Shown piece by piece: positions 1 through 64,000 of a DNA stretch of 64,000 nt. Positions within the stretch are counted from its first letter, which is position 1, and every line of letters begins with the position of its first letter. The notes under the pieces are model-generated. The model saw nothing but the letters and a program-made list of their open reading frames with translations. It did not search any database and was not told where the DNA came from. The DNA is from Arenicella chitinivorans (GTDB lineage: Bacteria; Pseudomonadota; Gammaproteobacteria; Arenicellales; Arenicellaceae): positions 124,001 to 188,000 of the forward strand of contig NZ_BMXA01000005.1 in assembly GCF_014651515.1 (NCBI RefSeq). The letters are read 5' to 3'. A program made the position numbers and the translations under genes.

Positions 1-2778
1 GTTCTTAGCCAGGCCAAATTCTCTATTAATAATCAACTGGATAGCCAGCGCTCTTCGCACAGATTCTTCAGTTGGAGTCGTAATCGCCTCGTCGTAAGCA
101 TTGGTGTGTAGGCTATTGCAGTTATCGTTAATTGCCAGCAACGCCTGTAACGTCGTTCGTATATCGTTGAACTGCATTTCCTGCGCATGCAGTGAACGCC
201 CTGACGTTTGAATATGGTATTTCAGCTTCTGACTACGCGCATTCGCGCCGTACTTATCCCGCATCGCGACCGCCCAGATACGACGAGCAACGCGCCCAAT
301 CACCGTGTATTCAGGGTCCATGCCATTCGAGAAGAAAAATGACAGATTTGGTGCAAAATCATCGATGTGCATTCCCCGTGCCAAATACGTTTCCACAAAG
401 GTAAAACCGTTGGCTAAGGTAAATGCGAGCTGAGAAATCGGGTTGGCGCCGGCTTCCGCGATGTGGTAGCCGGAGATCGACACTGAATAGAAGTTTCGTA
501 CTTCGTGATCAATGAAGTACTGCTGGATATCGCCCATCATGCGCAGACTGAACTCGGTTGAAAAGATACAGGTGTTCTGACCTTGATCCTCTTTTAGAAT
601 GTCAGCCTGTACCGTGCCTCTAACCGCCTTGAGCGCACGCGCGCGGATATCAGCCGCTTCTGCGTCTGACGGCTGTCGCCCTTGCTCCTCAATAAACTTA
701 TCGATCTGTTGATCGATTGCGGTATTCAGAAACATCGCCAAAATAGTTGGCGCGGGCCCATTGATCGTCATGGATACCGATGTACTTGGTGCGCACAGAT
801 CAAAACCGTCGAACAATTGTTTCATGTCATCCAAGGTCGCAACGGACACGCCGGAATTCCCAATCTTTCCATAAATATCCGGACGTTCTGCCGGGTCGAA
901 ACCATACAGAGTCACGGAGTCGAAAGCGGTAGAAAGTCGAACTGCATCAGCGTGTTGTGATAACTTCTTAAAACGTTGATTGGTACGTTTTGGGTCACCT
1001 TCACCAGCGAACATACGCGCTGGGTCTTCGCCTTCACGCTTAAACGGAAAAACGCCCGCAGTATAGGGAAAGAATCCAGGCAGGTTTTCACGACGCAGCC
1101 AGCGTAGCAAATCGCCATCGTCCGAAAAGGTCGGCACCGCAACACGCGATACCAAGGTGCCTGACAATGTCTCGCTCACTAAACGTGTCGTGACTTCTTT
1201 TCCATTCGGCAAACGATCGATACGCTGCTCACCCTTATAGGTAGCTGCGCGTGCAGGCCAGTCCGCCAATAGTGCTTTATTTTCTGCACTCAGCGCATCA
1301 TTTCGATTTTCGATATGATCACTAAGCATTTGTTTTGAATCAGAAACTAGCTCAGCGGTACGAACTAACGCTTGTCGTTCTCGAGCGACTTGAGCTTGCG
1401 CATCGGTGCTCGCATGGTAGGCACGAACAGACTCCGCAATTTCAGCCAGGTAGCGCTGTCGACTACTGGGCACGATCACCGAGCGCTCGGATGGAATGCG
1501 CGACTCGACCAAGGGTAGCTTGGACTCCCATTCACGCAAACCTTTGGCACGTAGAACCCGTAGCAAGCCGTGATACGCGGCCGTCACACCATCATCGCCA
1601 AAGCGTGATGCAATCGAGCCATACACCGGCAACTGACTTGGATCGGTATCCCATGCCTCACGATTACGTTGCACTTGTTTAGCCACATCACGCAGCGCGT
1701 CCGCAGCACCTTTACGGTCGAATTTGTTAATCACAACCAGATCAGCAAAGTCCAGCATATCGATTTTCTCGAGCTGGCTCTGAGCGCCAAACTCTGGCGT
1801 CATCACGTACATAGACGCATCCACGTAGGGCACGATACCGGCATCACCTTGCCCGATGCCTGGGGTTTCGACAATGATCAAATCGAACTCAAAATGCTTA
1901 ATCGCAGCGATGATGTCGGTTAACGAATCAGGCACCTCACCGCTTGAGCCACGTGTGGCAATTGAGCGCATAAAGATCGAATCGTGATAAATCGAGTTCA
2001 TACGAATTCGATCACCCAGCAAGGCACCACCAGTCTTGCGTCGTGTCGGGTCAATGGCCAACACAGCTATTCGGGCATCATCATTACTGTCTGCCCGGAA
2101 GCGGCGGATAATTTCATCGGTTAACGAAGATTTACCCGCGCCACCTGTACCTGTGATACCCAATACAGGTGGAACGGTCGCCTCTGCAGACAATTTGAGA
2201 CGCGCCCTTTGCGCTTTATCCAACTCTCCATTTTCAATGGCAGAAATCAAACGCGAGAGCGACACGAAGTCACGCTTGTTAGCATCGAAATCTAACTTGG
2301 GGCGCGCCTCTGCATTGTGCGCAGCACATCGCGACACCATGTCTTCAATCATACCGACCAGACCAAGTTCCATCCCATCCTGCGGCGAATAAATGCGCTC
2401 GACACCATAGTCATGCAATTCACAGATCTCAGCCGGAATGATGACGCCGCCGCCGCCACCGAATACACGGATGTGTTCAGCGCCATTTTCACGCAGCATG
2501 TCGACCATGTACTTGAAGTACTCGACATGGCCGCCTTGATACGAACTCATGGCAATGCCATGCACGTCCTCCTGCAATGCCGCCTGAACGACCTCAGCAA
2601 CCGAGCGATTGTGGGCCAAATGAATGACTTCTACCCCCAGCGACTGAAGAATTCGGCGCATAATATTGATCGACGCATCATGACCATCAAACAGGCTTGC
2701 GGCCGTTACGAAACGTAATGGTGTGGTCGTGAGTGAGCTCGAGTGCGTCGTTGCAGATTCGAGTCGTTTGCTTGTCAT
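1..2778 (-). CDS. icmF: Fused isobutyryl-CoA mutase IcmF (3' part cut by window edge)
   Basis: This frame is open from the ATG at 2778 to the left edge (926 codons, no stop); the family is about 1,080-1,100 residues, so the C-terminus is missing. Domains in order: B12-binding domain with the DGHD cobalamin-ligand motif near residue 30 and a GGGGG stretch; a MeaB-like G-protein chaperone with P-loop GTGGAGKSS near residue 209; then the acyl-CoA mutase barrel ([11 protein letters not shown], later [11 protein letters not shown]). AGVFPFKR and QTSGRS agree with IcmF rather than methylmalonyl-CoA mutase. IcmF uses adenosylcobalamin to interconvert isobutyryl-CoA and n-butyryl-CoA; some members act on pivalyl/isovaleryl-CoA. 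The start lies 4 bp after the TetR stop, so it is probably the last gene of a three-gene operon. Confidence 0.93.
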
Positions 2779-2782
2779 TATG

Positions 2783-3412
2783 TTATTCCTCGCTAAGTAA
2801 GCGCATCATGGTCTTTTTAAGACCATCGTGTAAGCCCTTGGTTTCATTTATTTTATCTGGATTTGCAAGCCAGAAATAAACGATCCCGATGATTGACGCG
2901 CTAAATTGAGCCGCGATCGTATCCGCCTCTTTTTTTATCGCATCACTAATTCTTTCGTCCATCAATATCCAGTTCATTACGTCCTGATAACGGCGCAAAT
3001 GAATAGCTCTAATGGTCTGACTCAACTCCGAATCCGCATTCAGTGACTCAAACCATAAGGTGTACAGCGTACGAACATGATCTGGCGCATCCACACAGAA
3101 CTGGTAGTGTTGATCGATGGCCTGCTCCATGGCTGCCAACCCGGTCTTTTTATGCGTTACTTCCTTTAACTTGGCCAGCCACATTTCCCCCAAACGCAGC
3201 ACCACAAAGTTGAATAAACTCTCTTTCGAGCCAAAGCGATGACTGGCCAATCCTCGACTGTAGCCGGCCATGACACCAACGTCAGTCAAACTGGTACCCG
3301 CAGGCCCCCGCTCAGTAACCAGCTTGACTGTCGCTTCGAACATGCGCTGATCGGATATCTCTGTGCGCTCAGCTTGTGTGCGACGCGGCTTGGGTGCTGC
3401 AATAGATGACAT
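2783..3412 (-). CDS. TetR-family transcriptional regulator
   Basis: 209 residues. An N-terminal TetR helix-turn-helix spans about residues 15-65 ([24 protein letters not shown] is the recognisable DNA-binding region), followed by a helical ligand-binding domain. It sits between the acyl-CoA dehydrogenase (5 bp upstream) and icmF (4 bp downstream), so the three are almost certainly co-transcribed. TetR genes next to icmF and acyl-CoA dehydrogenase genes are a known arrangement, and the ligand is usually an acyl-CoA. Inference: it autoregulates this operon, possibly through the palindrome at 5258-5278. The ligand cannot be read from sequence. Confidence 0.9.
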
Positions 3413-3417
3413 AGCAC

Positions 3418-5193
3418 TTAACCAAACGCCGACGTGTCGAGCGGGCAGCTGATTGCAGAACCGCCATTTACTGCTGCACCGTAAGCGCCGGCTCGCGGCA
3501 ATAAATGCGTCATGTAAAAACGTGCTGCAATTAACTTTCGTTGATAAAAGCCCTGATTCGACGCACCGCTAAGCAACTGCTGATTCGCTGCAACCGCCGC
3601 ACGCAAGTGATACCAAGCACCGCAGACGTAGCCCATCTGCATTAGGAAATTGTATGCGACCGAACCTTCAAATAGCTTGCTATCTGCTTGTTTATTAAGA
3701 ATATATTCAACGGTTTCTCGCAGGTATGCTTTCGCTTGAATAAACGCATCTGTCAAACCATCCAGACCCTGAGTCTGCGCCAATGTGTCTTCCATCTCTT
3801 GCATCAGGGCAGAAAACCCGGCCCCGCCATCGCGAATAATTTTACGGTTGATTAAGTCATTGGCTTGAATCCCGTTGGTACCCTCGTAGATAGCAGTGAT
3901 ACGCGCATCACGATAGTGTTGCGCAACGCCGGTTTCTTCAATATAGCCCATGCCACCATGCACTTGAATACCCAGAGAGGTGACCTCGTTTACTAATTCG
4001 GTACACCAGGCTTTGGTGATTGGCGTTAGCAGTGCAAAGCGTGTCGCATGATATGCACGCGACGTCGCGTCCGCCCCGTGAGTACGAATGTCGTGCGACA
4101 TGGAGGCGTCGAAACACAGTGTACGCATCGCGTCCGTCATCGAGCGCATCTGCATCAGCATTCGCTGCACGTCTGGATGATGGATAATGGTGGCACTGTC
4201 ACCAGTTTCAGGGTCACGGCCTTGTACACGGTCTCGTGCATATGCCACGGCGTCTTGATAAGCACGCTCGGATAAACCAGCCCCTTCCAACCCCACCTCA
4301 AGCCGTGCATGGTTCATCAGCGTAAACATACAAGCCAATCCTTGACCAGGCTCACCAATCATGTAGCCGATCGCCCCATCGCCTTCGCCAAAGCTCATAA
4401 CACAAGTTGGACTGGCGTTAATACCCAACTTTTCTTCGGTGGAAACTACCTGAACGTCATTCCGCTGGCCCAAGCTGCCGTCATCATTCACGAGAAACTT
4501 AGGAACCACAAATAAAGACAAGCCTTTAACCCCTGCTGGCGCATCATCTAGCGGCGCTAAGACAATGTGGACGATATTTTCGGCCATATCATGCTCGCCC
4601 CAAGTAATATAAATTTTCTGCCCTTTGATACGGTAATGGTCGTCGTGCGCAGTGGCCTTGGTTTTCAAGTTTGACAAATCTGAACCCGCATGCGACTCAG
4701 TTAAATTCATCGTGCCGGTCCACTCACCTGAGATAAGTTTTGGCATATAGATTTGTTTCAACTCATCACTCGCGTGGGCCGCAAACACATCAATGGCACC
4801 CGCTGTTAACATCGGGCACAAAGCCATGGCCGTGTTTGCACTGTTCCAAAACTCACTCGCCACCATGTGCACGGTGAATGGCATCCCTTGACCGCCATAC
4901 TCTGGGTCCTGCGCCAAACTCATCCACCCATTGTCCACGAACAACTGGTAGGCTTCACGGAAGCCATTTGGTGTCACGACGTCACCATCACGAGCTGTGC
5001 TGTGCTGTACATCACCGACACGGTTAATCGGTGCAAATACTTGCGCGGCGAACTTACCGGCCTCTTCAACAACTGCGTCAACCAAATCAGCAGATACCTC
5101 ACCGAAGTCCGGTAAATCATAAAGTTGATCGATCCGAAGAACATCATTGAGCACAAATTGAATATCAGTAACTGGTGCAGAGTAGTCAGCCAT
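3418..5193 (-). CDS. Acyl-CoA dehydrogenase, large C-terminal-extended type (DmdC/AcdA-like)
   Basis: 591 residues from the ATG at 5193, chosen because GGGGAAAA lies just upstream and the family's N-terminus (MADYSAPVTDIQFVLNDV) starts there; a longer frame to 5235 exists. It has the N-terminal helical, middle beta (GEWTGTMNLTE, AGSDL) and C-terminal helical FAD-binding domains (QVHGGMGYIEETG; IYEGTNGIQANDL), plus the roughly 120-residue C-terminal domain found in the 590-600-residue subgroup that includes methylmercaptopropionyl-CoA dehydrogenase DmdC. It catalyses FAD-dependent alpha,beta-desaturation of an acyl-CoA. The neighbouring icmF suggests a short or branched acyl-CoA rather than DMSP breakdown, but the substrate is not decided by sequence. 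Confidence 0.9.
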   Translation of the reverse strand: MADYSAPVTDIQFVLNDVLRIDQLYDLPDFGEVSADLVDAVVEEAGKFAAQVFAPINRVGDVQHSTARDGDVVTPNGFREAYQLFVDNGWMSLAQDPEYGGQGMPFTVHMVASEFWNSANTAMALCPMLTAGAIDVFAAHASDELKQIYMPKLISGEWTGTMNLTESHAGSDLSNLKTKATAHDDHYRIKGQKIYITWGEHDMAENIVHIVLAPLDDAPAGVKGLSLFVVPKFLVNDDGSLGQRNDVQVVSTEEKLGINASPTCVMSFGEGDGAIGYMIGEPGQGLACMFTLMNHARLEVGLEGAGLSERAYQDAVAYARDRVQGRDPETGDSATIIHHPDVQRMLMQMRSMTDAMRTLCFDASMSHDIRTHGADATSRAYHATRFALLTPITKAWCTELVNEVTSLGIQVHGGMGYIEETGVAQHYRDARITAIYEGTNGIQANDLINRKIIRDGGAGFSALMQEMEDTLAQTQGLDGLTDAFIQAKAYLRETVEYILNKQADSKLFEGSVAYNFLMQMGYVCGAWYHLRAAVAANQQLLSGASNQGFYQRKLIAARFYMTHLLPRAGAYGAAVNGGSAISCPLDTSAFG

Positions 5194-5257
5194 TTTTTCC
5201 CCAAATAAGAATCTGCGCTTGCCAAGCATGCGCACTAAGTGAACGGATGCCCAATTT

Positions 5258-5278
5258 ACTTGTTTGCAACAAGCAAGT
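5258..5278. promoter_or_regulatory. Palindromic operator candidate upstream of the acyl-CoA dehydrogenase operon
   Basis: CTTGTT-TGC-AACAAG is a perfect inverted repeat at 5259-5273, and an overlapping ACTTG...CAAGT pair widens it to 5258-5278. It lies 65 bp upstream of the acyl-CoA dehydrogenase start and about 90 bp upstream of the divergent TetR gene, where a repressor site would be expected. Either TetR protein in this region could bind it. Binding is inferred. Confidence 0.4.
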
Positions 5279-5368
5279 CAATAAATATGGGCGTAATGCT
5301 CCACATCACGCGGGTTTCCGCTACACTAGAGCAATACCGATTCGTTCAACCTTGAAGCAGTTTTTGAA

Positions 5369-5977
5369 GTGACTAGTAAATTAGCGCGCACGCGCACACC
5401 CAGTCGAGCTCGAGCGGGACGCCCCAGAGACAGCTCTAAGCACCAGGCGATACTTCAAGCTACACGCGAACTTGTTAATGACGTTGGGTATCGAGGCTTG
5501 ACCCTCAAGGCCATCGCCAGCAAGGCATCCGTCACTCGCAATGTGCTCTATAACTGGTGGGATGGCGACATCAATCGCATCGTAGAAGAAGCCCTGCTCC
5601 CGAATGTTAACGAGTGGGCCGTGCCAGACAACGGCTCTTTTGCCGCCGACATCGATGAATTTCTGGATTTAACCATTGAAGCAATCTACAAGCCCGACGT
5701 TTTAAAGGGCTTTCTCACTTTAGCAGCTGAGATTGTGGACGACCAAGGTCAGTTACGTGAGACCTCACGCTATTTTAGAGCCCCCTACGCGAGGCTGGTC
5801 GCTAAAATCGTCAAGCAGGCTGAAGCGCGCGATGAAATCTGTGCCAATCTAGACCCTAAGCATTTGGCACAAATGATTTCCGGTAGCGTATTGCAATTCG
5901 CCATCAGCAAAAACCCAGGGCGACGCAACACCAAAGCTGTACTGTCTACAATGATTCAGAAAATCGCCGCAAAATAA
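5369..5977 (+). CDS. TetR-family transcriptional regulator, divergent from the acyl-CoA operon
   Basis: 202 residues with a GTG start at 5369; no in-frame ATG fits the N-terminus better and the ribosome-binding site is weak. The basic N-terminal tail (SRARAGRPRDSS) leads into a TetR helix-turn-helix at about residues 25-70 (LTLKAIASKASVTRNVLYNWW) and a helical effector domain. It is transcribed away from the acyl-CoA dehydrogenase operon, with 175 bp between them, and lies just before the methylcitrate genes. Either neighbour could be its target; the divergent position favours the acyl-CoA operon. Confidence 0.85.
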   Translation: MTSKLARTRTPSRARAGRPRDSSKHQAILQATRELVNDVGYRGLTLKAIASKASVTRNVLYNWWDGDINRIVEEALLPNVNEWAVPDNGSFAADIDEFLDLTIEAIYKPDVLKGFLTLAAEIVDDQGQLRETSRYFRAPYARLVAKIVKQAEARDEICANLDPKHLAQMISGSVLQFAISKNPGRRNTKAVLSTMIQKIAAK

Positions 5978-5983
5978 GCCATT

Positions 5984-5995
5984 ATTGTATACAAT
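5984..5995. promoter_or_regulatory. Distal GntR operator, prp forward arm (ATTGTATACAAT)
   Basis: This is the core of an 18-bp perfect palindrome at 5981-5998. It fits ATTGTNNACAAT, the type of site bound by FadR-class (FCD) GntR regulators. Its start lies exactly 62 bp before that of the second copy at 6046. The same pair, with the same spacing, is found upstream of acnD. Confidence 0.7.
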
Positions 5996-6045
5996 AATCT
6001 ACCCAACACTGAGTTTGCGAGGAATATTCGCAAATAAATCACCAC

Positions 6046-6057
6046 ATTGTTGACAAT
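6046..6057. promoter_or_regulatory. Proximal GntR operator, prp forward arm (ATTGTTGACAAT)
   Basis: Second ATTGTNNACAAT match, ending 27 bp before the gntR start codon, so a bound repressor would probably block the gntR-prpB-prpC promoter. Between the two sites lies another inverted repeat, TTTGCGA (6014-6020) and TCGCAAA (6028-6034), which may be a further protein site. Confidence 0.7.
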
Positions 6058-6084
6058 AAAAGCGCATTCGGACATATTGTCGCG

Positions 6085-6786
6085 ATGATCAACACGCCCC
6101 ACCACATCGCCACCGATGATCACGAATCATCGGACAAGACGCTCAGCGGCCAGACCACAATCGCGCTGCGAGAAGCAATCGTGTGTGGGGTAATTAAGCC
6201 CGGTGACAAACTGAACGAGCCGCGACTCGCAGAACAGTACAAAGTTAGTCGAGGTCCACTGCGAGAAGCCATCCGGCGTCTTGTGGCTTTGCGCCTGGTA
6301 CGTCACGTTCCGCATGTTGGCGCGACGGTGGTCACTCTCAGTGGTGACAGCATTCGCGACCTGTATGAAGTTCGAGAATCACTGGAAGGCAAAGCAGCCG
6401 GTCTCGCCGCGCAACACATGACAGACCAGCAAATTGCCGAACTACGCGACCTGTTAAAAGTTCACCGTCGGCATCTGGAGCAAAATGCCGGTGAATACAT
6501 GCAGGCTGAAGGCGATTTCGATTTTCATTACCAAATCATCAAAGGCAGCGGTAACCAACTGCTAGTTAACCAGCTCTGCAATGAGCTTTATCATCTGATT
6601 CGCATGTACCGCTTCCAAACAAGTCGGTTTCGCGCTCGCTCCGACCGGGCACTGATTGAACACGAACAATTGATCTACGCAATCGAAATGCGGGATCCGG
6701 AACTTGCCGAAATGCTGATGCGAAAACACATCACACGCGCAAAAAACTCCATTTTAAATTCATTGTTTGAAGAGGAAGAAACATAA
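6085..6786 (+). CDS. GntR-family (FadR/FCD subfamily) regulator of the methylcitrate locus
   Basis: 233 residues: a winged helix-turn-helix at about residues 25-95 (ALREAIVCGVIKPGDKLNE, VSRGPLREAIRRL) and an all-helical FCD effector domain from about 105 (IRDLYEVRESLEG, with later D/H residues typical of the metal site). Its stop overlaps the prpB start by one base (TAATG), so it is the first gene of gntR-prpB-prpC. In many proteobacteria methylcitrate genes are controlled by a GntR protein in this position, often responding to methylcitrate. Four ATTGTNNACAAT sites in the locus are its likely targets, including two in its own promoter (autoregulation). Confidence 0.92.
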   Translation: MINTPHHIATDDHESSDKTLSGQTTIALREAIVCGVIKPGDKLNEPRLAEQYKVSRGPLREAIRRLVALRLVRHVPHVGATVVTLSGDSIRDLYEVRESLEGKAAGLAAQHMTDQQIAELRDLLKVHRRHLEQNAGEYMQAEGDFDFHYQIIKGSGNQLLVNQLCNELYHLIRMYRFQTSRFRARSDRALIEHEQLIYAIEMRDPELAEMLMRKHITRAKNSILNSLFEEEET

Positions 6787-7670
6787 TGTCGAGCACATCT
6801 GCCGGACAGCGGTTTCGCACCGCACTAAATAACAGTACCCCCTTGCAAATCGTTGGCACGATCAACGCCTACACGGCGATGATGGCAAGCAAGATCGGCC
6901 ATCAAGCGATTTATATCTCCGGTGGTGCGTGCGCCAATGCATCCTATGGTCTGCCTGATTTAGGCATGACCAGCATGAACGATGTGTTGGAAGATGCTCG
7001 ACGCATCACCGCCGCCGTTGACACGCCCTTACTGGTTGACATTGATACCGGCTGGGGCGGCGCTTTTAATATCGCGCGCACCATCAAGGAGTCGATCCGC
7101 GCTGGTGTGGCGGCCGTACACGTGGAAGACCAAGTCGCACAAAAGCGCTGCGGCCATCGACCTAACAAGGCCGTTGTCAGCTGCGAGGAAATGGTAGACC
7201 GTATCAAAGCTGCCGTGGACGCTCGAACGGATGACGCATTTTTTATTATGGCGCGTACGGATTCCTACGCAATCGAAGGGCTACAGGCCTCCATTGATCG
7301 CGCCGCCGCCTATCTTGAAGCTGGTGCGGATGGTATTTTTGCCGAAGCCATGGCATCGCTCGACGAGTATCAGGCGTATCACGACGCACTGAAGAAGCCA
7401 CTATTAGCCAATATGACCGAATTTGGTATGTCTCCCCTGTTTGATACTCAGGAGCTGGCTCAGCACGGCGTTAATATGGTGCTCTACCCTTTAACCGCGA
7501 CCCGTGCCATGCACAAGGCGGCCGAAATGGTTTATCAAGATGTGCTAGAGAAAGGCCATCAACGAGACATGGTGCAGCACATGCAGACCCGCATGGAGTT
7601 GTACGACTATCTTAATTATCATGAGTATGAAGAGACACTGGATAAACTATTCTCTTCCCAACAAGACTAA
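6786..7670 (+). CDS. prpB: 2-Methylisocitrate lyase
   Basis: 294 residues, the usual PrpB length. It belongs to the isocitrate lyase/PEP mutase superfamily: a TIM barrel with the metal-binding region LVDIDTGWGG, the VHVEDQVAQKRCGHRPNK segment containing the active-site Cys in the K-R-C-G-H motif, and MARTDSYAIEG. It cleaves 2-methylisocitrate to pyruvate and succinate, the last step of the methylcitrate cycle, in the cytoplasm. It overlaps gntR by one base and is followed 17 bp later by prpC. Confidence 0.95.
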   Translation: MSSTSAGQRFRTALNNSTPLQIVGTINAYTAMMASKIGHQAIYISGGACANASYGLPDLGMTSMNDVLEDARRITAAVDTPLLVDIDTGWGGAFNIARTIKESIRAGVAAVHVEDQVAQKRCGHRPNKAVVSCEEMVDRIKAAVDARTDDAFFIMARTDSYAIEGLQASIDRAAAYLEAGADGIFAEAMASLDEYQAYHDALKKPLLANMTEFGMSPLFDTQELAQHGVNMVLYPLTATRAMHKAAEMVYQDVLEKGHQRDMVQHMQTRMELYDYLNYHEYEETLDKLFSSQQD

Positions 7671-7687
7671 AGACGAGAGAGGCAAAG

Positions 7688-8815
7688 ATGTCATCGGATA
7701 AAAAACTAGGTGGCGCGGGCTTGCGTGGCCAGGTAGCTGGTCAAACGGCATTATGTACAGTGGGCACACAGGGCTCTGGATTAAACTATCGAGGCTATGA
7801 TGTCGACGACCTGGCCGACAACTGTATTTTTGAAGAAGTCGCACATTTGATCTTAAAGGGGCACCTACCGACTCAGGCTGAACTGGATACCTATCAAGCC
7901 AAATTACATGGTCTGCGTGACTTACCAGAAGAGCTAAAAGCCGGTCTAGAGCTGATTCCCGCCGGCGCACACCCGATGGATGTAATGCGCACCGGTGTTT
8001 CCCTGCTCGGCAACCTAGAGCCTGAAACCGATTTTTCGCAACAAGCGGATGTGGTCGATCGCATTCTGTCACTACTACCGGCGATTGTCGTGTACTGGTA
8101 CCGGTTTTCGCACGATGGTGTGCGTATTGATACCAACACCGGCGCGGCGACGATTGGCGGACACTTCCTGCACATGTTGCATGACAAACCTGCCAGTAAG
8201 CTGCATGAAAAAGTCATGAACGTGTCACTGATTCTTTACGCCGAGCACGAGTTTAACGCATCCACTTTTAACGGCCGCGTTGCAGCATCCACCTTGACCG
8301 ACATACATTCCGTCATTACCGGCGCGATTGGCACTTTACGAGGCCCGCTGCATGGTGGTGCCAATGAAGCAGCCATGGAAATGATCGAGCAGTGGTCATC
8401 GCCGGATGAAGCCGAAGCCGCCATTCTGGAAAAGCTGAAAAATAAAGAGTTGATTATGGGCTTTGGGCACGCAGTTTACAAAGAACGCGATCCACGCAAT
8501 GCGATTATCAAAAAATGGTCAGAAGCCTTGGCCAAAGATGTTGGTGATGACGTGCTCTTCCCAGTTTCCGTGCGGGTTGAAGCGGTGATGAAACGTGAAA
8601 AGAACATGTTCTGCAATGCCGACTTCTTCCATGCCTCAGCGTATAACTTCATGGGCATTCCTACCGGGTTGTTCACACCAATTTTTGTGATGTCACGTGT
8701 TACCGGCTGGGCTGCACACGCATTCGAGCAACGTGCGAATAATCGAATCATTCGCCCCAGCGCTGAATACACCGGACCTGAACATCGCGCGGTTGAGCCG
8801 ATCGATCAGCGTTAA
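7688..8815 (+). CDS. prpC: 2-Methylcitrate synthase
   Basis: 375 residues, a short citrate-synthase-family protein as expected for PrpC. Catalytic motifs are visible: LHGGANEAAMEM and MGFGHAVYKERDPR (active-site His residues) and CNADFFHASAYNFMGIP (active-site Asp). It condenses propionyl-CoA with oxaloacetate to 2-methylcitrate. An AAGACGAGAGAGGC purine-rich stretch gives a good ribosome-binding site in the 17-bp gap after prpB. Adjacency to prpB and the convergent acnD-prpF pair argues for PrpC over a housekeeping citrate synthase. Confidence 0.94.
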   Translation: MSSDKKLGGAGLRGQVAGQTALCTVGTQGSGLNYRGYDVDDLADNCIFEEVAHLILKGHLPTQAELDTYQAKLHGLRDLPEELKAGLELIPAGAHPMDVMRTGVSLLGNLEPETDFSQQADVVDRILSLLPAIVVYWYRFSHDGVRIDTNTGAATIGGHFLHMLHDKPASKLHEKVMNVSLILYAEHEFNASTFNGRVAASTLTDIHSVITGAIGTLRGPLHGGANEAAMEMIEQWSSPDEAEAAILEKLKNKELIMGFGHAVYKERDPRNAIIKKWSEALAKDVGDDVLFPVSVRVEAVMKREKNMFCNADFFHASAYNFMGIPTGLFTPIFVMSRVTGWAAHAFEQRANNRIIRPSAEYTGPEHRAVEPIDQR

Positions 8816-8829
8816 ACTAGCTTAGGTTA

Positions 8830-8865
8830 GACGCCACGAGCTCGGCGCAAGCTGCTTGTGGCGTC
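8830..8865. terminator. Hairpin between convergent prpC and prpF
   Basis: GACGCCAC (8830-8837) pairs perfectly with GTGGCGTC (8858-8865) around a 20-nt GC-rich loop, in the 87-bp gap between the two converging stops. There is no T-run on either strand, so it may act as a weak or bidirectional terminator or protect transcript ends. Confidence 0.5.
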
Positions 8866-8902
8866 CTCAAACTAACTTTGAAGTGGTTTTATTCGCGCAT
8901 GC

Positions 8903-10078
8903 TTAAGCCAAACAGGCTCCGGGGACGCGTACCCACCCTTCCATCAGCACACGTGCGCTGCGACTCATTGTCGCTTCGGTCGCACGCCATTGCCCATCTT
9001 CCAAATAAGCACTCGCACCAACTTTCAACGTACCTGACGGGTGGCCAAAGCAGACGCTGTTACCTTCCGGTGATGTCAGCACCTGGTTGACAATCGTACC
9101 GGGCACGGCGGCGGCAACACTGATGGCAACGGCGGCGGTGCCCATCATGGCATGATGCAACTGCCCCATCGACATCGCACGCACCACCAAATCAATGTCC
9201 TGCGAGCTAATCTGTTTACCACTTGAAGCCTGATAAGATGCGGGCTCCGCGACAAACGCCACCTTCGGTGTATGCTGTCGTGATTGCGCTTCATCCAGAT
9301 CGGAAATCAACCCCATGCGGAGTGCACCGTGCGCTCGTACCAGCTCAAGCCGTTGCAAGGCGTCGGCATCGCTATTAATATCTGACTGCAGCTCCGTGCC
9401 CGTAAATCCTAGATCCCGGGCGCGTACAAATACGGTCGGAATACCGGCATTAATCAGCGTTGCCTCAAACTCACCCAGCTTGGGCACCACCAAGGTATCG
9501 ATACTATTCCCAGTCGGAAACAACGCACCGTCTGCCGCGGGGTCTTTGAAAGCCAACTCAATTTCAGCTGCTGGAAAAGTCACACCATCCAGTTCGAAGT
9601 CGCCCATCTCTTGAACCAAGCCATTGTGTATTGGCACATTGGCAACAATCGTCTTACCAATATTTTGTTGCCAGACACGTACCGTGGCAATGCCATTTGC
9701 CGGCACGCGAGACGCGTCAACCAAACCCTGTGCGATCGCGAATGGGCCAACCGCAGAAGACAAATTGCCACAGTTGCCACTCCAGTCGATCATCGGCTTA
9801 TCAATCGACACCTGACCAAACAAATAGTCCACATCATGATCCGCCCGCTCGCTTTTAGAAATAATCACCACCTTACTGGTACTGGATGTGGCCCCGCCCA
9901 TACCATCGGTCTGCTTGCCATAGTGATCAGGACTGCCAATGACACGCAGCAACGTCTGGTCACGAATTGGACCCGGTTGCTGCATCGCATGCGGCAAGTC
10001 GGCCAGATTAAAGAATACCCCTTTACTGGTGCCACCACGCATATAGGTGGCCGGAATTCTAATTTGTGGTAAATACAT
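8903..10078 (-). CDS. prpF: 2-Methylaconitate cis-trans isomerase
   Basis: 391 residues from the ATG at 10078, chosen because AAGGAGAGCT lies directly upstream and the family begins here (YLPQIRIPATYMRGGTSKGVFF); the frame extends to 10162 without good support. PrpF folds like diaminopimelate epimerase. GGTSKG near the start and DWSGNCGNLSSAVGPFA (active-site region) are visible. It isomerises the 2-methylaconitate isomer formed by AcnD so that it can be hydrated to 2-methylisocitrate. It starts 10 bp after the acnD stop and is co-transcribed with it. Confidence 0.93.
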   Translation of the reverse strand: MYLPQIRIPATYMRGGTSKGVFFNLADLPHAMQQPGPIRDQTLLRVIGSPDHYGKQTDGMGGATSSTSKVVIISKSERADHDVDYLFGQVSIDKPMIDWSGNCGNLSSAVGPFAIAQGLVDASRVPANGIATVRVWQQNIGKTIVANVPIHNGLVQEMGDFELDGVTFPAAEIELAFKDPAADGALFPTGNSIDTLVVPKLGEFEATLINAGIPTVFVRARDLGFTGTELQSDINSDADALQRLELVRAHGALRMGLISDLDEAQSRQHTPKVAFVAEPASYQASSGKQISSQDIDLVVRAMSMGQLHHAMMGTAAVAISVAAAVPGTIVNQVLTSPEGNSVCFGHPSGTLKVGASAYLEDGQWRATEATMSRSARVLMEGWVRVPGACLA

Positions 10079-10088
10079 AGAGCTCTCC

Positions 10089-12701
10089 TTACGCCGCATC
10101 GCCGGCTTCGAGAAAATCCTGCGCAAAACGCTGCAACACGCCGCCGGCGGTGTAAATGGCAACTTCTTCTTCGGTGTCTAGGCGGCATAGTACCGGCACA
10201 TCGACCCGCTGGCCTGAACGTCGCGTGATACGCAACTGCAAAGTCGCACTGGGTGAGGGCTGCCCGATCACATCGTAGAGCTCAGAGCCATCCAGTTTGA
10301 GAGTTCCTCGCGTAGCGCCTGCGGTAAACTCCAATGGCAAAACCCCCATACCAATGAGATTAGTTCGGTGAATTCGCTCGAACCCCTCGGCCACGATTGC
10401 CTCCACACCAGCCAGACGCACACCTTTAGCAGCCCAGTCACGTGACGAGCCCTGCCCGTAGTCAGCGCCTGCCACGATAATCAGCGGCTGTTTGCGTTGC
10501 ATATACGTTTCGATCGCCTCCCACATACGAGTGACCTTACCTTCAGGCTCAATCCGTGCGAATGAACCCTGTACCACCTCACCATTCTCGGTAACCATTT
10601 CATTCAATAGTTTTGGGTTAGCAAAGGTTGCCCGCTGTGCGGTCAGGTGATCGCCGCGATGCGTGGCATAAGAATTAAAGTCCTCCTCTGGCAGCCCCAT
10701 TTTTGTCAGGTATTCCCCCGCCGCACTACTCGCCAGAATGGCGTTTGAAGGCGATAGATGATCGGTGGTGATGTTGTCGCCCAGTACCGCCAATGGACGC
10801 ATACCACTCAACGTGCGTTCGCCAGCCAATGCCCCCTCCCAATAAGGCGGTCTGCGGATGTACGTACTGGTAGGACGCCAGTCGTATAACGGGCTGATAC
10901 CAGCGTTATCACTTACCTCGAGGTTAAACATAGGCTCATATGTGTTTCGATACTGTTCAGGCTTGACGCTACTGGCCACGATGGCATCAATCTCTGCGTC
11001 ACTCGGCCAGATGTCACTTAAACGCACGGGGTTGCCTTCGGCATCGTGCCCCAGTACGCCTTGCTCAATATCAAACCGGATGGTCCCGGCTAGCGCATAG
11101 GCAACCACCAATGGCGGTGACGCCAAAAATGCCTGTTTAGCGTAAGGATGGATCCGGCCATCAAAGTTTCGATTGCCAGACAACACAGCCGTCGCATACA
11201 GGTCACGCGACACCACCTCTGACTGGATAGTCGGATCGAGTGCGCCGCTCATCCCATTACAGGTAGTACACGCAAAGCCCACCACACCAAAGCCTAAATT
11301 CTCCAGCTCAGACATCAATCCAGCTTCTTGCAAGTACAGTTGCACGGTCTTGGAGCCCGGCGCCAACGAACTTTTCACCCAGGGTTTGCGAAGTAAGCCA
11401 AGCCTATTTGCATTGCGTGCGATCAATCCAGCGGCAATCATGTTGCGCGGATTACTGGTATTCGTGCAGCTGGTGATGGCAGCGATAATGACCGCCCCGT
11501 CTGGCATATGTCCCTGCCAATTGTCTAGATCTACGGTTTCCACAACCTCTCGACTGATTCCCTGTGCGCCAAGCTCAGTCGTGGCGACGCGACGATGTGG
11601 ATTCGAGGGACCGGCAATATTCCGAACAACGGTTGACAGATCAAACCTCAAAACCCGCTCATACTCCGCGTCGCCCATTTGGGATGCCCATAAGCCAGTT
11701 TGCTTAGCGTAGGTTTCGACTAACGCCACTTGCGCATCGTCTCGGCCAGTTAAGCGTAGGTAATCAATGGTATTTTGGTCTATGTAGAACATGGCCGCGG
11801 TGGCACCGAACTCTGGCGTCATATTCGAAATAGTCGCCCGATCCCCCAGGGTAAGCTGGTCGGCCCCTGGACCAAAAAATTCCAAATAACTCGAGACTAC
11901 GCGTTGCTCTCTCAAAAACTCGGTCAATGCCAGTACGATATCGGTAGCCGTAATACCCGCTTGACGCTCGCCAACCAGTTCTACACCGACAATGTCTGGC
12001 AATCGCATATACGAAGCACGACCTAGCATGACGCTCTCAGCCTCGAGCCCACCAACGCCGATCGCGATCACACCGAGTGCATCAACGTGCGGTGTATGAC
12101 TGTCGGTACCGACCAGCGTATCCGGGAATGCCACGCCATCACGTGCGTGCACCACGGGCGACATTTTCTCAAGGTTTATTTGGTGCATGATGCCGTTGCC
12201 TGGCGGAATCACGTCGATATTCTTGAATGCTTTTTTCGTCCAATTAATAAAATGAAAGCGATCTTCATTACGACGATCTTCGATTGCACGATTTTTTTCA
12301 AAAGCCTCTGGATCGAAACCTGCCGCTTCGACTGCTAGAGAGTGATCCACAATTAATTGCGTCGGCACCACCGGGTTGACTTTGGACGGGTCACCGCCTT
12401 TCTCCGCGATCGCATCGCGCAGACCCGCCAAATCCACCAACGCCGTTTGCCCTAAAATATCGTGACACACAACACGCGCCGGATACCATGGAAAGTCAGA
12501 GTCTCTGCGCCGCTCAATTAGCTGCATCAACGCAAGTTCCAATTGCTCTGGAGGGCAGCGCCTGACCAAATTCTCTGCCAGCACCTTGGAGGTATACGGC
12601 AACTTTGCGTAAGCACCGTCAGACAGACGGTTAACCGCCGCTTCGGCATCAAAAAAATCCAACTGAGTTTGCGCCAATGACTTGCGATAGTGTTGATTCA
12701 T
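10089..12701 (-). CDS. acnD: Fe/S-dependent 2-methylisocitrate dehydratase
   Basis: 870 residues, aconitase superfamily, AcnD type. The 4Fe-4S ligands are visible as ITSCTNTSNP and FACTTCNGMSG, with substrate-binding GTDSHTPHVDALG and the C-terminal swivel domain (GADYGQGSSRDWAAKG). It dehydrates 2-methylcitrate to 2-methylaconitate and works with PrpF in place of PrpD. Its promoter region carries two ATTGTNNACAAT sites (12747, 12809) matching those before gntR, so both arms should respond to the same regulator. Confidence 0.95.
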   Translation of the reverse strand: MNQHYRKSLAQTQLDFFDAEAAVNRLSDGAYAKLPYTSKVLAENLVRRCPPEQLELALMQLIERRRDSDFPWYPARVVCHDILGQTALVDLAGLRDAIAEKGGDPSKVNPVVPTQLIVDHSLAVEAAGFDPEAFEKNRAIEDRRNEDRFHFINWTKKAFKNIDVIPPGNGIMHQINLEKMSPVVHARDGVAFPDTLVGTDSHTPHVDALGVIAIGVGGLEAESVMLGRASYMRLPDIVGVELVGERQAGITATDIVLALTEFLREQRVVSSYLEFFGPGADQLTLGDRATISNMTPEFGATAAMFYIDQNTIDYLRLTGRDDAQVALVETYAKQTGLWASQMGDAEYERVLRFDLSTVVRNIAGPSNPHRRVATTELGAQGISREVVETVDLDNWQGHMPDGAVIIAAITSCTNTSNPRNMIAAGLIARNANRLGLLRKPWVKSSLAPGSKTVQLYLQEAGLMSELENLGFGVVGFACTTCNGMSGALDPTIQSEVVSRDLYATAVLSGNRNFDGRIHPYAKQAFLASPPLVVAYALAGTIRFDIEQGVLGHDAEGNPVRLSDIWPSDAEIDAIVASSVKPEQYRNTYEPMFNLEVSDNAGISPLYDWRPTSTYIRRPPYWEGALAGERTLSGMRPLAVLGDNITTDHLSPSNAILASSAAGEYLTKMGLPEEDFNSYATHRGDHLTAQRATFANPKLLNEMVTENGEVVQGSFARIEPEGKVTRMWEAIETYMQRKQPLIIVAGADYGQGSSRDWAAKGVRLAGVEAIVAEGFERIHRTNLIGMGVLPLEFTAGATRGTLKLDGSELYDVIGQPSPSATLQLRITRRSGQRVDVPVLCRLDTEEEVAIYTAGGVLQRFAQDFLEAGDAA

Positions 12702-12746
12702 AACAGAGTGATGTACTTAGAGTTAAAAGAGTGGTTTGACCCTGCC

Positions 12747-12758
12747 ATTGTAAACAAT
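12747..12758. promoter_or_regulatory. Proximal GntR operator, acnD promoter (ATTGTAAACAAT)
   Basis: Fits ATTGTNNACAAT and ends about 45 bp upstream of the acnD start codon. Its start is 62 bp from that of the copy at 12809, the spacing seen in front of gntR. ATATTCGC (12766-12773), also found between the two forward-arm sites (6024-6031), lies between the pair. Confidence 0.68.
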
Positions 12759-12808
12759 ATCGAAGATATTCGCGAATCAGGAAAGCAATTTCGGCTTAAA
12801 ACGAATTT

Positions 12809-12820
12809 ATTGTTTACAAT
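12809..12820. promoter_or_regulatory. Distal GntR operator, acnD promoter (ATTGTTTACAAT)
   Basis: Fourth ATTGTNNACAAT match in the locus and the distal partner of 12747-12758. The 62-bp spacing is close to six helical turns, so two dimers would sit on the same face of the DNA and could interact by looping; that part is inference. Confidence 0.66.
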
Positions 12821-13081
12821 GTAGACATAAAATCACACCAAACGTCAGACCGAACCTGTACCAAGCCCAAGCCCCCCCCCGCAACCACGGATTGTTACAA
12901 CCCTGTAATCACTCAAAAGAATTCATATATTTTTATACATTCCTTGTGGTTATTTCTAATATAAGGACATACCATTTTAAATTTGCGCTGTCAGCACGCA
13001 TATTACGCCCCAGACAGAGCCATTTAAGGCATATGTTTAACCAAATTAACTTTTATCAGATTAAATTTATCAGGTGACAAA

Positions 13082-13153
13082 ATGGAAATCCTAACCGTAT
13101 TAACTCTGGTTCTATTGGCGCTGGTTGCAATTAACGAAGTGACTGATCACTAA
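13082..13153 (+). CDS. Putative 23-residue single-span membrane peptide
   Basis: ATG at 13082 and TAA at 13151 enclose 23 codons. AGGTGA sits 5 nt before the ATG, a strong ribosome-binding site. The peptide begins MEILTVLTLV, continues as an unbroken hydrophobic stretch to about residue 17, and ends in a short polar tail (NEVTDH): the shape of a small bacterial transmembrane protein. A strong intrinsic terminator at 13263-13293 on the same strand has no other plus-strand gene to serve. The 260 bp upstream, after the acnD operators, are AT-rich and otherwise empty. No homologue is recognised. Alternatively the transcript is mainly a small RNA. Confidence 0.5.
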   Translation: MEILTVLTLVLLALVAINEVTDH

Positions 13154-13262
13154 GTAAGCAATGCCTATCGAATACAGTATTCGACAACGCACAGATGTTA
13201 GGCTCCTTATCGGGCTCTGTGCACTAGCCTCACTCCTTCGCTAGCTTAACACGTATCTGTTC

Positions 13263-13293
13263 GCCGCCGGGCCCTTGGTCTGGCGGCTTTTTT
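13263..13293 (+). terminator. Intrinsic terminator after the small peptide gene
   Basis: GCCGCC (13263-13268) pairs with GGCGGC (13282-13287), with inner pairing of GGCC and GGTC, followed by six T (13288-13293). It defines the end of a short plus-strand transcript. Upstream, TCGAATAC-A-GTATTCGA (13168-13184) and a CTAGC/GCTAG hairpin give the 3' untranslated region further structure. Confidence 0.8.
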
Positions 13294-13332
13294 ATGTCTC
13301 ATGACAACACAACCATGGCACCAAAGGTGACA

Positions 13333-13944
13333 CTAAACATGACGTTTCTCGGCCATCGCCTGCACAATAATTTGCCGTGACGAGCTAACGAATAGACTTG
13401 CAAGTACGGTCGCCACAACGAGATCAGGCCAACGCGTCCCAGTAACGAACACCAACCCGGCAGCCACCAGTACCGCCACATTGCCAATGGCATCATTGCG
13501 GCTACATAACCAAACCGATCTAACGTTCGCGTCACCCTCCTTGAATCGAACCAGCAACACCACGCTAATCAGGTTGGCGGCCAAGGCCGCCAGCGCCACG
13601 CCACCCATAATCGGCGCACTCGGTGAGTTTGAATACAGCACGTGATATAAGGTCGACCCTAGCACCCAAAATGCCATCAATAAGAGGCTTACGCCCTTAA
13701 GCAGTGCGACATTACCTCGGGTAGCCAAGGGCTTGCCGATCGCCCATAAACTCAACGCATAGGTCATGCTGTCACCAAGAAAATCCAGCGCATCAGCTTG
13801 CAATGCCTGCGACTCGCCTGCGATTCCGTAGATCATCTCGACGATGAACATACCCGCATTGAGTGCAATCACCAAGAATAAAGCACGTCGGTAAGCCGCG
13901 CTCGCACCATCAAAATCGTGGTTGTGTTGACACCCGGCTGACAT
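13333..13944 (-). CDS. Short cation transporter of the CDF family, without C-terminal domain
   Basis: 203 residues against about 300 for full cation diffusion facilitators. It has hydrophobic spans consistent with the CDF membrane domain but no cytoplasmic metal-binding C-terminal domain. The TM2 metal motif appears as ALQADALDFLGDS (DxxxD); the TM5 motif is CSRNDAIGN, with Cys where classical Zn transporters have His. The N-terminus holds a C-x-H-N-H-D cluster that could bind metal. The family exports divalent metals by proton antiport. Its ATG follows the suhB stop with no gap, so the two are co-transcribed. Metal specificity is unknown. Confidence 0.8.
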   Translation of the reverse strand: MSAGCQHNHDFDGASAAYRRALFLVIALNAGMFIVEMIYGIAGESQALQADALDFLGDSMTYALSLWAIGKPLATRGNVALLKGVSLLLMAFWVLGSTLYHVLYSNSPSAPIMGGVALAALAANLISVVLLVRFKEGDANVRSVWLCSRNDAIGNVAVLVAAGLVFVTGTRWPDLVVATVLASLFVSSSRQIIVQAMAEKRHV

Positions 13945-14748
13945 CTAGAGATGCAAATATGTTTGCGCAGTAATGGGTAACATCGCTTGGTGTACCTGTA
14001 CACCAGCAGCCATGACATGACCGGACTCCAAATAATTGTCACGGCCTGCTAGATCACTTACGACACCACCCGCTTCGGTCACTAACAAGGCTCCAGCAGC
14101 AATATCCCATGGCTTTAAGTGGGATTCCCAAAAACCATCGTAACGCCCGGCAGCGACGTAGGCCAGATCCAATGCCGCTGCACCAAGTCTTCGAATACCG
14201 CTGGTCTGTTGTGCCAAGAGTGTCGTCATAGTCGAAGTAAAAGCAGACAGACTTGCGAGCGGATCACCACTGTAAGGCACGCCGGTGGCGAGCAAGGCGC
14301 CATGCAGTCCACCGCCGTTGGTGACGCTAATGGTCTGCCCATTCATCTGCGCACCCCGCCCTAGTTCCGCGGAAAAAAGTTCATTCTTTACTGGGTCGTA
14401 CACCACACCCAGAACCAACTGATCATCGTGTTTTAGCCCAATGGACACAGCGAAATGCGGAATACCGCGCAAAAAGTTGGTGGTCCCATCTAACGGGTCA
14501 ATAATCCAAGTGTAAGGCGACTCCAACCCACCGGAGACACCGTACTCCTCGCCCAGTATGCGGTGGCTTGGAAAATGCCTATGGAGTTCGGCAGTGATGA
14601 CCTGTTCTGAGTGACGGTCCACCTCAGAAACAAAGTCGTTGAGGGACTTTTGCTCAATCACCAACTGCGCACGGTCGCCGAAGGACTCGGCAATGTATTT
14701 TCCCGCGGACTGTGCTGCAGCTTTGGCGATACTCATCTTATTGCTCAT
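13945..14748 (-). CDS. suhB: Inositol-1-monophosphatase family protein SuhB
   Basis: 267 residues from the ATG at 14748 (alternatives at 14736 and 14784; none has a strong ribosome-binding site). Metal- and substrate-binding motifs of the family are present: GEEYG, WIIDPLDGTTNFLRGIPHFAVSIG and WDIAAGALLVTEAGG. SuhB hydrolyses inositol phosphates with Mg2+ and in gammaproteobacteria also takes part in rRNA transcription antitermination and RNA folding. A CDF transporter gene follows directly. Confidence 0.9.
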   Translation of the reverse strand: MSNKMSIAKAAAQSAGKYIAESFGDRAQLVIEQKSLNDFVSEVDRHSEQVITAELHRHFPSHRILGEEYGVSGGLESPYTWIIDPLDGTTNFLRGIPHFAVSIGLKHDDQLVLGVVYDPVKNELFSAELGRGAQMNGQTISVTNGGGLHGALLATGVPYSGDPLASLSAFTSTMTTLLAQQTSGIRRLGAAALDLAYVAAGRYDGFWESHLKPWDIAAGALLVTEAGGVVSDLAGRDNYLESGHVMAAGVQVHQAMLPITAQTYLHL

Positions 14749-14868
14749 GCGATGAATTATCGACCAGCGACAGATGGATAGCAACCTAGCGTACGCGAAT
14801 CCGCGCGATCATGAACAAGAATAAAACTCGCCCAGTCGGTCTACGACTGAGCAAGTTCTTTAACATCA

Positions 14869-15456
14869 TCAATTGGTTCGAGAGAGATAACCGTCTAGGC
14901 CATGCGGCACTAACCGACCAACCTGACGTGCGACCGAAGAAATGTCCTTCATCGGCGTCTCATCCAACAACCAACCTTGTACCACGCCGATAATGCCACC
15001 GGCGTAGAAATCCGCAATAGTATCCAGTTGGCGTGCATTAAAGTTTTGATTAAATTGAAACAGAATTCGATCTGAAATCAACCTTGAAACCAATGATTTC
15101 AAGAGCGAAAGACATTGAATCCCGGCTTGACCGGTGAATGCAGCACGCATCAAGATACGATCTTTTTCGCACTCTTCTAACAAGTTACGCATACTGATTT
15201 CAACGAACTCTTCACGCCCAATCTCGGCGTTTTGGATGAAAGATTCCGTTTTCACCCAACTCTTTTCAAACATGCTCTCAATTCGTGACAGCAGGATCGA
15301 TTGTTTACTATCAAAATTGGAGTAAAACGTCTGGCGACTCACACCAGCGGTCTTGGTCAACTCCCCGATCGTAATTTCATCGATTGTTTGCTTTTGTAAA
15401 TGGTGCGCTAGTGCGACCTGAAGCTTTTCTTGGCTGCGTCTTTTTCTTAAATCCAC
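14869..15456 (-). CDS. TetR-family transcriptional regulator
   Basis: 195 residues. The N-terminal helix-turn-helix is at about residues 20-55 (ITIGELTKTAGVSRQTFYSNFDSK), followed by a helical C-terminal domain of the type with a conserved FYAGGIIGVVQGWL segment. No adjacent gene on the same strand lies within an operon distance, and the 850 bp upstream carry no recognised gene, so neither target nor ligand can be guessed. Confidence 0.88.
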   Translation of the reverse strand: MDLRKRRSQEKLQVALAHHLQKQTIDEITIGELTKTAGVSRQTFYSNFDSKQSILLSRIESMFEKSWVKTESFIQNAEIGREEFVEISMRNLLEECEKDRILMRAAFTGQAGIQCLSLLKSLVSRLISDRILFQFNQNFNARQLDTIADFYAGGIIGVVQGWLLDETPMKDISSVARQVGRLVPHGLDGYLSRTN

Positions 15457-16306
15457 GTGATAACCCCTATTACTGTTTTCTTGATTTATTAAAATGTCGA
15501 TAAATTTATGTAAGACAGCGATTCAATGTCGCTGAATTGTTTCAACCCCGGCATGGCTGTCACGAATAACGGCCCTGCCAGCAACAAAGTGATGTAAGAT
15601 GCTCGGATGGATTGGTCGCATTTCAGGCCAAACAAGTTCAATGCAATCTTGCAAACTTGCGCATAGCGTCACTGGTATAAACCGGACATCGCCAATCGGT
15701 ACGATGCGCAAATGCCAAGATGAACCACCAGTCCGTCTCGGCACTGCCGTCAATGACCGCAGCAACCACGCCTAACGCAGCTGTAACATTTGCGTGCGAC
15801 AATGCTAAAAAACAAAATCGCTGACAGACGTTATAGCGAACTCGTTGATCAGAACGCTTCAATGAACCGTGAGATCGACTGTTTACCCCAACCTGATCGA
15901 CCTGACATTTTGTTACAATCAATAGTCCGGCAGGACTTGTCCCGTATGGAACAATTACCGCCGCCAGCGAATACATCAAGGAGTAATCACTGTTGAAAAA
16001 GGTTTAAAGTTGTTTGACCCGATTGGCTCATCAACACACGCAAGTCCAACCTGCACCGTGCCTCTGACACCATCCTTACAGCGCTAACATCAGCACTGTT
16101 TATTGCAAACTCAGCAATTAGAACGATTTTTACTAAGCTGCAGGCCTTATTAGACAATGATCTATCTAAATTGCCAATACCAGAATGTGAAATTGTTTAA
16201 ATCTTTACAATATGGCTAGTACTTTGGGCTATATCCGACTAGTTTATACCGAGGCGAATAGCCCATTAATAGACATTTGTAATACAAGTTATTGAATTTA
16301 TCAACC
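15457..16306. other. 850-bp stretch without a recognised gene
   Basis: Overlapping open frames exist on the minus strand (15638-15979 and 15523-15765, in different frames) and one on the plus strand (15790-15996), but none has a recognisable family, good start signal or domain. The right part (16080-16300) is AT-rich, fitting a promoter region for the lipoprotein gene, and includes GGGCTAT/ATAGCCC (16225-16264) with a long loop. It may hold a decayed gene; I cannot say which. Confidence 0.4.
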
Positions 16307-16855
16307 ATGCTGTACAAAATTTATCGAATATCTTTCCCTCTCGGACTTCTTTTCCTAGTCTCGGCTTGCCAGTCCTGGTTAACCAAGCCGGCCTGGCCGA
16401 CGGATTTACCGCCGCGTCAGGTTTTCGTCGAAGCCTTTCTGGAAAACCGCAACCTTGAGCAGGCCGAACCCGCGGTGCTCGAAAGCCACCTGAGCTGGAT
16501 TCAGCGATTCTATCAAGGCACGCTCCTCTACCCTAACGGCTGGAACCAAGCCACCGAACAATTCCTTGCAACCATTACAGACACCCGCATCAAGCAGGAA
16601 GTTGAACAAAGAATGTATGCCCTTGGTATTGAGATTGCGAATGAATGGGCACAGGACAATCACCAGCGCAACATAGACAACACAAATGTCGCGATTTGGG
16701 GCAGTGCGCTGAGAGAAGCTGCTGAGCGTAATGATCACCTTGCGTTTATCAGCAAAGTAGAAAAGGATGTTGCCAAGCTTATTGCGCGAGAAATAAGCGC
16801 CGGTGAAATTGATTACGAAAGATACTATCCCGATGAAGACTATGGTAACTTTTAA
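16307..16855 (+). CDS. Lipoprotein of unknown function
   Basis: 182 residues from the ATG at 16307 (a TTG at 16292 is less likely). The N-terminus is a lipoprotein signal peptide: a basic start, a hydrophobic core, and lipobox VSAC, so the mature protein would begin at Cys20 and be lipidated. The rest is soluble, with helix-rich segments and a C-terminal acidic/aromatic tail (YERYYPDEDYGNF). No family is recognised. It lies 60 bp before a predicted outer-membrane beta-barrel gene on the same strand, which suggests a pair acting at the outer membrane. Confidence 0.75.
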   Translation: MLYKIYRISFPLGLLFLVSACQSWLTKPAWPTDLPPRQVFVEAFLENRNLEQAEPAVLESHLSWIQRFYQGTLLYPNGWNQATEQFLATITDTRIKQEVEQRMYALGIEIANEWAQDNHQRNIDNTNVAIWGSALREAAERNDHLAFISKVEKDVAKLIAREISAGEIDYERYYPDEDYGNF

Positions 16856-16915
16856 CGCAAATAGGGTCCGAACAGTTAGCTAATCGGTGTCGACAATAAC
16901 GATTATTATAAAACC

Positions 16916-18115
16916 ATGTTAAAGCACTTCCGCACCGACAAGTGGGCTCCGCTCTTGTTGTGTCTGTGTTACAGCGTCATACCGGTTTCAGTTTCAGCAC
17001 AGAATGCCGACCACGCTGAGGGACTTGACCCCATTCAGGTGCACACGAAACCCTCGGCGATGACCGAGAACTCTGCCGCACCGCTGGCCACGCCGAGTAG
17101 TGCCAGCGGCGTAAATGCCGCTGACTCTCACGCGCACCCAGCCTCGAATTTTAATCCACAAAACGATGATGGTAACGCCGAAAAAAGTGGTTGCCGTCGG
17201 CATACTGCGTCGAAAGTTTGGGTCGATAGACTTCGAGCCGATACTCATACACGCCTGTGTCGTACTGCGAGTTGGGTAGACGGCCTATTCGGTCAAGAGC
17301 AGCCGTTTAAAGGCGAAGAATTCCGCGGCAAGGTGTCTGTCGGTTTCCGCCATGACGAGATTGACGGCATTGATCCTCGGTTGCGAATCCGATTACGCAC
17401 ACATTTGCCGAATATGAGCAACCGTTTCGATGCGTTTGTCGGCCGCGTTGAAGAGGACAGTTACATTAGTAATACCGAGGTCAAAGAAGACCGTCTCAAC
17501 AATGTCGGTTTGCGATCCACCAATGACGAAGACAGCGAATGGTTAATCGGGCTTGGCTACCGATCACCAGATGCCAATAATAACGGCTGGGACTTTTCGG
17601 TCGGCGCGAAGCTCAGCAGCGGCATTAGCCCCTACTCAAAACTCGCGTATCGGCATGTATTCCAAACTTCGGAGGATTCCTTCTGGAAAACCGAGCAAAC
17701 TGGCTTTTGGCGCAAACGGGACGGTTTCGGCGTGAGTAGTAATCTGGACTACACACGCATGTTTAACGATGAGGACATCATGGTTCTGCATGGTAGCATC
17801 AAGTACACCGAAGAAGCCGAACAATGGGAATGGTTTACCGATGCTACTTGGCATCATTCGATTACCGATAAGCGCGGCATTTCATCCAGTGTTTACTTAC
17901 GTGGTGAAGAAGAGAACGCAGTATCGATACCTGAATACGGTGTCACCTTCACATACATCCAGCCCATCATGCGGGAATGGATCTACGTTGAAACCGGGTT
18001 CGATTATCGCTGGGAACGAGAATACCCCGGGCAGTCTTACCAAGGCGCAATTAATTTAGGTATTCAGTTTGAAATGCTGCTTGGCGATTATTACCGTGGT
18101 CGCCGAAAACGATAA
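16916..18115 (+). CDS. Predicted outer-membrane beta-barrel protein of unknown function
   Basis: 399 residues. The signal peptide ends near SVSA (about residue 28). A low-complexity linker of about 70 residues follows, then a short Cys-containing basic segment (residues 90-120). From about residue 140 the protein is a run of alternating hydrophobic/polar strands with aromatic girdles (GKVSVGFRH, WLIGLGYRS, WDFSVGAKLSS, YVETGFDYRW, AINLGIQFEM), typical of a 10-14-strand barrel. It ends in RGRRKR rather than the terminal Phe favoured by BAM, which is unusual. It follows the lipoprotein gene and is presumably co-expressed with it. Substrate or role unknown. Confidence 0.72.
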   Translation: MLKHFRTDKWAPLLLCLCYSVIPVSVSAQNADHAEGLDPIQVHTKPSAMTENSAAPLATPSSASGVNAADSHAHPASNFNPQNDDGNAEKSGCRRHTASKVWVDRLRADTHTRLCRTASWVDGLFGQEQPFKGEEFRGKVSVGFRHDEIDGIDPRLRIRLRTHLPNMSNRFDAFVGRVEEDSYISNTEVKEDRLNNVGLRSTNDEDSEWLIGLGYRSPDANNNGWDFSVGAKLSSGISPYSKLAYRHVFQTSEDSFWKTEQTGFWRKRDGFGVSSNLDYTRMFNDEDIMVLHGSIKYTEEAEQWEWFTDATWHHSITDKRGISSSVYLRGEEENAVSIPEYGVTFTYIQPIMREWIYVETGFDYRWEREYPGQSYQGAINLGIQFEMLLGDYYRGRRKR

Positions 18116-18220
18116 ACTGTATATTCATCGCATGCATTTCGATTAGTTATCGCAATTTAAAACACGCCATCGGTACGCCTTGTATACTGATTATTCGGCA
18201 ATCCGTTTTACGATCGAATT

Positions 18221-19405
18221 ATGAGCTTTTATCCACCCAAACGCACGTTAATGGGGCCCGGCCCCTCAGACGTTAATCCGCGCATTTCACTGGCACTGGC
18301 ACGCCCAACAATCGGCCACCTGGACCCGGAATTCATCCGCCTCATGGATGAAATCAAAGCCTTACTGCAGTATGCATTTAAGACTAAAAATCTGTTAACC
18401 TTGCCGATTTCGGCCCCAGGGTCGGCCGGCATGGAAGCATGCTTTGTAAACCTTATTGAAGCCGGTGATACCGTCATCGTCTGCCAGAACGGCGTATTCG
18501 GCGGACGCATGAAAGAAAACGTCGAACGCGCTGGCGGCACTGCCGTCATGGTGAACGACGCCTGGGGGCAAGCCATTGACCTCGACAAACTCGACGCGGC
18601 CATCAAAGCTAACCCAGACGCCAAAGCCATCGCTTTTGTGCACGCCGAAACCTCAACCGGTGTGCGCAGTGATGCGCAAGCCATATGTAAGCTTGCGCAG
18701 GACAATGACATGCTCAGCATCATGGACACGGTGACCGGCCTCGCGGGTATCGAAGTCGATGTCGATGGCTGGGGCGCGGATGCGGTATACAGCGGCACAC
18801 AAAAGTGTTTGTCCTGCGTACCGGGCATATCGCCAGTGACGTTTAGCGAACGAGCGCAGTCAGTGATTACCAATCGTCAACTGCCGGTACAGAGCTGGTT
18901 CCTCGATATGAATTTGATCATGGGGTACTGGGGCGAGGGTCGTCAACGTGCGTACCACCACACAGCCCCAGTAAATGCGCTGTATGCACTGCACGAAGCG
19001 CTCACGATTTTGCGCGAAGAAGGTTTGGAGCAGAGTTGGGCGCGCCATTTGCGTAATCACGAGGCGCTTAAAGCGGGCCTAACAGGACTGGGGTTGTCAC
19101 TTCTGGTGGATGAGGCTTGCCGGTTACCACAACTCAATGCCGTTGGCGTTCCCAAGGGCGTGGACGAAGCCGCCGTGCGGCAGCGCCTACTGCAACAGTC
19201 AAACCTCGAAATTGGTGCCGGACTCGGTGAACTTGCCGGCAAAGTCTGGCGAATTGGCTTGATGGGTTACGCATCCAATGAAACCAATGTGCGTCTCTGT
19301 ATCCACGCGCTTGAGAGCGCGTTGCTGGCGCAAAATGTGCCGTTGAACCCAGGAGAAGGTATTGCTCGGGTTGACGCAGCCTACGCGTCCTCTGACGGAG
19401 CGTAA
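18221..19405 (+). CDS. Class V aminotransferase, alanine-glyoxylate/serine-pyruvate type
   Basis: 394 residues, fold-type I PLP enzyme of class V. The N-terminal LMGPGPSDVNPR motif is typical of the alanine-glyoxylate/serine-glyoxylate aminotransferase group; VDTVTGLAG-like MDTVTGLAGIEVDVDGW holds the PLP-binding Asp, and SGTQKCLSCVPG contains the Schiff-base Lys. It would transfer the amino group of alanine or serine to glyoxylate or a related keto acid. The C-terminal GLMGYASNETNV is also a family signature. It stands alone as a transcription unit, 105 bp after the barrel gene. Exact substrate is uncertain. Confidence 0.88.
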   Translation: MSFYPPKRTLMGPGPSDVNPRISLALARPTIGHLDPEFIRLMDEIKALLQYAFKTKNLLTLPISAPGSAGMEACFVNLIEAGDTVIVCQNGVFGGRMKENVERAGGTAVMVNDAWGQAIDLDKLDAAIKANPDAKAIAFVHAETSTGVRSDAQAICKLAQDNDMLSIMDTVTGLAGIEVDVDGWGADAVYSGTQKCLSCVPGISPVTFSERAQSVITNRQLPVQSWFLDMNLIMGYWGEGRQRAYHHTAPVNALYALHEALTILREEGLEQSWARHLRNHEALKAGLTGLGLSLLVDEACRLPQLNAVGVPKGVDEAAVRQRLLQQSNLEIGAGLGELAGKVWRIGLMGYASNETNVRLCIHALESALLAQNVPLNPGEGIARVDAAYASSDGA

Positions 19406-19636
19406 CAAGCGATTTACTATGCTGCTGTCACCGCTTTGGCGCTCGGGCGCGCCTGCTTAAAGTCTGGCTTAGACGTCACACTCAACCCGAGTGTGGAATC
19501 ACCGCATTGCCCGGGATAAGCCCGTACTGTTGCCATGGAAAACGACCACAAGCGGAACACGCTGAGGAACTAAGCGGACTGGGCAGCCGAGAACGACACC
19601 TGAGTAAATAAAACACCAAGCCAGATTCTGTAGGCG
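19406..19636. other. Gene-free, structured intergenic stretch
   Basis: No convincing coding frame. It contains a perfect hairpin, CACACTC (19477-19483) with GAGTGTG (19489-19495), and a CGGG-ATAAG-CCCG hairpin about 15 bp later, and it runs into the terminator at 19637. It is either the 3' untranslated region of the aminotransferase mRNA or an unrecognised small RNA. It does not match 6S, tmRNA, RNase P or SRP RNA as far as I can tell by eye. Confidence 0.35.
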
Positions 19637-19669
19637 AAAAAAAAGCTCCCTACCCAAGGAGCTTTTTTT
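19637..19669. terminator. Bidirectional intrinsic terminator
   Basis: An A8 run, GCTCC (19645-19649), an 8-nt loop, GGAGC (19658-19662), then T7. Both strands end in a T-run, so it can end the plus-strand aminotransferase transcript and the minus-strand two-component operon, whose last stop is at 19852. Confidence 0.85.
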
Positions 19670-19851
19670 CCTCATAGCGAGAATATAAATCGACTCGAAC
19701 ATCAATGTGTTGACCTACCCATGCCCAAAACTTGAAGTGCGTTCGGAGTCGATTCATACGCCTACCTAACCATGGGTCTAATATAGGTGCTTTACTCAAA
19801 CCAAGCTATACACCAAGGTAGGGACTTTCATCAGACCAAAGTCGAATCAAT

Positions 19852-20502
19852 TCAACGACTATTGGATTTACTCATTTCGTAAGCTTTAATTGCGGCCTGA
19901 ACACGGTTACTCACGTGCAGCTTATGCATGATGTTAGTCATGTAGTGCTTGACCGTTTTTTCGCTCAGGAAAATATCGTCCGCAATCTCCTTATTGCTCA
20001 TGCCGATTGCCAGCTTTTCCAGTATCTGACGCTCCCGCTCGTTCAAATCAAAGTCATCCGGTGAGTCGGGTTTAGGTTGCTCAGAACTGCGCATTAGTAT
20101 ATTGACGGCTAGATTCGGTGAAATATATGAGTCACCATTATGAATATCGCGCAGAATCGAAATCAACTCTTCCGAAGCAACGCCCTTGAGGATGTAGCCT
20201 CGCGCTTGCGCTTTGAGAGCCGCCTGGACGTCGTGCTCCTGCTCGGAGACCGTTAGCATGATAATCTTGATCACAGGGACCCGAACAGCTATCTCTGAGG
20301 CAGTCTCGATGCCACCACCGGGCATACTGACATCCAGCAACATCAGGTCCGGTATGTGTTTCTCCGCCTGAATGATCGCCTCTTCTTTACTGCCGGCCTG
20401 CGCCACCACGTCAAAGTAGCCGCTCTCTGCCAATGTGGTCACCACACCTTCTCGAAACAAAGGATGGTCATCGACCACAACAATCCGAATTCGATCACTC
20501 AT
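19852..20502 (-). CDS. NarL/FixJ-type response regulator
   Basis: 216 residues from the ATG at 20502, preceded by GAGAGAAA; a longer frame to 20577 is unlikely because the receiver domain begins at once (RIRIVVVDDHPLFREGV). Receiver domain about 5-120 with phospho-acceptor Asp near residue 57 (LLLDVSMPG) and the conserved Lys (ILKGVASEE); LuxR-type helix-turn-helix about 150-210 (LNERERQILEKLAIGMSNKEIADDIFLSEKTVKHY). It lies 111 bp downstream of its cognate kinase. No nearby gene reveals the regulon. Confidence 0.92.
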   Translation of the reverse strand: MSDRIRIVVVDDHPLFREGVVTTLAESGYFDVVAQAGSKEEAIIQAEKHIPDLMLLDVSMPGGGIETASEIAVRVPVIKIIMLTVSEQEHDVQAALKAQARGYILKGVASEELISILRDIHNGDSYISPNLAVNILMRSSEQPKPDSPDDFDLNERERQILEKLAIGMSNKEIADDIFLSEKTVKHYMTNIMHKLHVSNRVQAAIKAYEMSKSNSR

Positions 20503-20613
20503 ACTAGATTTTCTCTCTCCGATGTAAGTTTGATTGCGTAGCATCGCACCCTGTACAGAATGAATCCAGCCTGCCAAAGATTGTCATCTCGCAACCAGTT
20601 CGCGGCGTCGGTC

Positions 20614-22044
20614 TTATGCGTCATCGTCTAAACTGATCGACAACCGCAATGACGTACCAACACCCAGTTCACTGTTGATATTAAATTTTCCACCCAAACT
20701 TTCGATGCGATCTTTTAACCCCATTAAGCCAAGGTGGCCACCACCAGTGGATAGGGATGACAAGCGGAAACCAACCCCGTTGTCCTTTAGCGATAAATGT
20801 AACACATCGTCCTTCACGAAGGCATTTAATCGGCACTTTTTCGCCTGACCATGGCGATGTGAATTATTCAATGCTTCTTGAATAAAACGGTAAGCCGTAA
20901 TCTTGATCGGGAGCGGAATATCGTCTGGCAGGTCTTGATAATATTGTGTCACTTCCGTGTCAGACTTTGCACTGTGCAGTAAAACAACTTTGCGCAAGCA
21001 TTGCTCTAGACTCATTTGTTCAAGCTGTGGCAGTACCAGTCCGGATGAAATACCTCGAATCTCTTCCAGTGATTCGTTTAAGGCGTCTTTTACCGCGTGA
21101 AACTCATGCCCTAAATTTTGCGCTGCCTCATGCTTGGAAATCTGTGCCAGCCGCAAAACCGCAAACCCAATCATTTGCGCAGGTCCATCGTGCAAATCAG
21201 CCCCAACACGACGTAAGAACTGCTCGTTTAGCTCAACCGCACGAGCACTGGCGGTTTTCATGCTCTTCTGCAATTCCTTATTGGCCGACAGCAAGTTCGA
21301 TAATCGGGCTATCTGGTCGTTAAGCCGATTTTCTTGCTCATTAATTGTTTGGATACCGCGCTGGAAGATGTAGTACAGCAGGTAGAACAAAACCAGCGTG
21401 CTGACCGCAAGAAACAGCAACAAGCGCACGGCCATGGTCTGCGCAATGCCTAACTCAGCTCGATGATCAACCTTCACGTGAGCGAACAATGGCGTCCCAT
21501 CAACTTGACGTACAATCACAAGCATCTCGGTTAATGGGTAGGCACGTGTGATTGCCTGCCACCAGGCCGCGCCAGTGAGCAGGTCATGCGACACAATGCG
21601 ATATGGACGACCCGCTTCACGCAATAATGTTTGCATCATGGCGCGTTGCTCAGAAGGCAATGTCCGCGCTTCACTACTACTCCAAACAGGATTAAACGAA
21701 GCATCGAACAGGCGAACAGACGTCACCCCCGTGATGCGCTGCATGGCCTTGCCAACACCCAATACGGCTTGTGGTTCTTCGTTTGGATTCAGCGTTTGTG
21801 GCTCTGAATCCAACTCTGTTGACGCCCCGGAATCCCGCCCGGACTTTCGAATCACCAGCTGTTGCATTTCACCAGCCACACGACTGGCCATTTCCGCTAG
21901 GGTATTTTTTTGCAGGCGATAGTAACCACCTGCCGTCAACGCGGTGACGATCAGAAAAATACCGAGCAGTCCGGCAATAACGAAGCGTCGATTCAGGCCT
22001 CGTTTTTTTGCCTCTGCGGTGCTGTAGAGGGAGTAATCGTTCAT
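20614..22044 (-). CDS. Membrane sensor histidine kinase, NarX/DevS class
   Basis: 476 residues. TM1 is at about 20-42 and TM2 at about 205-230, flanking a periplasmic sensor of roughly 160 residues without a recognised fold. A coiled linker (NRLNDQIARLSNLLSANKEL) follows, then a HisKA_3 dimerisation domain with phospho-acceptor His near residue 284 (GADLHDGPAQMIG) and a C-terminal ATPase domain (FIQEALNNSHRHGQA; DNGVGF; GHLGLMGLKDRIESLGG). It is transcribed just before the NarL-type regulator. The signal is unknown. Confidence 0.9.
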   Translation of the reverse strand: MNDYSLYSTAEAKKRGLNRRFVIAGLLGIFLIVTALTAGGYYRLQKNTLAEMASRVAGEMQQLVIRKSGRDSGASTELDSEPQTLNPNEEPQAVLGVGKAMQRITGVTSVRLFDASFNPVWSSSEARTLPSEQRAMMQTLLREAGRPYRIVSHDLLTGAAWWQAITRAYPLTEMLVIVRQVDGTPLFAHVKVDHRAELGIAQTMAVRLLLFLAVSTLVLFYLLYYIFQRGIQTINEQENRLNDQIARLSNLLSANKELQKSMKTASARAVELNEQFLRRVGADLHDGPAQMIGFAVLRLAQISKHEAAQNLGHEFHAVKDALNESLEEIRGISSGLVLPQLEQMSLEQCLRKVVLLHSAKSDTEVTQYYQDLPDDIPLPIKITAYRFIQEALNNSHRHGQAKKCRLNAFVKDDVLHLSLKDNGVGFRLSSLSTGGGHLGLMGLKDRIESLGGKFNINSELGVGTSLRLSISLDDDA

Positions 22045-22203
22045 GATTTGGGTAATTAACCGCGGCGCTTAGCGTTGCTGGCGCAATTTTATGCGGTATT
22101 CAGCCAAGAATAAAGCATTCCAGCACGTTTGAGTGAGATCCGTTCGGATATTGACGCTACGCTGGACACTCGGCGTGCCCTGCCGTCGTCGCAGCGGACA
22201 AGA

Positions 22204-22665
22204 TCAGCTTGATATACGTTGATCAGTTCGCCAGAAATTAATCAACAGCATCGTCCAGCCGGCGAGTAACAATACACCGCCGACCGGCGTTATCGCCCCT
22301 AGCCACGACGCATCGGTCAGCGCCAAGGTGTACAGTGAACCACAAAATATGAGTACACCGACCACCAAGCACAGCACCACTGGCAACGTTACCCAAGACC
22401 GGGGCTGATTCAAAGCCACGGCACCCAGCGCCAATAACCCCAGCGCATGGTAAAACTGATACTGGTTGGCCAGCTCATAAGTCGAAAGCCGATTGTTTGC
22501 ACGCAATAGCGCCTCGAGTGCGTGCGCACCAAATGCCCCGAGTGCAACGCTGGTCAGGCACAGCACAGCGCCAATCAATAGGATGATGCGTGAGAATCCC
22601 GCATTTGAATCCGAAGACTTGAGACTTAGATCGGACAACTGACACCCGTACCGCCTATGCCGCAA
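22204..22665 (-). CDS. DUF423 family small membrane protein (YgdD-like)
   Basis: About 153 residues from the ATG at 22665, which would overlap the msrA end by 40 bp; a TTG start 27 bp further in is equally possible. Four hydrophobic spans and the family signature [15 protein letters not shown] plus [10 protein letters not shown] identify DUF423. E. coli YgdD is an inner-membrane protein of unknown role. It is translationally coupled to msrA. Confidence 0.85.
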
Positions 22666-23267
22666 TACCCGTTCGGATTTTTTGCCAAATACTGCTGATG
22701 ATAATCCTCGGCGTAATAAAACTCAGTCGCTGGACGGATTTCTGTGGTGATTTGTGCGGCCTTGCCCGCGCTGTCGAGTGCGGCCTGATAACGGGCTTTC
22801 ACCTGCTCGGCGGTTACTTGCTGTGCATCGTTCGTGGTGTACAAACCGGAGCGATACTGGGTACCGCGATCGTTTCCCTGACGCATCCCTTGCGTCGGGT
22901 CATGCGATTCAAAAAACACACTGAGTAGCTGTGCGTACGAGGTCTTCGCTGGATCAAATACGACCATCACGGTCTCATTGTGTCCGGTCAGGCCCGTGCA
23001 TACTTCCTCGTAGGTTGGATTCGGTGTAATGCCCGCCATATAGCCAACCGCCGTGGTTAACACACCGGGTTGCTGCCAAAGTTTGCGTTCGGCGCCCCAA
23101 AAACACCCAAGCCCCAAGTACGCGATCTCCAGCGCCTCATCATGGTCGGTAAATGGCGGCTTCAAAGGCTGACCATTGACGTAATGCTTGTTGTTGAACA
23201 CCATCGGTGTATCCCGGCCAGGAAGCGCGTTCTCTGATGAGGGAAGTGATAATTTGTCGTCTAGCAC
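22626..23267 (-). CDS. msrA: Peptide methionine-S-sulfoxide reductase (cytosolic)
   Basis: 213 residues. The active-site motif [18 protein letters not shown], the GYMAG segment, GHNETV and the C-terminal [12 protein letters not shown] with resolving Cys residues are those of E. coli-type MsrA. It reduces methionine-S-sulfoxide in proteins, using thioredoxin. It has no signal peptide, so it is cytosolic. It is divergent from a second, exported MsrA at 23392, 124 bp away, and precedes the DUF423 gene. Confidence 0.95.
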
Positions 23268-23391
23268 GGTCTGAATACCTGAGATGAGATTGTGTTGACG
23301 TTGCAGATAATATCATTCAACGAGAATTCAATCCTCACGCGTTAAAAAACTGACGGCCAGTACCGATCAAACCAACCGAGAATGACACGTT

Positions 23392-24009
23392 ATGCCTAGA
23401 ACAAGATTACTTTTGATACCCCTATTCGGACTGCTGATTTCAAGCTTTAGCCCCCTCGCGCAATCCGCACCAGACGCTAAAACGACACAGACAGCGATCT
23501 TCGCAGGGGGCTGTTTCTGGTGCATCGAAGCTGACTTTGAAAAGCTCGATGGCGTCATTGAGGTAGAATCAGGCTACACCGGCGGCAGCGCCAAAACCGC
23601 CAACTACAAAGCGGTTAGCCGTACCGAGACGGGGCACTATGAAGCTGTGGAAGTACACTACAATCCGCGAGAAATTAGCTACGCGCAACTGGTCGACTAT
23701 TTCTGGCGCCACATCGATCCAACGGATGCCCATGGCCAATTCTGTGATAAAGGAAGCTCGTACCGGTCAGCAATCTTTTACGCCAATGACGAACAACGAG
23801 AGATTGCCATGAAATCACTACTGGAATTGCAGGCCTCGAAGCCGTTTGCTGCGGACATTGTGACGCCAATCCTACCAACGAAACCATTTTATCTTGCCGA
23901 GACTTACCATCAGGATTATTACAAGAAAAATCCGATTCGCTACCGATACTACCGCAATGGCTGCGGTCGCGACCAGCGTGTGGCAGAGTTGTGGGGAGGT
24001 GACGACTAA
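23392..24009 (+). CDS. msrA: Exported peptide methionine-S-sulfoxide reductase
   Basis: 205 residues. The first 25 form a signal peptide (basic start, LLLIPLFGLLISS core, cleavage near AQSA), so this MsrA acts in the periplasm or is membrane-anchored. The active site is GGCFWCIEADFEKLDGV, with a CFWC pair in place of the CFWG of the cytosolic enzyme; GYTGG and ETGHYEAVEV follow, and a late Cys (YRNGCGRDQ) could resolve. It would repair oxidised methionines outside the cytoplasm. It is divergently transcribed from the cytosolic msrA, so the 124-bp gap should contain both promoters. Confidence 0.92.
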   Translation: MPRTRLLLIPLFGLLISSFSPLAQSAPDAKTTQTAIFAGGCFWCIEADFEKLDGVIEVESGYTGGSAKTANYKAVSRTETGHYEAVEVHYNPREISYAQLVDYFWRHIDPTDAHGQFCDKGSSYRSAIFYANDEQREIAMKSLLELQASKPFAADIVTPILPTKPFYLAETYHQDYYKKNPIRYRYYRNGCGRDQRVAELWGGDD

Positions 24010-24028
24010 ATATGCAAGACTAGGGAAT

Positions 24029-24916
24029 TTAACCACGCTCAAGCGCAAGGTTTGAGCGCTGCAACAAAGCCTCCATCGGAGAAGCGTCAAACGCGGTATC
24101 CAGCTCGGTCAGTTGGTCGGCCGATTCCGTGCTCAAACCAGCGAAATCAAACAGTGCGCGATCCATCAAATGCGATGAGGTGACACGCGACAACGATTTA
24201 AACACGTTCACGACTCGGCCCGGTTGTTCTAGGTCCCATTCGTGAAGCATTTGCTTGATCTTCTTGCGTTGCAGGTTCTCTTGCGAACCGCACAGATTAC
24301 AGGGAATAATCGGGAACGCGCGTAACTGTGCGAATCGCGCTATATCGGATTCTCGGCAATAGGCCATCGGTCGAATCACAATATTTTTTTTATCGTCACT
24401 CACCAGCTTGGGTGGCATACTCTTTAAACGCGCTCCATGAAACATATTAAGGAATAAAGTTTCGACCATATCATCGAGATGGTGTCCCAGTGCAATTTTA
24501 GTCGCGCCAAGCTCCGCAGCAGTACGATACAGAATACCTCGACGCAGGCGCGAGCACAAAGAACAGGTGGTCTTCCCGGCCGGAATTTTATCCGTCACAA
24601 TACTGTAAGTGTCTTCTTCTACAATTTTATATTCGACTTCGATCGACGACAGATACTGTGGCAGTACATGCTCTGGGAATCCAGGTTGTTTTTGATCGAG
24701 ATTCACCGCAATCAGATCGAAATGAATGGGCGCCCGGGCACGCAGTGCCAGTAAGATATCAAGCATGGCATAGCTGTCTTTACCACCAGACAAACACACC
24801 ATAACGCGATCGCCCTCCTCAATCATATTGAAGTCTGTGATTGCTTGACCAACCTGACGCTGCAGGCGTTTAACCAATTTATTCTGGTCGTATGTTTGTT
24901 TTCGTGTGTCTTGCAT
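24029..24916 (-). CDS. ttcA: tRNA 2-thiocytidine(32) synthetase
   Basis: 295 residues. The PP-loop ATPase motif [13 protein letters not shown] lies near residue 45, with Cys pairs [10 protein letters not shown] and CNLCGS for the Fe-S cluster, and a C-terminal TtcA signature ([17 protein letters not shown]). It thiolates cytidine 32 of certain tRNAs, including some tRNA-Arg species. It converges on the exported msrA with only 19 bp between the stops. Confidence 0.94.
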
Positions 24917-25088
24917 GTGCTAATCCCCGGCTCGGTGGCGGTATTCTACTCCAGTCGAAGAACGGTTGTAAGTCGGGGCGGTCATTCACATTGGAATTCA
25001 ACGCCCTCTGGCGATTGCTGACTATCGTCTTGCTTGTCACAACAATGTAATATGATGACTATGTAATGACGCACATCAATAGTCAAAA

Positions 25089-25796
25089 ATGAGCAACATA
25101 GCCGTGAATCCACATATTCTTGTCGTAGATGATGAAGCTGCTATCCGTGACATGGTGCGTATGGCACTGGAGATGGATGGTTTTACCGTATCCGATGCCA
25201 GCAATGCACACCACGCGTCCAAAGTTTTGGAGCAGGAAGATATTGATTTGATCTTGCTGGACTGGATGATGCCGGGCATTTCTGGGATCGACTTTGCCGG
25301 ACGTATCCGGCGTGAAGGCAACACGCAAGTCGGCATTATCATGCTCACCGCCAAAGACGATGAAGACGACATGGTACGCGGACTCGATGTCGGCGCGGAC
25401 GACTACATCAAAAAGCCTTTTTCGACCAAGGAAATGTTGTCTCGCATAAATGCCGTGTTGCGTCGCTTGTCCAGTAACCAGCTTTCTGGAGATGTGGTGT
25501 CTGCTGGCAAGATCACAATTGATTCAGATCAGCATCGTGTGCTAATCGACGGAGAAAATGTGGATTTCAGTCCCACCGAATTTCGTCTTCTGCACTTTCT
25601 GTTAACGCACCCTGACCGGGTCTTTGCTCGCGATCAGCTATTGGACAATGTCTGGGGTAATCAGGTGTATGTTGAGGATCGCACCGTCGACGTCCATATT
25701 CGACGTCTACGCAAGGTGTTAGAGCCCCACCAATGCGACAATTACATCAATACAGTGCGTGGCGTGGGCTACCGTTTTTCACTGCCATCGCACTAA
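25089..25796 (+). CDS. phoB: Phosphate regulon response regulator PhoB
   Basis: 235 residues: receiver domain with phospho-Asp near residue 58 (LILLDWMMPG) and Lys (DYIKKPFSTKE), then an OmpR-type winged helix (FSPTEFRLLHFLLTHPDRVFARDQLL, RTVDVHIRRLRKVLEP). Directly followed by phoR and located next to the pst-phoU genes, it is the phosphate-starvation activator. It is expected to bind the Pho box upstream of pstS (34783-34800). A poor Pho-box-like sequence lies at 25022-25040 before its own start. Confidence 0.95.
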   Translation: MSNIAVNPHILVVDDEAAIRDMVRMALEMDGFTVSDASNAHHASKVLEQEDIDLILLDWMMPGISGIDFAGRIRREGNTQVGIIMLTAKDDEDDMVRGLDVGADDYIKKPFSTKEMLSRINAVLRRLSSNQLSGDVVSAGKITIDSDQHRVLIDGENVDFSPTEFRLLHFLLTHPDRVFARDQLLDNVWGNQVYVEDRTVDVHIRRLRKVLEPHQCDNYINTVRGVGYRFSLPSH

Positions 25797-25812
25797 TTTT
25801 CTGCCATAGACT

Positions 25813-27129
25813 ATGCGTCAAGACATCTGGAAATTCACCTTACTTTTAATCATCGCTGGCATTGTCGGCTTGGCGCTTGGCGCACCATTGGTGACTCTGT
25901 TAGTGATGGCCTTGGGCATAATTGGCATGCAGATCTCTGGATTGAGATCATTACGGAAATGGGTTGAGAACCCGGGTGGAAATCCCATGCCGGAAACCAG
26001 CGGTCAGCTCTACCAACTGCACCGCGATTTGAGTCGCAAAGACGCGCAATACACCAAACGTAAACGTCGATTGAATGAGTTCGTCAGTCAGTTTCGTAGC
26101 GCCATCGGTGCACTGCCAGACGCCATTGTACTCATCGATAATGAAGGCAAGATCGAGTGGGCCAACGGCAATGCGGAGCACTTGCTGGGAATACGCTGGC
26201 CCGCAGATGCTGGTCTGCGCTTTGTTAATTTGATTCGAAATGCAGACGTGGCGAAAATGCTCCGACCCTCAGAACCGCCAACTGAGGGCGTTGAGGTAAC
26301 CGGCACGGTGCACAGCCAGATCATTAACCTAAAATGCGTTCGCTACACGAATCAACAACGCATGGTGATTGCGCGTGATGTCAGCCGCTTAATTCAAGTC
26401 AATAAAATGCACGCTGATTTTGTGGCCAATGTCTCACATGAGCTGAAAACGCCCTTAACGGTGCTGCGCGGTTATTTGGAGATCATTGAAAATAGCGCCG
26501 ACCTACCCCAGAAGTACCTAAAACCTCTGACCCAAATGCGAACTCAAAGCGCGCGCATGCAATCTATTGTCAGTGACCTTCTGTACCTAGCAAGACTGGA
26601 AGATCATAACCACCGCGGTACCTTTCAAACAGTCGATGTGACTCATGTCATCAATGCCATTATGGAGGCTGTGCAACCATTGATCGCTGAGAAGAATCAT
26701 AAAATAGAGTTAGATGTGGATTATTCCTTGAGCATTCTCGGGATTCAAACCGAACTCTACAGCGCGTTTAACAATCTCATCACCAACGCCATCCACTACA
26801 CGCCAAAAGACGGACTCATACGCGTACGTTGGTGTGCTAGCACCGACGGCGCATCCTTCTCAGTGATAGACAATGGGATTGGCATTGCACCTCAGCATAT
26901 TGAGCGCCTAACCCAGCGTTTTTACCGCGTGGACACTGACCGTTCTCGTGACAGCGGAGGCACCGGACTCGGCTTGGCCATCGTGAAACACGTTTTACAA
27001 CGTCACAATGGCGAACTGATCATTGAGAGCAATGAAGACGTAGGCAGCGAGTTTCGTTGTTATTTTCCAACCGAGCAATTGGTCGTGGTCAAACGCACGC
27101 AATCAGACGCCGACTCTGAATCTGCCTGA
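25813..27129 (+). CDS. phoR: Phosphate regulon sensor histidine kinase PhoR
   Basis: 438 residues. Two close N-terminal membrane spans with almost no periplasmic loop, as in E. coli PhoR; a PAS domain at about 95-200 (ALPDAIVLIDNEGKIEWAN); HisKA with His near 210 (FVANVSHELKTPLTVLRGYLE); ATPase domain with N, G1 and G2 boxes (NNLITNAIHY, VIDNGIGI, GGTGLGLAIVKHVLQRH). It responds to Pi through the Pst transporter and PhoU and phosphorylates PhoB. It starts 16 bp after phoB. Confidence 0.95.
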   Translation: MRQDIWKFTLLLIIAGIVGLALGAPLVTLLVMALGIIGMQISGLRSLRKWVENPGGNPMPETSGQLYQLHRDLSRKDAQYTKRKRRLNEFVSQFRSAIGALPDAIVLIDNEGKIEWANGNAEHLLGIRWPADAGLRFVNLIRNADVAKMLRPSEPPTEGVEVTGTVHSQIINLKCVRYTNQQRMVIARDVSRLIQVNKMHADFVANVSHELKTPLTVLRGYLEIIENSADLPQKYLKPLTQMRTQSARMQSIVSDLLYLARLEDHNHRGTFQTVDVTHVINAIMEAVQPLIAEKNHKIELDVDYSLSILGIQTELYSAFNNLITNAIHYTPKDGLIRVRWCASTDGASFSVIDNGIGIAPQHIERLTQRFYRVDTDRSRDSGGTGLGLAIVKHVLQRHNGELIIESNEDVGSEFRCYFPTEQLVVVKRTQSDADSESA

Positions 27130-27161
27130 CCCGACTCGGCCTGCCCAGCCAACCACACGAA

Positions 27162-28850
27162 TCAATCACCGCTGCCACTGAAACCAATTTGAGCGATCAC
27201 ATAGGCATGATCACTTGGTTTGTCGCTGACCTCCCCGGGCGTCACACCAATCAATTCGTTGCCGTGCAGAATTTCGTACTGACAGTCTCTTTGCGTCGCC
27301 GTCGCGTTACTCACCACGCCATGCATTAAGACCTGCAATTTTCCACGATGGTTATAGTCGTAACGTTCTTCTGGGGGCAATGAGAGCACCAGATTAGTGG
27401 CATCCTCACCAGTAATGATGGCCAAAGTATCACTGTGTTCAGTGTCATTAAAATCACCGGTAACGTAATACTCAATACCGGCCGCAGACAAGGCGTCCAT
27501 TTCGACTCGGATGGCACGCGCCTGAGCATGTCTTACGTCGGCCTTTGCATCCACACCCGGCGCAAAGGCAGTTGGTGCAAAAATACTTGCTTGGTGTCGC
27601 TTGGAAGCTAAATGCACATTGATAACGGCTAATGTTTCGCCCGACGCCTGTTCAGTAAAATGGCAAACCAGGGCCTTGCGTGAATCAGCGAAACTCGGAT
27701 CATCTTGACCGAGCACTCTCACTGACCTTGGGTCCAAAACAACGCGGTCAGGACGATACAAATAGGCATTTCGAATATTACCGCCTGGCTGACCGCCATC
27801 CTGACCGCTGACCGGCGCCACATCGATCGCTTGGTACTCGACCCCACTCAACTCCTTAATCAAGGCAATAAGCAATGCGTAAGTGGCACTGGCATCAACT
27901 TCGGTGGTCAGCTCCGCACCGTCATTATCCTGAATCTCTTGCAACGCAATAATGTCGGGCAACTGAGCCTGCAATACAATCGCCTGAGCCAGCGTATGGA
28001 AACGACCTTCCCCAACATCGTCATCCACATCCAAACGTGGATTGGTGACTCGTGTCTGTGCTTCAACGTGTGGATCCAGGTTAAAACAATTCAAGGTGAG
28101 AATCGAGATCGCGCCAGCGCGAGAGCGAATGCTGGACGCACTCAACTCTACAAAGTTTTGGTCAAACTCAAACGCTGCACTGACCGCCAGCTGATATGCG
28201 TCTGAGCGGTAATGCAAAGGACCGACCACTGGCGATGTCAAAGTGGCACCCAGATTAACGCGCACCGCATGATTGGGATTAAAGATCCGAAAACCCGGAT
28301 ACCAGCGCATCGGGTTCTCGGCCTGAACAATGGCACCACCTTGCGGCGAACGAATCATTGATGTATCGGGCTTAGGTGCATCCATTGCTATCACATAGTC
28401 ACCATGAAAGTTACTTGGCGCGATAAAGGTTTGGCCTGGCGCAATGCGCAGCAACATACCTTCCAAAGAGTTCAGCACGGTCGCGAGTTCATCATTACCC
28501 TGAGGCAACAATTCCTGCGTCAATTCAAGCGGCCGCACTCGGCGACCTTTGGCGTTCAACACATGCGCCTGATCCAGTTGTATCTGGGTAACTGGTTTGG
28601 CGGTCTCATGTTTGTAGTAGTCAACGCACTCACCATGCACCTCTAAGTAATCGTCTAATTCAGGCTTCCACAGAGGACTGTACACAAAAACTGCATCTGA
28701 ACCGCGTTCATCCCATTCTTTGTCTGGCGTTTGAACATAAAAACCGCGCCGCAACACACCAGTAACCATGCCATGTACCAGTACCGTTTTGCCAGCATAG
28801 GGTGATGTCAGGCTGTCGCCCTGAATATCTCGAATTGAAAGGTGATCCAC
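27162..28850 (-). CDS. Endonuclease/exonuclease/phosphatase-family nuclease (ExeM-like core)
   Basis: 562 residues from a GTG at 28850; an in-frame TGA upstream rules out a longer N-terminus. Residues 1-120 resemble the OB-fold module of ExeM/NucA-type extracellular nucleases (DIQGD, TVLVHGMVTGVLRRGFYVQT). From about 250 it is an EEP-fold domain with the catalytic signatures ILTLNCFNLD, ALQEIQDNDG, INVHLASKRH, GDFNDTEHSD and PSDHAYV. The family cleaves DNA/RNA with divalent metal. Unlike secreted relatives, no signal peptide is visible. Its place between phoBR and phoU-pst suggests phosphate recovery from nucleic acids. Confidence 0.82.
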   Translation of the reverse strand: MDHLSIRDIQGDSLTSPYAGKTVLVHGMVTGVLRRGFYVQTPDKEWDERGSDAVFVYSPLWKPELDDYLEVHGECVDYYKHETAKPVTQIQLDQAHVLNAKGRRVRPLELTQELLPQGNDELATVLNSLEGMLLRIAPGQTFIAPSNFHGDYVIAMDAPKPDTSMIRSPQGGAIVQAENPMRWYPGFRIFNPNHAVRVNLGATLTSPVVGPLHYRSDAYQLAVSAAFEFDQNFVELSASSIRSRAGAISILTLNCFNLDPHVEAQTRVTNPRLDVDDDVGEGRFHTLAQAIVLQAQLPDIIALQEIQDNDGAELTTEVDASATYALLIALIKELSGVEYQAIDVAPVSGQDGGQPGGNIRNAYLYRPDRVVLDPRSVRVLGQDDPSFADSRKALVCHFTEQASGETLAVINVHLASKRHQASIFAPTAFAPGVDAKADVRHAQARAIRVEMDALSAAGIEYYVTGDFNDTEHSDTLAIITGEDATNLVLSLPPEERYDYNHRGKLQVLMHGVVSNATATQRDCQYEILHGNELIGVTPGEVSDKPSDHAYVIAQIGFSGSGD

Positions 28851-28890
28851 GATGAACTCTGTGTCGAATTGGCTTATACAGAGTATAACG

Positions 28891-28924
28891 AAAAATGGTC
28901 AGATAGCTTATGCCATCTGACCAT
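28891..28924 (-). terminator. Intrinsic terminator after phoU
   Basis: ATGGTCAGAT (28895-28904) and ATCTGACCAT (28915-28924) form a perfect 10-bp stem; read on the minus strand it is followed by a short T-run (A-run at 28891-28895). It lies between the phoU stop and the nuclease start and would end the pst-phoU transcript. Confidence 0.75.
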
Positions 28925-28966
28925 TCAATGAGCGCATGGATTAGCGCGAGTAACCCTTAGAGGTTG

Positions 28967-29680
28967 CTACCCGAGTCGTTCCTTAATCCGGTCAAACGCA
29001 GTGTGACGGACATCCTCGCCTTCAACCAAGTAAATCACGTTCTCACAAATATTGATGCAATGATCGCCGATGCGTTCGAGTGAACGGGCCGCCCACATAA
29101 CGTCGAGGGCATCAGAGATATTGTCCGAGTCCTTTTTCATCAAATTTACTAATCGCACCACCACGCGCGAGTATTCCTCATCAATATGCTGATCCATTCG
29201 CATGTTCAGCACGGCTGAACGTGAATCCATACGGGCATACGTGTTCAAGGTGGCGTGCAAAAGCTCCTTGACGTGTTCACCCAATGACAACAAGCCCTTG
29301 AAGGACTTATTCGACGCGTCGTTATCTAATGCATGGCGGACCATGGTTGCGACCCGTTCGGCTTCGTCGCCAATACGCTCCAAATCACGCACTGATTTAC
29401 TGGTGGCAATAATCAAACGTAAGTCGCCTGCGGCGGGCTGCCGTTTAGCTAAAATCTGGGTACACTCTTCGTCGATCAACATTTCCAGCTTATTGACTTT
29501 TCGGTCCAGCTTCTCAACATCGACAATCTGCTCACTTGAATCTTCACGCAGGGCATGCAGAGCTTTATCCAACTGCGCCTCAACCAGACCGCCCATTTTC
29601 AGGACGCGCGCGCGAATTTCTTCCAGTTCTTCGTCAAATTGACGGGAAATATGCCCACCAACTTTAATTTCTTCGTTCAT
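28967..29680 (-). CDS. phoU: Phosphate signalling protein PhoU
   Basis: 237 residues, all helical, with two PhoU repeats containing the E/DxxxD metal-binding motifs (KLDRKVNKLEMLIDEECTQIL; RIGDEAERVA; LERIGDHCINICENVIYLVEG). It links the Pst transporter to PhoR and keeps the pathway off when Pi is plentiful. Last gene of the pstC-pstA-pstB-phoU unit, 44 bp after pstB. Confidence 0.95.
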   Translation of the reverse strand: MNEEIKVGGHISRQFDEELEEIRARVLKMGGLVEAQLDKALHALREDSSEQIVDVEKLDRKVNKLEMLIDEECTQILAKRQPAAGDLRLIIATSKSVRDLERIGDEAERVATMVRHALDNDASNKSFKGLLSLGEHVKELLHATLNTYARMDSRSAVLNMRMDQHIDEEYSRVVVRLVNLMKKDSDNISDALDVMWAARSLERIGDHCINICENVIYLVEGEDVRHTAFDRIKERLG

Positions 29681-29724
29681 AATTTTGTACTTACAATTCT
29701 GATTTGTTCAAAGGGCTGCGGCGA

Positions 29725-30555
29725 TTATCCAATTCGCCCTGTAATGTATTCTTCCGTGAGTTTATGCTCAGGATTCGTAAATACAGTGGATGTATCGTTC
29801 ACCTCGATCAGTTTACCAAGATGAAAGTAGGCAGTCCGTTGTGATACACGTGCCGCTTGTTGCATCGAGTGCGTCACAATGCAAATGGTGAAGTTCTCAC
29901 TCAATTCATGAATCAGCTCTTCAACTGTCGCCGTTGCGATTGGGTCCAGTGCAGAGCAAGGCTCATCCATCAAAATCACTTCTGGATTAACCGCAATCGC
30001 ACGTGCAATACACAGTCGTTGCTGCTGACCACCAGAAAGACCCGTGGCTGGCTCCTCTAATCGGTCTTTAACTTCTTTCCACAAGCCACAGCGAATTAAG
30101 CTCTTCTCCACCAATTCGTCCAGTTGTACTTTATTGTCGGTTAGGCCGTGGATTCGCGCTCCGTACGCCACATTTTCATAAATGGACTTGGGGAACGGAT
30201 TAGGCTTCTGAAATACCATTCCGACCCGAGCACGCAGCTCGACAACATCAATTTTTTTGTCGTAGATGTTCTGAGACTCGAGCAACAATTCGCCTTCAAC
30301 CCGACAGATATCGATGGTGTCATTCATACGATTCAAACACCGCAGGAATGTAGACTTACCGCAACCGGATGGACCAATCATAGAGATGACTTGGTTTTTA
30401 CCAATATCCAAGTTCACGTCGAAGATTGCTTGTTTTTCGCCATAAAATACATCGACGTTGCGCACGCGCATTTTAGGATCGTCCAGTAATGGAAAACCCG
30501 TTGTCTGATAAGTTTCGCTCACGATTTCAGCCTTACTAATTTGTGCATTATTCAT
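29725..30555 (-). CDS. pstB: Phosphate ABC transporter ATP-binding protein PstB
   Basis: 276 residues from the ATG at 30555; a TTG at 30594 would overlap pstA slightly and is less likely. Walker [10 protein letters not shown], signature [14 protein letters not shown], Walker [14 protein letters not shown] and the switch His (IVTHSMQQA) are all present. It powers high-affinity phosphate import through PstA/PstC. Confidence 0.95.
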
Positions 30556-30587
30556 AATAACTGCCTGGGCACCTAGAGTACCTGTCT

Positions 30588-31907
30588 TTACCAACGTCGT
30601 TCAAGGCGTTTGCGTAACCAAACGGCCAAACTGTTCATACAGATCAAAAAGGTCAACAGCACCATAATCGCAGCTGATGTTTTCTCAACAAAAGCGCGTT
30701 CTGGGCTGTCGGACCAAAGAAAAATTTGTACCGGCAACACGGTTGCGGGATCCGTAACGCCAGCTGGTGTGTCGACGATAAACGCGATCATGCCGATCAT
30801 CAACAGCGGTGCTGTCTCGCCCAGTGCCTGCGCCATACCGATAATGGTTCCAGTTAACATACCAGGCATGGCAAGCGGGAGCACATGGTGTATTACGGTT
30901 TGCACTTTAGAAGCGCCCATCCCCATTGCGGCATCACGGATCGACGGCGGTACTGCTTTAATTGCTGCACGACTGGATATGATGATTGTTGGCAATGTCA
31001 TCAACGTCAAAACAAAACCACCAACCAATGGAACAGAACGCGGCAGTCCAAAGAAATTGATAAACACGGCTAAGCCCAACAGGCCAAAAATAACCGACGG
31101 CACGGCCGCTAGATTGTTAATATTGACCTCAATAAAATCGGTAATCTTGTTCTTTGGAGCAAATTCTTCCAAATAGATCGCCGTGGCTACCGCAATCGGA
31201 AACGAGAACACCAACGTTACCAGCAAGGTCAATATCGACCCAACCACAGCGCCTTTAATCCCCGCTAACTCCGGCTCACGCGAGTCTGAATTGCTAAAGA
31301 AAATGGTATTGAATTTTTTCTCTACCGCGCCGGCCTTCACCAACTGGTCAACAATACTCTCTTGTGTTTCGCTTAGACGACTAACCTTTTCATCTGGACT
31401 CAGGTCACGACCGTAACTGTGTTTGTAGTAGGTATCAAAGTCATCATCGGCGATCATGCTAATACGCTGGGTAGTACCGATTAATGTTGGATCAGCCACC
31501 ACCATGTCACGCAGAATCAACGGCATATCGCTGGTGAACAACGCATACAGATCGCGTTTGTCTTTACGGCTAGTCAAATCTGGATAGCGCTCACGCAGAG
31601 ACTTCTTGAAAAAGGAGCCAAAACTGGCGGCCTTAATTTCCGACTCTGTGCTGTTTGGTGTCAGACCCAATGCATCCGCATCAAAGGTCACTTCTAAATT
31701 TACATACGTTTGGGTAAACGCACCGAAGCCTTTACTGATGATGTCGGTGAATAAAAACAACACCGCCGCCAAGCCAAATGCAATCGATAACCGACCGAAC
31801 CACCGGAAGCGCTTCTCGGCAGCATGACGTTTTTTCAGTGCCGCAGCTCGTCGCTGATCAGTATGCTCACGCAGTGAATCAGGAGATTGTTGTGTTTTAT
31901 CAGTCAT
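30588..31907 (-). CDS. pstA: Phosphate ABC transporter permease PstA, long form
   Basis: 439 residues from the ATG at 31907, overlapping the pstC end by 8 bp; about 300 residues is usual in E. coli. The C-terminal half is the typical permease with the EAA loop ([26 protein letters not shown]). The extra length is an N-terminal basic cytoplasmic tail, TM1 near 45-65, then a soluble region of about 150 residues before TM2, presumably periplasmic. Long PstA forms occur in Vibrio and relatives. Confidence 0.93.
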
Positions 31908-33327
31908 ACTGTTCTCGGTACTTTTTAACCACACGCAATGCAATCACATTTAGACACAGCGTGATAACAAATAGAAATAAGCCTAGCGCAAACGCGGCCA
32001 GAGTTTTGGCGCTGTCAAACTCTTGGTCGCCCACCAGTAGCGTGACAATTTGAACGGTAACGGTGGTCACTGCTTCCAACGGATTAACAGTCAAATTTGC
32101 CGCCAGGCCAGCCGCCATTACCACGATCATGGTTTCACCGATCGCGCGAGACGCGGCCAACAAAACGCCACCAACGATCCCCGGTAATGCAGCTGGAAAG
32201 ATCACGCGTTTAATTGTTTCAGACTGCGTAGCCCCTAAGCCATACGAGCCATCACGTAGACTCTGCGGTACAGCGTTGATCACATCGTCAGATAACGACG
32301 ACACAAATGGGATGATCATGATGCCCATCACAATCCCCGCTGCCAGCGCACTCTCAGAAGACACCGACAGGTTGGCAATCCACTGAATGCCGTTGTCTGC
32401 GCCCCAGTCCCGGAATGCATCTCCAATGTTTCGAATTGCTGGCGCGACAGTCAGAGCAGCGAAGAAGCCGTAAACCACGGTGGGCACACCAGCCAGAATC
32501 TCAAGTGCCGGCTTAACAATGCTGCGCACGCGCGCGCCGGCATACTCAGACAAGTAAATGGCTGACATCAGACCGACCGGCACCGCGATCAACAAGGCGA
32601 TAAACGAGATCAATAAGGTGCCAACAATGAGTGGAATCACACCAAATGAGCCGGAAGCGCCGGTCTGGTCAGCGCGAATGGCAATCTGAGGACTCCAGTG
32701 TGTGCCGAACAAAAATTCGGTGAATGGCACTTTTTGAAAAAAATGAATCGATTCGAATAGAACCGAAAAGACGATACCAAAGGTCGTGAAAATAGCAATG
32801 CTGGAGCAAATAAACAGCGTGGCATTAAATACTCTTTCGACGGAGTAGCGCGCATTGTTTTTCGCTCGGACCGCCCGCAGCCCCAACAACACGCCAATCA
32901 CCAACACGCACAGTGCCAGAACTGGCATGGCTTTACTGCTGACAGCATTGAGGCCTTGTAGACGCTCAACTGCAGGCCGATACTCCACGCCCAGCTGGTC
33001 AACCGTGCCGATGCCCGCGGCTATATTCTCAACCTGATTCAGCACTAGACCCAGGCTTTGTTGGCTTAGCTGCTTGGTTTCTTCAGGCAGCGCACTCTTG
33101 ACCAACGAGGAGATGATGGCCCCATCGACCATCATCCACAGGGCGACCACCAGCAATGCGGGTATTAATGCCCACATGCTCACCATGGTGGCATAGTAGG
33201 TCGGTAACGTAGCGAGGTTGCGAATACCGCCAATCGGCTTAGCAATCTGCTGGGATCGCTTGTATCCCAACATGTATGCGACGGCCGAACCAGCCAAAAT
33301 TATTACTAACAGAGAAGATAATGTCAT
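31900..33327 (-). CDS. pstC: Phosphate ABC transporter permease PstC, long form
   Basis: 475 residues (about 320 in E. coli). Extra N-terminal membrane segments (TM1 at the start, TM2 near 50) and a soluble insert precede the permease core, whose EAA loop (LRDGSYGLGATQSETIKRVIFPAALPG) is clear. Starts about 260 bp after the pstS stop, beyond a terminator-like hairpin, and overlaps pstA by 8 bp at its end. Confidence 0.93.
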   Translation of the reverse strand: MTLSSLLVIILAGSAVAYMLGYKRSQQIAKPIGGIRNLATLPTYYATMVSMWALIPALLVVALWMMVDGAIISSLVKSALPEETKQLSQQSLGLVLNQVENIAAGIGTVDQLGVEYRPAVERLQGLNAVSSKAMPVLALCVLVIGVLLGLRAVRAKNNARYSVERVFNATLFICSSIAIFTTFGIVFSVLFESIHFFQKVPFTEFLFGTHWSPQIAIRADQTGASGSFGVIPLIVGTLLISFIALLIAVPVGLMSAIYLSEYAGARVRSIVKPALEILAGVPTVVYGFFAALTVAPAIRNIGDAFRDWGADNGIQWIANLSVSSESALAAGIVMGIMIIPFVSSLSDDVINAVPQSLRDGSYGLGATQSETIKRVIFPAALPGIVGGVLLAASRAIGETMIVVMAAGLAANLTVNPLEAVTTVTVQIVTLLVGDQEFDSAKTLAAFALGLFLFVITLCLNVIALRVVKKYREQYD

Positions 33328-33468
33328 TGTACGAATTGGATTAGCGTGTAGTACAACCTTTCGGCTAGGTGACCCAGAAATGTGGAAGCTTAGCCAGCTT
33401 AGGGCCGCGATTTTACAGGATCGTGACAGTTTCTGAAAATAGGCTGAAATAATACCTTATTCAGAACA

Positions 33469-33504
33469 CAAAAAAAGAAGCGGATGAGAGCAAATCCCAT
33501 CCGC
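33469..33504 (-). terminator. Terminator/attenuator between pstS and pstC
   Basis: GCGGATG (33480-33486) pairs with CATCCGC (33498-33504); on the minus strand the stem is followed by a T-rich tract (complement of 33469-33479). It lies downstream of the pstS stop and upstream of pstC, so it would end most pstS transcripts and let a fraction continue, giving more binding protein than permease. A second, GC-rich hairpin (CAGGGC/GCCCTG) lies between it and the pstS stop. Confidence 0.7.
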
Positions 33505-33586
33505 CACGTTTGACCTGAGGCCCCCCGTCCAGGGCAAGCCAGCCGAATCTTATCGGCGGCCAAGCTCGCCCTGTCGAGAAGATTTG

Positions 33587-34711
33587 TTAAAGAGCCAGGT
33601 TTTTCAACGCTTTTGCGCTGCTCGCCATCTCTTCATACTTTTCAGCATCCAAAGGAATCAGGCCTTTATCGATTAAATAGCCATCTTCGCCGATCGTATC
33701 TTCAGAGACAAAGGCATTCAGATACTCTTGGATACCTGGAACCGTGCCGATGTGTGCTTTCTTCACGTAGAAGTAAAGTGGACGGCTTACTTTATACTTG
33801 CCGCCGGCAATAGCTTCGAACGTGGGCGCCATGCCATCAATCACAGAACCTTGAACTTTGTCTGAGTTTTGATCAAGGAAACTGAAACCAAAAATACCCA
33901 ATGCATTTGGATTGGCAACCAGTTTATTGACGATCAAGTTGTCGTTTTCACCCGCTTCGATGTAGGCACCGTCTTCACGAACTGCACGACCGATGATTTT
34001 AACCACGTCTTTACCAGAAGCAGAGTCACCTTTCTTCTTCACTGCTGCAGCCCAAGCACTTTCAATACCCAGCTTAGCAACGAGTGCTTCAATTTCAGCT
34101 TTGTCTTTTGAGCCACGTAATGTGTCGATATCTGCAACTTGACGAGCGCCGCCTTCCAGCGCAAGCTCAGCAAACGCGTCACGCGTTCCAGATGTTGGAG
34201 GAGGACCCAACACCTCAATTTTAGTTGCAGGCAGCGCTGAATTTACGTCTTTCCACGTCTTGTGTGGATTCTCAATCAGTTTACCGTCTGGGCCAGGAAC
34301 CATTTTCGCCAAAGCCATATAGATATCTTTACGAGACAACTCGAAAGAAGTACCACCTTTCGCATTGGCCAAAACGATGCCATCATAACCAATCAGCACT
34401 TCAACAATGTCTTTGACACCGTTAGCTTGACATTGTTCAAATTCGCTCGACTTAATGCGACGTGATGCGTTGGTGATATCAGGTGTTGCAACACCGACGC
34501 CTTTACAGAAAAGCTTCAAACCGCCACCAGAACCTGTGGATTCAACTTTTGGCGCTTTGAAATCAGATGATTTGCCGAACCGCTCAGCAACCACGGTTGC
34601 GAATGGGTATACGGTCGAAGAACCAACAATACTAATGGTATCGCGTGCTGCCGCCGTTGAAATGTTAAAGGCAGCGGTTGCAGTCACCATGCCAAGTACT
34701 AATTTTTTCAC
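33587..34711 (-). CDS. pstS: Periplasmic phosphate-binding protein PstS
   Basis: 374 residues. Signal peptide about 1-22 (MKKLVLGMVTATAAFNISTAAA). Phosphate-loop motifs SIVGSSTVYPFA, ESTGSGGGLKLFC, and GTRDAFAEL are visible. It captures Pi in the periplasm and delivers it to PstCA. TAAGGAGAAAAAAC gives a good ribosome-binding site. A near-consensus Pho box lies 72 bp upstream of the start codon. First gene of the pst group. Confidence 0.95.
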   Translation of the reverse strand: MKKLVLGMVTATAAFNISTAAARDTISIVGSSTVYPFATVVAERFGKSSDFKAPKVESTGSGGGLKLFCKGVGVATPDITNASRRIKSSEFEQCQANGVKDIVEVLIGYDGIVLANAKGGTSFELSRKDIYMALAKMVPGPDGKLIENPHKTWKDVNSALPATKIEVLGPPPTSGTRDAFAELALEGGARQVADIDTLRGSKDKAEIEALVAKLGIESAWAAAVKKKGDSASGKDVVKIIGRAVREDGAYIEAGENDNLIVNKLVANPNALGIFGFSFLDQNSDKVQGSVIDGMAPTFEAIAGGKYKVSRPLYFYVKKAHIGTVPGIQEYLNAFVSEDTIGEDGYLIDKGLIPLDAEKYEEMASSAKALKNLAL

Positions 34712-34782
34712 AGTTTTTTCTCCTTACTATTTAAGGTATCGGGGGGGTTATCTAAAAACTGTGGCCATCCTAATGAAATTGT

Positions 34783-34800
34783 GTGACAAGATTATGACAG
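34783..34800 (-). promoter_or_regulatory. Pho box upstream of pstS
   Basis: Read on the minus strand the site is CTGTCATAATCTTGTCAC. The E. coli Pho box is two CTGTCAT-type 7-mers separated by 4 AT-rich bases; here the 7-mers are CTGTCAT and TTGTCAC with AATC between. Position 72 bp before the pstS start fits PhoB activation. Confidence 0.85.
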
Positions 34801-34824
34801 CAAACAACGCTGTTTTAGCTTGGA

Positions 34825-35574
34825 CTATTTAAGCACAAAACCCTGTTTTTTCAGATATTCCTGCATAAAATCGCGCGTTTGCGTTCGAGCCTGCTTCGCC
34901 ATCTGCTCACTCCATGACATCGTCAGCTTACCTTGGCTGCGGCGCACATAATATTCTCGGACATGTGTATCGTAAGTATCAATTTCTGGTGCATGCTCTA
35001 CGGCACTCTGATACCGGTCCCGATACAATACTGTCTCAAGTGGTAAGCGCGGTTTTCGCTCTGGAGACTGGTCGGGGTAACCCAGGCACAGGCCGAACAC
35101 AGGAAACACAAGCGTTGGCAATGCCAATAATGAGGTCACCAGATCTGGATTATTTCGGATCCCACCGATGTAACAACATCCAAGTTTATTTGCCTCTGCA
35201 GCAACAACGACGTTTTGCGCGAACAGCGCGGTATCCACCACGGCGGCAACAAACTGTTCTGTCCAGCTAAAATCAAGTTCTTCATCTGCGACTAGAGACG
35301 AACGGTGTGCATTGCGATTTAAATCAGCGCAAAACACCAGAAATTCAGCCGCCGTTTCGATATACATCTGCCCACCGGCCAATTCAGCGAACTGACGACG
35401 CAGTTCAAGGTCGCTCACCTGTATCACAGACACGGCTTGAATATACGACGACGTGGATGCCGCCTGTCCTGAGGCAATCAGGTCATTCAATAATGCTGGC
35501 TCAATTGGCTTATCCGTAAAACGACGAATCGATCGATGCTGCTTTAGCAGCTCAGTAATTTGAGAAATGTACAT
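34825..35574 (-). CDS. nfsA: NADPH-dependent FMN nitroreductase, NfsA family
   Basis: 249 residues, the NfsA/FRP length. FMN-binding RSIRRFTDKPIEPALL at the start, QAASTSSYIQAVSVIQV, CCYIGGIRNNPDLV and FGLCLGYPDQSPERKPRLP are family landmarks, with Arg-rich positions for NADPH in the C-terminal excursion domain. It reduces nitroaromatics, quinones or flavins by two electrons. It lies 37 bp after the DUF2288 gene and is probably co-transcribed. Confidence 0.9.
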   Translation of the reverse strand: MYISQITELLKQHRSIRRFTDKPIEPALLNDLIASGQAASTSSYIQAVSVIQVSDLELRRQFAELAGGQMYIETAAEFLVFCADLNRNAHRSSLVADEELDFSWTEQFVAAVVDTALFAQNVVVAAEANKLGCCYIGGIRNNPDLVTSLLALPTLVFPVFGLCLGYPDQSPERKPRLPLETVLYRDRYQSAVEHAPEIDTYDTHVREYYVRRSQGKLTMSWSEQMAKQARTQTRDFMQEYLKKQGFVLK

Positions 35575-35611
35575 CTATCAAAGGAAATAATGGGGCATGA
35601 GCTGCGTAATT

Positions 35612-35935
35612 CTAGGTAACTCTGGTCTCCTGAACCAACACGTACGGTGCAACCACCAAGGTCCACAACAGCTGATTTTCGGCGTGCCAGCGTCGGGCGT
35701 GGTCATTACTCGGCGGCGCGAGCTCGCCCGCATCGATCAACGGCGTTAGCGTACTGGCATCATCACTGGCAATCGCGGCACCAATCACGACCAAATCGTG
35801 TGCGTCGTCAACACGCAGAACCTTACCTTGAGCGAAAAAGCGCTCCAAATCGCGCCACTCACATCGGGCAGTTTCACTGAGAAGTTTTGCGAGTAGCGAT
35901 TCGTGACGGGACGCTTGAGTATCCACAGCAGACAT
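35612..35935 (-). CDS. DUF2288 domain protein
   Basis: 107 residues. The whole protein matches the DUF2288 pattern: LLSETARCEWRDLERFFAQGKVLRV, then LVVIGAAIASDD, a W-x-A/N-x-x-L-W segment, and the C-terminal VVAPYVLVQE. It is soluble with no catalytic motif, and its function is not known. It is followed by nfsA on the same strand. Confidence 0.85.
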   Translation of the reverse strand: MSAVDTQASRHESLLAKLLSETARCEWRDLERFFAQGKVLRVDDAHDLVVIGAAIASDDASTLTPLIDAGELAPPSNDHARRWHAENQLLWTLVVAPYVLVQETRVT

Positions 35936-36021
35936 AAAACAACTATTAAGTATTGCGGCAGGAAACCTCGTTAAGAGGTCATAAGACAGCGTAACGAGGC
36001 CCCTAGGTTTTTGACAGCAGA

Positions 36022-36453
36022 TTATTGGATTGGCTTCTCCATCGCCTCTTCCGCTGCTTCTTCAGCCTCTTGCGCTGCGTCTTCCGCGTCATCCATCGCA
36101 TCTTCAACGGCATCTCCAGCGTCATCCATCGCATCACCTGCGTCATCCGCAGCACCACTCATCGCATCTTTCGCGTCCTGCATTGCGTCACCGGTTGCTT
36201 CCATCGCATCTTCCGCCATCTCAGCAGCGCCATCAACGGCATCGGAGGTCGCTTCAGCCACAGCATCGCCGGCGTCTTCCGCCATCTCGGCAGCAGAATC
36301 AACAGCGTCGGCGGTTGCGTCAACTGCATCCGATGCAGCTTCTTTTGTCGCTTCGATGGCATTGCTAATCGCGTTATCTTCCTGCTTGCTATCACAGGCA
36401 GCGAGTAAAACGAGCAAGCCGGCTACAACGGCAGACTTAGTAAGGTAATTCAT
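36022..36453 (-). CDS. Asp/Ala/Glu-rich repetitive lipoprotein
   Basis: 143 residues. Lipoprotein signal peptide with lipobox LAAC (Cys20). The mature part is made of D, A, E and M with few other residues, in a degenerate heptad/undecad pattern (DAVD-, DAME-, AAEMAED-, GDAM-type units), with no Pro and almost no aromatic residues, predicting one very long acidic amphipathic helix. The closest general types are Lpp-like or LEA/apolipoprotein-like helices; a specific family cannot be assigned. The repeats make alternative frames long on both strands, but only this one has a signal peptide and a GGAGG ribosome-binding site (AAGGAGGCCCC just upstream). Confidence 0.78.
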   Translation of the reverse strand: MNYLTKSAVVAGLLVLLAACDSKQEDNAISNAIEATKEAASDAVDATADAVDSAAEMAEDAGDAVAEATSDAVDGAAEMAEDAMEATGDAMQDAKDAMSGAADDAGDAMDDAGDAVEDAMDDAEDAAQEAEEAAEEAMEKPIQ

Positions 36454-36911
36454 GGGGCCTCCTTAAATATAGGATTAACGGTTCATACACTAATGGGGTA
36501 GCAAATTACATAAAACACACAGTGTTTATGCGCCTTTGCGCCGTTCATTATACTCAAGCTAGCGCGGACTACCATGTAAATCGCGAATAATAGAAACCCA
36601 CTGAATTCGGGCTGTCTCAATTAATTACAGATTAACAGACTCGGTTTTATTGATTAACGGCAGACTTTGTAGTAAAAATGCCTGCTTATTTTTACAGGTG
36701 TATTTTCGGTTTTCGCGTCACCATACCGAGCCACGTGCGCAGCCAGTATCTGCACAGTCGTATACGGGTGTTAGAAAACACGCTAAAACCTTTCAATCTG
36801 AGGTCACAAAAGACTCGGATTACCCCAACCCACCGCGTGGCCACCCATGCAGTGTGAGTGCAAATGTTGGGGGCAACGGTAATTCAACTTTAAACTACAA
36901 GTAGTAATAAC
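36454..36911. other. Divergent intergenic region between the lipoprotein and dksA
   Basis: 458 bp holding the promoters of both neighbours. An open frame at 36650-36904 has no family resemblance, no good ribosome-binding site and odd composition, and is not called. No clear hairpin or operator was found. Confidence 0.5.
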
Positions 36912-37364
36912 GTGACTAAGAAAAAAACATCGGCAGAAGCGGCCAAGTCTGACAACTTGATTCATGGCATTGAGCCTTACAATGAAAAAGCGGGCGAGGA
37001 ATATATGAACTCGCAGCAAGTTGAGCATTTTCGCAATATCTTGTTGTCTTGGAAGCGTAACCTACTCGACGAGGTGTCACGCACCATTCACCTGATGCAG
37101 GATGAGAACATTAATCACCCTGACCCGAACGACCGCGCCAGCCAAGAGACCGACATGTCGCTCGAATTGCGTAACCGCGACCGTGAGCGAAAACTACTCA
37201 AGAAAATTGAGCAAACCCTGGTTCGTGTCGACAATCAAGACTATGGCTGGTGTGACCGCTGCGGCATTGAAATCGGGATACGACGCCTGGAAGCACGCCC
37301 TACCGCGGAGCTCTGCGTCGACTGTAAGACCTTGAATGAAATCAAAGAAAGACAAATGATCTAG
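36912..37364 (+). CDS. dksA: RNA polymerase-binding transcription factor DksA
   Basis: 150 residues with a GTG start at 36912, which gives the complete N-terminus (IHGIEPYNEKAGEEYMN aligns with E. coli IAGVEPYQEKPGEEYMN). The coiled-coil tip carries the essential acidic residues (NHPDPNDRASQE), and the four-Cys zinc finger is intact (CDRCGIEIGIRRLEARPTAE... CVDC). It binds the RNA polymerase secondary channel with ppGpp. A terminator at 37389 follows. Confidence 0.96.
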   Translation: MTKKKTSAEAAKSDNLIHGIEPYNEKAGEEYMNSQQVEHFRNILLSWKRNLLDEVSRTIHLMQDENINHPDPNDRASQETDMSLELRNRDRERKLLKKIEQTLVRVDNQDYGWCDRCGIEIGIRRLEARPTAELCVDCKTLNEIKERQMI

Positions 37365-37388
37365 CACGACTGATTTCATAACAACCAT

Positions 37389-37419
37389 AAAAAAGCCCGC
37401 TTCAAACGCGGGCTTTTTT
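37389..37419. terminator. Bidirectional terminator between dksA and surA
   Basis: A6 then GCCCGC (37395-37400), loop TTCAAAC, GCGGGC (37408-37413) and T6. Both strands read as intrinsic terminators, serving convergent dksA and lptD-surA. Confidence 0.9.
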
Positions 37420-37439
37420 ATTCCGTCAAACTGTTCAGA

Positions 37440-38705
37440 TTAGGTATTACCAAGCGACTCAGGTTCGGTAACAAACTCAACATAGGCGCCTTCCTGCAGC
37501 TCGTTGACCCATTGCTTGTACTCACGATCAGCTCGCTGTCGGCGTAAAATTTGATCGGCGCGGCCGCGGATCATTTGTTCGGTGATGTTCTTCTTACGGC
37601 GGTCATCCACGATAATGATGTGCATACCGAATTGTGTTTCAACCGGGAAGCTTATTTCACCCAAAGACAGCTTCTGAAACGCCTCCTCAAAGGGTGGCAC
37701 CATTTCACCCGGAGAAACCCAATCAAGGCTTCCACCATTGGCGGCTGACACTGAGTCATCCGAGTAAATTCTGGCCAGTGCAGAGAAATCTTCGCCCTCA
37801 ACAATACGCTTGCGCAGCTCACGCAACTTTTTGGCGGCCTGCGACTTTGCCACACGAGACTCCGCTGAAATTAGGATATGCCGCACCTTGCTCTGGATGA
37901 TTTCAGTCCGGTCGCCCTTCAGATCCAACAGTTTGAGAATGTGATACCCATTGGCAGTGGTCAATACCGGAGATACGTCGCCAACCTGCATGTCCTGTAA
38001 GGCGCTGACGTAAACTTCTGGCAACTGCGCAGCATTGCGCCAGCCAATCACGCCGCCATCTTCAGCATCGGTCGCTTGAGAATAAGCTGACACGGCTTGT
38101 TCGAAATTCATGCCCGTACCGATTTCACTACGAACCTGCTGTGCCAGTTCGGCAGCGCCATCACCAGTCTTAATTAATATCCGGGCGATCTCATATTCCG
38201 AGGTATCTTGATCCAAGTTATTGGCAGCGATAAATCCATCAATCTCATATTCCGGCACAATTACTCGCGAGCGAGCGTAGTAATCAGTGAAGCGTGAAAT
38301 CACCATCGAATCGCGCACTGATTCAACAAACATATCGAATGGTTGACCCGTATCTTGTACCTGTCTGCGCATCTGGTCCACTGTCACATCCTGTTGGGCG
38401 GCAAAACGCTGCAGAGTGGCTTGCACTTCTTCATCACTCACCGTGATACCACGACGCTCAGCCTCCTGCACCTGAAGGCGATCGCTGACCATGGTGTCGA
38501 GCAACTGCTTGGCAAGCCCCGGTGGCGGCGTTTGACCGCTGTTACTCAACTCATCCATCACGGTGGCCATACGATAATCGAATTCTGATTGCGTGATGAC
38601 ATCCTCATTCACGATGACAAGCACACGATCCTCATACGCCACCGCGTTAGAAAGTGGCAATATAGTACTAGCCAGAAGGCTGGCGGCAATGATTATTTTT
38701 TTCAA
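37440..38705 (-). CDS. surA: Periplasmic chaperone/peptidyl-prolyl isomerase SurA
   Basis: 421 residues. Signal peptide about 1-23 (LLASTILPLSNAVA). The N-terminal chaperone domain (RVLVIVNEDVITQSEFDYRM) is followed by two parvulin domains at about 165-270 and 280-380 (VRHILISAESRV; GGSLDWVSPGEMVPPFEEAF; FGMHIIIVDDRR). It escorts outer-membrane proteins, LptD among them, to the BAM complex. It starts 43 bp after lptD. Confidence 0.95.
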   Translation of the reverse strand: MKKIIIAASLLASTILPLSNAVAYEDRVLVIVNEDVITQSEFDYRMATVMDELSNSGQTPPPGLAKQLLDTMVSDRLQVQEAERRGITVSDEEVQATLQRFAAQQDVTVDQMRRQVQDTGQPFDMFVESVRDSMVISRFTDYYARSRVIVPEYEIDGFIAANNLDQDTSEYEIARILIKTGDGAAELAQQVRSEIGTGMNFEQAVSAYSQATDAEDGGVIGWRNAAQLPEVYVSALQDMQVGDVSPVLTTANGYHILKLLDLKGDRTEIIQSKVRHILISAESRVAKSQAAKKLRELRKRIVEGEDFSALARIYSDDSVSAANGGSLDWVSPGEMVPPFEEAFQKLSLGEISFPVETQFGMHIIIVDDRRKKNITEQMIRGRADQILRRQRADREYKQWVNELQEGAYVEFVTEPESLGNT

Positions 38706-38748
38706 TGTTCTTCTACCCTTGATTGTTGACTATCAACGTCAACAAATC

Positions 38749-41049
38749 TTATAAACCTGTTCGGATGCGACCCAGTGACGTTAGTTCCAACTCCACAAAA
38801 AAGGAAGTTCGCTTGTCTTCGATATTACGATTATGAATTCGGTCTGTGCCGATAAACCGAAGTTTCCAGCAGCAGGCGTTATACTCTAGCCCGACGGTGG
38901 TTTCTAAGCTTTCTGAGTCCTCCACAGAATAACGCTCAGAGCCAAAAAACTGCCAACGGTCTGAAATTGGCCAATTGGCAGACACGGCCAACTGATCCAC
39001 CACTCGAGTGCCAAAATCTGATCGATAGTAACCAACACTCACATTCTTGCGATCATCGTCGTCAGGTCGATACCCAACCGAGAAACGCGCGGTGCGCAAC
39101 TCACTCTCGTCGTGATCGTATTGCAGGAAAGTGTAGGTTGACCACGGGCCGTTGGATTCAGTTTGCAACTCGGCCAACAAATCACCCAAACCACTCTCTT
39201 GTACAGGCGAAGACGCGCGCAAGCCCTGTTCCTGGTCTTCCAGCAGCACCAACTGACCAATTGAAGCCTTCAGACGCTGATCACCCGATTCATTGTCCAG
39301 AATTCGAGTCGTAACACCGATTGTTACTTGGTTGGTATCACCGACGCGGTCATCACCATAAAAGCGGTTTTCACGGAAAATCCCACTGAAATTATTCAAG
39401 GCCACCGCTGCTGTGTCGAAAAGCGGTAATTCATCCTGGTCCTCTTCCGGCGCATAAACATAGTAGACGCGTGGCTCCAGTGTTTGCAGTGCGCCGTCGC
39501 CAAACCAACTAGCATTGCGCTCAAATACGACCCCTGAATCAACGCTAAATACCGGAACCGTTGAAGACGGGTTATCATCGAATTCATCAGTGTCGAGATC
39601 CAGACTGTAGCTACGTGAGTACACTGAAACCCGTGGTTTCACATAACCCCAGATATTCTCCATCGGCAATTCCACATACGGATTCATGGAGGTTCGTGAA
39701 CCTTCAAGACGGGTATCCGAACCAAAGCTGGTGTAGCTCGCATTCAATCCATAATTTAAGCCCCAGGGTCCCTCCGGCAGATTCGATGAAAAACCGACTG
39801 ACGGCAATCGCTCATACGGCGTCACGATACCGGAGATACTGTCATCGATAACCTGATACTCGTTGGCTCGAACACTCATACGAAAATACGGATTAGAGTA
39901 CGCCAACTGCACATCACGTGGCACATAGGTCGCAGAGTAGTATTGGATATCATTGCGCAAGTCATCGAAGTAATCGATGTCTGACACATCATTATAATTG
40001 ACCTCACCGTACAAACTATCGGTGAACTGCTGGCGATGACGAATGGTCAAGTAGGCACGATCATCATCGATTTCGGCGTCCGGCTGCCCAGTAATAATGT
40101 TCTGTTGTTCCTGCTCTGCACGATAAAAATCATCGCCCGGCAGAAAATCACCATAAATATACGTCGCGGAATTCAGCGACTGGTGGCGATATTCAACCCC
40201 AACCTGCATTCCACGATCTGTGTAGTAGCGCGGCGTAATGGTGGCATCTTGGTTCTTTGCAATGTTCCAGTACCAAGGCACTTCAATGATATTGCCAGAA
40301 TCTTGATCCGAACCAAATCCAGGTGTTAGCAAGCCGGTTTTGCGCTCATCATTCAACGGAAAAGATAAATACGGCGCGTAAAAAATAGGCACGCCCTTAA
40401 ACCGCACTGTCGCGCCACGCGCCTTACCAACCCCGGCGGTACGATCTAGCTCCAACTCACGCGCGCCAACAATGACGCTGTCGTTGCCTTCTGGGCAGGT
40501 GGTGTATCTGGCCCGCTCCAGCCGCACCACACCTTCACCTTCTAAATGTAGTTTGTCTGCCGAGCCGCGTGACTCGATAAACGCCGTATCAATCCCATCT
40601 TCCGACTCTAAACCCTCAGACAATTTAAACTCGGTGTTGGTCATGCTGCCAATCTGAGTCGGCACATGCACATCGATCTCATCACTGGAAAGGTAATCGC
40701 CATTCTCGGAGATCATTTCCACCTGCCCCTGCGCAATGACTCGCTCAGAGGATCGGTAGTAACGAATACGGTCGGCCACAATGGTTTGTCGTCCCTGCTG
40801 AACTTCCGCATCGCCAGACAACATCACCAGGTCTTCACCTTGCGCCTCCACCTCGTTTGCTTCTAATGAAATCGGATACTTGCCTTCCGAATTTTTGGCC
40901 AGAGATGGTGTCTTAAACTGCAGCTCGGATGGCTTACATACGCAGTTCTGGCCTTTACATGCGCCCTGCACCACGCCCGACCAGAATATAAATACTGCGA
41001 CACTTGCGAGTGCAATGCCTCGTTTCCTATAAAGTGATTTCAAATTCAC
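38749..41049 (-). CDS. lptD: LPS-assembly outer-membrane protein LptD
   Basis: 766 residues. A signal peptide (cleavage near VVQGA, residue 30) is followed by N-terminal Cys residues 31, 36 and 38, an OstA jellyroll domain (about 50-170; LEANEVEAQGEDLVMLSGDAEVQQG) and a large beta-barrel. The Cys-Cys pair near the C-terminus (YNACCWKLRF) is the counterpart of the E. coli Cys724-Cys725 pair used in disulfides with the jellyroll. With LptE it inserts LPS into the outer leaflet. First gene of lptD-surA. Confidence 0.95.
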   Translation of the reverse strand: MNLKSLYRKRGIALASVAVFIFWSGVVQGACKGQNCVCKPSELQFKTPSLAKNSEGKYPISLEANEVEAQGEDLVMLSGDAEVQQGRQTIVADRIRYYRSSERVIAQGQVEMISENGDYLSSDEIDVHVPTQIGSMTNTEFKLSEGLESEDGIDTAFIESRGSADKLHLEGEGVVRLERARYTTCPEGNDSVIVGARELELDRTAGVGKARGATVRFKGVPIFYAPYLSFPLNDERKTGLLTPGFGSDQDSGNIIEVPWYWNIAKNQDATITPRYYTDRGMQVGVEYRHQSLNSATYIYGDFLPGDDFYRAEQEQQNIITGQPDAEIDDDRAYLTIRHRQQFTDSLYGEVNYNDVSDIDYFDDLRNDIQYYSATYVPRDVQLAYSNPYFRMSVRANEYQVIDDSISGIVTPYERLPSVGFSSNLPEGPWGLNYGLNASYTSFGSDTRLEGSRTSMNPYVELPMENIWGYVKPRVSVYSRSYSLDLDTDEFDDNPSSTVPVFSVDSGVVFERNASWFGDGALQTLEPRVYYVYAPEEDQDELPLFDTAAVALNNFSGIFRENRFYGDDRVGDTNQVTIGVTTRILDNESGDQRLKASIGQLVLLEDQEQGLRASSPVQESGLGDLLAELQTESNGPWSTYTFLQYDHDESELRTARFSVGYRPDDDDRKNVSVGYYRSDFGTRVVDQLAVSANWPISDRWQFFGSERYSVEDSESLETTVGLEYNACCWKLRFIGTDRIHNRNIEDKRTSFFVELELTSLGRIRTGL

Positions 41050-41355
41050 TCGCGCACCTTTGTATGGGTTATTGATTTATGCTGGCGGTTTTATAATGTG
41101 TTTCCCCAAGCATGGCTATTGTCGCCAGGACGAATAGTACAGAAACCACCAAAACAATCCCGCGTACGGCAAGTAACTGGGTGGTCATCGAGTTTCAAGC
41201 TCGTTGAGCTGAATTTCTGTATACTTGGAGCGTCGTATTATAGAGCAATAAGCACGGCTCTGCTAAGCCACGATTAAGCGCTTTTAATTAAACTAATCCG
41301 CCGCAAAATCATTTGTCTCGGTATTTAACCCTGTCACCTGTATTTAGACACTACT
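41050..41355. other. Divergent intergenic region, lptD / amgK
   Basis: 306 bp between two divergent starts, expected to carry both promoters. No coding frame, strong hairpin or recognised operator was found by eye. Confidence 0.5.
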
Positions 41356-42369
41356 TTGGACCCTCGTTTCTTACAGGCCCGCGAATGGGCAACCCAGCAA
41401 ACCGGCTATCTGACCTCGCCCATTCAGTCGATGCAAGCCGCATCTGTCGACGCTAGTTTTCGACGTTATTTCCGCATTATCACAGCCCAACAGCGTTGCA
41501 TACTGATGGATGCGCCGCCAGAGCAGGAAAATGTGACTAAATTCGTACAAAACGCAGATGCATTGCGCGCTATCCAAGTAAAAACACCAACCATCTATGC
41601 ACGAGATGACAAAAACGGTTTTTTGTTGCTGGAAGATTTTGGAGACACAACGTATTTATCCGCTTTGACACAGTGCAATCTCGCACCCGACACACTTTAC
41701 CGCCAAGCGATCGACAGTCTGGTTCAAATACAGTCCGGTCCACGGCTAACCCCAACAGCACTGTCATTGCCTGCTTACGATGCAGATTGGCTATCAATGG
41801 AATTTGACCTGTTCCGTGAATGGTATGTCGAGCGCCATCTCGGCGTCGAGTTAATACCGAAACACGTCGCCATCCTGTCGGCCCTGAAAACCACGTTGGT
41901 TGACGCCTGCCTCGAGCAGCCCCAAACCTGGGTGCATCGCGACTTCCATTCTCGCAACCTCATGCTGATTGACGGCGACCAACCGGGTGTATTAGATTTT
42001 CAAGACATGGTGACTGGTCCTCTGACCTACGACATTGCTTCGTTACTCAAAGACTGTTATGTCGCCTGGCCCAGAACGCAACAAATGGCCTGGCTGGCGA
42101 GTTACTGGCAGCGCGCATCAATGCAGTTAAAACTGCCCGATATCGACTTTGCCACACTGACGCGCTGGTATGATTTTACTGCACTGCAACGCCACATGAA
42201 GGTGTTGGGCATTTTTTGCCGCTTGAACTACCGCGACCAAAAACCACACTATATGAACGACCTACCTCTGGTGGCAAATTACGTGCTCGATACCTTGGCG
42301 AGGTATCCAGACTTTTGCCCCGTTCAAGAGGCTTTGGGTGACTTAATCGCACAAGCAGCAAACGCATGA
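41356..42369 (+). CDS. amgK: N-acetylmuramate/N-acetylglucosamine anomeric kinase (aminoglycoside-phosphotransferase fold)
   Basis: 337 residues with a TTG start at 41356; no in-frame ATG precedes the conserved N-terminus, and the ribosome-binding site is poor. Kinase motifs are GFLLLEDFGD, WVHRDFHSRNLMLI (catalytic HRDFHxxN) and VLDFQDMVTGPLTYD (metal-binding DFQD). Its stop overlaps the murU start (ATGA) and it is divergent from lptD, the arrangement seen in Pseudomonas. There AmgK makes MurNAc-1-phosphate for the MurU recycling route that bypasses de novo UDP-MurNAc synthesis and lowers fosfomycin sensitivity. Confidence 0.9.
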   Translation: MDPRFLQAREWATQQTGYLTSPIQSMQAASVDASFRRYFRIITAQQRCILMDAPPEQENVTKFVQNADALRAIQVKTPTIYARDDKNGFLLLEDFGDTTYLSALTQCNLAPDTLYRQAIDSLVQIQSGPRLTPTALSLPAYDADWLSMEFDLFREWYVERHLGVELIPKHVAILSALKTTLVDACLEQPQTWVHRDFHSRNLMLIDGDQPGVLDFQDMVTGPLTYDIASLLKDCYVAWPRTQQMAWLASYWQRASMQLKLPDIDFATLTRWYDFTALQRHMKVLGIFCRLNYRDQKPHYMNDLPLVANYVLDTLARYPDFCPVQEALGDLIAQAANA

Positions 42370-43103
42370 GCAAGACACGACAAGTCAATCAGACGACTGT
42401 GTTAATTCTTGCCGCTGGGCGCGGGGCGCGCATGCGTGAACTGACGCAACATACTCCTAAACCACTGATTAAGTTAGGCCAACACAGTCTTATTGAGCAT
42501 CACTTGATGCGCCTCGCAGCACTCGGATTCAAAGATATTGTGATCAATATTGCGTATTTGGCTGAACAGATATCGGCTGCATTGGGTGATGGTTCACGCT
42601 ACGGCTTGCGGATTCGCTATTCCGATGAATCCAGCACCGGCGCGTTAGAGACCGCGGGCGGCATTGCCAACGCGTTACCTCTACTCAAAAGCGACCACTT
42701 TATTGTGATTAATTCAGACATCTACACCGACTTCGATTATCGGCAACTGCTGGACGTAACGGACCATCACGCACATCTGGTTTTGGTGCCAAACCCGGCG
42801 CATAACCCGCTAGGCGACTTCGGCCTCACCCAACAAGGTATCGTGGTGCGCAAAAAATCACCTGAACCGACCTACACATTTAGTGGCATCGCGCGCTATG
42901 CGAAATTACTGTTTAGCGACGTACCGGTCAAAAAGCAGCCGCTGTCACCCGTATTCGACACACTCATTCAACAAGGCACATTGCACGGTTGCCTGTACAA
43001 CGGTTTATGGCAGGATGTTGGCACGCCGGAACGGTTGAAGGAAATTGAACAAGAACAGCCACTTACAACTGAGTCAGAAAACAATCCAGCACTTGACGTT
43101 TAA
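42366..43103 (+). CDS. murU: N-acetylmuramate-1-phosphate uridylyltransferase
   Basis: 245 residues, nucleotidyltransferase fold. LILAAGRGARMRELTQHTPKPLIKLG is the nucleotide-binding signature; ETAGGIANALPLL and VINSDIYTDFDY (metal Asp) follow, and LWQDVGTPERL is at the C-terminus. It forms UDP-MurNAc from MurNAc-1-P and UTP, downstream of AmgK. Its last 41 bp overlap the end of lipB on the opposite strand. Confidence 0.92.
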   Translation: MSKTRQVNQTTVLILAAGRGARMRELTQHTPKPLIKLGQHSLIEHHLMRLAALGFKDIVINIAYLAEQISAALGDGSRYGLRIRYSDESSTGALETAGGIANALPLLKSDHFIVINSDIYTDFDYRQLLDVTDHHAHLVLVPNPAHNPLGDFGLTQQGIVVRKKSPEPTYTFSGIARYAKLLFSDVPVKKQPLSPVFDTLIQQGTLHGCLYNGLWQDVGTPERLKEIEQEQPLTTESENNPALDV

Positions 43104-43722
43104 CCTGTTCCGAGTCGAACTGATCATTCAGCTCAGATAACTGTGTGACCACCAACCCTTGATATCCACATGGGTCGATGTTCTTAAAAGGCTGCATATC
43201 CATACGCAAATTGAAACTGAGCCCGTGGTAACTCATTCCGCGCCTAATCCGCAATCCTAGCGCGGCAATTTTCGCACCGTCAACGTACACACCTGGCGCA
43301 TCATCTCGTCGGTCACCTTTAACACGGTGCAAACTCAAGGTGTCGATAACACATTGCTCCAGCCCATGCACCAGCGACTTCACGCCAATACCATAGCGCT
43401 TCAAGCGCAGCAACGGATACATGACCATCTGACCCGGACCATGATAGGTAATCTGTCCCCCGCGATCTGTTTTCACCACCGGAACGGCGCTGGGTAATAA
43501 CGGATCAAGCTGACACGCCGTACCTTGTGTGTAGACCGGAGCATGCTCAACCAGCCACACCTCGTCGAGGTCCTGCGGGTCGGCATTGGCCACATGTTCA
43601 CACATAGCCTGGTAGGCGGCTTCATACGGTACCAGCCCAAACTCACGCACCAACAGCCGATGACCACTGCCAGAGGTCACCTGCCGGGTAGCACGTGGAC
43701 TTAACGACTGAATCACGGTCAT
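43063..43722 (-). CDS. lipB: Lipoyl(octanoyl) transferase
   Basis: 219 residues. The signature RGGQITYHGPGQMVMYPLL, the catalytic Lys region (GAKIAALGLRIRRGMSYHGLSFN) and the active-site Cys in IDPCGYQG are present. It moves octanoyl groups from acyl carrier protein to lipoate-dependent enzymes. It follows the ybeD gene by two bases, as in many gammaproteobacteria, and overlaps convergent murU by 41 bp. Confidence 0.95.
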   Translation of the reverse strand: MTVIQSLSPRATRQVTSGSGHRLLVREFGLVPYEAAYQAMCEHVANADPQDLDEVWLVEHAPVYTQGTACQLDPLLPSAVPVVKTDRGGQITYHGPGQMVMYPLLRLKRYGIGVKSLVHGLEQCVIDTLSLHRVKGDRRDDAPGVYVDGAKIAALGLRIRRGMSYHGLSFNLRMDMQPFKNIDPCGYQGLVVTQLSELNDQFDSEQVKRQVLDCFLTQL

Positions 43723-43724
43723 TA

Positions 43725-44030
43725 TTAGAGGGTCATAACGACGCGTTTGGACTGGCCAATTATCAGGTAGATCGACTCCAACTGGTCTCGACTCTCCAGT
43801 CGAACCTTGGCCGTCACAGACTCAAATTTACCAGTACGGCTCTCGTTTGACTGCATATCCAGCAACGCCTCCGCCGTCACCAACGGCGAAATCAAATCTT
43901 GTATGTGATCAAGCGCTGACTGCATAGGGTCTGCGCGACACATTGCTTTAAACGCAAAGTCGCAAGGATATTCGATCAGATCAAAGCCATCTTTGGCTTC
44001 TGGGCCGGGAATGGTTGCGTCGCTACTCAT
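43725..44030 (-). CDS. ybeD: YbeD family protein (DUF493)
   Basis: 101 residues. LIEYPCDFAFKAMCRAD at the start of the fold and the C-terminal half (SVTAKVRLESRDQLESIYLIIGQSKRVVMTL) match the DUF493/YbeD ferredoxin-like, ACT-resembling family. The function is not settled. It sits between dacA and lipB in the standard order. Confidence 0.92.
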   Translation of the reverse strand: MSSDATIPGPEAKDGFDLIEYPCDFAFKAMCRADPMQSALDHIQDLISPLVTAEALLDMQSNESRTGKFESVTAKVRLESRDQLESIYLIIGQSKRVVMTL

Positions 44031-44051
44031 AATTAAAACTCGCTTATCTAC

Positions 44052-45227
44052 TTACTCTGAAAACAGTTTATGGGTACTCAGCTTAATAGAATCAACCAGG
44101 CTTTTCCACCAACCGCCCTCGGCCACACCCGTCGATGCAATCAATGGCACATCGGCAATTACGGTATCACCAAGCATAATACTTGCCATCCCCAGAGGTG
44201 CGCCGTCAGCGATCGGCGCTTCAAAGTACGGGCTATGGTGAAACTCAGTACGCAGATTGTCGCGCTGCCCTTGTGGCACCACCACGTCCATCGACTGCAT
44301 AGGCCGCAGTGTTACTTCGTCAACAGTCCCCCCGTAGACTCGAGCGGTGACCAACTCGTCGGACGCTTTTACCGCGCGTTGCGCGTCGTAGGCCGCAAAC
44401 CCGAAATTCAACAATGTCAACACCTGCTGTTCCCGGGTACGCTCACTTTCAGACCCGAGCACCACCGCGATCCAGCGTTCACTGCCGCGCTGCGCGCTGG
44501 CAACCAGACAAAAGCCAGCGGCCTCAGTATGCCCAGTTTTTAAACCATCGACACTGTCGTCTTTCCACAGCAAACGATTACGATTTCGCTGCGTTATATT
44601 ATTGTGTGTGTATTCTTTTTCGGCGTACCAAGAGTAGAACTCTGGATACTCCCGAATAATGGCTGCCGCCAGCTTGGCAATATCATGCGCCGACATCGCG
44701 TGTCCTTCAGCTGGCAAACCCGTGCTGTTCTCAAAATGTGAGTGCGTCAATTCAAGCTTGGCAGCGGCCTGATTCATCAGCTGCGCAAATGCGTGTTCGG
44801 TACCACCCGTGTATTCCGCCAGGGCGATTGCTGCGTCATTACCCGACTGAATGATGGTGCTCTTCAACAAATGCGCCAGCTCGATCCGGGTATTAACATC
44901 GGCGAACATCCGAGAACCTTCGGCACGCCACGCCTTTTCACTGATCGGCACCTGATCGGACAGCGATACATCGCCATCACGAAGACGCTCAAACACCACA
45001 TAATTCATCATCAACTTGGTGATACTGGCTGGCGGCAAAGGCAAGTCGGGGTTGTGACCCGTGACCACCGCCCCGCTGTTCATCTCCATTAACACCCAGG
45101 CGGTCGCCTCGATCTCTGGTGCCGGTAAGGAGCCCGCAACCACCTCTGTCTGCTGCGCATGGACTGGCAATACAGCCATCATGCGTAGACCCACTACAAC
45201 GACAATAAAACAACGCTTAATAAACAC
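44052..45227 (-). CDS. dacA: D-alanyl-D-alanine carboxypeptidase (PBP5/6 family)
   Basis: 391 residues. Signal peptide ends near VHAQ (residue 25). Penicillin-binding motifs: SxxK in PASITKLM (Ser near 67), SGN in IQSGNDAAIA, KTG in GLKTGHTEAAG. A C-terminal beta domain and a terminal amphipathic helix (WWKSLVDSIKLSTHKLFSE) serve as a membrane anchor. It trims the terminal D-Ala of peptidoglycan stem peptides. Order mltB-dacA-ybeD-lipB is typical. Confidence 0.94.
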   Translation of the reverse strand: MFIKRCFIVVVVGLRMMAVLPVHAQQTEVVAGSLPAPEIEATAWVLMEMNSGAVVTGHNPDLPLPPASITKLMMNYVVFERLRDGDVSLSDQVPISEKAWRAEGSRMFADVNTRIELAHLLKSTIIQSGNDAAIALAEYTGGTEHAFAQLMNQAAAKLELTHSHFENSTGLPAEGHAMSAHDIAKLAAAIIREYPEFYSWYAEKEYTHNNITQRNRNRLLWKDDSVDGLKTGHTEAAGFCLVASAQRGSERWIAVVLGSESERTREQQVLTLLNFGFAAYDAQRAVKASDELVTARVYGGTVDEVTLRPMQSMDVVVPQGQRDNLRTEFHHSPYFEAPIADGAPLGMASIMLGDTVIADVPLIASTGVAEGGWWKSLVDSIKLSTHKLFSE

Positions 45228-45253
45228 AACTAGACCCTGACAAAGATAAAACG

Positions 45254-46543
45254 TTAATTCGTATAGGCGCGCGCAATCGCGACACTCAAATCGTGCACAG
45301 CCATCGCGTATAACACGCTGTGATTGTACTCGGTAATGGCATAAAAATTTGGGTGCGTATAGAAATAACGCGGCATCGGTACATACGCTGACTGTGATTC
45401 ACCAATCTGCGCTGAGTGCGATTCCGCTGCTGGCTGACTCACGACCCATTTACTGGACTCGGTTATAGGTTTAGAGACCCGCTGACTTCGCGGTGTGTTG
45501 CGTACCACCGACGCCGGCAGTTTTAAACGCTGACCACGGTAAATAGTCCCGCGCTTATTTAGTTTATTCAGCGAAAACAACTGTTTACAAGGAACTGAAA
45601 ACCGCTCTGCGATCTGACACGCGGTATCACCGGCACGCACAATATAGTAGTCCCGTTGATCGTCATCCGGCACTATTTCGCTGGCATCTAACATAAGCAC
45701 ATTAAGCCGCTCGTTCGCGGCTACGCTGGCCCCAATTTCGGCACCCAATTTGCGTAGATCTGCGGCGATATAAGGCGTTTTTCGATTTCGATTAGCTAAT
45801 TCTGCAACTGGTTCCGCGACCTTCTGGTGCGCAGTGGAGGTAATCGCACCACCCGGTTGCCATCCGTTGCGTTTTAAGTAATTTGCCACACTCCCGATTG
45901 CATCCACTGGCTGTGACATCAAGTCAGTCACACCATCACCAGAAAAGTCGACTGCGTAGTGACGGTAACTACTGGAAATAAATTGTGGATAACCAACTGC
46001 GCCCGCATAGGACCCCACTATGGCATGCGGGTCTAGATTATTTTCTTTGGCGAGAAGCAGAAACTCCTTTAACTCTTTGGTGAAAAATTTGCTGCGCCGC
46101 GGATAGCCGACCGAGAGAGTAGTAAGGCTGTCCAGCACTTTGTGCTTACCGACAATGCGTCCAAACTTGGTCTCAACCCCAATGATAGCGACTATCACGC
46201 TCGCCGGTACGCCATATTCTTTTTCTGCGCGAGCCAGTGTCTCAGCATGCTCCTGCCAAAACTCAACACCCTGTTGGATACGCTCTTGCCCAAGAAATAT
46301 TTTGCGATATTTACCCCAGGTCAATCGATACTCAGCGGGGTTCATCATCGCGTCCAGTACCGATTGCTGTATTTCGACGTCCTTAAAAATCGCGTCCAGC
46401 TCTGCTCTGGAATAGTAATTCTGCGCGACCAGTTCCTCTGCCACAGCACGCAATTGCGCATGGTCATCTAAGCTGATTGCGGCAACCTGAGACCACCAAC
46501 CGTGTGCGATTACTGCCAAAGCGATGACAACAATTTTTTTCAT
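45254..46543 (-). CDS. mltB: Lytic murein transglycosylase B with an embedded LysM domain
   Basis: 429 residues. Signal peptide about 1-22, ending in AAIS without a lipobox Cys, so it is soluble rather than lipid-anchored. The SLT-type catalytic domain runs from about 28 to 290, with catalytic Glu124 in GVETKFG and the family motifs GSYAGAVGYPQFISSSY and NYLKRNGWQPGG. A LysM domain (about 299-343; YYIVRAGDTACQIAERF... GQRLKLP) and a Ser-rich linker follow. The normal MltB C-terminal motif (NFYAITEYNHSVLYAMAV, 399-416) comes only after these, so LysM is inserted inside the MltB fold. It cleaves peptidoglycan glycan strands to anhydro-muropeptides. Confidence 0.9.
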   Translation of the reverse strand: MKKIVVIALAVIAHGWWSQVAAISLDDHAQLRAVAEELVAQNYYSRAELDAIFKDVEIQQSVLDAMMNPAEYRLTWGKYRKIFLGQERIQQGVEFWQEHAETLARAEKEYGVPASVIVAIIGVETKFGRIVGKHKVLDSLTTLSVGYPRRSKFFTKELKEFLLLAKENNLDPHAIVGSYAGAVGYPQFISSSYRHYAVDFSGDGVTDLMSQPVDAIGSVANYLKRNGWQPGGAITSTAHQKVAEPVAELANRNRKTPYIAADLRKLGAEIGASVAANERLNVLMLDASEIVPDDDQRDYYIVRAGDTACQIAERFSVPCKQLFSLNKLNKRGTIYRGQRLKLPASVVRNTPRSQRVSKPITESSKWVVSQPAAESHSAQIGESQSAYVPMPRYFYTHPNFYAITEYNHSVLYAMAVHDLSVAIARAYTN

Positions 46544-46548
46544 ATTAC

Positions 46549-47622
46549 CTACCGAGATACCAAGCTACGTGTATTGTGAATGCCCATTAAAATGCCAAAC
46601 CCAGCCATCAACGTTACCATGGAGGTGCCGCCATAACTGATTAAAGGTAACGGTACACCAACCACGGGCAATAAGCCGGAAACCATACCAATGTTAACGA
46701 AAACATAGAAAAAGAAGGTCATTGACAAACTGCCCGCCAATAGACGCGAAAACGTGTCTTTAGTGTAATACGCAATATACAAACCGCGTGCCGTTAGCCC
46801 GACGTATAAAGTCAATAGCATCAGCACACCGATAAAACCCAGCTCTTCAGAAAATACAGAAAAAATAAAATCCGTGTGGCGTTCTGGAATAAAGTCTAAT
46901 TGCGACTGACTGCCTTCCATCCAACCTTTACCCTGTGCGCCGCCGCTGCCGATAGCGATCATAGACTGAATCGTATGATACCCATCACCGAGCGGGTCGG
47001 ACCAAGGATCAAATAAAGTCTGGATACGCCGCTGTTGATACGGATGCAAAAACTGGTATAGCACGGGTGCCGCCACCGCACCAGCTGCGATCAAAATACC
47101 TATGTACTTCCATGCGAAGCCGGCCAAAAATAGAATCAAGGTGCCGGACATCAAGATTAGTAAGGTGGTTCCCAAGTCTGGCTGTTTCAAGATTAAGAAA
47201 GCGGGAACAAACAGGACCAGCGCGGCATAAACTAGATTTTTTGGTGACGGTGGTAAGGTCTTGCGCGTCACCACCCAGGCCACCATCATTGGCACGGCCA
47301 ATTTCATCGCCTCTGACGGCTGAAAGCGCACCACGCCCAAATCCAGCCAGCGCTGCGCGCCTTTTCCAACATCGCCGACCACCAATACCAGCACCAACAT
47401 TAGCAACCCGACGGCATACAGATACGGCGACCAGCGAAACAGTGTATCGGTGCGGATTTGTGCAATCACCATCATACCGATCATGGCCACCACCATGCGA
47501 ATTGCCTGGTTCATCACAATGCGTGGATTTTCACCGCCTGCGCTCCATAGAATCAGTAGACTGCCGCCACACAGCATCAACAAGCCGAACAACAAAGGTA
47601 AATCGACCTTAACCCGAAACAT
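46549..47622 (-). CDS. rodA: Peptidoglycan glycosyltransferase RodA
   Basis: 357 residues from the ATG at 47622, chosen for the GGAGGG ribosome-binding site about 8 nt upstream and because RodA proteins begin with the first membrane span; it overlaps the mrdA end by 14 bp. Ten hydrophobic spans of the SEDS family; WLDLGVVRFQPSEAMKLA, HTDFIFSVFSEELGFIG and PLPLISYGGTSMV are signatures, including the catalytic Asp of the WxDxG region. It polymerises glycan for sidewall growth with PBP2. Confidence 0.95.
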   Translation of the reverse strand: MFRVKVDLPLLFGLLMLCGGSLLILWSAGGENPRIVMNQAIRMVVAMIGMMVIAQIRTDTLFRWSPYLYAVGLLMLVLVLVVGDVGKGAQRWLDLGVVRFQPSEAMKLAVPMMVAWVVTRKTLPPSPKNLVYAALVLFVPAFLILKQPDLGTTLLILMSGTLILFLAGFAWKYIGILIAAGAVAAPVLYQFLHPYQQRRIQTLFDPWSDPLGDGYHTIQSMIAIGSGGAQGKGWMEGSQSQLDFIPERHTDFIFSVFSEELGFIGVLMLLTLYVGLTARGLYIAYYTKDTFSRLLAGSLSMTFFFYVFVNIGMVSGLLPVVGVPLPLISYGGTSMVTLMAGFGILMGIHNTRSLVSR

Positions 47623-49549
47623 CAGACTGACCCTCCGATACGGCGTCTGGAGACGCCTCGTCAATTTCTTGGGGTTCGGGTTTAGGTGCGTTTGCATCAA
47701 TACCCAGTAAATAATAATCCATTACTTTGCGGGCGACCGGTGCCGCCACGCCGCTGCCACTGCCACCGTTTTCAACGATCACGGCAATCGCAATCTTCGG
47801 GTCATCAACTGGGGCGAAGGCCACAAACAAAGCATGGTCTTTTTCGAACTCGCTGAGCTTGCTTTCATCGTAACGCGCGCCCTGCGGAATACCGACGACT
47901 TGTGCGGTCCCAGTTTTACCCGCCATTGTGTAGGGCGCGCCCTCACCAGCACGCCGAGCGGTGCCACGAGGATGATGTACCACCGCCTCCATCGCATCAA
48001 TAATGCGCTCGAAATGCGTACTCTTGGCGTCGACCTGACTCAGTTTTGCACCACTAATTTCGCGCACTTCGCGCGGGGCCGGTCCGCCGGTGGCGTGTGC
48101 TAAATGGCCGACGATTCGGGGTTCCACACGTTGTCCTCGGTTCGCCAACGTGGCCGTCATCACACCCAGTTGCAACGGCGTAACCAACATATAACCTTGT
48201 CCGATTCCCGTGTTTAAACTGTCACCTGGATACCAAGCCACTCCGTAGCGTTCACGTTTCCATTCACGAGACGGAACCAGGCCGGTCGGCTCTGCCGGCA
48301 AATCAATACCAGTGCGGTCCCCGAGCCCAAAGGATTTCAGGAAAGGTGAAATTTTATCGATTCCAAGGGTATTCGCCAGTTGATAATAAAACACATCACA
48401 GGATTGCATGATCGACTCGGCCATTGACACCGGGCCATGCCCTTGGCGTTTCCAGCAACGGTAGCGATGACTACTGCCCTTTAAGGTGAAATAGCCGTTG
48501 CAGTAGACCTCATGACTCGGACTCCAGCCATTCTCAAGCCCCACCATAGAGACCAAGCCCTTGATGGTAGAGCCCGGTGCATACCGGCCACTGAGACCAC
48601 GATTGAGCAAGGGGCGATCAATATCGTCTCGCAACTGGTTGTAGGACTGATGATCGATCCCGTTCACAAACTTATTTGGGTCGTACACAGGGTTACTGAC
48701 AAAGGCCAGCACATCGCCACTAGCAGGTTCAATCGCGATCACAGCGCCGCGCTTGCCATCAAGATATTCACGCGCCTTAATTTGCAGCTCAGCATCAATA
48801 TTCAGATACAAATCATCACCGGATACAGGCGAATTCCGATCCAGCGTGCGGATCAAGCGACCATGCGCATTGGTTTCAACCTGCTCGACGCCGACTTCGC
48901 CGAGCAAATGAGATTCGTACTCCGCTTCAATTCCCAGCTTGCCGATGTAATCTGTCCCTTTATAGGCGCGTTCGTCAATATTATCTAAATCGCGCTGATT
49001 GATCCGACCGACATAGCCAACCACGTGCACCAGCTCTGGGCCATACGGATAATGCCGCTGTAACTTGGCTTCGACCTGCGCACCGATCAAACGATGGCGA
49101 TTGACCATAAAACGCGCCACTTCGGCTTCACTCAGATTCAGTTTCAGTACCTGTGCTTCAAACTTCGGACGCGCCCGCACCGCACTGCGGAACTTGTTGA
49201 TCTGTGCTGGCGATACTTCAATAATCTTGCTCAAATCATTTAGCAAAGCGTCCATGTCCTTGACTTTATCCGGTGCAACCTCAAGCGTGAAGACCGGAAC
49301 GTTTTCTGCTAACACACGCCCTTCTCGATCATAGATCTGACCACGCACCGGCGGCACCGGCACCAGCCGCACGCGATTATCCTTAGACAACACCTCGAAA
49401 CGATCAAAGTTATAGATCTGTAAATACCACAGGCGTGCGACCAAAATGAGCACCAGCACCGCCAGAAAAATGCCCAACGCAATCAAGCGTGCGTGAATTA
49501 AATTGGTTTCACGAAGGTAATCATTCAGCTGTATTTGTTCCTGCGCCAT
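47609..49549 (-). CDS. mrdA: Penicillin-binding protein 2
   Basis: 646 residues from the ATG at 49549 (a longer frame to 49606 would overlap mreD). One N-terminal membrane span at about 22-45, the PBP dimerisation domain (RLVPVPPVRGQIYDREGRVLAEN), and a transpeptidase domain with SxxK (APGSTIKGLV, Ser near 327), SxN (MQSCDVFYY) and KTG (MAGKTGTAQV, near 545). It crosslinks peptidoglycan in the elongasome with RodA and MreBCD. Confidence 0.95.
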   Translation of the reverse strand: MAQEQIQLNDYLRETNLIHARLIALGIFLAVLVLILVARLWYLQIYNFDRFEVLSKDNRVRLVPVPPVRGQIYDREGRVLAENVPVFTLEVAPDKVKDMDALLNDLSKIIEVSPAQINKFRSAVRARPKFEAQVLKLNLSEAEVARFMVNRHRLIGAQVEAKLQRHYPYGPELVHVVGYVGRINQRDLDNIDERAYKGTDYIGKLGIEAEYESHLLGEVGVEQVETNAHGRLIRTLDRNSPVSGDDLYLNIDAELQIKAREYLDGKRGAVIAIEPASGDVLAFVSNPVYDPNKFVNGIDHQSYNQLRDDIDRPLLNRGLSGRYAPGSTIKGLVSMVGLENGWSPSHEVYCNGYFTLKGSSHRYRCWKRQGHGPVSMAESIMQSCDVFYYQLANTLGIDKISPFLKSFGLGDRTGIDLPAEPTGLVPSREWKRERYGVAWYPGDSLNTGIGQGYMLVTPLQLGVMTATLANRGQRVEPRIVGHLAHATGGPAPREVREISGAKLSQVDAKSTHFERIIDAMEAVVHHPRGTARRAGEGAPYTMAGKTGTAQVVGIPQGARYDESKLSEFEKDHALFVAFAPVDDPKIAIAVIVENGGSGSGVAAPVARKVMDYYLLGIDANAPKPEPQEIDEASPDAVSEGQSDVSG

Positions 49550-49556
49550 CGCCGAT

Positions 49557-50057
49557 CTAACGAATACGCGCCTTGCGTCGCATTTCGTCCAACAGAATGA
49601 ACACAAATGGCCAAACCAGCATGCCGCCTAACAGCGAATACCAATATTCCTTGGTGATAGCAAAGTCGTCCACGATTCCGTACAACCATCCAGTCAGCAA
49701 TTTAAAAATGCCAACAAACAAGCCCACGAATAGCATCTGCTGCCACATCGACAACATTTTCAACTGCTGACTCAACGCGCTGACCAAAAAGATGAGCACG
49801 GCCAACCCGAGTCCCAAGACCCCAAAGGTGCGAACAAACAAGACCTCCAGCAAGGTGCCGATCAGAAAACCCGTGAAAGGACCGATGCGGCCAGGCACCA
49901 TCAAAGCCCAATACACTAAAATTAAGGCAATCCAGTCTGGCCAAAAGTGAAACAACCAACTCGGCAACTGCACGATGGTCAACACAAATGCGATAAACGT
50001 CGACAGCGCCACAGCGATGTGAACACCGATATTGGAACTTCGGTCATGCGGCGACAT
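49557..50057 (-). CDS. mreD: Rod-shape determining membrane protein MreD
   Basis: 166 residues with about five hydrophobic spans and little soluble sequence, as expected for MreD; RIGPFTGFLIGTLLEVLFVRTFGVLGLG is the recognisable region. It lies 3 bp after mreC and 7 bp before mrdA. Confidence 0.93.
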   Translation of the reverse strand: MSPHDRSSNIGVHIAVALSTFIAFVLTIVQLPSWLFHFWPDWIALILVYWALMVPGRIGPFTGFLIGTLLEVLFVRTFGVLGLGLAVLIFLVSALSQQLKMLSMWQQMLFVGLFVGIFKLLTGWLYGIVDDFAITKEYWYSLLGGMLVWPFVFILLDEMRRKARIR

Positions 50058-50060
50058 CGT

Positions 50061-50921
50061 TTATTCGACCTCCTGAACGGGCAACCCAAATTCGCTGTGT
50101 TTCACTGGTTCTCGTGACAACAGCAGCACATGATTGGAACGATCCAACTTAGCAATTGGCGTGGCAATCACGCGGATAAACTTTTCATCCTGAATCACTT
50201 CGACATCGCTAACTTCCGCCACGGGATACCCGTTCGGGAATCGTCCTCCAAGGCCAGAACTAATCAAACGATCACCGATTTTTATATCGGAGTTCTGATT
50301 CAAAAATGGCACACGCAGCCGATCTAGGCTGCCGGTCCCGTACACAACAGTGCGTAAACCATTGCGCTCGACTTGTACCGGCAAGGCGTGCCCAGGGTCT
50401 GTAATCAATACCACCACACTGCTCAAGGGCATTACTTCGGTGACTTGGCCGATCACGCCACGATCATCGATCACCGCCTGACCTTCATAGGCCTCGTGAC
50501 GCAATCCACGACCAATAGAAATACGATGATTATCTCGATCCAAGCGCACATCAACCAACTCGGCCAATGTCACCTGTTCGCGTAAGCGCTCAGAGGCTCC
50601 AAGCAAGGCCCGCAAATCGCTGTTCTCTTCTTCTAGTGCGCGCAACAGCAAGGTTTCGGACTTGAGTTTGAAGTATTCATTACGCAGATTGTCATACGCG
50701 ATCTGCACATCTGGTTCGGCTGTGAGCGCTGACGTGAAATACCCGCTTACCGATGACGGCAGCGATGCTAGGTATTGAATCGGGCTCAGCACCACAGACA
50801 CCACATTGCGTGGTGCATTCAGCCAAGTGGTTCGAGAATCGACCACCATCATTGCAACCGACATTACAAAAACCAGCCCAAGTTGCGGCCAACCAGATGA
50901 TTTTCTAAATGGGTCTGCCAC
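50061..50921 (-). CDS. mreC: Rod-shape determining protein MreC
   Basis: 286 residues: N-terminal span (LGLVFVMSVAMMVVDS), a periplasmic coiled coil (about 70-110; NLRNEYFKLKSETLLLRALEEENSDLRALL), and the paired beta-barrel domain (VRLDRDNHRISIGRGLRHEAYEGQAVIDDRGVIGQV; GDRLISSGLGGRFPNGYPVA). It links cytoplasmic MreB to periplasmic PBP2. Confidence 0.95.
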   Translation of the reverse strand: MADPFRKSSGWPQLGLVFVMSVAMMVVDSRTTWLNAPRNVVSVVLSPIQYLASLPSSVSGYFTSALTAEPDVQIAYDNLRNEYFKLKSETLLLRALEEENSDLRALLGASERLREQVTLAELVDVRLDRDNHRISIGRGLRHEAYEGQAVIDDRGVIGQVTEVMPLSSVVVLITDPGHALPVQVERNGLRTVVYGTGSLDRLRVPFLNQNSDIKIGDRLISSGLGGRFPNGYPVAEVSDVEVIQDEKFIRVIATPIAKLDRSNHVLLLSREPVKHSEFGLPVQEVE

Positions 50922-51010
50922 CGTCGTTTTGAAATGCGTCTTTACGTGTTATTCGTTATGCTGGCACTAGCGGAGTGACCAACTCGCTCGGTTAGTCACC
51001 GCATGTTATT

Positions 51011-52093
<1,083 letters not shown>

Positions 52094-52306
52094 TCATGGG
52101 GGGTTAATCGGATTATTGTACAGTCTAACGAGCGCTTGTGCTATTCAACAACAGGTCTATCTGTGGTAATTTCGTGGTTTATCAGGAGATTTCTTCCAGA
52201 GCGTGAATTCCTGCTCCGGAATCGCTTGTTCCGAACCATCAGACACCCTGCAAGCATTCAATTAAATACTTATTAACGCTGGCGAGATCGCCACGGCAAC
52301 AAACCA

Positions 52307-52594
52307 ATGACTCTAGACAAATCAACCGTGCAGACGATTGCGCGTCTCGCGCGCCTCAATGTGGACGACACCGAGATCGACACGTATCAATCCGAGCTTT
52401 CCAATATTCTGGATTTAGTCGAACAAATGGATACCGTAAATACCGATGGCATAGAACCAATGACGCACCCATTCGATGCCACGCTTCGATTGCGTGACGA
52501 TATCGTGACCGAACAAAACCAGCGCGACAAATACCAGGCCGTGGCACCGAGTACCGAGAACGGATTGTATTTAGTTCCCAAGGTAATCGACTAG
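52307..52594 (+). CDS. gatC: Asp-tRNA(Asn)/Glu-tRNA(Gln) amidotransferase subunit C
   Basis: 95 residues, standard GatC length: [34 protein letters not shown] then the extended stretch that wraps GatA ([21 protein letters not shown]) and the C-terminal LVPKVID. It stabilises the GatCAB complex that amidates mischarged Glu-tRNA(Gln) and/or Asp-tRNA(Asn). Confidence 0.96.
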
Positions 52595-52683
52595 AGTGTT
52601 GCCGTTTAGTAACTAAAGCCGCCCGACCATCTCAACCTGCGTACTGCCTGCCAGTTCGTGAATTTAGGATTTCAGTTTTTAGC

Positions 52684-54150
52684 ATGACCACCTTAGCCCA
52701 ACTATCCAAGCTACTTGCCAGTGGTGAGCTGTCAAGTGTCGAGCTCACCCAGACTTATCTCGATCGCATCGAGCAATCAAACCATAACGCCTTCATCAGC
52801 ACCAATACCGAGTTAGCGCTGACCGCCGCCAAAGCAGCAGACCAGCGTCGCGCCGACGGTGACACCAACCCCCTGCTGGGCATCCCCGTCGCGCAGAAAG
52901 ACATATTCTGTATTGAGGGCATGCTGACCACGTGTGGTTCTCGCATACTCGAGAACTTTGTCGCTCCGTACACCGCCACCGTGGTTGAGAAGATGCACGC
53001 ACACGGTTTGGTGACGTTGGGTAAAGCCAACATGGACGAATTCGCCATGGGCTCGTCCAATGAAAACTCGTTTTTCGGCGGTGTTGCCAACCCTTGGAGC
53101 GCTGAGGAAGAAACACTGGTCCCTGGTGGCAGCTCAGGTGGTTCCGCCGCCGCGGTGGCTGCACACTTAGCACCAGCGGCAACCGGCACCGACACAGGCG
53201 GCTCTATTCGACAGCCTGCTGCTTTTTGTAACTTGACCGGTGTCAAACCAACTTACGGGCGCTGCTCACGCTTTGGCATGATCGCATTCGCCTCTTCTCT
53301 CGATCAAGCAGGCCCAATGACGCACACGGCAGAAGATGCTGCCCTACTACTCAACACCATGGCTGGCTTTGATCATCGCGATGCGACCTCACTTGAAGTC
53401 GAAGCAGAAGATTTCACACGCAGCCTCGACGACTCACTCGCAGGTATCGTCATCGGCGTACCGAAAGAGTTTTTCAGTGACGGCTTGGACAACGAAGTCG
53501 CCACGATCATCGATGCTGCGATCAAGCAGTACCAATCGCTCGGTGCCAAGATCAAAGAAGTCTCATTACCAAATTCGCACCTAGCCCTACCCAGCTATTA
53601 CGTCATTGCACCGGCCGAGGCCTCGTCTAACTTGTCACGCTTTGACGGTGTGCGGTATGGATTTCGCGCTGATGAGTACACCGACCTCGTCGACATGTAC
53701 ACCAAGACGCGTACCCAAGGCTTCGGTGATGAGGTTAAACGCCGCATCATGATTGGTACGTACGCCCTGTCCTCTGGGTACTACGACGCCTACTACGCCA
53801 AAGCGCAGAAGCTCCGCCGCTTAATCTCCAACGATTTTGTCGCCGTTTTTAAAGATTGCGATGTGCTAATGGGGCCAACCACACCGAGCCCGGCATTCGC
53901 AGCAGGTACAGGCGGTGAAGATCCCGTGGCCATGTACATGAACGATATTTACACCATCCCGGCCAACTTAGCAGGTTTGCCTGCCGCGTCTATTCCCGCT
54001 GGTTTCACGCAAGCTGGATTACCGGTTGGCTTACATTTGATTGCACCGGCATTACAAGAGGCCAAGATGCTGAACATTGCGCATCAGTATCAACTGGTTA
54101 CCGACTGGCACACACGCGTCGCGCCAACCGCGTTGGGAGGAAGCAACTAA
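52684..54150 (+). CDS. gatA: Glutamyl/aspartyl-tRNA amidotransferase subunit A
   Basis: 488 residues, amidase-signature enzyme. The catalytic triad is visible: Lys in PVAQKDIFC, cis-Ser in [14 protein letters not shown] and nucleophile Ser in [12 protein letters not shown]. It releases ammonia from glutamine for GatB. Its stop shares one base with the gatB start (TAATG), 89 bp after gatC. Confidence 0.97.
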
Positions 54151-55598
54151 TGTTTACCTGGGACAAACACTGGGAGGTCGTCATCGGCCTCGAAGTTCAC
54201 ACACAACTGCTCACCAAATCAAAAATTTTCTCCGGCAGTTCTATTGCTTATGGCGCTGAGCCGAATACACAAGCTAGCGCGGTCGATATCGCCTTGCCCG
54301 GCGTGCTACCGGTAATGAACCGGGAAGCAGCGAGACTGGCGGTGAAATTCGGGCTGGCCATTGGTGCACACATCAACCAGCGCAGTGTGTTTGCGCGTAA
54401 AAACTATTTTTACCCTGACTTGCCTAAAGGCTATCAGATCTCGCAAATGGAGCTGCCGATTGTTGGACTCGGCCAGCTCGAAATCGAGACCGAACAAGGC
54501 AGTAAAGTGATCGGCATTACCCGCGCACACTTAGAAGAAGACGCAGGCAAGTCACTACACGAAGACTTTCAGGGTCAGACCGGCATTGATTTGAATCGCG
54601 CCGGCACACCGCTGCTCGAGATTGTGTCGGAGCCTGACATGCGTTCGCCCGCCGAAGCCGTGGCGTACTTACGAAAGCTGCATAGCCTGGTACGTTACAT
54701 AGAAATCTGCGACGGCAATATGCAGGAAGGCTCGTTTCGTTGCGATGCCAATGTCAGCGTGCGCCCAGTTGGTCAGACAGAACTTGGTACGCGAACGGAA
54801 TTGAAAAACATCAACTCGTTTCGTTTCGTTGAACGGGCGATCGAATTCGAAATTGAGCGCCAAATCGATATTTTGGAAGACGGTGGTCAAGTAGTACAAG
54901 AGACCCGCCTGTATGATCCAGACAACCACGAGACCCGGTCAATGCGTTCCAAAGAAGACGCGCACGATTACCGCTACTTCCCAGACCCAGATCTGCCACC
55001 GATGGTGCTGGATGATGCTTTCTTGGAAGAGGTGCGCGCCACCCTGCCGGAACTGCCAGCGGCAAAACACGCCCGGTTCGTGGCCGACTACCAACTCAGT
55101 GATGCCGATGCCCTGTTATTAACCGCAGACCGCAGTACCGCCGATTTCTTCGAGCAGGTGGCCACGGCTACGCGTGCCGACAGTAAAACCGTGGCCAATT
55201 GGATGGCTGGCGAATTGTTTGCCAACCTTAACAAATCGGAACTCGATATCGCCGACTCACCGATCTCTGCCGCCCAGATGGCAACTTTGCTTGATCGATT
55301 GCAAGACAATACGCTGTCGGGTAAAACCGCGAAGCAAGTGTTTGCTGCCCTCTGGGCGCAGGAAGGTGATGTAGACCAGATCATTGAGTCGAATGGTCTA
55401 AAGCAGATTACTGATACTGGCGCCATTGAAGCCATCGTCGACGAGGTGATTGCGTCCTGCCCTGACCAGGTACAACAATTTAAGGACGGCAACGATAAGG
55501 TCATCGGTTTCTTGGTTGGGCAGGTTATGCAAAAGTCCAGAGGCAAAGCAAATCCACAAATGGCGAACCAAATGCTGCAAGAGAAAATGAAATCATGA
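54150..55598 (+). CDS. gatB: Glutamyl/aspartyl-tRNA amidotransferase subunit B
   Basis: 482 residues. [22 protein letters not shown] at the start, [10 protein letters not shown], the [12 protein letters not shown] segment and [17 protein letters not shown] are hallmark GatB motifs; a C-terminal YqeY-like tail domain (about 330-480) contacts tRNA. It activates the mischarged residue with ATP and transfers ammonia. Overlaps the following thioesterase gene by 4 bp. Confidence 0.97.
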
Positions 55599-56389
55599 GT
55601 ACGACTTCTTTTTCACAACTCGTCGCTGGCGTAGTGGCAGCGAAGAATGATCGTTGGCGTGTGACCATTCCAGCGGACTGGATGCAGGGACGCACTACCT
55701 ATGGAGGACTCTCTGCGGCGTTGTGTCTGCAAGCAGTGCAGCAACAATTCCCTGATCTGCCGCCTTTGCGCTCCGCACAAATAAATTTTATTGGCCCTGC
55801 TGGTGGCGAAGTCGAAATCGAAGTGAGCGTATTGCGCCAAGGCAGATCGGTTACCTACATCATGGCAACGGCTACCCTCGCGGGGCAAATCGCCACGCAT
55901 GCCGTTTTCTGCTTCGGTGCCAACCGTGAATCACGACTCGATGCCGATTACACTGCGTCACCAACCGTGCCCAATGTTGAGCAAGCTGGCCCATTTTTCA
56001 CCGCAGCCGGTGCCCCCGTATTTACCCAACATTTCGAATGTAAGCTCGCGAGCGGCGGACAACCGGTTACCGGTTCCGACGAACACGAGCACCATATCTG
56101 GGTTCGACATAAAGACACCGAGGCTAACGGCATTCCAGCGATGTTGGGTATTGCCGATATGCCACCGCCTGCTGTACTGCCCATGTTTTCAGAGCCGGCA
56201 CCAATCAGCTCGATGACCTGGAGCCTCAACTTTCTGAGTGACGACTTCGAAGTCGCCGATAATTGGTGGCTCATCCGCACTGCCGCCGAAAATGCCCGTC
56301 ATGGCTACTCCAGCCAAGACATGCAAATCTGGAATGAAGCTGGTGAACTTGTCATCAGCGCCCAACAGAGTGTGGCTTTGTTCTATTGA
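55595..56389 (+). CDS. Acyl-CoA thioesterase, double hot-dog (TesB-like) family
   Basis: 264 residues. Two hot-dog domains: the first with [19 protein letters not shown] and the beta strands [25 protein letters not shown], the second with [47 protein letters not shown]. It hydrolyses acyl-CoA esters; chain-length preference is unknown. Translationally coupled to gatB (ATGA overlap), though no functional link is evident. Its stop codon forms the start of the first tRNA-tail repeat. Confidence 0.85.
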
Positions 56390-56537
56390 TTCGCCCTACG
56401 GGCAGCCTGCGGCCGTGCAAATCCGCTCCAGCGGATTTGTCGAACCTTACGTGGGGTTCTCTTCAAGTCCGCCGAACTCCCCACACAAAAAAACCGGCTT
56501 AGAGCCGGTTCTTTTGTATGGCGCGCCCGGAGGGATT
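56388..56537. repeat. tRNA-tail tandem repeat, copy 1
   Basis: 150 bp, about 98% identical (three differences) to 56555-56704, with a period of 167 bp. On the minus strand each copy begins with the 19-nt 3' end of the tRNA-Arg gene (AATCCCTCCGGGCGCGCCA), then a terminator hairpin, a spacer, and a perfect CAAATCCGCT/AGCGGATTTG hairpin. This copy has only the tRNA tail; the rest of the tRNA is replaced by an unrelated 17-bp spacer (56538-56554). The far end reaches into the thioesterase stop codon. Confidence 0.9.
56487..56510 (-). terminator. Duplicated terminator in repeat copy 1
   Basis: AACCGGCT and AGCCGGTT stem with a 3-nt loop; identical to the tRNA-Arg terminator in copy 2. It would end transcripts that read through the first terminator and, from the other side, could attenuate gatB-thioesterase read-through. 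Confidence 0.7.
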
Positions 56538-56554
56538 ACTCATCGCATCCATGC

Positions 56555-56704
56555 GATTCGCCCTACGGGCAGCCTGCGGCTGTGCAAATCCGCTCCAGCG
56601 GATTTGTCGAACCTCACGTGGAGTTCTCTTCAAGTCCGCCGAACTCCCCACACAAAAAAACCGGCTTAGAGCCGGTTCTTTTGTATGGCGCGCCCGGAGG
56701 GATT
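56555..56704. repeat. tRNA-tail tandem repeat, copy 2 (adjoining the intact tRNA)
   Basis: Second 150-bp copy. Its right end (56686-56704) is the 3' end of the intact tRNA-Arg gene. The layout (direct repeats of about 170 bp, each carrying exactly the last 19 bp of the tRNA) is that of E. coli tyrT, whose 178-bp repeats yield rtT RNA. The similarity is architectural; no sequence match to rtT is claimed. Confidence 0.9.
56654..56677 (-). terminator. Intrinsic terminator of tRNA-Arg
   Basis: AACCGGCT (56659-56666) and AGCCGGTT (56670-56677) form the stem; on the minus strand it is followed by a seven-base T-run (complement of 56654-56660). It lies 8 bp beyond the encoded CCA. Confidence 0.85.
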
Positions 56705-56762
56705 CGAACCCCCGACCACTTGGTTCGAAGCCAAGTACTCTATCCAGCTGAGCTACAGGCGC
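56686..56762 (-). tRNA. tRNA-Arg (anticodon UCG)
   Basis: 77 nt on the minus strand with encoded CCA. Acceptor GCGCCTG pairs with CGGGCGC (one G-U), the D arm reads GCTC...GAGT, the anticodon arm is CTTGG-CTTCGAA-CCAAG with anticodon TCG, and the T loop is GTTCGAATC. It reads CGN-family arginine codons, mainly CGA/CGG. An intrinsic terminator follows. The last 19 nt are duplicated 167 bp downstream. Confidence 0.97.
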
Positions 56763-56925
56763 GTAACTCGTTCAAATTTTTTTTGATATATCGGCGTAAG
56801 CAATGGGTGCCAATCAACAGGCGGTGATTATATTCCAATCATCGACGAGATTCGACCTTTGTTTTGCGCGCGGACCAAAAAAATAATCACCAAAGGCTGA
56901 TCCTGATTGCGACGAGCTGCTGTCC

Positions 56926-59900
56926 ATGGCAAGCTTGCGCCCTAGCTCGGCGGTGCTTTGCCGATGCACCCAAAAATTACGCATGAAACCATCTAAGACA
57001 CAACCTAAGTCGCCCTGGGTCAAACCGATCCAATTCCCAGACGCACTGCCGATTTCACAGCGACGGGATGAGATCGCTGCTGCCATTCGAGATCATCAGG
57101 TCGTGATTGTAGCCGGGGAAACTGGTTCTGGGAAAACCACGCAGTTGCCTAAAATCTGTATGGACCTTGGGTACGGCGAGCGCGGCTTGATTGGACACAC
57201 GCAACCCCGGCGTATTGCAGCCCGCACAGTAGCGGCACGAATCGCGGAAGAACTAAATACCTCGCTCGGCCAGACGGTAGGCTATCAGGTTCGATTCAAA
57301 GATCAGTCCAGTGCAGAGACTCGCATCAAATTAATGACGGACGGTGTCTTGCTGACCGAGTTCCAGCACGACCGTTTACTGAAAAAATACGAGGTCATCA
57401 TCATTGATGAGGCGCACGAGCGTAGCCTCAATATTGACTTCCTGCTGGGGTTATTGAAGCCGCTCTGTGTGCGACGCCCCGATCTTAAAATCATCATCAC
57501 TTCAGCCACCATCGATCTTGAAAAATTTGCGCAGCATTTTGCGAAGGGCGAGCAGGCGGCACCCATCATCGAAGTCTCAGGTCGCTTGTACCCGGTGGAA
57601 ACGATTTACCAGCCACCGGAAGATGACGCCGTCAGCTTGCCAGATACAATTGGCAACACAATCAAAGGCATTCTGCGCGATGAGGCGAAAGGTCGATATC
57701 GAGCCAGCGGTGATATTTTGGTATTTTGTGCTGGAGAGCGCGACATCCGGGACACAGCGCATAGTTTACGTCGCTTGGAATTGCCGGTAGACATCCTGCC
57801 GCTCTACTCTCGACTGAGCGTTAAAGAACAAAATCGTGTATTCCAAAGCAGCCCTCGGCGCAAGGTGGTGCTTGCTACCAACGTGGCTGAAACATCGATC
57901 ACCGTGCCCGGTATCGCGTATGTGATTGATCCAGGCTTAGCACGGATCTCACGCTACAGCTTTCGGTCTAAGATCCAACGTTTACCGATCGAACCAATTT
58001 CGCAGGCCAGTGCCAATCAGCGACAAGGCCGTTGCGGCCGTGTGGCCAACGGCGTGTGTATTCGCTTGTACTCAGAAGAAGACTTTCTGCTGCGCGACGA
58101 ATTTACCCCAGCGGAAATTGTGCGCAGTAATCTGGCATCGGTAATTTTGAAAATGCTGCGTCTGGGCATTAAACAGATTGCAGCGTTTGACTTCATCGAC
58201 CGACCAGACCCGCGACTCCTGAACGATGGTTACAAACTGTTGCAAGAACTGGATGCGATTAATCAACAACGCAAACTGACACCGATTGGTCGTCAGATGA
58301 GCGATCTGCCAATTGATCCCCGGTACGCACGTATTTTGGTTGCCGCCAATGACCTGGGCTGTTTACGTGATGCGCTGGTGGTGATCAGTGTGATGAGCGT
58401 TCAGGACCCCCGTGAGCGACCGGCCGACAAACAGCAGGCCGCCGACCAGAAGCACCAACAGCTGGCACATCCGGCGTCGGACTTCAGTAGCTACCTGTAT
58501 CTGTGGCAAGCAATCGAAAACGCACGAGACGAACTGAGTAATACCAAGTTTAAACAATTCTGCGGAACACGATTCTGGTCAATCTCACGTGTGTTTGAAT
58601 GGCGCGAACTGAAACATCAACTGTTGACCCAATGCAAACGCCTCAACTGGAAGTTCGACCCGTGGAAGACCATCGAACTGCCCGACCTAAACGACACCGC
58701 GCCAAAAAAGCAGTCGACAAGCCAAGACTCGAAAAAGTCTGTGATGGACGCACGCTACCAGAACCTACATCGTGCACTGTTGGCCGGTCTAATCAGCAAT
58801 ATCGCCAATAAAGGCGTCGATGGCGAGTATCTGGCCGCACGTAGTCGCAAGATTTCGCTGTTCCCGGGTTCGTCACAGGCTAAGCGCGCGCCGAAGTGGA
58901 TTGTCGCTGGTGAGTTCTTGGAGACGTCGCGAGTCTTCGCACACACCGTAGGCCAAGTGCAGCCGGAATGGATTGTTAATTCGGCTAAACACCTCTTACG
59001 CTACAGCTACAGTTCGCCGCGGTACAACGTTCGATCAGGCACTATCAAAGCCGACCGCAAAACCGTGTTGTACGGTTTGACGTTAAATGAGCGTGAGCCG
59101 GTGAACTATGCCCCTATCAACCCGAGTGAAGCTCGCACCGTCTTTATTCAACAGGCATTGGTGGACCAACAATATCAACCGCGCGGCAACGCTGCACCGT
59201 TCATGGCCTACAATCAGGCGCTAATTCGCGATATTGAGAAACTCGAGACCAAAACCCGTCGTCGCAACCTGTTGGTAAGCGATGTCGCCATTGCAGAATT
59301 CTATAATGAACGCTTACCGGAAGGGATCTGTAGTCGAACCGGACTCGAAAAGTGGCTGGCGCAAGGCAATCAAGAGGCGCTGCAACTTTCACGTGAACAT
59401 TTACTGGTCAATCGTGTCGACCAAGGTGAGGTAGCGCAGTTTCCAGACACGATTGAGGTCAGCGGCAAGGCCATTGATGTGGTATACCGTTTCGATCCAG
59501 GCTCGACACGAGACGGCGTAACGCTGGTGGTGCCCATCTCAATCCTGGCGCCTTTTCCAACGCATTTGGGTGATTGGCTGGTACCCGGCCTACTGCGGGA
59601 AAAATGCATTGCACTGATTAAGACCTTGCCCAAGCCAATCCGCCGCCATTTTGCGCCAGCGAGCGACGCGGTGGACCGCGTATTTTCGAAGCTCGAGCGC
59701 ACCGATGTGCCACTCCATCAGGCACTGGCTGACGCACTGTATCGAACTCGCGGCGTCAAAGTCACTGCGGATGATTTTGATCTCAGCAAACTGGATGATT
59801 ACTATCGGCCCAATTATCGCGTGATTGATGTTGATCAATCTCTGGTCAATGAAGGTCGAGACCTGCAACAGCTCAAGCAGGCGTACGCTGACGCCGTGCA

Positions 59901-60873
59901 GGAAAGCGTGCACGCGAGCAATGCACCACAGAAAACACGCTATGAACAACACCAGATCGAACAATGGGATTTTGGTGCCCTGCCGGACCATCTGGATTAC
60001 CAACATCAGGGACTGACTGTGCGTGCGTATCCGATGCTGCAGATTCAGCAAAACCACAGCATCTCGCTACTTTTACATGAAGACCAACCCGCGGCCCAGT
60101 ACTTCACACAGCGTGGGGTATTGGCGCTGGCAAAGCAGGTGCTGGCAAACGGTGCACAGAAACAAGCCGACAAGTATTTGAAAAAAGAAGTGCTGGCGCC
60201 CAAAGCCGCGAAAGCCAAAAACCTGAGCGCGCTGGCGGCGAAGTTGCAAACCGCACTCCCGACCGTCTCCGATCAATCCAATTGGCAAGCAGAGTTGATT
60301 GATGCCGGGCTGAAAGCCGCTTGTTTTGAGAATGGCTTGGCCGAGGTGCGCGACGCAGCCAGTTTCGAGCACTGCTTACAGCGCGGTAGTAAACACTGGG
60401 TCGCCCGAACGATGGCGCTGGAAGAAGCGTTTGTGCCGTGCTTACGCCAACGTGACACCCTGTTATCTCGACTCAATGAGATTAATGCGACCACGATTAA
60501 GACAGATCAGGCCCTGGAGGACATGAAGTCGCAACTGTATCAGTTGTTCGAACCGACTCTGCTGCGATATACCGATCTCACGCAGCTTAAACAGTTTCCA
60601 CGCTACCTGCGGGCGATCGAGATGCGCATCGATAAACTCGCTAAAACGCCTGCCGAGGAATCAGCCTTGATGGCAATTCAAGCCAAGTTTGATAGCGCAG
60701 TGCAAGGCGAGTACGGCTACGATTATGCCTACGCCTTGCAGCCAACGTTACATGAACTGCATTGGATGCTACAGGAGTGGCGAGTATCCATCTACGCACA
60801 GCACCTGAAGACGCGCATCGCGGTCTCGCAAAAGCGCATCGAACAAGTCGCATCAAAATCACTGGACTGGTGA
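56926..60873 (+). CDS. hrpA: ATP-dependent RNA helicase HrpA
   Basis: 1,315 residues from the ATG at 56926; 56983 is an alternative start and an in-frame stop near 56884 excludes anything longer. DEAH-box helicase: Walker A GETGSGKTTQLPK, DEAH in IIDEAHERSLN, ITSATID, and motif VI QRQGRCGR. The HrpA-specific long C-terminal region (about 650-1315, DUF3418 type) is present. E. coli HrpA has about 80 residues before the helicase core; here there are about 60 at most. In E. coli it resolves stalled ribosomes and processes mRNA. Intact and full-length otherwise. Confidence 0.94.
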   Translation: MASLRPSSAVLCRCTQKLRMKPSKTQPKSPWVKPIQFPDALPISQRRDEIAAAIRDHQVVIVAGETGSGKTTQLPKICMDLGYGERGLIGHTQPRRIAARTVAARIAEELNTSLGQTVGYQVRFKDQSSAETRIKLMTDGVLLTEFQHDRLLKKYEVIIIDEAHERSLNIDFLLGLLKPLCVRRPDLKIIITSATIDLEKFAQHFAKGEQAAPIIEVSGRLYPVETIYQPPEDDAVSLPDTIGNTIKGILRDEAKGRYRASGDILVFCAGERDIRDTAHSLRRLELPVDILPLYSRLSVKEQNRVFQSSPRRKVVLATNVAETSITVPGIAYVIDPGLARISRYSFRSKIQRLPIEPISQASANQRQGRCGRVANGVCIRLYSEEDFLLRDEFTPAEIVRSNLASVILKMLRLGIKQIAAFDFIDRPDPRLLNDGYKLLQELDAINQQRKLTPIGRQMSDLPIDPRYARILVAANDLGCLRDALVVISVMSVQDPRERPADKQQAADQKHQQLAHPASDFSSYLYLWQAIENARDELSNTKFKQFCGTRFWSISRVFEWRELKHQLLTQCKRLNWKFDPWKTIELPDLNDTAPKKQSTSQDSKKSVMDARYQNLHRALLAGLISNIANKGVDGEYLAARSRKISLFPGSSQAKRAPKWIVAGEFLETSRVFAHTVGQVQPEWIVNSAKHLLRYSYSSPRYNVRSGTIKADRKTVLYGLTLNEREPVNYAPINPSEARTVFIQQALVDQQYQPRGNAAPFMAYNQALIRDIEKLETKTRRRNLLVSDVAIAEFYNERLPEGICSRTGLEKWLAQGNQEALQLSREHLLVNRVDQGEVAQFPDTIEVSGKAIDVVYRFDPGSTRDGVTLVVPISILAPFPTHLGDWLVPGLLREKCIALIKTLPKPIRRHFAPASDAVDRVFSKLERTDVPLHQALADALYRTRGVKVTADDFDLSKLDDYYRPNYRVIDVDQSLVNEGRDLQQLKQAYADAVQESVHASNAPQKTRYEQHQIEQWDFGALPDHLDYQHQGLTVRAYPMLQIQQNHSISLLLHEDQPAAQYFTQRGVLALAKQVLANGAQKQADKYLKKEVLAPKAAKAKNLSALAAKLQTALPTVSDQSNWQAELIDAGLKAACFENGLAEVRDAASFEHCLQRGSKHWVARTMALEEAFVPCLRQRDTLLSRLNEINATTIKTDQALEDMKSQLYQLFEPTLLRYTDLTQLKQFPRYLRAIEMRIDKLAKTPAEESALMAIQAKFDSAVQGEYGYDYAYALQPTLHELHWMLQEWRVSIYAQHLKTRIAVSQKRIEQVASKSLDW

Positions 60874-60882
60874 CGAGCAGAT

Positions 60883-60907
60883 CGAGAACCACTCACGGTG
60901 GTTCTCG
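60883..60907. terminator. Hairpin between convergent hrpA and chitinase genes
   Basis: CGAGAACCAC (60883-60892) and GTGGTTCTCG (60898-60907) form a perfect 10-bp stem with a 5-nt loop in the 55-bp gap between two stop codons. No T-run, so a terminator-like or transcript-end hairpin. Confidence 0.55.
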
Positions 60908-60928
60908 ACCCAAAGTGGCAAAAACCTG

Positions 60929-62332
60929 TTAACAGCCTAGGTTATTCCCTGGCGACACACCTAAAATGCCAGTAATACGGTTGTATTCATTGATACGGCT
61001 TTGGACCTGCCCCGGATTACCACCGTTACACTCCAGCGAGCCGTTGATGGTACGGATAGTCTCGCCAAACCCGGCCCCGGTGACCATCGACTCGTGCGCG
61101 GGACGATAACCTGCCCCCGGTTGCGTCATCCAAAACCACAGGGCTGTCTGCCAGGCAATGGTCGGGTTTTGTGCCACCTGATCGGGATTGGCCCACAGAT
61201 TCAAGCCTAATGCCTGACCCGCAGCGCAGTAGTTATAATTCCAGCTCAACTGAATCGGGCCACGACCGAAATAGCGTTTGCCGCCAGCGCAAACGCCACA
61301 TGGCGTTGCCGTTCCTGAGCAGTACTCGCCTTGTGCGATTTCGGTAATGTAGTACAAACCACCGGTTTCATGATGGAAGTTAGCCATCGCCGCAGCAGCT
61401 TCACGTTTCTTAGTCGTCAGATCGCCCGTACCCGCGAAAGCCGGATAGGTTTGCGCGGCGGCAACCAAACCTGCGTAGGTATAAAAGCCATTCCGATTTG
61501 GAAAGATTTGGTTAAATTGCGATTCGCTGATAATTGACGCGAAGCCACCCGTGTTACCGCCTGCTGGCCGCACGATGATCGACGACACATTGTCGTTAAA
61601 CCCTTCGTTATCAAGACACGCGTCTTCGCCCTGTACCACAATAGCAGCCCCGGTGAAATTATCGTCCAAGTACAGCACGGCTTCATAGCCAGCCGACACA
61701 CGAATTGAAGAGGCTCGGTCATTCACAAAACCGCGAGGTATCAAACTGCCCAGTGTAAACTGACCAACATCCATCGACGCGGCCCAGCCGTTATAGGCGC
61801 AGTGTTCATACAGCGTCACCAAACCGCCAGTTGGTGTACCCGCTGACACCACTTCAATCCAGTTGAAATTCCAGCCACCGGTCTGGGCAAAAACACCCAG
61901 GTTATAAGTGCCCGCGTTGATCTGCACCGATTGTTCCACCGTAACCCAGTTTTGCCAGCCACCTGTGGCAGGAATATCCACGTTGCCGAAGGGAATCGAA
62001 CCACCATTTAAATCAGTCGATGCGATGGCACCACTCTCGCTCGCGACGCGCATGCGAATTTTGTATTGGCCGGTGCTTGGAATAACCAGATTCGAGTACA
62101 CCAACCATTCGCCAGTATCTATCCAGCCGACGTTGTAACCGCCTTCAGTGCTGCCTTCGATATCCACATTATCGTTTCGATATGCACCGCCCTGATTGCC
62201 CGGTGTGGTGTCGTAGTAATTTGAATAATCCTCTGCCTGGAAAACTTGTGCGTTAAGCTGTGCACAGGCTATCGCCGAGATAGACAACGTTGTCATTAAT
62301 AAGCGACGCCATGCGCTTTTGGAAGTAGTCAT
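60929..62332 (-). CDS. Secreted chitinase: CBM6, beta-gamma-crystallin and GH19 domains
   Basis: 467 residues from the ATG at 62332 (CAGGA 10 nt upstream; a longer frame reaches 62413). Signal peptide about 1-29. Residues 30-160 are a CBM6-like carbohydrate-binding domain (FQAEDYSNY, GYNVGWIDTGEWLVYSN, GWNFNWIEV). Residues about 168-255 form a beta-gamma-crystallin domain with two Greek keys, each ending in an N-D-x-x-S-S calcium motif (NDRASSI, NDNVSSI). From about 265 it is a GH19 chitinase: catalytic Glu in NFHHETGG, second Glu in TEIAQGEYC, then GRGPIQLSWNYNY. It hydrolyses chitin or related glycans outside the cell. Confidence 0.9.
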   Translation of the reverse strand: MTTSKSAWRRLLMTTLSISAIACAQLNAQVFQAEDYSNYYDTTPGNQGGAYRNDNVDIEGSTEGGYNVGWIDTGEWLVYSNLVIPSTGQYKIRMRVASESGAIASTDLNGGSIPFGNVDIPATGGWQNWVTVEQSVQINAGTYNLGVFAQTGGWNFNWIEVVSAGTPTGGLVTLYEHCAYNGWAASMDVGQFTLGSLIPRGFVNDRASSIRVSAGYEAVLYLDDNFTGAAIVVQGEDACLDNEGFNDNVSSIIVRPAGGNTGGFASIISESQFNQIFPNRNGFYTYAGLVAAAQTYPAFAGTGDLTTKKREAAAAMANFHHETGGLYYITEIAQGEYCSGTATPCGVCAGGKRYFGRGPIQLSWNYNYCAAGQALGLNLWANPDQVAQNPTIAWQTALWFWMTQPGAGYRPAHESMVTGAGFGETIRTINGSLECNGGNPGQVQSRINEYNRITGILGVSPGNNLGC

Positions 62333-62553
62333 AATTAAAATCCTGTGTATTGAGTTATGTCGGAGAACACGACCGGGTTCGTTGACAGGCCACATTCTTG
62401 ATGCTCCGATCACCGTATACGTCTAGTGCTAGCGTACTGGCGATCACTAGCAGTGTTCTCCTCCCATCCAAGTCGCTCCTCTGGGCACCGCTTGCCTTAG
62501 CTTATGCGAGTTTTAGACACTTGGCAAATAAAGTCGGTTAAGAACTGGAGGTG

Positions 62554-62886
62554 TTACAGGCCCCAAAATACCGATTCAGCGTCTTCCACTACTCGACCTG
62601 AATCCAGAATCTGTGTTAAGACAATGACGTCACTCGCTGCAATCGCGTAGTATTGAGTTAAAGCCAATGCCAATCCCTCCTGAAGCCTGATGATCGCCGA
62701 AGATGACCAGATAGATGGCAGATACAGGGTTGCCACCACCGCGTAAGGTTGGCCTTGTTGATGCGCCTTGATCAGGTTCACCGTCATGTGATCGGCAGAT
62801 TGTCGGGATGCGCGTGACCATTGCGCGATCAAGTCCCCTTGCCCGTCAGGACAACTTGGTGAGATCACACAGTTCGCGATGGGCAT
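62554..62886 (-). CDS. Small protein resembling the tautomerase/MIF superfamily
   Basis: 110 residues starting Met-Pro-Ile, with the N-terminal Pro that is catalytic in tautomerases once Met is removed. The rest (VNLIKAHQQGQPYAVVATLYLPSIWS, an alpha-beta pattern of about 55-residue units) fits a beta-alpha-beta tautomerase fold. Substrate unknown. It comes 20 bp after the acetyltransferase gene on the same strand. Confidence 0.6.
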   Translation of the reverse strand: MPIANCVISPSCPDGQGDLIAQWSRASRQSADHMTVNLIKAHQQGQPYAVVATLYLPSIWSSSAIIRLQEGLALALTQYYAIAASDVIVLTQILDSGRVVEDAESVFWGL

Positions 62887-62906
62887 ACTCGCACTCCGTT
62901 AACACA

Positions 62907-63356
62907 TCATTTCAGTGTTTTCAAAAAACATACCACACGCTCGGTCTCACGGAAGCCTAAGTGCGCATGCATCGCGATACTGCGGCGATTTTCCAAGTCC
63001 GTGTCGCTGGCGATCTCGCTATAGCCATTCTCCAGCGCCCAGTGCTCCGCACTCGCCATCAATTGACGACCAACGCCTTGTGCACGAAATTCGCTCGCAA
63101 CAAACCAGGCTTCAATATAGGGTACTGGACTATTCCGGCTCCCCTCCGCAAAACTACGCAGATTGAGTTCAATGAAGCCGGCCATCTGGGCATCGATATC
63201 GGCTACGAGCACAGCGGAAATATCGATGGACTCCCCCGCAAAGAATTGATCTATCTCCACACGGTGTGCGTCAGCGGCATCTGGCCACAATTCTGTGCGC
63301 ATGGCTGACCAGACCAACCGGTCACTCGGTGTGATGGGGCGAATCTTCAGTGCCAT
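62907..63356 (-). CDS. GNAT acetyltransferase of the aminoglycoside 6'-N-acetyltransferase type
   Basis: 149 residues. The whole length follows AAC(6')-I proteins: IRPITPSDRLVWSAMRTELWPD, FIELNLRSFAEG, SPVPYIEAWFVASEFRAQGVGRQLM (the acetyl-CoA pyrophosphate loop is RAQGVG), SEIASDTDLENRRSIAMHAHLGFRETERVVCFLK. Known members acetylate the 6'-amine of kanamycin/tobramycin-class drugs, and chromosomal homologues occur in environmental bacteria. No mobile element is nearby, so it looks like a resident gene; its natural substrate is unknown. Its ATG directly abuts the DUF1801 stop. Confidence 0.85.
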   Translation of the reverse strand: MALKIRPITPSDRLVWSAMRTELWPDAADAHRVEIDQFFAGESIDISAVLVADIDAQMAGFIELNLRSFAEGSRNSPVPYIEAWFVASEFRAQGVGRQLMASAEHWALENGYSEIASDTDLENRRSIAMHAHLGFRETERVVCFLKTLK

Positions 63357-63794
63357 TCAGACCTCCTGAAAAGCACCTAATAAAGGTAAACGCTTACGGT
63401 GGTGGTAGCTTAACGCCAACTCGATACAATGCGCCACCGCTGTTGTTGGTAATTGAGCCTTTAAATGAAACAGGATGGCGCGTTTTCCATCAAACTCAAG
63501 CTCATCACGATACAATTCACGGAATGTCTCAACCAGGGTGGTCTGACAGTGGAAATACAAAGCATAATGCTCAGGCGATTTTGGCTTCCAATCCATTCGC
63601 ACAGTAGACCCGGTCGGACACAAATAACTCGGTTCGCCCCATTTTAGCGTTTCAGTGACGTTATCTAACCCAACCACGGAGTCCGCTGTTTGCAACAGAA
63701 GATGTCGAAGAGCCAGCAACTTCAGCGCGGCTGATTCGGGGTAACTCGAGAAAACATCAGCCACAGCTTGATCAGAAAATGCGTAGGTATCCAT
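63357..63794 (-). CDS. DUF1801 domain protein
   Basis: 145 residues. The DUF1801 pattern is visible: VFSSYPESAALKLLALRHLLLQTADSV, TETLKWGEPSYLC, YALYFHCQTTLVETFRELY and the late FDGKRAILFHL. These small soluble proteins have a YdhG-like fold and no established function. First gene of a tight group of three (DUF1801, acetyltransferase, tautomerase-like). The 206 bp upstream, to the window edge, hold nothing I recognise. Confidence 0.82.
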   Translation of the reverse strand: MDTYAFSDQAVADVFSSYPESAALKLLALRHLLLQTADSVVGLDNVTETLKWGEPSYLCPTGSTVRMDWKPKSPEHYALYFHCQTTLVETFRELYRDELEFDGKRAILFHLKAQLPTTAVAHCIELALSYHHRKRLPLLGAFQEV

Positions 63795-64000
63795 ATCCGT
63801 CAGTTCTAGTGTGTGCAGCCGCTAGATTAGCATGCTTTGCTTAAGATACGCTACGATTCCCTGTTTTTGTCTGCCCTACTTTTCCGTCCACCTGGGACAC
63901 ACCATCCAAACACCAGTCCCTCGATAAAAATCCGCACTCGAGCGCCAACAGATAAGTCGCTGATCACCGGAACATACCACCGTGCGATGCTCCGCAATTA

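Follow-up and report, generated by a model that had tools for sequence, protein, structure and literature searches.

A predicted tandem pair of tRNA-linked repeats behind tRNA-Arg(UCG) of Arenicella chitinivorans shares a covarying four-hairpin core with a widespread family

Behind a tRNA-Arg(UCG) gene of Arenicella chitinivorans lies a repeated feature that, judged by its sequence, consists of two tRNA-linked repeats (TLRs) in tandem, with a core of the type found in RrB and not of the RtT type. The part shared by TLRs is a core of about 70 nt (element E) with four hairpins and very strong covariation, which is new, and the family is far more widespread than known. Since this one covarying element, with matches in roughly half of the class genomes sampled, keeps two GGA loops while its stems change, the function and origin of TLRs become directly testable. 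The accessible part of PMC8144298, in which the E. coli family is named, describes TLRs as known in that species since 1978, with 22 copies at ten loci, a hallmark tail of 18-19 bp that exactly matches the tRNA or rRNA before it, and no general function; an early claim on rtT and starvation is stated there to have been retracted later.

The window, that is the whole stretch of 64,000 nucleotides that was analysed, carries two repeat copies of 150 nt with 98% identity and a spacing of 167, exactly the two 150-bp copies with a period of 167 bp and three differences described in the initial annotation. The TRF score of this repeat is 613, and it is therefore not due to chance. Copy 1 (56555-56704, minus strand) takes in the final 19 nt of the tRNA gene itself and copy 2 (56388-56537, minus strand) is distal to the tRNA, both being delimited by repeat search and TRF. 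Along the minus strand, which carries all the features given below, the order is tRNA, terminator-like hairpin, short 5′ part, 69-nt core and 19-nt tail, then repeated.

The host gene at 56686-56762, recognized as tRNA-Arg(UCG) by ARAGORN and Rfam RF00005, is intact. It is followed by terminator-like hairpin 1 (56651-56685), seen in the fold as a 16-bp stem with a T-run; the terminator scanner flags this hairpin on the plus strand only, and in the minus-strand fold the T-run is absorbed into the 16-bp stem. The 5′ part of the first unit (56607-56650) ends in GGTTCGA and leads into core copy 1 (56538-56606), which comprises 69 nt and four hairpins and ends in GAGT. Two models, both built without E. 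coli sequences, were used to score cores: R1, from 10 sequences of the window's genus and family, includes tail positions, and R2, from 40 cores, has no tail (E-only). Core copy 1 reaches 111.3 bits with R1 and 79.5 bits with R2, both of which contain this sequence. Its hairpin 1 (56585-56606), supported by the repeat search, the loop counts and the fold, has GGA in the loop, and its hairpin 4 (56542-56557), placed by the R1 match and the loop counts, has the CsrA-site-like loop CATGGATG. The tail that follows (56519-56537) reproduces the 3′-terminal 19 nt of the tRNA (A58-A76) with 0 mismatches, which confirms the exact tail initially reported for each copy; the junctions read GGTTCGA[core]AATCC, so that the core interrupts a T-loop copy at GA^A. 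Beyond the tail stand terminator-like hairpin 2 (56484-56518), a copy of terminator-like hairpin 1 according to the repeat search and the terminator scan, and core copy 2 (56388-56439; R2 46.9 bits), at the repeat end: the distal repeat copy stops inside the last core hairpin (hairpin 4), with no tail of its own beyond. The strong hairpin CAAATCCGCT/AGCGGATTTG, initially noted together with a terminator, is found in both copies, along with the terminator-like hairpin. For the first window unit read as RNA, the folding energy is -80 kcal/mol (z -5.9). Repeat copy 2, truncated as it is, overlaps at its end the last 2 bases of the stop codon of a 264-aa open reading frame (55595-56389).

The feature has three of the marks by which TLRs are recognized. 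It lies directly downstream of a tRNA gene, the R1 match 72 nt and the core 80 nt past the end of tRNA-Arg; its 3′ end, over a length of 18-19 bp in TLRs, is identical to that of the upstream gene at 19 of 19 positions; and homology of sequence and structure to the E. coli TLRs is given by R1 and R2, which find rtT and rrB. The initial comparison with E. coli tyrT was borne out, with tail copies at +178, +356 and +534, all identical, and it extends from the plan to homology, R1 finding all four tyrT/tyrV repeats at E-values of 5.2e-15 to 8.4e-9. With R2, RrB in the rrnB terminator region reached 55.9 bits (E-value 4.4e-12) with both GGA loops (48.3 bits with R1), three rtT repeats reached 27.6-30 bits without GGA loops, and the tyrT-tyrV spacer copy reached 14.8 bits (E-value 0.036). 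Eight further K-12 stretches were also compared. In the K-12 csrA-serV-argV cluster, tail copies with 0-1 mismatch follow argV, argZ and argQ at +133 to +135, and the lys genes have tail copies with 1 mismatch; in stretches L296, L299 and L301-L303, no tail copy was found at up to 3 mismatches. The arg and lys cores match weakly, at 17.1 bits or less with R2 and at 17.6-26.3 bits with R1, tail included. The rrnB junction reads GAGTAGGA[core]AAACTGCC against the intact GAGTAGGGAACTGCC, GGA^A lying in a copy of the 5S end; when the final 18 nt of rrfB were searched by script for another occurrence at up to 3 mismatches, none was found, and by eye the shared 18 bases span the gene end (AACTGCCAGGCATCAAAT). 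Across 5426 E. coli genomes, the rtT core with its tail occurs in 4695, at 1 to 14 places (median 3).

Beyond E. coli, R1 matched 34 of 61 relatives at an E-value of 0.01 or less and 133 of 276 genomes of the class at 1e-4 or less, and R2 matched 71 of 397 genomes of the phylum at 1e-6 or less, some of them beyond the class; these counts are lower bounds, the best 12-68 candidates per genome having been scored under strict filters. The Rfam RtT family (RF00391, gathering cut-off 45 bits) covers a small share of this diversity, reaching its cut-off in 18 of the 276 class genomes and in 0 of 3 genomes of the window's genus. It gave no match to the window unit (L002) at an E-value of 10 or less, nor to the window's own genome, and scored 22.6-29.6 bits on the relatives L045, L051, L054 and L070, below the 45-bit cut-off. 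A tail-free sequence pattern was found in 15 stretches, whose hosts include an uncultured Arenicella, Microbulbifer, Porticoccus, Halopseudomonas, Thalassolituus and a Pseudomonas. Our literature search, which covered mostly sources other than subscription journals, found no report on these elements beyond Enterobacteriales and Pasteurellaceae; in the latter direction, the accessible part of PMC4986893 places RtT members near tRNA-Asn and tRNA-Lys in Actinobacillus.

The four hairpins are held by compensatory change. In an alignment of 127 distinct hits fitted to the model, 96.2% of cells pair and 22 of 22 pairs have changed on both sides (574 cells), a result that 0 of 500 shuffles reach; slid controls gave at most 0.067, against 0.577 for the core pairing. 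A MAFFT alignment of 40 cores (A6), not fitted to structure, still gave 95.7% pairing and 19 of 22 pairs changed on both sides (162 cells), again with 0 of 500 shuffles. G-U cells number 61 and A-C cells 19 under a model scoring that tolerates G-U, an asymmetry that favours folding of the core as a single strand, in the sense read here. The core ends in GAGT, GAAT, GAGC or GAAC, among rows selected by the end GA[AG][TC].

Against these changing stems, two loops are kept. GGA stands in the loops of hairpins 1 and 4 in 104 and 105 of 127 rows (alignment A4), 76 and 75 of 77 (A5) and 43 and 42 of 44 (A7), counts that are somewhat inflated by models seeded with sequences nearly all of which have GGA in these two loops. 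The corresponding counts for hairpins 2 and 3 are 4 and 2 of 127, 6 and 10 of 77, and 3 and 2 of 44. For hairpin 4, 93 of 127, 66 of 77 and 41 of 44 rows agree with CA(N)GGA(N)G, and the median distance between the two GGA is 44-45 nt. The core thus has what is sought in a CsrA/RsmA site, namely GGA in hairpin loops with an ANGGA-type consensus: according to the accessible part of PMC7652899, CsrB repeats read CAGGA(U/A/C)G and the high-affinity site of RsmE is a hairpin with an ANGGAN loop. Core loops 1 and 4 look like candidate docking sites for CsrA/RsmA, and this predicted role is the most useful prediction to be drawn from these cores. For E. coli, the accessible part of PMC8144298 reports that RrB is transcribed and binds CsrA in vitro in dependence on its GGA motifs, that a CsrB/C predictor scores below 0.01 for the other 19 (tRNA) TLRs, and that deletion of the three rr genes has only a modest effect on CsrA phenotypes. 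Among the Rfam families, only tRNA reaches its gathering score in the window, with no CsrB/RsmX family, and rsmX scores 39.6 bits on the relative L070, the cut-off being 56.

The relation between core and tail was quantified on 196 R1 hits, which reduced to 83 distinct units preceded by a tRNA at a distance of at most 260 nt, and of at most 120 nt in 64 of them; 1 of 129 and 4 of 72 hits had been left out beforehand, all second loci of places already counted. Compared with the host tRNA, the tails of these 64 units show 0 mismatches in 36 cases, 1 in 8 and 3 to 10 in 20. The 44 units with well-matching tails (at most 2 mismatches) span 15 tRNA types, and the repeat period is similar, 163-186, at many tRNAs. 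The suggestion that the tyrT plan recurs on other tRNAs is thereby upheld, although not as a novelty, because TLRs of E. coli are already in print (PMC8144298, accessible part). When the tail was taken out of the search, 30 R2 loci were examined, each the best hit of its genome and one of them the window's; 9 had a tRNA within 150 nt and 21 had none, and 7 of 16 matches to the tail-free pattern had a tRNA within 250 nt. Since random positions would lie near a tRNA in fewer than 1% of cases by a rough estimate, tRNA genes are strongly preferred but not required.

What the sites have in common is the junction GA^A, which is shared by T-loops, D-loops, the 5S end and other sites. A mirror arrangement was found in which cores lie upstream of a tRNA, in copies of its 5′ part, with the intact tRNA 16-218 nt downstream; these cores sit in D-loop copies (L122, 84-346; L132; L088; L131; L116) or in T-loop copies (L092, L095, L188). 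Among 42 junctions with no tRNA detected within 400 nt, from a set picked by the GA[AG][TC] end after 41 hits without it and 35 duplicates were dropped, position -2 is G in 33 and position -1 is A in 37; TTCGA stands on the left in 12 of the 42, some of which are orphan tRNA tails. In genomes G168 and G179 (L192, 1313-1726; L197, 524-1294), the core lies within an open reading frame that we take to be the gene for a DNA-binding protein, at the junction GTGGA[core]AATCC, and L196 and L199 have the same flanks as this core. The frame reads ..LARGHRWLAMVD / SGEARTLSEVAEREG.., into which the core brings a G-, R- and P-rich peptide.

Genome G039 harbors many copies of a MITE with terminal inverted repeats AGCCCGCATTTCTCACC (L210-L239), in which the core is present or absent. 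Among the best 40 of 281 candidates, at least 11 places match the query only as far as position 79 and again from 148 on, a single base separating the two parts, and four MITE copies read directly have GGGCTGGAGTGAG where filled copies have GGGCTG[core]AGTGAG. Because the MITE occurs with and without it, the core is a discrete unit; these empty sites may go back to a single core insertion followed by spread of the MITE. The initial annotation had proposed that tRNA 3′ tails seed such repeats. The conserved part is instead a structured core at GA^A, and the same core occurs at GA^A without tails, upstream of tRNAs, within a protein gene and inside a MITE. The tail therefore follows from the position of the core and is not what seeds the repeat.

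Bare cores in head-to-tail arrays with a period of 72-74 nt were observed at L270 (1429-1572), L290 (1501-1792) and L291 (1033-1176). A second hairpin module (TTCCATCCTTCGGTCCGTAAACGGCACATCCATG..) is nested in or beside the core at L124, L111, L107 and L070, its reverse complement again having GGA motifs. A Y1 transposase, co-occurrence with which is a mark of RAYT-linked REP elements, was matched in 109 of 133 genomes with E and in 81 of 143 without (raw counts, genomes of any size), and 24 E-bearing genomes had no match, so that the linkage of E to this transposase is weak.

The stretch 5′ of the core resembles the reverse complement of the T-arm and tail of the host tRNA in 27 of 44 units (p<0.05), and a forward copy in 12 of 44; an example from E. 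coli is GGGGAAGGATGAGAAGCTTCGA (19/22). An inverted copy is not claimed for the window, because it was not detectable in the window unit (p 0.60) and because the best overall match fell on the unit's own tRNA in no more than 8 of the 44 cases. In a ViennaRNA duplex test of pairing between the 5′ region and its own tail, own-tail specificity was obtained in 13 of 49 units only, and the inverted copy is the better reading of that region. Two further ideas were weighed and dropped, a closing helix that mimics a tRNA and a role of the inverted copy in guide-type targeting.

The search of the genome for the unit at other tRNAs, recommended with the initial annotation, returned by DNA comparison one more copy, the third and a diverged one, at G000:C2:1036056. 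The gene upstream of it is tRNA-Arg(ACG), whose tail is repeated at +169 with one mismatch, and tail-free R2 gives the same picture, with three cores at an E-value of 1 or less among the best 150 of 636 candidates, all at tRNA-Arg genes. A generic repeat dispersed away from tRNAs had been named from the outset as the finding that would speak against a tRNA-borne origin; it describes 21 of the 30 tail-free loci, but not the other 9 nor the three copies of this genome. The third copy sits in a csrA - tRNA-Ser(GCT) - tRNA-Arg(ACG) cluster with csrA present. A core was found in the csrA - tRNA-Ser/Arg cluster of 11 of 15 genomes (G000, G004, G005, G013, G015, G020, G046, G260, G277, G312, G332), a sample drawn with R1 that hence gives no measure of enrichment; the remaining four, which have the cluster (G030, G038, G048, G056), had no R1 match anywhere in the genome. 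The loci of the 11 clusters with a core are L011, L070, L118, L121, L085, L135, L157, L164, L204, L208 and L209. Only presence is claimed for these cores, because the R1 tail was seeded mainly with Arg and Ser tails and could produce many Arg(ACG)/Ser(GCT) loci.

At the tRNA-Arg(TCG) locus itself, compared in 15 genomes chosen by an earlier DNA match, a 3′ core match was present in 9 (one decayed, 23.8 bits), a 5′ core only in 1 and none in 5, two of these five coreless loci ending at contig starts. The core is dispensable, given these coreless loci and the decayed one. The two window copies differ from each other at 3 of 150 positions and from the copy of G006, which has a single core at tRNA-Arg(TCG), at 11 and 12 of 150. 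With so few differences between the window copies and a single core in G006, the tandem step looks recent, and the 167-bp unit appears to have been duplicated within this lineage.

We lean, without great assurance, towards a reading of the window feature as a tandem TLR pair in which E was inserted at GA^A of a T-loop copy and then duplicated in tandem, forming a putative two-site CsrA/RsmA RNA. The core, moved by some enzyme, would have entered the GA^A of a copy of the tRNA T-loop, so that the rest of the T-loop, the T-stem and the acceptor became the 19-nt tail, whose first A may come from the insertion. The intact tRNA would remain upstream, insertions that destroy a tRNA presumably being lost, and the 167-bp unit would then have been duplicated in tandem in this lineage. 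Transcription here would require read-through past the tRNA terminator, which may be rare because a strong terminator-like hairpin precedes each core; E would then fold as an RNA with two GGA-loop hairpins about 45 nt apart, one CsrA/RsmA dimer could bind and hold both, and the tRNA-like tail would offer a familiar end to tRNA 3′ processing enzymes. A wider proposal, which we doubt more than we believe, makes the TLR core a phylum-wide mobile RNA module with two putative CsrA/RsmA sites; by landing in copies of tRNA and rRNA genes, it would tie the transcription of stable RNA operons, the csrA-tRNA cluster included, to Csr/Rsm activity.

It is a lesser but serious possibility that the core is only a hairpin element, selfish or mobile in the past, for which duplicates of tRNAs are tolerable landing sites; its GGA loops would be kept because the mobilising enzyme reads them, and it would have no function as RNA. 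Such an element would be expected to show the dispersed copies, some in a protein gene and a MITE, the presence, absence and decay at the same tRNA across genomes, the tandem core-core arrays of L270, L290 and L291, and the many decayed tails (20 of 64 units with 3-10 mismatches) that were found, whereas E. coli RrB, which has the same two loops and for which transcription and CsrA binding are reported (PMC8144298, accessible part), and the asymmetry of G-U over A-C argue against it. More remote, and in our view unlikely, is the integration of the whole unit of about 167 bp at tRNA position 57/58, where its tail would rebuild the tRNA 3′ end in the manner of a miniature integrative element and tandems would be accretions. 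The recurrence of tail and terminator on either side in L044 and L051, the similar period at many tRNAs and the tandem arrays of E. coli are consistent with this scheme, but the core also stands alone at GA^A without a tail, heads take the place of tails on the 5′ side, and the tail differs with each tRNA type, so that each tRNA would need its own element.

We regard as very improbable that the tRNA 3′ tail itself seeds tandem repeats by slippage or recombination. The arrangement does recur at many tRNAs with exact tails, and the second copy in the window is best explained by ordinary tandem duplication in view of the few differences between the copies and their greater distance from that of G006; yet cores at different tRNA types are homologous, cores without a tail occur, and slippage fails to explain a common covarying core. 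As an origin, tail seeding is largely refuted, and it stands for the copy-number step only.

Among known systems, the window feature is close to the E. coli TLRs (rtT at tyrT/tyrV; argV/argZ/argQ; the lys spacer), which likewise lie behind a tRNA, with an identical tail of 18-19 nt and tandem copies (PMC8144298, accessible part). The rtT core is homologous to the window core, but the window keeps GGA in two loops where rtT has none; the host is Arenicella and, unlike in the E. coli set, tail-free and 5′-side relatives exist. Within the group formed by RrA, RrB and RrF (rrnA, rrnB, rrnD), of which rrnB was the one compared, RrB shares the core of the window and both GGA-loop hairpins, 48 of 74 aligned positions being identical, and differs in lying behind 5S rRNA instead of a tRNA. 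GGA hairpin loops are also common to sponge RNAs of the CsrB/RsmX type, although the window core has only two such sites. The Rickettsia palindromic elements and the REP/RAYT elements have no obvious gene of their own. They too are short hairpin elements located between or inside genes, as described in the accessible part of PMC3733652, where the tags GTAG and CGTC are named; the core studied here has four hairpins and, in the rows picked by their GA[AG][TC] end, closes with GAGT, GAAT, GAGC or GAAC.
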